Positions 1 to 21,657 of a stretch of DNA of 21,657 bases are shown one piece after another. Position numbers and translations under genes: made by a program. Position 1 is the stretch's first letter; every line of letters begins with the position of its first letter. Under the pieces are notes generated by a model. It made no database searches and was not told the origin of the DNA. It worked only from the letters and a program-made list of their open reading frames with translations. This DNA comes from a virus, in the IMG/VR virus record IMGVR_UViG_3300050032_000260, positions 1-21,657 of that record. One strand, 5' to 3'.

Positions 1-269
1 ATTGCTAATCGCTTCAAGGCGGCGAGCGCTTGGTTACGTACCTGCGCGCTGGCGCCGTTCGTTTCGAGCGATCGTACGTACCGCTTCACGTTCTCTCGAT
101 CGAGACGCGAGCGTTCGCACCATGCGAGGTACCGCGCTATGTGGGCGCCGTAGACTCTGCGGGAGGTAGAGGCGAGGCCGGCGAGCGCGGTTGAGACAGC
201 GCGGTCTATCAGGTCGGAACGTTCGGACCGCGCTATCTCGGTTTGTGCAAGTGGTTGCAGGGAGGTCAT
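1..269 (-). CDS. Tyrosine recombinase (phage integrase), N-terminal part, cut by window edge
   Basis: I translated this by hand; it runs off the left edge and gives 89 residues. After a basic, polar N-terminus (residues 1-30), residues 34-89 look like the SAM-like core-binding domain of XerC/D and phage integrases. The signs are TSRRVYGAHIARYLAWCE, then a V-x-x-Y-V-x-x-L helix, then VRNQALAALKRLA. In this family that domain clamps the DNA core site. The catalytic R-H-R-Y residues would lie beyond the edge and cannot be checked. The ATG (267-269) overlaps the TGA of the upstream gene (266-268) as ATGA, and no strong ribosome-binding site is visible, so translation is probably coupled. An integrase implies a temperate phage or integrated element. 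A host-type Xer protein or an integron-like integrase is possible but less likely in this context. Confidence 0.8.
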   Translation of the reverse strand, partial: MTSLQPLAQTEIARSERSDLIDRAVSTALAGLASTSRRVYGAHIARYLAWCERSRLDRENVKRYVRSLETNGASAQVRNQALAALKRLA

Positions 270-904
270 TCCGCGTCTATCTCGTTTCGTTGCCATACTT
301 CAAACGTGATATAGAACTGGCTCGTTTCCGGAATGCGGAACACGATATGTTCCTTCCCTCGCGCCTGTAGTTCGGCCAGAATCTTTACCGGGTTATCGTT
401 CTGGCCAGGATGAAAGCCGTTCTCATACTGTCCGGGATCGCTTAGCAGTGTATAACCATGCTCGGCCGGATTGATGGCGCGAAAACACGCAGCGCTAGAA
501 TTATCTTCGATCGATTCGAGATACTCCTCGCGATTGAGACAGTCTAGACAGTACAGCTTGCAGTCGTTCAAGATAGCGTAATACGGCTGATAGCTGTAGC
601 AGTCAGGCGATGTGCGGACGGCTTTACCGCAGTCCTCACACGCAGTCCATTCATCATTCCATTCGATTTCGTATCCCGCGCGTTCTAGGATCTTGCGTAT
701 GTCGCGCGGGAAGTAATTCCAGTCCGCTGCGAGGATACCGCGGTCGCCATGCGACATCGAGTAACCTGGTTCCGCATAATCGCTGTACCAGGTAAGGTTC
801 TCAATCTCGGATTCGGCCGTGCGCTTCCAATTCGGCTCGGATGCGCAGAACGGCTCACGACAGAGAGCCGCGCGCATAATGTACTGTACAGATAGTCCGC
901 TCAT
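266..904 (-). CDS. Conserved-looking hypothetical protein with CxxC pairs, 212 aa
   Basis: I do not recognise the family. A reading frame extends upstream, but the start at 904 (MSGLSV...) is preferred because GGAG lies 6 bases upstream; the ATG at 916 has a poorly spaced site. The middle carries ACEDCGKAV and, about 30 residues on, LYCLDCL: two CxxC pairs that could bind one zinc ion. The C-terminal third contains VKILAELQARGKEHIVFRI and then a beta-rich end, FYITFEVWQRNE, as in phage accessory proteins that report or bind small ligands, though that is only an impression. It is the last gene before the integrase and overlaps it by four bases. Its role is unknown. Confidence 0.7.
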   Translation of the reverse strand: MSGLSVQYIMRAALCREPFCASEPNWKRTAESEIENLTWYSDYAEPGYSMSHGDRGILAADWNYFPRDIRKILERAGYEIEWNDEWTACEDCGKAVRTSPDCYSYQPYYAILNDCKLYCLDCLNREEYLESIEDNSSAACFRAINPAEHGYTLLSDPGQYENGFHPGQNDNPVKILAELQARGKEHIVFRIPETSQFYITFEVWQRNEIDAE

Positions 905-980
905 ACGATACTCCATACCTCGCGCATCGTGCGCGCGGTCTTTACATGCAATGTTATGTTTCCGTGATCGGAAATAACCG

Positions 981-1217
981 CTACCTTCCAACCATTAAAC
1001 GGTTGCATCCGAGCGCCACTGCTTCGCCGGCGATATCAATACCGTTTGGCGCGGGATGTGTATTGGCACAAACGCCGCGGCCGCATATCGTGCAAAATGA
1101 TTCGGCCGTGCTGGCGCTGGTGAATCGCGCCGGTCCCATGTGATGACCGCGCCATTGGCCGGATGCGATACCGTCGCGAATCAAACGGTCTAACGTGGAG
1201 TCGATTCGTTTACGCAT
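981..1217 (-). CDS. Small cysteine-containing hypothetical protein, 78 aa
   Basis: The frame is open further upstream, but the ATG at 1217 (MRKRIDSTLDRLI...) has GAGGTG 5 bases before it and is the likely start. This start lies inside the 3' end of the preceding gene (stop at 1190), a 28-base overlap that suggests coupling. Residues around the middle read SFCTICGRGVCANTHP, a cysteine cluster that could bind a metal. The N-terminal part is a basic amphipathic helix. The function is unknown. The neighbouring 82-residue protein also carries a CxxC motif, so the two may be related small zinc-finger-like accessory proteins. Confidence 0.6.
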   Translation of the reverse strand: MRKRIDSTLDRLIRDGIASGQWRGHHMGPARFTSASTAESFCTICGRGVCANTHPAPNGIDIAGEAVALGCNRLMVGR

Positions 1218-1438
1218 TTGGACACCTCGCCAGGCCAGAGTGCCTGCAGGTATGCATTGACGGAGGCATAGATATGCTTCCAGTCGTTCCCGCGTCCCGC
1301 ATAGTTCGTGCCTACGACTTTGACCTTTCCACAGGTGGCGCAACTCGACACAAAAATCATGTTTCCGTTCCCCCGGTCAAAACAGCCGGGATTCGTGGCG
1401 CATCCGCCATACGCTTGCCATTCATGTACGTGTTTCAT
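1190..1438 (-). CDS. Small protein with a putative zinc site, 82 aa
   Basis: The start is ATG 1438 (MKHVHEWQAYGG...) because GGGAG sits 5 bases upstream; a longer frame begins at 1456 without such support. Histidines at the N-terminus (H3, H5), C13 and C18, and the CATCGK motif near residue 34 suggest a zinc-ribbon-like fold of the kind phages use in small regulatory or modifying proteins. The C-terminal half, WKHIYASVNAYLQALWP, looks helical. It appears to be the first gene of the leftward group that ends in the integrase. The 800 bases upstream hold no gene and probably contain its promoter. Exact function not recognised. Confidence 0.65.
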   Translation of the reverse strand: MKHVHEWQAYGGCATNPGCFDRGNGNMIFVSSCATCGKVKVVGTNYAGRGNDWKHIYASVNAYLQALWPGEVSKCVNESTPR

Positions 1439-1631
1439 GCTATCTCCCTTTGCCATTTATCCAAATCACCTCTGAAACGATGATAACCGAGTCAATATCA
1501 ATATGCAAGCCAAAAGAACGATATGGATGCAAATATTTTGAAGAGGAGGCGAAAGGTCTGTAAACAGGCTGTAAACATTGATGCGGACGGCCGGCGCGCC
1601 GACTGGCGTCGCTACCGAAATGCGAGCGCAA

Positions 1632-1650
1632 GGCACGGCGGAGCCGTGCC
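1632..1650. repeat. Hairpin, 8-bp stem
   Basis: GGCACGGC (1632-1639) pairs perfectly with GCCGTGCC (1643-1650) across a 3-base loop. Neither side has a run of T, so it is not a standard intrinsic terminator. Inside the gene-free region it could be part of a leader RNA or a protein-binding site. Confidence 0.5.
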
Positions 1651-1882
1651 GCAGCGTGAGGCAGAGCGGTAGCATATATACGAGACTCTGTAACGGAAAC
1701 GAGACAACCTGATGTAGACCGTGGTATCGTACAGCTAGGCGTACCGGCCAGCGTACCGCTACGGGCGTAACCGTGACCGATGCGCTCAGGGTATGGGGCA
1801 GTGTGATCAGGCAATCAATCGTGAGAGAGTACGATAGAGCCGGCGCGCGCGCGGGGCCTAGGCCCTGCGTCTGTCTCTACAG

Positions 1883-1977
1883 ACCAGGTGACTCGCCGAG
1901 TCACTCACCTCTAGCAGCTATATATAATGATACCAAACGTAGTAGTAACCAGGTCACTCGACTCATGATAATGAGTC
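1883..1977. promoter_or_regulatory. Operator-like paired repeats flanking a TATAAT box
   Basis: ACCAGGTGACTCG (1883-1895) recurs as ACCAGGTCACTCG (1948-1960), one mismatch in 13 and 65 bases apart. Each copy runs into an inverted repeat: GTGACTC/GAGTCAC (1888-1894 with 1898-1904, 3-base loop) and GACTCAT/ATGAGTC (1960-1966 with 1971-1977, 4-base loop). Between them lies TATAAT (1923-1928) inside an AT-rich TATATATAATG. Two similar dyads flanking a -10 box look like repressor operators. No convincing -35 element is seen on either strand. The promoter orientation and the binding protein are unknown. Confidence 0.45.
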
Positions 1978-2081
1978 TTATCGTTCGGTAAGTGGATGCG
2001 GCCGTCCAGACGCGCCATCGGCTGGGACTTTGTCAGGGGTAGCGACCCGCAGGCGCGCGCTTGACCTCGCGCCTATCGAGT

Positions 2082-2145
2082 TACTACAACTTACAAAAAA
2101 TAATCGTACCTTACAATTTACAATTTGATTTTATGATTTTGATGC
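2082..2145. repeat. AT-rich block with short repeats
   Basis: TTACAA occurs at 2091, 2111 and 2118; the last two form a 7-base tandem. They are followed by a TTTGATTTT/ATGATTTT near-repeat and then GATGC-GATGC. Such a low-GC patch in a GC-rich genome could be a DNA unwinding element of an origin, or a promoter for the leftward genes. No clear -35/-10 pair with standard spacing was found. Confidence 0.35.
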
Positions 2146-2167
2146 GATGCGATTGAGGATCGCGTGA

Positions 2168-2194
2168 GGATAGCGGCGTCCGCGCCGTCTATCC
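2168..2194 (-). terminator. Strong hairpin downstream of the methyltransferase gene
   Basis: On the leftward transcript GGATAG pairs with CTATCC and inner CGGCG pairs with CGCCG, with one bulged A and a CGGA loop: 11 base pairs in 27 bases. It starts about 40 bases past the methyltransferase stop. No U-tract follows directly, so it is either a factor-dependent terminator, a 3'-end stabiliser, or an attenuator in the leader of the left operon. Confidence 0.4.
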
Positions 2195-2236
2195 GAACCT
2201 ATGAGAACCGATGTAATAACCGATCGTTCGTTAAGG

Positions 2237-3301
2237 TTATCGTTCTGTTTCGAGGTAGGCGGTTACGAACGCCGCCGCGCACGCCGGGACGATCGCGTTA
2301 CCGTAGGCACGCAGGCGTCCCACGCGGTTGGGAACCCCATGAGCCAGCGGGAATGAGCCGGGTTCAACGCGCCGCGAGCGGCCGTCGAGGCAGGGGATGA
2401 GGGAGTAATCGCTCCAGTAGCTAAGGCCGCTTGATCGTCCAGATTGAGCGTGTGACCTTGCGCAATCCGCTCCATCGCTTTCTCCGGATTCGTTTGCAAC
2501 CCTCCGCGCGTCTCCGGTATTGCATTGGGTGATCGCCACCCCGCCAGCATCGCGATCTCGCTCAACGGCCGCGCGTTCCGTTCGAGCGTCCGTTCGCTCG
2601 CCTGGCCGTTCTTCCAGTCGCGCGACGATGTGGTCGGCCAGCCGGTCAACACTAACGCTACCGTCTTTCTCGACGAATCGTTGTTCCCCGCTTCGTTGTA
2701 CGTCTCGGTCGCGGGCGTTCCGGCCATCGGACTCGGCCAGCCGCTCAACCCTTTCATCGGCGCGTTCCCATGGCTGTCCGGTTCTCCCCATTTGTTTGAT
2801 CGTGGACTCGGCCACCCACCATAACCTTTGCCGGATGTGCGGCGCCCCGACGCCCGCAGCGCACAGATCGGCGGCCCCGACTCCATATCCCAGCATTTCC
2901 AAGTCAGATCGTACTCCGGCGAGCCATCGCTTCCCATCCGCGCTCGCAACCTGCTCTCCAAACAGCGCTGGAGGCGCGCCGTATGCGATAAGCCGCAGGA
3001 ACTCCGGCCATAAGTGCCGTTCATCTTCGATTCCCTTTCGTTTTCCCGCCGCGCTGAACGGCTGGCAGGGGCAGCTCCCGGTCCAGACGGACCTGCCGTC
3101 CGGCCATCCGGCCATTCGCAGCGCGAGCGGCCATCCGCCGATTCCGGCGAAGAAGTGACATTGTGTGAATCCTTCGATATCTCCACTCGTTACCTCCTGG
3201 ATCGGACGGTTATCGACATACCCGTCCGGTAATTCGCCCGCTTCGATCAGGTTTTCGAGCCAGCGGCAGCAGTACGGGTCGTTGTCGTTGTAATAATTCA
3301 C
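2237..3301 (-). CDS. dcm: DNA (cytosine-5-)-methyltransferase, phage type
   Basis: It transfers a methyl group from S-adenosylmethionine to C5 of cytosine in a specific DNA site, usually to protect phage DNA from restriction. Of 354 residues, motif I FAGIGG (51-56) binds the cofactor, and motif IV GSCPCQPFSAAGK carries the catalytic Cys79. GEQV (115-118) stands where many enzymes have ENV; this substitution is typical of the phage branch. HIRQRLWWVA (155-164) matches motif VIII. Residues about 165-320 are a hydrophilic variable region. Motifs IX-X end with GRLRAYGNAIVP (328-339). The length is normal. The start is GTG (3301), five bases after the cupin stop and without a clear ribosome-binding site, so it is probably coupled to the cupin. 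The recognition site cannot be read from sequence. A second long frame lies within it. Confidence 0.93.
   Translation of the reverse strand: MNYYNDNDPYCCRWLENLIEAGELPDGYVDNRPIQEVTSGDIEGFTQCHFFAGIGGWPLALRMAGWPDGRSVWTGSCPCQPFSAAGKRKGIEDERHLWPEFLRLIAYGAPPALFGEQVASADGKRWLAGVRSDLEMLGYGVGAADLCAAGVGAPHIRQRLWWVAESTIKQMGRTGQPWERADERVERLAESDGRNARDRDVQRSGEQRFVEKDGSVSVDRLADHIVARLEERPGERTDARTERAAVERDRDAGGVAITQCNTGDARRVANESGESDGADCARSHAQSGRSSGLSYWSDYSLIPCLDGRSRRVEPGSFPLAHGVPNRVGRLRAYGNAIVPACAAAFVTAYLETER
2263..3024 (-). CDS. Overlapping gene inside dcm: phage WPTP-repeat protein, 253 aa
   Basis: It lies on the same strand as the methyltransferase but in another frame, fully inside it. The frame is open for 307 codons; ATG 3024 is preferred (AGGGA about 8 bases upstream, and family-like N-terminus). 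It has features of a phage protein family I recall: SPEYDLTWKCWDMESGPPICALRAS (positions 35-59) is the typical N-terminal segment. Repeated tryptophan motifs follow: WPSP at 71 and 96, WPTT at 129 with SRDWKNG, and NARPLSEIAMLAGW. LNPAHSRWLMGFPTAWD (220-236) is the usual C-terminal signature. Such order is not expected by chance in a shadow frame. The function is unknown; it may be a partner of the methyltransferase. Alternatively it is a fossil frame conserved only because the two proteins constrain each other. Confidence 0.6.
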   Translation of the reverse strand: MNGTYGRSSCGLSHTARLQRCLESRLRARMGSDGSPEYDLTWKCWDMESGPPICALRASGRRTSGKGYGGWPSPRSNKWGEPDSHGNAPMKGLSGWPSPMAGTPATETYNEAGNNDSSRKTVALVLTGWPTTSSRDWKNGQASERTLERNARPLSEIAMLAGWRSPNAIPETRGGLQTNPEKAMERIAQGHTLNLDDQAALATGAITPSSPASTAARGALNPAHSRWLMGFPTAWDACVPTVTRSSRRARRRS

Positions 3302-3306
3302 TTCGG

Positions 3307-3639
3307 TTACAGGTATCGCGATTCCTCGATCCGCGTAACGTCTTCCTCATCGTGGATCGTTCCCGCCTCAATAATCACCGCTTCATAACCGGCCGCTACC
3401 TGGAACCGATGCGGCGTCCCCGCGGGAATATGGATCGACTTGCCTTTCGATAGAATGTGCATGGTGCTGCCGACCTGGATCAGCACTCCTCCCTCGACCA
3501 CCAGGAATGTCTCGGTCTTCTTCGTATGGTAATGCAGGCTGCTGATCCCGCTGCGCTTCAGGACAAGCGTCTTCATCGAGTAACCGTCGGTGTTATGGTG
3601 GATCAGTTCGTATCCCCAGCGTTTATCAATTCGTTCCAT
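3307..3639 (-). CDS. Small cupin-domain protein, 110 aa
   Basis: A single cupin barrel, like the C-terminal half of type II mannose-6-phosphate isomerases and stand-alone sugar-nucleotide-associated cupins. SLHYHTKKTETFLVVEG (about 34-50) matches cupin motif 1: two histidines and a glutamate as metal ligands. SIHIPAGTPHRF matches motif 2 with the third histidine. It may be a metal-dependent isomerase or a sugar- or nucleotide-binding protein; substrate not determinable. The start is ATG 3639 with AGGA 8-9 bases upstream. The stop is 5 bases before the methyltransferase start, so they are probably one operon. Cupins are uncommon but known as phage cargo genes; a link to surface sugar or modified-base metabolism is inference. 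Confidence 0.85.
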   Translation of the reverse strand: MERIDKRWGYELIHHNTDGYSMKTLVLKRSGISSLHYHTKKTETFLVVEGGVLIQVGSTMHILSKGKSIHIPAGTPHRFQVAAGYEAVIIEAGTIHDEEDVTRIEESRYL

Positions 3640-3655
3640 TTAAAACATCCTTTCA

Positions 3656-3859
3656 TTACAGGCGATTGTTTATTGCGTAAGGATCGAAAAGTAGATTATA
3701 GTTGCGAAGTAGTAAGTCAATACGTATGCCTCTGTATTGTGGTTTTGACCCTGTAGCGAGCCAGTAATAAATGTACTCTCGATTGCGCGACTCGATACGG
3801 AAGCGTGAGCCGTCATGCCTTTCCCATACCTGGCCGACGATTACATCTTCGTTTGTCAT
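3656..3859 (-). CDS. Small phage hypothetical protein, 67 aa
   Basis: The frame is open further upstream, but ATG 3859 (MTNEDVIVGQVWERHDGSRFRIES...) has AGGA 8 bases upstream. The V-G-Q-V-W-x-x-x-D-G-x-R-F opening, followed by an IRIDLLL segment, is a pattern I associate with small beta-barrel phage proteins of unknown function. It is charged and soluble, with no membrane segment. It lies 16 bases upstream of the cupin start, in the same direction. Confidence 0.65.
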   Translation of the reverse strand: MTNEDVIVGQVWERHDGSRFRIESRNREYIYYWLATGSKPQYRGIRIDLLLRNYNLLFDPYAINNRL

Positions 3860-3932
3860 AACCTTCTTCCTTCTCTCGTGAGGTTGAATCTTCGAACACG
3901 CGGCGCGAGCCGCGGTGAGACGATGCAACCGA

Positions 3933-3958
3933 ACTACGGTAACTACGGTAACGTTACC
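3933..3958. repeat. 9-base tandem repeat running into a 12-base palindrome
   Basis: ACTACGGTA occurs twice in tandem (3933-3941, 3942-3950). The second copy leads into the perfect palindrome GGTAACGTTACC (3947-3958), which covers the last codons and stop of the 145-residue gene. It could be a protein-binding site or a weak stem in the leader of the next gene. There is no T-tract. Confidence 0.5.
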
Positions 3959-4380
3959 TTACCTCGAAACAGTTTATATTCCTTGTAAACAGCAGCGCAG
4001 TACTCGATCGCCGGCATAATTACTACCTTGATCTGTGGATCGATACCCTGTTGTTTATATTCCTCGCAGCGTAAACGACATCTCTGAACCGCTGCGGCCA
4101 TGAGCTTGATCGCTGTATCAAGCGACACTTCAAGGAACGCTTCGGCGTCGCACCCGGCGGGCGAGTGCATGATGAACTTGGCTGCTATAGCTAACTGCCT
4201 GGCTGTCATGGCGTGCGCGCTCGGAGATGGTTTGAAGGAAGATACTCTCATGGTGTCTCGGACGGCATACCCTACTTTCTTTTGAAGCCGGTATTTGGAC
4301 TTGTAATTACCTTCACGTGCGACGCCGAACCTCTTGTCCATTGCGCTTTCGTGCTCTTTCAAAGTGCTTTTCTTGCTCAT
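3943..4380 (-). CDS. Hypothetical protein, 145 aa
   Basis: No recognised domain. The N-terminus is very basic (MSKKSTLKEHESAMDKRFG...). The second half is helical and alanine-rich, with several cysteines (CDAEAF, QRCRLRCEEY, EYCAAVYKEY). This would suit a small DNA- or RNA-binding protein, but no catalytic motif is seen. The start is ATG 4380 with AGGAG 8 bases upstream. The ATG overlaps the stop of the upstream 344-residue gene as ATGA, so the two are probably co-translated and may act together. Confidence 0.65.
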   Translation of the reverse strand: MSKKSTLKEHESAMDKRFGVAREGNYKSKYRLQKKVGYAVRDTMRVSSFKPSPSAHAMTARQLAIAAKFIMHSPAGCDAEAFLEVSLDTAIKLMAAAVQRCRLRCEEYKQQGIDPQIKVVIMPAIEYCAAVYKEYKLFRGKVTLP

Positions 4381-5411
4381 ACCAGTAGCTCCTTACCTCG
4401 ATCCAGTAACGTTCGATAATCCTCGCTCGTAACTCTATATTTCCACGGATGATACAGATACCCGGTCGTCCTCCGCTTCAACTCTTCCTTCCGCTTCAGG
4501 ATACCCTCCCGGATCAGCCGCTTCACCTCGCGCCTCGCCCATGCGTCCGGTCCGTTCCGCGCGGCCAGCGATAAACTCATAACAACACGGCTCGCCGCCA
4601 CTCCCTTCCTGCTATCACCCTCGATGGATTCCTCCAGGATCGTTCGTGTTCCGTATGGTACGGCGTCCCGTAGCAACCGCTCGGCGATCTCTTTACCGAA
4701 CGCGCGGCCGTCGTGATAAAGGATACCGACGTTCCGCGCGACCGCCGCGATCTGACCTGTCAGCGCCTCCCAGTCGGTTTGCAGCGGCGCCAGCCGTTGT
4801 AACAGCTCGCACCAATAAAGGAACGACGCCGGTACTTCCGCCGCGTGGACTCTACGTTCGCGAAACGTGTTATCAAGCACCCGCCTCGTGAGCGTACTGA
4901 GCTGTTCGCCATCCGCGCCGTTGTCGTACCCGAGCGCGATCCCGCTTCTCGGATGATCGACTCGTAACCGTATCGACGACGCCAGCAGCGTATCGTACAG
5001 CGCCGCGGTCATCGCCCGCCACGTGCCGGCCGGGTTGATCCGGTTGATCGGGTTGATACGCAGGACCACGCCGCGCCGGTACTCCGCGTCGATGAATATC
5101 CCTTCACGATTCGGATCGGCCTTGCGTTCGTCTAACCATCCGCTCAGAATCTCTTCGCACTTGTTCAGCCGCTCCACGCGCGGCACGGCGAGCGACCGGG
5201 TACGAGCGGTGGAACCGAACGAGAACCAGCCGGTATCCGTTTCGCGCGACGGAAAGTCGGTCTCAACCACAATCCATGGTTTGCGAACGCCGGTGATCGC
5301 GGGGTCCAGAAGGCACGCTAGCAGGATCTCGGTAGCCTGCCGGTCGCGCTGGCCGTACCGCGCGGCGAGGAATTCGTGCAGTTCGCCGATTCGTTCGGGG
5401 TAAGGGTTCAT
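4377..5411 (-). CDS. Hypothetical protein, 344 aa, possible DNA-binding C-terminus
   Basis: I do not recognise the family. ATG 5411 (MNPYPERIGELHEFLAAR...) is preferred over the longer open frame because it overlaps the stop of the previous gene as ATGA. The protein is arginine-rich. Residues about 1-130 form a mixed fold, including WIVVETDFPSRETDTGWFSFG. Near residue 135, RINPINRINPAG comes from a 9-base tandem repeat. The last 70 residues (VVMSLSLAARNGPDAWARREVKRLIREGILKRK..., then a YxYHPWKYRV turn) resemble a winged helix. By position (second gene of the leftward operon) it could be a replication or regulatory protein; that is inference. It lacks visible Walker, polymerase or nuclease motifs. 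Confidence 0.7.
   Translation of the reverse strand: MNPYPERIGELHEFLAARYGQRDRQATEILLACLLDPAITGVRKPWIVVETDFPSRETDTGWFSFGSTARTRSLAVPRVERLNKCEEILSGWLDERKADPNREGIFIDAEYRRGVVLRINPINRINPAGTWRAMTAALYDTLLASSIRLRVDHPRSGIALGYDNGADGEQLSTLTRRVLDNTFRERRVHAAEVPASFLYWCELLQRLAPLQTDWEALTGQIAAVARNVGILYHDGRAFGKEIAERLLRDAVPYGTRTILEESIEGDSRKGVAASRVVMSLSLAARNGPDAWARREVKRLIREGILKRKEELKRRTTGYLYHPWKYRVTSEDYRTLLDRGKELLV
5033..5059 (-). repeat. Three 9-base tandem repeats within a gene
   Basis: GGTTGATCC, GGTTGATCG and GGTTGATAC lie head to tail (+ strand reading). On the leftward gene they encode the RINPINRINP segment. Because the unit is three codons, copy-number change keeps the frame, so the length of this loop may vary between relatives. 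Confidence 0.6.
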
Positions 5412-5593
5412 TCTCGTAAACGTCTTTCCGCAATCGCACAAAGTTCGAACGGGACGATCACATCCCACTTGTTCTGCGTGGTGCCGTAGGGCAGGTCACA
5501 CGGCACCATGTCCACCGATCCGTCCGGAAGCAGCGGCAACAGATCAAGACAATCGCAGCAAAACGTCTGGTCGATGAAATTGCCGATGTTCAT
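5408..5593 (-). CDS. Truncated DNA adenine/N4-cytosine methyltransferase stub, 61 aa
   Basis: The protein begins like a phage N6/N4 DNA methyltransferase: FCCDCLDLLPLLPDGSVDMV, then DLPYGTTQNKWDVIVPFE. DLPYG is the DPPY-type catalytic motif IV (residues about 32-36), and the T-x-x-K-W-D that follows is typical of the beta group. Full enzymes run to about 200-300 residues; this one stops at 61, just after the PFE that normally continues into the target-recognition and cofactor parts. No continuation is found in other frames downstream. It is therefore almost surely inactive as an enzyme. Yet it keeps a clean start and an ATGA overlap with the next gene, and it follows the leftward promoter directly. 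It may survive as a short leader that couples translation, or be a recent deletion remnant. Confidence 0.7.
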   Translation of the reverse strand: MNIGNFIDQTFCCDCLDLLPLLPDGSVDMVPCDLPYGTTQNKWDVIVPFELCAIAERRLRE

Positions 5594-5611
5594 CTTCGTC
5601 TCATTTCGTTC

Positions 5612-5640
5612 TTGCAGGTTATAGAATACCGTGCTACGAT
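5612..5640 (+). promoter_or_regulatory. Candidate rightward sigma70-like promoter
   Basis: TTGCAG (5612-5617), a 17-base spacer and TACGAT (5635-5640), each 4 of 6 against the consensus. The predicted start is near 5647. It leaves a leader of about 33 bases with a strong GAGGAAAGGA (5663-5672) before the first rightward gene at 5680. Confidence 0.5.
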
Positions 5641-5651
5641 TCGGATTGCAA
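5623..5651 (-). promoter_or_regulatory. Candidate leftward sigma70-like promoter, overlapping the rightward one
   Basis: Read on the minus strand: TTGCAA (5651-5646), a 17-base spacer, TATTCT (5628-5623), each 4 of 6 against the consensus. The predicted start is near 5616, leaving about 23 bases before ATG 5593. Its -10 lies between the -35 and -10 of the rightward promoter, so polymerase could hardly occupy both at once. Confidence 0.5.
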
Positions 5652-5679
5652 ACCTCCCGAACGAGGAAAGGAAAATAAA

Positions 5680-5955
5680 ATGATGAATGAAGAGTTTATC
5701 AAAGGCGCGCACCCTGTGGTGCCCCATCGACACCGCCACCGGAAGACCCGTCAACATCGGCCCCGGCTAGACAACGACTGTGTTTGCCTTGCCAATCCTA
5801 CGCTGCGCGACCGTTTGAAGGTCTGTATCGAGCGCGCCTCCGAGGAACAGCGCAAGGTTCGTAAGGCGGACGAGCTGATGGATCTGCTCTCGAAAAACCC
5901 GGATGTCGCCCGCATCCTCGAACTGGTCGAGGAACTGAACGCCGGCTCCTGGTAG
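5680..5955 (+). CDS. Hypothetical protein, 91 aa
   Basis: First gene of the rightward arm, with ATG 5680 (or ATG 5683) after the strong site GAGGAAAGGA. The N-terminal third is rich in His and Arg (PHRHRHRKTRQHRPRL), a nucleic-acid-binding-like composition. The rest is predicted helical and charged: RDRLKVCIERASEEQRKVRKADELMDLL, then NPDVARILELVEEL, possibly a short coiled coil. It could be a regulator or a small virion-associated protein. No family recognised. Confidence 0.6.
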   Translation: MMNEEFIKGAHPVVPHRHRHRKTRQHRPRLDNDCVCLANPTLRDRLKVCIERASEEQRKVRKADELMDLLSKNPDVARILELVEELNAGSW

Positions 5956-5967
5956 TATCCTTTTATC

Positions 5968-6810
5968 ATGTCACGACTTCCAACCGGCCTTACCTACAAC
6001 GATCTGAACGGGCGCGAAGCGGCGGACGCGCTTCAGGACTGGTTCCACCAGTTGCTCGCCTCTCAACCGCTTCTGCAACCGCACCTCACACTCCCGATGG
6101 CGTCGATTCGCCTCTCCGTGAAGGTCGAGATCGACATGTACATCGGCGGTTCCGTCCCGGTCGCCTCCCCTCCGGAGCGAGCGGCGTTCGACGGTTCCTT
6201 CCAACTGGACAACAATATAACCGATTCGTTCACTGTCGCTCCTCGTACCGAGGAAGCGAAGGCCGCCTTGTTCGCTGCGGCGCGTATCGCCGCTCCACCG
6301 CCGCAGCATAGCGAATCGATGCTTGACGCGATCATCAACGCCGCGCCGATCCCTGGAGGAGAACCTCCCGACCGTATCCGCGCCAAGCACGGCATCCCGA
6401 TCCCCCGACCATCGGTCGGTCCGCGCGAGACCGGTTCGCACGTTGTAATAGCGGACCTTCCGGTTCCGGATGCCACGGGTGGCCGCCGCGGCCACGTGGA
6501 CCCGTCGTACCGTTTCAGCGAACAAGTCGCTCCAACCGGTAACGACGCTCACCAAACGATCCCGGTCGGCAAAGGCCAGGTCGAAATAGACCTCGCCGGC
6601 GAAGGGATCGATCACGCCGGCATCCATGTGTCCGCCGGTACGCACGTGGCGAGCGTGAAGAAGTTCGGCGACCAGGCCGGTAAACCGTACGAATCGGTAA
6701 ACAGTGTATATGATGCCGGCCCAGCAGGCCTGATGAGCGGCGGCGGCGCGAAGGGACTCGGTGGGGATGGAAGAACGCGATTGAGTTTCGGTAATTCACA
6801 GAGAGGATGA
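5968..6810 (+). CDS. Hypothetical protein, 280 aa, proline/glycine-rich
   Basis: Unrecognised. The first 100 residues look folded (NDLNGREAADALQDWFHQLLASQP, then beta-like ASIRLSVKVEIDMYIGG). The middle is proline- and charge-rich (PIPGGEPPDRIRAKHG). The last 60 residues are glycine-rich and probably disordered (SGGGAKGLGGDGRTR). The start is ATG 5968, 12 bases after the previous stop; the ribosome-binding site is weak, so coupling to the 91-residue gene is possible. No signal peptide or membrane segment. Position at the start of the late arm suggests a structural or assembly role, but that is inference. Confidence 0.6.
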   Translation: MSRLPTGLTYNDLNGREAADALQDWFHQLLASQPLLQPHLTLPMASIRLSVKVEIDMYIGGSVPVASPPERAAFDGSFQLDNNITDSFTVAPRTEEAKAALFAAARIAAPPPQHSESMLDAIINAAPIPGGEPPDRIRAKHGIPIPRPSVGPRETGSHVVIADLPVPDATGGRRGHVDPSYRFSEQVAPTGNDAHQTIPVGKGQVEIDLAGEGIDHAGIHVSAGTHVASVKKFGDQAGKPYESVNSVYDAGPAGLMSGGGAKGLGGDGRTRLSFGNSQRG

Positions 6811-6813
6811 ACG

Positions 6814-7356
6814 ATGAAACGGCTTTGTTTTTTTGTTTTGTTTTGCCTGTCATCTTCAGGGCAAACCGTCAAAGTTGTTTCCCTATCCGACGCCGACGCG
6901 CGTACGGTCAAGACTGCCAAGAACGCGCTTGACGCTGCCACTACTCACTGGGATGCGGTGCAGAAGGACATCGAGCAACGGTACATCAGCACCAAGAGCG
7001 AGGCAACAACCAGTTCATTGCTGTACGGCACGGGTACGTTCTCGAATTACATCACCGTTGATGGTGCCGAACCGTATCATCCCTGCCGCGATCTGGGTTC
7101 TGTTGTACCGCTTCTTGAAATTGACAAGCGATTAGGGGAGTGCCGACAATGGCTAGTGGATAGGGACGCCACAGAGAAGCGCTACGAGGCAGAACGCGCC
7201 AAGATCCCCAAGCATACCGTCTACATCCGCAAACCCGGATGGGAAAACGGCTTCCTGTTTAGTGAGGATTTCAAGTTTATTACACCGGCTCCGGCTCCGC
7301 TGCTGCGCAATGGAGTATGGAACGAGTTTATTAATCCAATTTCAATTGGGAGATGA
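6814..7356 (+). CDS. Putative secreted protein with signal peptide, 180 aa
   Basis: The N-terminus MKRLCFFVLFCLSSSGQTVKV is a short typical signal peptide: basic start, hydrophobic core, likely cut before QTVKV. The mature part has helical segments (SDADARTVKTAKNALDAATTHWDAVQKDIEQRY) and two later cysteines (HPCRDLG, GECRQWL) that could form a disulfide outside the cytoplasm. GAGAGGATG lies 6-7 bases upstream and supports ATG 6814. The start follows the previous stop by three bases, so it is in the same operon. An exported protein in a phage late arm could modify the host envelope, block superinfection or take part in lysis; none of these can be shown from sequence. Confidence 0.7.
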   Translation: MKRLCFFVLFCLSSSGQTVKVVSLSDADARTVKTAKNALDAATTHWDAVQKDIEQRYISTKSEATTSSLLYGTGTFSNYITVDGAEPYHPCRDLGSVVPLLEIDKRLGECRQWLVDRDATEKRYEAERAKIPKHTVYIRKPGWENGFLFSEDFKFITPAPAPLLRNGVWNEFINPISIGR

Positions 7357-7360
7357 AACG

Positions 7361-7873
7361 ATGGAAACGATACAACGATACGCGCTCGGCACGATCCTGA
7401 CACTCCGTATGCCGGGTCACTCCCGCACGAATGGGCAGGAATACTACGCTCCAGCTATCGTATTGAATCAACACCCGGTTACGCAGACGGGAGGCGGCGA
7501 GATCGAAGTGATCATCTTCGATTCCACATCCGGTACCTCCTACCAGCACGCTTACGCGGTTCGCGAACTCGGTATGCATGAGGAAATAGTCGAGGTTCCG
7601 GTCGCCGGTAGCGATCCCCCCGTAACGACGCCTGTTCCGCAGCGTGTCTATTACGAGGTTCGCTCCAATGTCGGCGAGGTCCTGTTCGACCCGGCGATTA
7701 CCGCCTCTGTTACCGAACGTGTCGAAATCCTGGAAGGGATGCTCGCGCTTATGCGACAGTCGCAGTTGGCGGTAGAGGTAGGGAACCGGCTGGAGGCGTT
7801 GGAGGCGCGGGCGGCGGCGCTTGAAGCGGCGGTTACCGCGCCTCCCGTTCCGAAAGCTAAATCCGAGAGGTAG
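7361..7873 (+). CDS. Hypothetical protein with C-terminal coiled coil, 170 aa
   Basis: ATG 7361 (METIQRYALGTILTLRMPGH...) is chosen over the longer frame because GGGAG lies just upstream and the preceding stop is 4 bases before it. The first 85 residues look like a beta-rich domain (APAIVLNQHP, GEIEVIIFDSTSGTSYQHAYAV). Residues about 120-165 form heptad-like helices (VTERVEILEGMLALM, VGNRLEALEARAAALEAAV), a likely coiled coil for trimer or dimer formation. That shape is common in phage tail or baseplate accessory proteins, but I cannot name a family. Confidence 0.65.
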   Translation: METIQRYALGTILTLRMPGHSRTNGQEYYAPAIVLNQHPVTQTGGGEIEVIIFDSTSGTSYQHAYAVRELGMHEEIVEVPVAGSDPPVTTPVPQRVYYEVRSNVGEVLFDPAITASVTERVEILEGMLALMRQSQLAVEVGNRLEALEARAAALEAAVTAPPVPKAKSER

Positions 7874-7878
7874 ATACG

Positions 7879-8322
7879 ATGTTCGACTTGTTCAGCGACT
7901 TTTCCGAACTCCGCTCCGAACTGTTCGACTGCCGCTCCGTTCTACTTCGTATCGCGGAAGCGCTCGAACGCATCTCGCCTCCGCTTCCGGACTATCCCGT
8001 CGTACACCCTGTTCAACCTGTTCAATCTGTTCAATCGTCCGCTCAACCGGACGATTCGTTCCACATGTCCGAATCCGGCTCCGAATACGAATCGCGCCTC
8101 TCGCACGAAGCGGCGCTCGCCGAATCGCTCGGCGTCGCTCCGTTCTCGCCTGCGTTCCAGAAGGCTATCAGCGAGATGCACGCGGAATTGCAGCAGCCTA
8201 GAATGGAGATGAATGAAGAAGGTATCCCGGTCCTCCGCGGCGGGCACACCGAAGAGGAAGCCGACCAGATCGTCCGCCAAGCCTTCCAGCTCGCGCGGGC
8301 GGAAGCCAACGTCCGTCCGTAA
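7879..8322 (+). CDS. Hypothetical protein, 147 aa
   Basis: The start ATG 7879 has GAGAGGTAG upstream and sits 5 bases after the preceding stop. A helical N-terminus (MFDLFSDFSELRSELFDCRSVLLRIAEALERI) is followed by a Pro/Gln/Val linker (HPVQPVQSVQSSAQP) made by a 9-base tandem repeat. An acidic helical C-terminal half follows (SPAFQKAISEMHAELQQ, EEEADQIVRQAFQLARAEA). The gene overlaps the next one by 110 bases. By its place just before the probable small terminase it may be a packaging accessory; not demonstrated. Confidence 0.65.
   Translation: MFDLFSDFSELRSELFDCRSVLLRIAEALERISPPLPDYPVVHPVQPVQSVQSSAQPDDSFHMSESGSEYESRLSHEAALAESLGVAPFSPAFQKAISEMHAELQQPRMEMNEEGIPVLRGGHTEEEADQIVRQAFQLARAEANVRP
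8008..8034 (+). repeat. Three 9-base tandem repeats within a gene
   Basis: CCTGTTCAA, CCTGTTCAA and TCTGTTCAA lie in tandem and encode the VQP-VQS-VQS linker. Like the repeat at 5033-5059, the unit is 9 bases, so slippage changes linker length without shifting the frame. Confidence 0.6.
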
Positions 8323-9154
8323 AGATAAAGGAGGTGATGCCCTTTGCCCTACCCAGGGTTGTAACGAGGGGGCATCGAGTCCCCCTCTAACGCTTGTGCC
8401 GACGCAGAACCCGCGTCCGGTTGTGCTTCCGCCCGCGCCTGTACAAGACCTCACGCCTGCATCCGATAAACCGGTCCAGGACCGCGCGAACGGCCGGTTC
8501 GCCTCTATCGTTTCCCTTACGCCGCTGGCCGCCGCCTTCCGTTACGTAGAGCCTACGTGGCGCAATTACATCGCGTACGTCGAGATGGAGGCGAAGGTTG
8601 GGAATGCGGGTGCCGCGCGGTACGTAGCGGCATGGAAGGCGCTCACCACGCGCGAGAAGCAGATCCATGCGCCTGAGCAACTGTGCGACTTCTGTTCCGT
8701 ATCGCAGGACGAACTGATCCGCTGGGTCTCGGGCAACGCCTGGAAGGTCTGCCAACCAAAGGCGTCGCTCTGCATGAGCTTCATGCGTGACAGAGTATTG
8801 GAACGAAGCGCGGAGTTCGCGATGGCGGCGCCGGAAAACTACAAGCACGCGGAGATGTTCCTACGCGCGAGCGGCGCGTTGCCGGTGAACGCGGGTAGCG
8901 GTGGCGGTCGCGCTCCGGTCAACCAACTGTTTTACATGCCGGTCGCGTCGAGCGGATCGGTCACGCTTCCGGGAGGTAGGACCGAATCCTCGCCGGTGGA
9001 TCGCTCCGGTCTGCGCGATATGGACTCCGAGGTCGTGGAACTCTCTAAGATCATGGCTACCGATCAGGGAGAGGCGAAGCGGAAGGAACGCGAGCCGGAT
9101 GAAACAGGAGATGAAGAGGACGACGATGAAAAAGATGACGATGAACCAGCATGA
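8213..9154 (+). CDS. Probable small terminase subunit, 313 aa
   Basis: Small terminases bind phage DNA and hand it to the large subunit for packaging. The N-terminal 40 residues are Lys/Arg/Ser-rich. Residues about 140-175 (ALTTREKQIHAPEQLCDFCSVSQDELIRWVSGNAWK) look like a helix-turn-helix. Residues 175-225 are helical, ending in AEMFLRASGALPVNAGSGGG, a phrase I associate with small terminases. The tail is strongly acidic (DETGDEEDDDEKDDDEPA). ATG 8213 with GGAG 4 bases upstream lies deep in the previous gene, giving a 110-base overlap; no other good start exists in frame except GTG 8396. It precedes the large terminase, though two cargo-like genes intervene. A different DNA-binding protein remains possible. 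Confidence 0.5.
   Translation: MKKVSRSSAAGTPKRKPTRSSAKPSSSRGRKPTSVRKDKGGDALCPTQGCNEGASSPPLTLVPTQNPRPVVLPPAPVQDLTPASDKPVQDRANGRFASIVSLTPLAAAFRYVEPTWRNYIAYVEMEAKVGNAGAARYVAAWKALTTREKQIHAPEQLCDFCSVSQDELIRWVSGNAWKVCQPKASLCMSFMRDRVLERSAEFAMAAPENYKHAEMFLRASGALPVNAGSGGGRAPVNQLFYMPVASSGSVTLPGGRTESSPVDRSGLRDMDSEVVELSKIMATDQGEAKRKEREPDETGDEEDDDEKDDDEPA
8328..8387 (+). promoter_or_regulatory. Near-perfect internal Shine-Dalgarno followed by a hairpin
   Basis: AAAGGAGGTGAT (about 8327-8338) matches the 16S tail complement almost fully, but no usable start in the gene's frame follows at normal spacing; ATG 8337 in another frame ends after 17 codons. About 27 bases on, GAGGGGG (8366-8372) pairs with CCCCCTC (8381-8387). 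The pair sits in the N-terminal coding part of the probable small terminase and could pause ribosomes or re-initiate them. Confidence 0.4.
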
Positions 9155-9374
9155 TGAACATCGGCTCTGGCTGGACGCCTACCGCGCTACTGCCGCCGCC
9201 GCGCAGGAGAACCCGTTCGGTCTGTCTGCGCCGCTGACCGAGGAACAGACGCAGGCGTACCTCCTGCTTCCCGCCTTGCTGGACGAATGCGAAGCGTCGT
9301 GGAAGGCGATTCCCGAACCGGAGCGTAGTGTACACTTTCTATTGATACGGGAGCCTTCCAGTGCAACATCCTGA
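9126..9374 (+). CDS. Small hypothetical protein, 82 aa
   Basis: ATG 9126 (MKKMTMNQHDEHRLWLDAYRATA...) has AGAGGA 5 bases upstream and is preferred over several other in-frame ATGs (9099, 9111, 9135, 9141). The protein is helical and alanine/leucine-rich, without recognised motifs (FGLSAPLTEEQTQAYLLLPALLDECEASWK). It overlaps the previous gene by 29 bases and the glycosyltransferase start by 14. Its last dozen residues (HFLLIREPSSATS) lie at the edge of the probable insert and may differ from the ancestral C-terminus. Confidence 0.55.
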   Translation: MKKMTMNQHDEHRLWLDAYRATAAAAQENPFGLSAPLTEEQTQAYLLLPALLDECEASWKAIPEPERSVHFLLIREPSSATS

Positions 9375-10425
9375 CGTTCACCAGCCTTGGTCCGCCTGGA
9401 GCGAATCTCAAACGCTCCACGTGGCTGCCGCCTATTCCAATCCGTTCCGCTGGAGAACCCGGCGCGAACTTTCCAACGACTTCCGCCGTCACATGGAGCA
9501 ATCCCCAAACGTCCAGCTGCATTTCGGTGAGCTGGCTTATGGCGCCAGGCCCCACGAGGTAACGGACGCTGAAAATCCTCTGGACGTTCAACTGCGTACG
9601 TCGGCGGAACTGTTCCATAAGGAAAACATCCTGAACCGGGTTATTTCCCGATTTCCCTCGAACTGGCAATATGGCGCTTACGTGGATGCCGACTTTCACT
9701 TTACCCGGCACGATTGGGCGCTCGAAGCTATTCACCAGCTTCAGCACTACGATTTCGTGCAACTGTTTTCTTCCTACGCGGACCTCTCCGGGGAAACTTA
9801 TGGGACATGCCAACTACCGACAAGAGTGAACCCCAGCTTCGCTTTCAACTACGTGCAGAATGGTTACAGGCTCCCGGAAGGGTATGCCAACGGAGGCTGG
9901 CGAAAACGCGGGTCCGCGGCGGAAAACTATTACGGCGCCATGGTTGGCGGCCGGCGCGGTGTGGGCGCCACAGGCGGCGCCTGGGCTTTCAGGCGGTCCG
10001 CTTTTGAAACGGTCGGGGGCCTGCTGGACAAATGCATCCTGGGCCATGGGGATTGGTTCATGACTTTTGGGCTGGTCGGGGAAGAAGCGCCTGACATGCA
10101 CATCGACGGCTATGCAGCCGACTACCGCAATACCATTCTGGCGTGGCAAAAAGAAGCGGTCAAGCTCCGCAAAAATATTGGCTACGTGGATTGCTTTGCG
10201 CTCCACAATTTTCATGGATCTAAAATGCGCCGCGCTTATGCCAACCGCGACACTATTCTGGTCAAGCATCAATTCGCCCCAACGACGGATCTGAAACCAG
10301 ACTGGCAAGGCATTTACCAATTGAGCGGTGACAAGCCTGCGCTCCGCGATGCCATCCGGATGTATTTTATTTCCCGAAACGAAGACGATCCCAACCTCTA
10401 CGGTAAAGAGCAACCCCTGGTCTGA
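9361..10425 (+). CDS. GT-A-type glycosyltransferase, 354 aa
   Basis: It probably transfers a sugar from a nucleotide-sugar donor, in the cytoplasm. AAYSNPFRWRTRRELSNDF opens a Rossmann-like start. AYVDADFHF (107-115) holds the DxD motif (109-111) that binds the metal and donor phosphates. GGAWAFRRSAFETVGGLLD (205-223) and GHGDWFM (228-234) match the acceptor-side region of family 2/galactosyltransferase-like enzymes. HNFHG (282-286) is a further conserved-looking site, and the C-terminus (DWQGIYQLSGDKP...) is typical of phage relatives I recall. GTG 9361 has GGGAG 7 bases upstream. Codon use looks less CpG-rich than the surrounding phage genes, by eye. Acceptor unknown: host surface sugar, capsid or modified DNA are options. 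Confidence 0.75.
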   Translation: MQHPDVHQPWSAWSESQTLHVAAAYSNPFRWRTRRELSNDFRRHMEQSPNVQLHFGELAYGARPHEVTDAENPLDVQLRTSAELFHKENILNRVISRFPSNWQYGAYVDADFHFTRHDWALEAIHQLQHYDFVQLFSSYADLSGETYGTCQLPTRVNPSFAFNYVQNGYRLPEGYANGGWRKRGSAAENYYGAMVGGRRGVGATGGAWAFRRSAFETVGGLLDKCILGHGDWFMTFGLVGEEAPDMHIDGYAADYRNTILAWQKEAVKLRKNIGYVDCFALHNFHGSKMRRAYANRDTILVKHQFAPTTDLKPDWQGIYQLSGDKPALRDAIRMYFISRNEDDPNLYGKEQPLV

Positions 10426-10436
10426 AAGGAACCATC

Positions 10437-11213
10437 ATGCTCATACACAAACTTGGAAAGAAACCCCGCAGGGAAGACCGGTTCCACCGGACCCTGCAAT
10501 TCAAAAACTACCGGCTCCCGGGAGTCTTGCCCACGCCTCCCCCTGAGATCAGCTATGTGGTCAAGGTCCCCTCGTGGCCCATGCTCCTCAACGACCGGCT
10601 TGGAGATTGTGTCATCGCCGCCATGGGACACATGGTCCAACAGTGGACCTACTTTGCTTCCGGCGGCACGGCCATGCAGACTATGACGGACCCGGAAGCG
10701 CTGGCCGCCTATGAGGCGATTGGCGGCTATTACCCGCCAGATCCTTCTACAGATCAGGGCTGCGATATGCTCACCGCGCTGAACTACTGGCGGAACAATG
10801 GCATCATGGTGGCTGGAAAGATCCACAAAATCGCGGGCTTCGTCGAACTCACGCCTACCCTTGCCAATCTTCGGGAAGCGGCCTGGATCTTCGGCAACGT
10901 CTTCACGGGAGTTGCGTTGCCTACGGCCGTGCAGGGTGCTTACGATTGGACCGTTCCTGACGGGGGCATCTATAGCGCCGCGGGGCAGCCGGGCGGTTGG
11001 GGCGGGCATTGTATTCCCGTCATGGCCGAAAGCCCCGAAACGGCAACCTGCATTACCTGGGCTGAGAGGCTGAAGATGTCGCACAACTTTTTCAGCGACT
11101 ACTGCGACGAATCCTACGCGGTCCTCAGTGAAGACTGGCTTACCGCACAGGGGGACACGCTCACTGGATTTAACCTCGCGCAACTGCGTAAAGACATTGC
11201 GGCGCTGTCTTAA
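10437..11213 (+). CDS. Papain-like/C39-like cysteine peptidase domain protein, 258 aa
   Basis: The residue pattern fits a papain-fold enzyme or pseudo-enzyme. NDRLGDCVIAAMGHMVQQW (52-70) resembles the catalytic cysteine helix (Cys58), and GGWGGHCIPVMAES (186-199) gives the histidine strand (His191). ITWAERLKMSHNFFSDYCDESYAVL would hold the third residue and the usual aromatic strand. There is no signal peptide, so it acts in the cytoplasm or in the virion unless released by lysis. The start ATG 10437 has AAAGGA upstream, 11 bases after the glycosyltransferase stop, so both form one unit inserted between the terminase genes. Substrate unknown. Related proteins occur near phage and bacterial genes as hypothetical proteins; the activity is inferred. 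Confidence 0.65.
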   Translation: MLIHKLGKKPRREDRFHRTLQFKNYRLPGVLPTPPPEISYVVKVPSWPMLLNDRLGDCVIAAMGHMVQQWTYFASGGTAMQTMTDPEALAAYEAIGGYYPPDPSTDQGCDMLTALNYWRNNGIMVAGKIHKIAGFVELTPTLANLREAAWIFGNVFTGVALPTAVQGAYDWTVPDGGIYSAAGQPGGWGGHCIPVMAESPETATCITWAERLKMSHNFFSDYCDESYAVLSEDWLTAQGDTLTGFNLAQLRKDIAALS

Positions 11214-11255
11214 AAGATGGGAACGCTATGAATTGCGCTCCGTTTCCTAGTATGA

Positions 11256-13592
11256 TTGTGGTGTTTCGACGTGTATAGCCCACGTATCATCACCGCCTCG
11301 ATCGACCGCTACCTCGCTCACCCATCAAACCACGGCCTCGCTCTGAACGAGGTTTCGATCGTCGAGTTCCAGCGCGCCGTCGCGCACTTCGACTCGCTCG
11401 TCCAGCCGGACGAGAACGGCCGCCTGATCCCTACCCGCTCCGTAACGCCCGACGGCCGCCAGGTCTTCGACTCGACCGGCCGTCCGCTCCTTACTTGGAA
11501 AGACACCCTGACCGACGAGGAGCGCGACTGGATGCGCCAGCAGCGCGTCCTTTGCGCCCTCAACTTCTGGTACTGGGTTGAGCGCGCGGTGTGGATCAAG
11601 GACACCGACAAGCAAACAGTACGGATGAAACTGTGGAAGTCGCAGGAAATCTTCCTCAATATCGTTGCCGAGATGGAAGACCTGGGAGTAGCGATCTTCC
11701 TCATCATCCTGAAGGCGCGCCAGCTCGGGATCTCGCGTATCATCACGCTCATCATCCTGCACCGGGTTGTGTTCGACGCCGACGTAAACGCCTACCTTGC
11801 GTCGAGCACTGATAAGAAAACGCTCAAGCTATTCAAATTGATCTCGTTCGTCCTGGTCCGCTTGCCTTACTGGATGCAGCCGGGATCGTCTCAACCGGGA
11901 AAGCTCGGCAAGGTGGACCAGGCCGGCCGTCTGCTCGAATTCTTCAACGGCAGCGCGATTACCATGGAACATGGCCAGATGGCCACGGGTATGGGACGCG
12001 GCGATTCGCCTAACGTCGCACACCTGAGCGAACTCGCGGAATTCTCCGACATGGATGAGTTAGTCGATTCTTCCCTCCTTCGCGGTATGCACCCTTCGCC
12101 TCGCGCCTTCCTGGCTCTGGAAGGAACAGCGAAAGGGATTCATAACTCCTGGCACAACCACTGGGAAGCGGCAAAGGAAGAGTGGCCGCAGGGAAAGAGC
12201 CGGTTAAGACCTCTGTTCCTCCCCTGGTTCGTCGGCGGCCTCTACCCGAAGCCGGTCGATCTGATCGCCCGTCCCGTCCCTGCGGACTACTCCACTACGA
12301 TAGCTCCGTGGGCGGTCGCTCACGCGCGGATGGCCGAATCGTACGTCAAGTCGAACGATTACCTCACGAAATACCTCGGTTCCAACTGGTCGATGCCGCT
12401 CGAACAAATCTGGTATTACGAGTGCGAGCGCGGCGACGCGATCCGCAAAAATACCTTACCGAAGTTCCTTTCCGAGATGCCTGCCACGGACGACGAAGCC
12501 TTTAACAGTACGAACATGACCGTGTTCGATCTCGACACGATCAACTTCTACACGACCAACACAAATGAAAAGATCCCCTGGGGCGTCTTCGGCATTCGCG
12601 GTCCCTCCGAGTTCGTGAACCCTCGTATTCAACCACCGGACGTTCTGATTGACCGTTCCAAACCGCCGATCGCGATCAACGCGAATGCCGGCGGCGGCAT
12701 CGTGATTCCGTTTGAACTCGTTCCGCTCCGCTTCCAGGGTTGGACGTACGAAACCGACTCAAAGCGCGGTTCGGTCGATAAGCTCTACGTATTCGAGCCG
12801 CCGATGGAAGGTTTCGAGTACGGCTTCGGATGCGACACGGGGGACGGCATCGACAAGGACCGTACCTGTATCGAGGGACTTCGCAAGTGGTCTCTTGAAG
12901 GATCTTCTAAGCAGGTCGTTGAATTCGCCTCGGGCCATTTGGGAGCGCTTGACGTGTGGCCCCTCTTACTTGCACTCGGTACATGGTACAGCGTTCCTAA
13001 CCGTCACGGTTACACGCAGCAGCCACGTATGGCGATCGAGTGCCGCGGCAAGGGCGATATGCCGCAACTGGTCCTCCGCCTCATGGGCTGGCACAACTTC
13101 CATTTATGGAACGACGGCAAGATCGACGCGCGCACGCTCAATCTCGACAAAGCCAATAAGCTCGGCGTCTTTACGAACTTCTACTTCCGCGCGGCCATGA
13201 TCGACCATATCGTTACGTCGCTTCGCAACGGCGAAATCGAAATCTGCTCGCCGTTCTTCGTACGCGAGATGCGCTCGCTCGAAGGCGACGAATACCTTCA
13301 GCAGTTAAGAGCGGGGCAGGGAGGACACGACGACCGGATCATGGCGCTAGGGTTCATCCATACATCGTTCGCAAAGTTCGATCCGAACTACTGGCGCGCG
13401 GCTAAGGTAATGGCCTACTCGGGTAAGAACCCTGCGATGGCCGCCTACGGAGAATCGGCGCTCTCTCCCTCCGGTTCCGGTCTGGAAACGAAGCGTCCCG
13501 ACTCTGGATCGCAGTACGCCACGTGGTCATGGGGCGCGCAATCCGACACGCGCGGCCTGCCGCAGCGGGCGGACGAACTGTTTCCTTTCTAG
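11256..13592 (+). CDS. terL: Terminase large subunit (packaging ATPase-nuclease), 778 aa
   Basis: The motor that pumps DNA into the prohead and cuts the concatemer. ATPase domain: LKARQLGISR (152-161) is the deviant Walker A; VAHLSE (254-259) is Walker B with its catalytic Glu; LEGTAKG (288-294) is the coupling motif. RNase-H-like nuclease domain: GFGCDTGDG with Asp527, MAIECRGKGD with Glu595, and GGHDDRIMALGF with Asp692/693. The last 60 residues are a Ser/Gly-rich tail. At 778 residues it is longer than usual (400-650), partly through an N-terminal 130-residue extension and an insert near 440-515. The open frame begins at TTG 11256; GTG 11271 is an equal choice, and neither has a clear ribosome-binding site. 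A 16-codon ORF (11228-11278) spans this start. Confidence 0.92.
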   Translation: MWCFDVYSPRIITASIDRYLAHPSNHGLALNEVSIVEFQRAVAHFDSLVQPDENGRLIPTRSVTPDGRQVFDSTGRPLLTWKDTLTDEERDWMRQQRVLCALNFWYWVERAVWIKDTDKQTVRMKLWKSQEIFLNIVAEMEDLGVAIFLIILKARQLGISRIITLIILHRVVFDADVNAYLASSTDKKTLKLFKLISFVLVRLPYWMQPGSSQPGKLGKVDQAGRLLEFFNGSAITMEHGQMATGMGRGDSPNVAHLSELAEFSDMDELVDSSLLRGMHPSPRAFLALEGTAKGIHNSWHNHWEAAKEEWPQGKSRLRPLFLPWFVGGLYPKPVDLIARPVPADYSTTIAPWAVAHARMAESYVKSNDYLTKYLGSNWSMPLEQIWYYECERGDAIRKNTLPKFLSEMPATDDEAFNSTNMTVFDLDTINFYTTNTNEKIPWGVFGIRGPSEFVNPRIQPPDVLIDRSKPPIAINANAGGGIVIPFELVPLRFQGWTYETDSKRGSVDKLYVFEPPMEGFEYGFGCDTGDGIDKDRTCIEGLRKWSLEGSSKQVVEFASGHLGALDVWPLLLALGTWYSVPNRHGYTQQPRMAIECRGKGDMPQLVLRLMGWHNFHLWNDGKIDARTLNLDKANKLGVFTNFYFRAAMIDHIVTSLRNGEIEICSPFFVREMRSLEGDEYLQQLRAGQGGHDDRIMALGFIHTSFAKFDPNYWRAAKVMAYSGKNPAMAAYGESALSPSGSGLETKRPDSGSQYATWSWGAQSDTRGLPQRADELFPF

Positions 13593-13753
13593 GGTTTGGC
13601 CGCGACGACGCCCCTGAGCAGACTTTGCAGGAACGTTATAGTGGAATTCAAGGCGTCGATCTCGGTCTGGTTCGTGAGTTTGGATGCGAGCACCGACAAC
13701 AGACTGATGGCGGCGTTGATGATGAATTGCTCCCACCATGAAAGTGTAATCAT
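13589..13753 (-). CDS. Small membrane-active-like protein on the opposite strand, 54 aa
   Basis: I found this by translating the minus strand. ITLSWWEQFIINAAISLLSV is an amphipathic or membrane-associating helix. It is followed by LASKLTNQTEIDALNSTITFLQSLLRGVVAAKP, a second helix. AAAGGA lies about 9 bases before ATG 13753, so it is well supported as a gene. Its stop (13589-13591) overlaps the stop of terL head-on, and it is the only leftward gene right of 5594. It sits beside the two-helix protein at 13836 and upstream of the lysozyme-like gene, so a role in lysis (antiholin, pinholin) is possible. I recall similar 50-60 residue phage proteins of unknown function. Confidence 0.65.
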   Translation of the reverse strand: MITLSWWEQFIINAAISLLSVLASKLTNQTEIDALNSTITFLQSLLRGVVAAKP

Positions 13754-13758
13754 TGGTC

Positions 13759-13775
13759 AATATCCTTTCGATATT
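13759..13775 (-). promoter_or_regulatory. Hairpin holding the ribosome-binding site of the 54-aa gene
   Basis: AATATC (13759-13764) pairs with GATATT (13770-13775) across a 5-base loop. On the leftward transcript the GAAAGG part of the ribosome-binding site falls in the loop and next stem base. Six A/U-rich pairs are weak, so this may tune translation rather than block it. Confidence 0.35.
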
Positions 13776-13835
13776 CAGGATTAACACCTGTGGCGCCAAA
13801 ACACAAGCCGGTGTAGAGTAGATAGGTAGGAAACC

Positions 13836-14099
13836 GTGAACAAACTCGACCCTATCGTAGTGCTGCTGACGGGCTTGCTGATGTTCTTCACGCTGGCCCT
13901 GTTCTTTGCGGAGTGGTGGTTCAGATCGGACGCCCAGTTCTATCAGACGATCGCCGCCACCATGTCCGGCATCGCGGGAGCTTTGCTTATGAAGATCACC
14001 GGTCATGGCAACCAGGGAGGCGGTCCCACGTCTACCGACACGACCACGCAACAGCATACCGAGTCCGAGCCGGCTGCGCCATCCGCGCTATTGAAATGA
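13836..14099 (+). CDS. Two-helix membrane protein, holin candidate, 87 aa
   Basis: The start is GTG 13836 after GTAGGA. Residues 8-28 (VVLLTGLLMFFTLALFFAEWW) form one transmembrane helix. Residues about 36-54 (YQTIAATMSGIAGALLMKITG) form a likely second. A polar tail rich in Thr, Ser and Gln follows. A short protein with two helices and a charged tail near a lysozyme-like gene fits a class II holin, which times lysis by making holes in the inner membrane. The family is not recognised and the hairpin topology is inferred. Its stop overlaps the next start as ATGA. Confidence 0.6.
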   Translation: MNKLDPIVVLLTGLLMFFTLALFFAEWWFRSDAQFYQTIAATMSGIAGALLMKITGHGNQGGGPTSTDTTTQQHTESEPAAPSALLK

Positions 14100-14353
14100 A
14101 CGACTGGCACGCCTTCCAATCGCGCCATCTGAACGGTGGTTCGTACGACGCGGAATCCCGAATGCTCACGATCCAGTTTACGAACGGCGCGGTCTACCAA
14201 TACGCGAACGTGCCGCAGACGGTCGCCGATTCCCTTTTCCAAACCGGTTCCTCGCAGGACTATTTCAACGATAAGATAAGAAGCGTATACCCGTTCACGA
14301 AGATCGCGGACGGACAAACACGAAGCGGACGGCGTTCCGCGCGGAGGTACTGA
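14096..14353 (+). CDS. KTSC-domain protein, 85 aa
   Basis: Residues about 10-68 match the KTSC domain, named for its occurrence at the C-terminus of some lysyl-tRNA synthetases and common in small phage and bacterial proteins. The signs are SYDAESRMLTIQFTNGAVYQYANVP, then VADSLFQTGSSQDYFNDKIRSVYPF. Its biochemical role is unknown; it is thought to bind RNA or another ligand. The last 15 residues are Arg/Ser-rich. ATG 14096 overlaps the previous stop as ATGA. It probably moves with the small late genes as an accessory. Confidence 0.85.
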   Translation: MNDWHAFQSRHLNGGSYDAESRMLTIQFTNGAVYQYANVPQTVADSLFQTGSSQDYFNDKIRSVYPFTKIADGQTRSGRRSARRY

Positions 14354-14373
14354 ACGAACGATGTTCAAATCCC

Positions 14374-14416
14374 CGGTCATGACATACCGAACGCCGCGTT
14401 CGGCGATGACCGTTTT
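14374..14416 (+). terminator. Two-part stem-loop ending in TTTT
   Basis: CGGTCAT (14374-14380) pairs with ATGACCG (14406-14412). Inside it, CCGAACG (14387-14393) pairs with CGTTCGG (14397-14403) around a CCG loop. TTTT follows at 14413. It lies between the KTSC gene and the zinc-ribbon gene. The T-tract is short, so it would terminate only partly; it may instead be an RNA-processing or protein-binding structure. Confidence 0.4.
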
Positions 14417-14435
14417 AGCGAAGGACTGATTCCCA

Positions 14436-15179
14436 ATGCCAATGATCGACTACCGCTGTCCCGACTGTGGCCGCGACGACGAGCGCTTCTACCACTCGCG
14501 CGGTACGGCACTCGCCTCGATCGAGTGTACCGGGTTCAAGCAGGCTGCTCCCCGGTACGAAGAGATAGAGCGTGAGGTCCCGCAGCCGGACGGCACGGTC
14601 CTGATCGAGAAGGAGCGTGTGGAACTCGCGCCGGTGCTCGAACCATGTACCGGCACGGCGCTGCAAAGAGTTTCCCTTCCCGGTGAGCTTTGGGCGCGTC
14701 CGGCCCGCGGGTTCGCTGACATAACCGTCCTTACCTATCCGGACTGGGATTCCCGCTCCGACGATTTCAAGCGCTCGCATGAGCGCTATTACGTTCCCGG
14801 CCGCAACTACGAAACGGAACCTGGTATGCAGCCGGTCGTAATGAACTCGATGGCTGACTACAACCGGTTCATTAAGAAGGCGAACGAGGATATTACCTCC
14901 CGGATGCGCGACCACCGCTACATGCACGAGGAATACTGGAAGCAGCGGCGCAAGGCGTTGCGTGAAGATGTGAACGCGCGGATCGGCCCGTCCCGCTCGC
15001 ATCCGCTCGTTGCGTTCCTGCGCCGCGCGATGCAGGCGAGGAGCGACCGCAAGTCCGCGCGGCGGTACGGCAAACCGCTCGACGCGCACTTCCACTCGCA
15101 ACTGCTTGAATTCAACCAAGGTAACATGCAGGACTTCTGCGCCGAGGATACCGGCTGGAAGTCGCAAAGGGCAAAGTGA
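14436..15179 (+). CDS. Zinc-ribbon-type phage protein, 247 aa
   Basis: The N-terminus MPMIDYRCPDCGRDDERFYHSRG resembles the first half of an FmdB-type zinc ribbon: Cys8 and Cys11, with later cysteines at 31 and 71 as possible partners, split by an insert. Residues about 100-150 (DITVLTYPDWDSRSDDFKRSHERYY) and a long charged helical part (KKANEDITSRMRDHRYMHEEYWKQRRKALRED) follow. The C-terminus is basic. No enzyme motif is seen. AAGGA about 10 bases upstream supports ATG 14436. Its position between the lysis-like genes suggests a virion or assembly accessory, but that is guesswork. Confidence 0.65.
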   Translation: MPMIDYRCPDCGRDDERFYHSRGTALASIECTGFKQAAPRYEEIEREVPQPDGTVLIEKERVELAPVLEPCTGTALQRVSLPGELWARPARGFADITVLTYPDWDSRSDDFKRSHERYYVPGRNYETEPGMQPVVMNSMADYNRFIKKANEDITSRMRDHRYMHEEYWKQRRKALREDVNARIGPSRSHPLVAFLRRAMQARSDRKSARRYGKPLDAHFHSQLLEFNQGNMQDFCAEDTGWKSQRAK

Positions 15180-15183
15180 TGAA

Positions 15184-15522
15184 ATGAACGACCTTCTCGA
15201 ACGTCTGGTAAACGCGATCTTCCGCCAGGAAGGGATGAACGAGGCATGGTTGAACCCCGGTAACCTCCGCGCCGCCCCGTGGCTCGCTAACCCGGTTATT
15301 CATAACGGCTATTGGCGTCCGAACACCCGCGCGGAAGGCGTTGCCGGCGCCGCTCACGTGGTTGCTCTCCACATTGCGAAAGGCGATTCGCTCACACAAC
15401 TGATCTCGATCTGGGCGCCGGCGTCGGATGGCAACCCGACCGACGCCTACCTCACCAACGTCAAGTCCTGGGCGGGCATACCGGACGCGACCGTTCCGCT
15501 TTGGACCTTTATAGGCGTATAG
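15184..15522 (+). CDS. Lysozyme-fold muramidase-like protein (candidate endolysin), 112 aa
   Basis: ATG 15184 (MNDLLERLVNAIFRQEGMNE...) starts a domain resembling small phage muramidase/transglycosylase proteins. Glu16 in IFRQEG is the probable catalytic residue. NPGNLR (24-29) is the usual following turn. SLTQLISIWAPASDGNPTDAYLTNVKSWAG (69-98) corresponds to the well-known WAP...N...Y...V segment of these enzymes. No signal peptide is seen, so it would need a holin to reach the cell wall. At 112 residues it is near the minimum, so it could instead be a virion-bound cell-wall enzyme. The ribosome-binding site is weak; it follows the previous stop by four bases. Confidence 0.6.
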   Translation: MNDLLERLVNAIFRQEGMNEAWLNPGNLRAAPWLANPVIHNGYWRPNTRAEGVAGAAHVVALHIAKGDSLTQLISIWAPASDGNPTDAYLTNVKSWAGIPDATVPLWTFIGV

Positions 15523-15531
15523 TAGGGGGTG

Positions 15532-17751
15532 ATGAACAGGCATCCCGGCTATTCCCCTATTGACACCGCCTACCTCTGCCCTCCCCCCTTTGTTTACAAC
15601 CGCTCTCAGTCCCGCTGGGATGCCTGTTCGCCTGACGAACTCTTCGCCTGGTCTCAATCCATGCTGGCGGACGGACGCTCTTACCTCCGCTTGCAGCCGG
15701 CCTACAAGTACATTTCGGACGGGATGGACCTTGTAAACGGCGATTTCCTGATAACCGATGTCCAGTCCCTCTCAAACGTCAAGACCGAACAGACGCTCCG
15801 TAATACCCGCGAGATCGTCGCCGCCCAAACGAACCTTCGTATTATCCCCGCCTTCAAGGCCGAATCGGAACAGTACCGTGAGCAAAACCAAATCCTGAAC
15901 AAAGGATTCATGGCCTGGCAGAACATGACGTTCGCCGACCGGATGCTTCGTAAAGCGTGGCAGTGGGCGTCGGTCGGCGGGACAGGTTACATCGGCCCGC
16001 GGTACGACCCAAACTTCTACAACCACGGCGACGGCGACCTCGTATGGGACGCCTACGGTCCGCTCGACGTGATCCCGCTCGGCCTCCCTCCTTCCCTATC
16101 GCTGCAAGGCGCTTACGCCGTGGCGATGCGGAAGAAGATGCCGATCCATCAGGTATGGCGGATGTTCCCGTTACAGCGGGACGCCGTAAAACCGAATCGC
16201 GTCACCACGCAAGGCAAGGGCATGGTGATCGCGCAGGCGGTCAAGTTTGCCTCCGCCGTCCTGAAACGTTTCTCGCAGGGTGTTCGCCAACCGGAAGAGG
16301 CTTCCACGTGGGATACGACCGATGTCTACTACATCTACGTGGACGACGATTCGGTGAACGAAACAGGTCACCCGCTTCAGATCATGGGTCCCGATGGCCA
16401 GTGGGGTACATCGTGGAGTTACGAGGTTCCGTTCGTAGGCCAGGAGATCGCGACGGGCCGCCAGCTCTCGGGCGGTAAGCAGGAAACCCGGATCGCGAAG
16501 CGCGAGGACTGCCTGATATATCCGAACAGGCGTCTCATAATCGCGACCGACTCCTGTATCGTAAATCCCGCTCCGGAGCACCAATCATCCTACCGCTGGG
16601 ACGGCCGCGTTCCGGCTGTGCAATTCCGCGCCGACGACTGGGCGTGGAACTTCCTCGGGTTCCCGGTCACGCGCTACGGCCAATCGCTCGAAAAGGTAAT
16701 CATTGAACTCTGGAGAGGCATCAACGACAAGATGAACCTGTCGCTGAACCCTCCCGCCTTCTTCGACCGTGGTTCTACCGCCGTATCGCTCTTACAGACG
16801 ATGAACCCGCGTATCCCCGGCCTCCGCACCGGACTCGACATGAGCCTGAACCCTCCCGGTTCGCAGTTCGCGCCGGTATTCCCATATCAGCAATACCAGG
16901 TCGGCCCGGAGATCATTCAGGTCGCCGCGCAAATCCTCCCCGCGTTGATGAAAGAGCAGATGGGTGTGGCTGATGTATCGGCGCTCGCCCGCGCCCGCCA
17001 GATCCCTTCAGGCGACAATACCGAACGACTCCTCGAGGCGATGGGTCCGCTCGTAAAAGACCAATCCCGCAACATGGAGGAAGGTATCCGGATGGCGGGC
17101 GAAATGTGGAAGTCCGACTGGTTCCAGTTCGCCACCGCCAAACGACGGATGCGGATGCTCGGGCCGGAAGGCGTAACCGAAGAAGACTTCGACTACGAAC
17201 CCGGAACGCTCGTTCCTCTCGCAAAAGATCCGAACAGCGGTAATCCGGTCGAGATGCGTGAAGGTCCGGACGGCTCCTGGTCGATCGACCAGCACGGCGG
17301 CTTCCGGATGCCGGATCTAGGAACCCGTTCGTTCGAGCGCGCCCGCTGGCACAAGAACAATTTCAGTTTTTCGGTCACCCCTTATTCGCTTCACGAGTTG
17401 AACAGCACGACGCGGAAACTCTTCATGCTGCAACTGATGAAGGTCGGCTTCCCGCTTTCCTGGTGGACGCAAGCGGAACTGTTCGATGTGAAGAACTTCG
17501 GACCGTGCATGGTCAAAGATCCTGAAACGGGTGAGATGCGCGAGGCGCGCAACGAGATCGAAAAATGGATTGCGCAGCTTGAAATCCAGGCGCGGGTGGC
17601 GTCTGCAATGGGCGGCGGCCAACGCGGCGGCGGCGGTAAGGGAGGCGGTAAGGGAGGCGGCCGTGGCCGGCCCGAGACATTCCAGTCCGCCCCGGTGATG
17701 GAGACGAAGCGCGGCGGGACGGATTCGGTAGTACGTACTTCAGCGAAGTAG
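15532..17751 (+). CDS. Portal protein, about 740 aa
   Basis: Portals form the dodecameric ring at the capsid vertex that the packaging motor grips. The sequence reads as a portal: an N-terminal helical part (RLQPAYKYISDGMDLVNGDFL), a basic wing-like region, KVIIELWRGINDKMNLSLNPPAFFD, and a stretch around ALARARQIPSGDNTERLLEAMGPLVKDQSRNMEEGI. This last part fits the helices and tunnel loop of podovirus-type portals. The C-terminal 80 residues are helical and then glycine-rich (GGGQRGGGGKGGGKGGG, from a 12-base tandem repeat), an unusual flexible tail. The first usable codons are GTG 15529 and ATG 15532; ATG is preferred. The lysozyme-like gene ends 9 bases upstream. Confidence 0.75.
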   Translation: MNRHPGYSPIDTAYLCPPPFVYNRSQSRWDACSPDELFAWSQSMLADGRSYLRLQPAYKYISDGMDLVNGDFLITDVQSLSNVKTEQTLRNTREIVAAQTNLRIIPAFKAESEQYREQNQILNKGFMAWQNMTFADRMLRKAWQWASVGGTGYIGPRYDPNFYNHGDGDLVWDAYGPLDVIPLGLPPSLSLQGAYAVAMRKKMPIHQVWRMFPLQRDAVKPNRVTTQGKGMVIAQAVKFASAVLKRFSQGVRQPEEASTWDTTDVYYIYVDDDSVNETGHPLQIMGPDGQWGTSWSYEVPFVGQEIATGRQLSGGKQETRIAKREDCLIYPNRRLIIATDSCIVNPAPEHQSSYRWDGRVPAVQFRADDWAWNFLGFPVTRYGQSLEKVIIELWRGINDKMNLSLNPPAFFDRGSTAVSLLQTMNPRIPGLRTGLDMSLNPPGSQFAPVFPYQQYQVGPEIIQVAAQILPALMKEQMGVADVSALARARQIPSGDNTERLLEAMGPLVKDQSRNMEEGIRMAGEMWKSDWFQFATAKRRMRMLGPEGVTEEDFDYEPGTLVPLAKDPNSGNPVEMREGPDGSWSIDQHGGFRMPDLGTRSFERARWHKNNFSFSVTPYSLHELNSTTRKLFMLQLMKVGFPLSWWTQAELFDVKNFGPCMVKDPETGEMREARNEIEKWIAQLEIQARVASAMGGGQRGGGGKGGGKGGGRGRPETFQSAPVMETKRGGTDSVVRTSAK

Positions 17752-17772
17752 AAAGAGAAAGAGAGGTTTTCG

Positions 17773-17982
17773 ATGTTCCCGATATTTCTGATTCAGATTA
17801 TCGTGGTTCTGGTGATCGTCGGCCTGATCCTGTGGGCCGTATCGCAGATCCCGATGGACCCGGTTATCGCCCGCGTGATTCGCGTGGTCGTGATCGTAGT
17901 GGTTTGCATATGGCTGATCTACTTCCTGTTCGGCCTTGCCGGACCGGGGTATAGCGGTAGTGTTCCGTTGTTTCGGAGGTAA
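17773..17982 (+). CDS. Thivi_2564-type small membrane protein, 69 aa
   Basis: Two hydrophobic helices, FLIQIIVVLVIVGLILWAV (about 5-23) and VIRVVVIVVVCIWLIYFLFGL (about 36-56), are joined by the characteristic S-x-I-P-M-D-x-x-I turn. This matches the Thivi_2564 family of small inner-membrane proteins found in bacteria and phages; I name it from memory. Function unknown; a holin or membrane-anchoring role is possible, which would make it a second holin candidate here. ATG 17773 has GAGAGG 6 bases upstream. The next start lies two bases past its stop, so the two are closely coupled. Confidence 0.75.
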   Translation: MFPIFLIQIIVVLVIVGLILWAVSQIPMDPVIARVIRVVVIVVVCIWLIYFLFGLAGPGYSGSVPLFRR

Positions 17983-17984
17983 CC

Positions 17985-18149
17985 ATGCCTTCCAGTGAAA
18001 CGATGCATGAATGGAAGGCGGGTCGTCTGCACAGCGGATCGAAACGCGGTCCGAAGGTACGCTCCAGGAAGCAGGCGGTCGCGATCATGCTTTCGGAAAA
18101 GCGTAAGGAAGGCGGTTCGCGTGGCCGAAGGGCGAAGTCCCGCTCCTAG
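17985..18149 (+). CDS. DUF6496-like small basic protein, 54 aa
   Basis: I translated this short gene by hand. MHEWKAGRLHSGSK followed by KVRSRKQAVAIMLSEKRKEGG matches the pattern of DUF6496 proteins: a short motif that turns up in small phage and bacterial proteins, with a conserved SRKQAxAIxLSE helix. The protein is very basic (Lys/Arg in about one third of positions) and probably binds nucleic acid or acidic partners. A near-perfect GGAGGT lies 4 bases before ATG 17985, the clearest ribosome-binding site in this stretch. It starts two bases after the previous stop. Confidence 0.8.
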   Translation: MPSSETMHEWKAGRLHSGSKRGPKVRSRKQAVAIMLSEKRKEGGSRGRRAKSRS

Positions 18150-18366
18150 TCTTTTCAACGGCTCGTCCCTTTCCTCCCTGCCGAACGCCGTCCCTTCGGC
18201 CAAAACCCAGGTAGAGGTCCGCTTCCCGGCTTCGTCCATGGCCGAGGTCTTGACGGTGATTGACCGCCTCACCTACACCGGATCGCTCCAGATCAACTTT
18301 CTGAAAGGCAAAGCCCGTGATATGAAGTGGGCCAGTTCGCGGGAGGTATCCCCGCCCGAGGTATGA
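18121..18366 (+). CDS. Small hypothetical protein, 81 aa, GTG start
   Basis: The frame is open from earlier, but GTG 18121 has AAGGAAGG 8 bases upstream and places the start within the last codons of the DUF6496 gene. The N-terminal 30 residues are Ser/Pro-rich and probably flexible. The second half is folded and polar (KTQVEVRFPASSMAEVLTVIDRLTYTGSLQINFLKGKARDM), with one helix and a beta strand. Not recognised. Its stop (18364-18366) overlaps the ATG 18363 of the next gene as ATGA, so it is coupled to the fibre gene. Confidence 0.55.
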   Translation: MAEGRSPAPSLFNGSSLSSLPNAVPSAKTQVEVRFPASSMAEVLTVIDRLTYTGSLQINFLKGKARDMKWASSREVSPPEV

Positions 18367-21338
18367 GCATTATGAAGATCGCTTTGAAACTATCGCTACT
18401 GCTGTTCGCCGCTGCGTTCGTACTAGACGCGCAGATTACGCCGCCACCAGGCGGCGGCGGTTCCGTTCTCGCCTGCGTCGGTACGCCTGGTAACACGTTC
18501 GGCGCCTACCGTTCCCTCTGCATGGACAGTAACAAGGCGGTATGGGTATGCGGCAACGCGCTTACCTGTGCTCTCGCCGCCGACTGGGCGAACGTTGGGC
18601 AATCGGGCGTCTCGGGCGTCGCATCGTTCAATACCCGGACCGGAGCGGTAGCGCTCGCGCTCGGTGACGTTACGGGTGTCCTGACCAACTATTCGACCAT
18701 CGCTGGGTTGACGGGGTATCCAAGTACATTCCCTCCGACCAATAGCGGAGACTGGGCAGGTACCTGGCAGAGCCACGCGCCGTCGTATTTCCAACTCGCG
18801 CTTACCAACTACTCGACGATCTCAGGCTTAACAGGTTATCCATCCACCTTTCCGCCGACGAACTCCGGTAACTGGGCTGGTACGTGGCAGAGCAACTCTC
18901 CAGCGGCCTTTCAAAGTGCTCTGGTTAACTATTCCACCATCTCCGGTCTAAGCGGATACCCGAGCACGTTCCCGGCCGCCATCACGCTGACCACCATAGG
19001 GTCTTCAGGAGCAGCCACGTGGAACGGAACCACGTTGAACATTCCGCAATATGCAGGCGGCGGCAGTATGACGTGGCCCTCCAGCGCCGGCATCGTTACA
19101 TGGGCCTCTGACACGTCCTGGGGTTCTCCGGCAACTTCATCCACTATCATTGGCCTGTTCGGGAGCGGTTCTTGCTCTGGCTATCTCAAGAGCGATGGCA
19201 CGTGCGCCACGCCGGGAGGCGGTGGCACAGTCACGAGCGTTAGTTTTACCGGGGGTCTTATCTCCGTGGCCAATGGGACCAGCACGCCGGCTTTTACCGT
19301 GGCAGGCACTAGCGGCGGCGTCCCGTATTTTAACAGCGGCACAACCTGGGCCAGCTCTGGAGCGCTCACGCAGTATGGCGTGGTGCTGGGCGGTGGGGCA
19401 GGAAACGCGCCCACATCCACCTCCGCATCTACCACGACTACGCAAGCTCTCTTTGCCACTACCACCGCTCCGGCTTTTCGGGCAATTGCCACAGGGGACC
19501 TTCCCACGATTCCCCTTGCGGGCGGTGGCACGGGGGTAGACCTCTCCGCTGCGGGCGGGGCGGTCAACACGACCGGCGCGCAGGTCCTGCACGAGAATGC
19601 TTCGCACGTGATTTCATCCTCGGCGTTGATCGCAGCGGACCTACCAAACACCGCGGTCAGTCCGAATTCCTACACGAACACCAACCTGACCGTGGACGCT
19701 CAAGGGCGTATTACGGCGGCGTCCAACGGTTCGGGGGGATCTGGATACCTCGTAATGACCACCGGCTCCGGCGCGCCATCGGCGGCCTGCGCGGTCCCGA
19801 CCTCCAGTAACCTCGCAATGTACTGGGATTCGGTCGGCCTGAACATCTACTATTGCTCCGCGACTACCCCGACGTGGCAGAAGTTCTCAACGGATGGGAA
19901 CGGACAGGGATTATCGGGTTCCATAGAGTTTAAGGGCGTTACCTCTGGCGGGGCGGGCTTCGCAGTATCGGATGTGGCGGCGGCAACGCAAATTCTATAC
20001 ATGCTGCCTACCACGAACGGCACGGCTAACCAAGTCCTGTACGATACCGGCTCCGCGACGTGTGGAACTTATACGACCGGCTCACCTGCTCTATGTCATC
20101 AGTTGGCATGGGAAACGGCGCCGTTCACCTTGGTTAGCTCCCCTACCGCTCACGCGCTCTACGCAGGCAACACGACCTCAGCGCCCAATGCGATCACCGT
20201 TCCAAGCGCTGACGCACTGCTGTATGGAACGACTGGTGCTGACCCGGCGTTTAAAGCGCTCCCGACCGGAGGGACGAACGGTTGCAGCGGTTCCACAGAC
20301 ATGTTGCAGTGGAATAACAGCACCCATGCCTTCGCGTGCGGGACGGCAAGCGGAGGCGGCACATCAGTCAACGTCAACGGATCTTCTGTCTCTAACCCCA
20401 ACTTCAACGGATCTACTCCGGCTGCTCAAGCGGGATATCAGAATGCGGCGCTTCAAGTTTCTGCTTCCAGCGTGAGTGTTGAGGTTCCGATTACCTACGC
20501 CGTAGAGCAGAACTCCTGCGGTACTGGGAGTTACACGCTGTTGGCTGCCGACAACGCTTCCGTGATTCAGTTTTCTGCCGTCTGTACAGTCACGGTACCC
20601 ACTGGGTTAGGTGCAGGGTTCAACGTCATCGTGGAACAGACCGGATCAGGAACAGTCACGTTCACGGGGTCGGGTACGACGCTTCACCAGTTATACGGAT
20701 CGGCCTCTACGGCGGGCCAGTGGGCCAAGGTAGCCTTATACTCGGACACTGACACGGTTTGGCAGTTAAGCGGCAATCTGACGGGGGTTCTAGCTGCTGG
20801 CAACGTCTCGGGCCTTGGATCGCTTGCTACCTTGAGTATGGCCCCCCTGGCCTACGGTGGCACGAACGAGGATCTATCCGCTACCGGAGCGGCTACTTAT
20901 TTCCTGGCGCAAAACGCAAGTCATGTGGTGAGTGCTCGTGCAATTGCCCTAGCCGATCTCCCTGTCCTGCACGGCCAATGCACGGAGGCGTGGGGAGGGT
21001 CGGGAACATCCTTTGCCATGACATCCGGCGACGATGCGATTGTCAACAACACCTGCTACAACGACTCCGGCGCGACTCGGACGATCACGGCTGTAAAATG
21101 CAGGAGCGACGCGGCAAGCAATACGACAGTGCTGACTCCCACCTTTGGCTCGGCTGGTACAGGCACGGCCATCCTTACCGGCACCGTGACCTGTGGGAAC
21201 AGCTACGCTTACAGCTCCACCGGAACAATCAGCACATCGGCCTGGACTACCGGAACCGGCATTGATCCAGGAATGTCCACCGTTGGAAATGCGAAAAGCA
21301 TTGCCCTGCTGATCGAGTACACTTATCAGCCTTACTAG
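18363..21338 (+). CDS. Tail-fibre-like repeat protein with signal peptide, 991 aa
   Basis: A long, Ser/Thr/Gly-rich, beta-structured protein of the kind that forms phage tail fibres and recognises the host surface. After MKIALKLSLLLFAAAFVLDAQ, a classic signal peptide, comes a short cysteine-containing head (ACVGTPG, SLCMDSNKAVWVCGN). FNTRTGAVALALGDVTG introduces 40-residue tandem repeats (residues 107-204). Then come Gly/Thr-rich stretches, and PNTAVSPNSYTNTNLTVDAQGRITAASNGSGG, a phrase common in fibre proteins. The last 110 residues are a C-terminal domain with paired cysteines. ATG 18363 overlaps the previous stop; ATG 18372, with GAGG 10 bases upstream, would also give the signal peptide and may be the true start. 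A signal peptide on a virion protein is odd. A secreted host-type adhesin is an alternative. Confidence 0.75.
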   Translation: MSIMKIALKLSLLLFAAAFVLDAQITPPPGGGGSVLACVGTPGNTFGAYRSLCMDSNKAVWVCGNALTCALAADWANVGQSGVSGVASFNTRTGAVALALGDVTGVLTNYSTIAGLTGYPSTFPPTNSGDWAGTWQSHAPSYFQLALTNYSTISGLTGYPSTFPPTNSGNWAGTWQSNSPAAFQSALVNYSTISGLSGYPSTFPAAITLTTIGSSGAATWNGTTLNIPQYAGGGSMTWPSSAGIVTWASDTSWGSPATSSTIIGLFGSGSCSGYLKSDGTCATPGGGGTVTSVSFTGGLISVANGTSTPAFTVAGTSGGVPYFNSGTTWASSGALTQYGVVLGGGAGNAPTSTSASTTTTQALFATTTAPAFRAIATGDLPTIPLAGGGTGVDLSAAGGAVNTTGAQVLHENASHVISSSALIAADLPNTAVSPNSYTNTNLTVDAQGRITAASNGSGGSGYLVMTTGSGAPSAACAVPTSSNLAMYWDSVGLNIYYCSATTPTWQKFSTDGNGQGLSGSIEFKGVTSGGAGFAVSDVAAATQILYMLPTTNGTANQVLYDTGSATCGTYTTGSPALCHQLAWETAPFTLVSSPTAHALYAGNTTSAPNAITVPSADALLYGTTGADPAFKALPTGGTNGCSGSTDMLQWNNSTHAFACGTASGGGTSVNVNGSSVSNPNFNGSTPAAQAGYQNAALQVSASSVSVEVPITYAVEQNSCGTGSYTLLAADNASVIQFSAVCTVTVPTGLGAGFNVIVEQTGSGTVTFTGSGTTLHQLYGSASTAGQWAKVALYSDTDTVWQLSGNLTGVLAAGNVSGLGSLATLSMAPLAYGGTNEDLSATGAATYFLAQNASHVVSARAIALADLPVLHGQCTEAWGGSGTSFAMTSGDDAIVNNTCYNDSGATRTITAVKCRSDAASNTTVLTPTFGSAGTGTAILTGTVTCGNSYAYSSTGTISTSAWTTGTGIDPGMSTVGNAKSIALLIEYTYQPY
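18681..18974 (+). repeat. 120-base tandem repeats in the fibre gene, about 2.5 copies
   Basis: Copies at 18681-18800 and 18801-18920, plus a partial third at 18921-18974. The unit begins L-T-N-Y-S-T-I-S-G-L and contains GYPSTFPPTNSGNWAGTWQS. Between copies 1 and 2, 33 of 40 residues are identical (hand count), but 20 of these 33 identical residues use a different codon. Confidence 0.85.
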
Positions 21339-21355
21339 CTTACTAGGAGAAGAGA

Positions 21356-21657
21356 ATGGGACGTTTACTCTATTTAGCGGCTGTGACCACCGCTCTGTTA
21401 TTGTCTCAAGGGACTGAGGTGATCACGGCACGGCATAGGACCAGTGCCGCAGGGGTTACAATCAGTAATATCCAGCGTGTCAGTCCAACTAGTTCTGTTT
21501 GCGTGTTAGCCACCTGCACCATAACCGTAGCCTCAACGACGGCCGGTAATCTGGGCGTCGTCTTAGCTACGACAGGCGATCATACAGCGTATATTAGCTC
21601 TGTTTCGGGTGGTGGCACATGGACTGCGAATGGGGCCTGTGCGGCGGCTTCTATTGC
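21356..21657 (+). CDS. Secreted protein, N-terminal part, cut by window edge
   Basis: I translated this by hand; 100 codons are visible. AGGAG lies 6 bases before ATG 21356. The N-terminus MGRLLYLAAVTTALLLSQG looks like a signal peptide. The rest is Thr/Ser/Gly-rich and beta-like: VTISNIQRVSPTSSVC, CTITVASTTAGNLGVVLATT, YISSVSGGGTWTANGACAAAS. This resembles Ig-like or jelly-roll domains of secreted and phage adhesion proteins. Three cysteines in the visible part could form disulfides. It starts 17 bases after the fibre gene, so probably the same late operon, and may be a fibre partner or accessory adhesin. The family cannot be assigned without the rest. Confidence 0.7.
   Translation, partial: MGRLLYLAAVTTALLLSQGTEVITARHRTSAAGVTISNIQRVSPTSSVCVLATCTITVASTTAGNLGVVLATTGDHTAYISSVSGGGTWTANGACAAASI

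Follow-up and report, generated by a model that had tools for sequence, protein, structure and literature searches.

Does a phage gene for a C5 DNA methyltransferase carry a second gene in another reading frame, and what might the second protein contribute? Long overlaps between genes on the same strand are rare in prokaryotes, and their reality is disputed. The locus lies in a 21,657-base virus record, the whole of which is referred to here as the window. The methyltransferase frame (P1) occupies 2237–3301 on the minus strand, starts with GTG and encodes 354 aa. The nested frame (P2) occupies 2263–3186 on the same strand, in the +1 frame relative to P1, also starts with GTG and encodes 307 aa. 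A 307-codon frame fully inside the methyltransferase gene had been recognised in a preliminary description and is indeed present, together with all of the peptides quoted there, but the coordinates 2263–3024 need correction: 3024 is an internal ATG that gives only 253 codons, and the 307-codon frame extends to its GTG start at 3186. The phage protein family invoked in that description also exists, P2 matching PHROG 1008 (E = 1.2e-21, residues 7–295 aligned to profile positions 14–284 of 329) and P1 matching PHROG 363 (E = 2.9e-75). The minus-strand gene at 3307–3639, which directly precedes that of the methyltransferase on its upstream side, encodes a protein with a cupin domain (PF07883, 4e-13). 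A tailed-phage origin of the window is supported by a terminase large subunit at 11256–13592 on the plus strand (PHROG 5989, 2.6e-10).

Selection on the nested frame

Selection acts on P2 as a protein-coding frame, and its start region is conserved. Relatives were gathered from IMG/VR and GTDB genomes through the P1 frame only, so openness of the P2 frame was not selected for, and the null was generated for each locus by shuffling codons among positions of equal P1 amino acid. Between the PCQP and GNAI motifs of P1, 221 non-redundant loci contain 30 P2-frame stops where 718 are expected, and most of the 30 lie a few codons from motif X, the natural end of P2. The third frame of the same loci shows no depletion (2367 stops versus 2206 expected). 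Along the gene, stop avoidance sets in between codons −48 and −36 relative to PCQP and ceases some 10 codons short of GNAI; outside that span, P2-frame stops are at or above expectation. The window alone has no stop in the P2 span, compared with 5.6 expected when the P1 protein is held fixed (P = 0.00015; 20,000 synonymous shuffles). The depletion recurs in a second, Firmicute/marine clade (Paenibacillus, lactobacilli and marine phages), with 74 stops versus 385 expected and, in the other frame, 1157 versus 1212.

Substitution patterns change along the gene in step with the overlap. Differences counted per site at P1 codon positions 1/2/3 in 73 independent pairs are.12/.09/.38 in the N-terminal region before PCQP, an ordinary coding pattern, then.14/.10/.23 from PCQP to motif VIII,.41/.32/.30 across the variable region and.18/.10/.15 immediately ahead of motif X. 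In the variable region, which lies between VIII and X, variation is thus lowest at the P1 wobble position and highest at that of P2, which identifies P2 as the better-kept frame there. Relative to the N-terminal region, P1 synonymous change is about 0.35 at codons 30–69 after PCQP, drops to 0.04–0.4 along most of the segment leading up to motif X and is back at about 1 at X itself; across most of the overlap the ratio is about 0.04–0.7, compared with about 1 outside. A column-wise codon shuffle on divergent pairs was discarded as uninformative because picking divergent pairs biases codon similarity. The preliminary description had left the choice between a true gene and an echo of methyltransferase conservation to two checks on relatives, and both favour the gene: second-frame stops are nearly absent, and methyltransferase synonymous sites do not vary freely within the overlap. 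We regard dual coding of the locus as close to certain.

In one large clade (e.g. loci L130 and L236), codons 3–18 from PCQP, with the DNA CCTTTCAGCGCGGCAGGCAAAGGA..GACGAGCGGCAC, are nearly without synonymous change. This stretch encodes the P2 peptide LSARQAKE.GLLTSGT, and its constraint is missing in the other clade.

Translation start of P2

A Shine–Dalgarno (SD) sequence followed by a P2-frame start codon is enriched at codons −52 to −34 (84 loci versus 21 expected); neither the regions on either side nor the other frame show such an excess. Of the 221 loci, 137 have no clear SD in the region of the P2 start. In the window, GTG 3186 stands behind a perfect AGGAGGT (3192–3198, minus strand) at a spacing of 5 nt, the SD being spelled by the P1 codons for Q-E-V. 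One clade has its P2 start at an ATG at −125 nt, after AAAGGAG or ACGGAG within the P1 codons for DERSIED. Stop avoidance already sets in upstream of ATG 3024, at the SD and GTG, and this ATG was therefore rejected as the main start.

A second enrichment of SD plus start codon in the P2 frame occurs at codons 0–18 from PCQP (54 versus 18 expected). It is possibly another start, with a second, shorter P2 product.

Composition of the two chains

Ordinary C5 methyltransferases carry a target-recognition domain (TRD) and motif IX between motifs VIII and X. P1 contains motifs I–VIII and X, as judged from alignments A1 and A5, a Pfam match (PF00145, E = 8.9e-16) that covers only profile positions 66–161 of 324, and a Foldseek match of its model to M.HhaI (E = 6e-8) in which about half of the HhaI residues (~170 of 327) are aligned. 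Motif I (FFAGIGGW, 3131–3154; all features in this section are on the minus strand) lies outside the constrained part of P2. The catalytic PCQP of motif IV (3059–3070) is invariant in both alignments. Motif VIII (IRQRLWWV) is located by alignment A1 at 2813–2836 and motif X (GNAIVP) at 2285–2302, where the synonymous and stop profiles mark the end of P2 constraint. The AlphaFold model of P1 is of high confidence for most of residues 1–165 and for the motif X helix; residues 199–286 have pLDDT below 50, and no folded TRD is seen. A hidden Markov model (HMM) of motif IX scores at most 3.3 bits on P1, on the motif I side, and finds nothing convincing; canonical controls score about 37 bits with this model, which was built from those same sequences. 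P1 therefore has neither of the elements, a folded TRD and an in-frame motif IX between VIII and X, that mark an ordinary single-chain enzyme. It is exactly this gap that P2 spans, in the other frame.

P2 itself has no significant Pfam or NCBIfam family, and no Pfam family was found in any of 106 P2 proteins. Its N-domain, a predicted helix and β-hairpin (...LTWK...ICALRAS; 2845–2985), is encoded over P1 motifs VI–VIII and reaches pLDDT values of about 73–89 over its blocks. The whole chain is predicted to be poorly folded on its own (pLDDT 62, pTM 0.27), which would fit a chain that needs its partner to fold but also a disordered protein, and a fold search with this model, which is too weak for the purpose, gave no structural match. 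The N-domain is followed by a segment (2413–2814) that carries W[P/R][ST][PT] repeats in P2 and reads as a low-complexity, unfolded stretch in P1. Genes that are otherwise nearly identical differ by replacement of this central cassette: in 81 pairs, median identity is 94% for P1 motifs I–VIII, 89% for the P2 N-domain, 49% for the cassette and 95% for the P2 C-terminal motif. In this exchange the segment behaves as a recognition cassette would.

The C-terminal motif of P2 (ALNPAHSRWLMGFPTAWD, 2317–2370) resembles motif IX. Its consensus, LNPxxSRWLMGFPxxW, may be compared with the canonical RLTPxECxRLMGFPxxF, and motif IX is the best local match between the P2 profile and canonical C5 methyltransferases, although the match is weak (18.5 versus 8.7–13.0 for shuffles, with one shuffle at 17.9). 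The motif IX HMM gives only a small excess on P2, and a search of the PDB with the C-motif profile returned no C5 methyltransferase. The spacing from MG to GN is 13 codons here, compared with about 20 in canonical enzymes.

The reading that we favour, with a probability of roughly 0.7, is that the locus encodes a two-subunit C5 methyltransferase whose small, target-recognition subunit is P2. One stretch of DNA would then give two proteins. P1 would be the catalytic chain, with motifs I–VIII and X. P2 would have a ribosome-binding site of its own, begin roughly 38 codons into P1 in the +1 frame, stop just past P1 motif X, and supply what P1 lacks between VIII and X, namely the exchangeable recognition cassette and a motif-IX-like segment. 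The two chains would assemble into one active enzyme. Translation of P2, its assembly with P1 and its role in recognition are inferred here from sequence comparisons and structure prediction. A likely history would be one of reciprocal overprinting, the P2 N-domain having arisen atop P1 motifs IV–VIII and the VIII–X linker of P1 being the by-product frame of P2.

A more modest account of P2, as a chance or by-product frame that stays open because the methyltransferase is conserved and its codons are GC-rich, draws on a GC content of 0.63, at which open frames are commoner, and on the P1 motifs, which impose much of the similarity among P2 sequences. The stop deficit nevertheless persists in phages of about 50% GC. 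It has no counterpart in the other frame or in 16 ordinary C5 methyltransferases that the same host genomes encode (130 stops versus 133 expected), and the synonymous constraint and SD enrichment speak against chance as well. Given the shuffles, the positional stop profile and this canonical control, we consider a chance shadow frame ruled out for practical purposes. A further route to P2 would be a programmed frameshift during translation of P1, with a product that joins the P1 N-terminus to P2. P1 synonymous change does drop sharply at CCT-TTC-AGC of PCQPFS in one large clade, and some loci have no start codon near this site; however, stop avoidance sets in 35–48 codons upstream of it, where SD plus start codon is enriched, the window has its perfect SD and GTG, and the constrained site is missing in the other clade. 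A programmed +1 shift at CCT-TTC thus finds no support beyond one clade, and we judge the frameshift route improbable.

The most serious competitor grants that P2 is real and makes it an independent protein, for example a regulator or an anti-restriction or host-takeover protein, that merely shares the methyltransferase DNA. P2 does have its own conserved N-domain, and beyond the weak C-terminal motif no fold or family ties it to methyltransferases. This proposal leaves P1 without a folded recognition domain and P2 constrained exactly where a TRD and motif IX belong; among the relatives, in both clades, none was found with P2 clearly lost and P1 intact, and two-polypeptide C5 methyltransferases have a precedent. 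We therefore hold an independent P2 to be unlikely, though clearly less so than frameshifting.

Known systems and breadth

The nearest precedent for a two-subunit enzyme is M.EcoHK31I (YGGCCR), which consists of a larger polypeptide with motifs I–VIII, X and a predicted TRD, and a smaller one with motif IX (PMC3404938); according to its title, a work cited there (ref. 18) deals with a requirement for two proteins in methylation in vitro. Compared with this published description, P1 is like the large chain in having motifs I–VIII and X without motif IX, but it has no folded TRD and the exchangeable cassette lies in P2. The gene for the large chain of M.EcoHK31I reportedly also encodes the small one, in a different frame. 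No recognisable EcoHK31I-like gene was present among a few sampled plasmid methyltransferases. M.AquI (alpha/beta) is a natural C5 methyltransferase split into two chains within the variable region (PMC3404938). Its small chain carries IX and X, whereas here GNAIVP is in the P1 frame and P2 constraint stops before it. The hidden out-of-frame HNH gene within a phage methylase of ShiLan is an inserted homing endonuclease (PMC11855218); P2, in contrast, overlaps the conserved motifs of the enzyme itself and is not HNH by Pfam scan.

Parts of the arrangement have been recorded before. PHROG keeps the P2 and P1 families separate (1008 and 363), labels both as DNA methyltransferase and does not state in these entries that one is nested in the other. 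In the Paenibacillus phages Diva (gp50) and Lily (gp63), annotators noted a +1-frame 'internal gene' in the methyltransferase, with neither a function nor a wider family assigned. Our literature search returned no description of this overlap in phages, nor of an exchangeable cassette in a nested frame. The two-polypeptide kind of enzyme is thus already known; its breadth in phages seems to be unrecognised.

Prophage loci occur in Proteobacteria, Planctomycetes, Verrucomicrobia, Nitrospira and other hosts, and the +1 frame is unusually long in single cases such as N15 gp58, epsilon15, Mycobacterium phage Zerg and Bacteroides phage BS-TP4. Most sampled records annotate just one of the two frames, and many omit P2. 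Both frames are annotated in K1ind2; in two sampled records, those of Acidovorax phage Alfacinha3 and Synechococcus phage JY39, P2 is the annotated gene and the methyltransferase frame is unannotated. The P2-frame entries at loci L362 (1048–2214) and L363 (1042–2157) read cytosine-specific methyltransferase and hypothetical protein, respectively. No natural P1–P2 fusion was found among the relatives. Two candidate fusions (L445 and L379) were rejected, all three of their frames being rotated by a single-base indel (mutation or sequencing error), and a candidate stand-alone P2 (L019) proved instead to be an HNH-like insertion plus a frame change. In that locus, a homing-endonuclease-like ORF lies at about 1850–2450 between two copies of methyltransferase motif VIII, with the frame change downstream; the insert has the look of an intron or a homing insertion.

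The overlap is backed by several statistical signals, independent of one another, across about 300 loci in phages and prophages whose hosts span many bacterial phyla. Tentatively, and at slightly less than an even chance, these loci may represent a very widespread class of phage C5 methyltransferase, with catalytic and recognition subunits in two frames, in which swapping the cassette would change specificity while leaving both proteins intact and each frame would have overprinted the other, each in its own part of the gene. With this overlap, the evolution of two proteins on shared DNA could be tested clearly. Should P2 be the recognition subunit, then many C5 methyltransferases of phages are annotated as complete while missing their specificity half, and activity tests of P1 from recoded genes would mislead.
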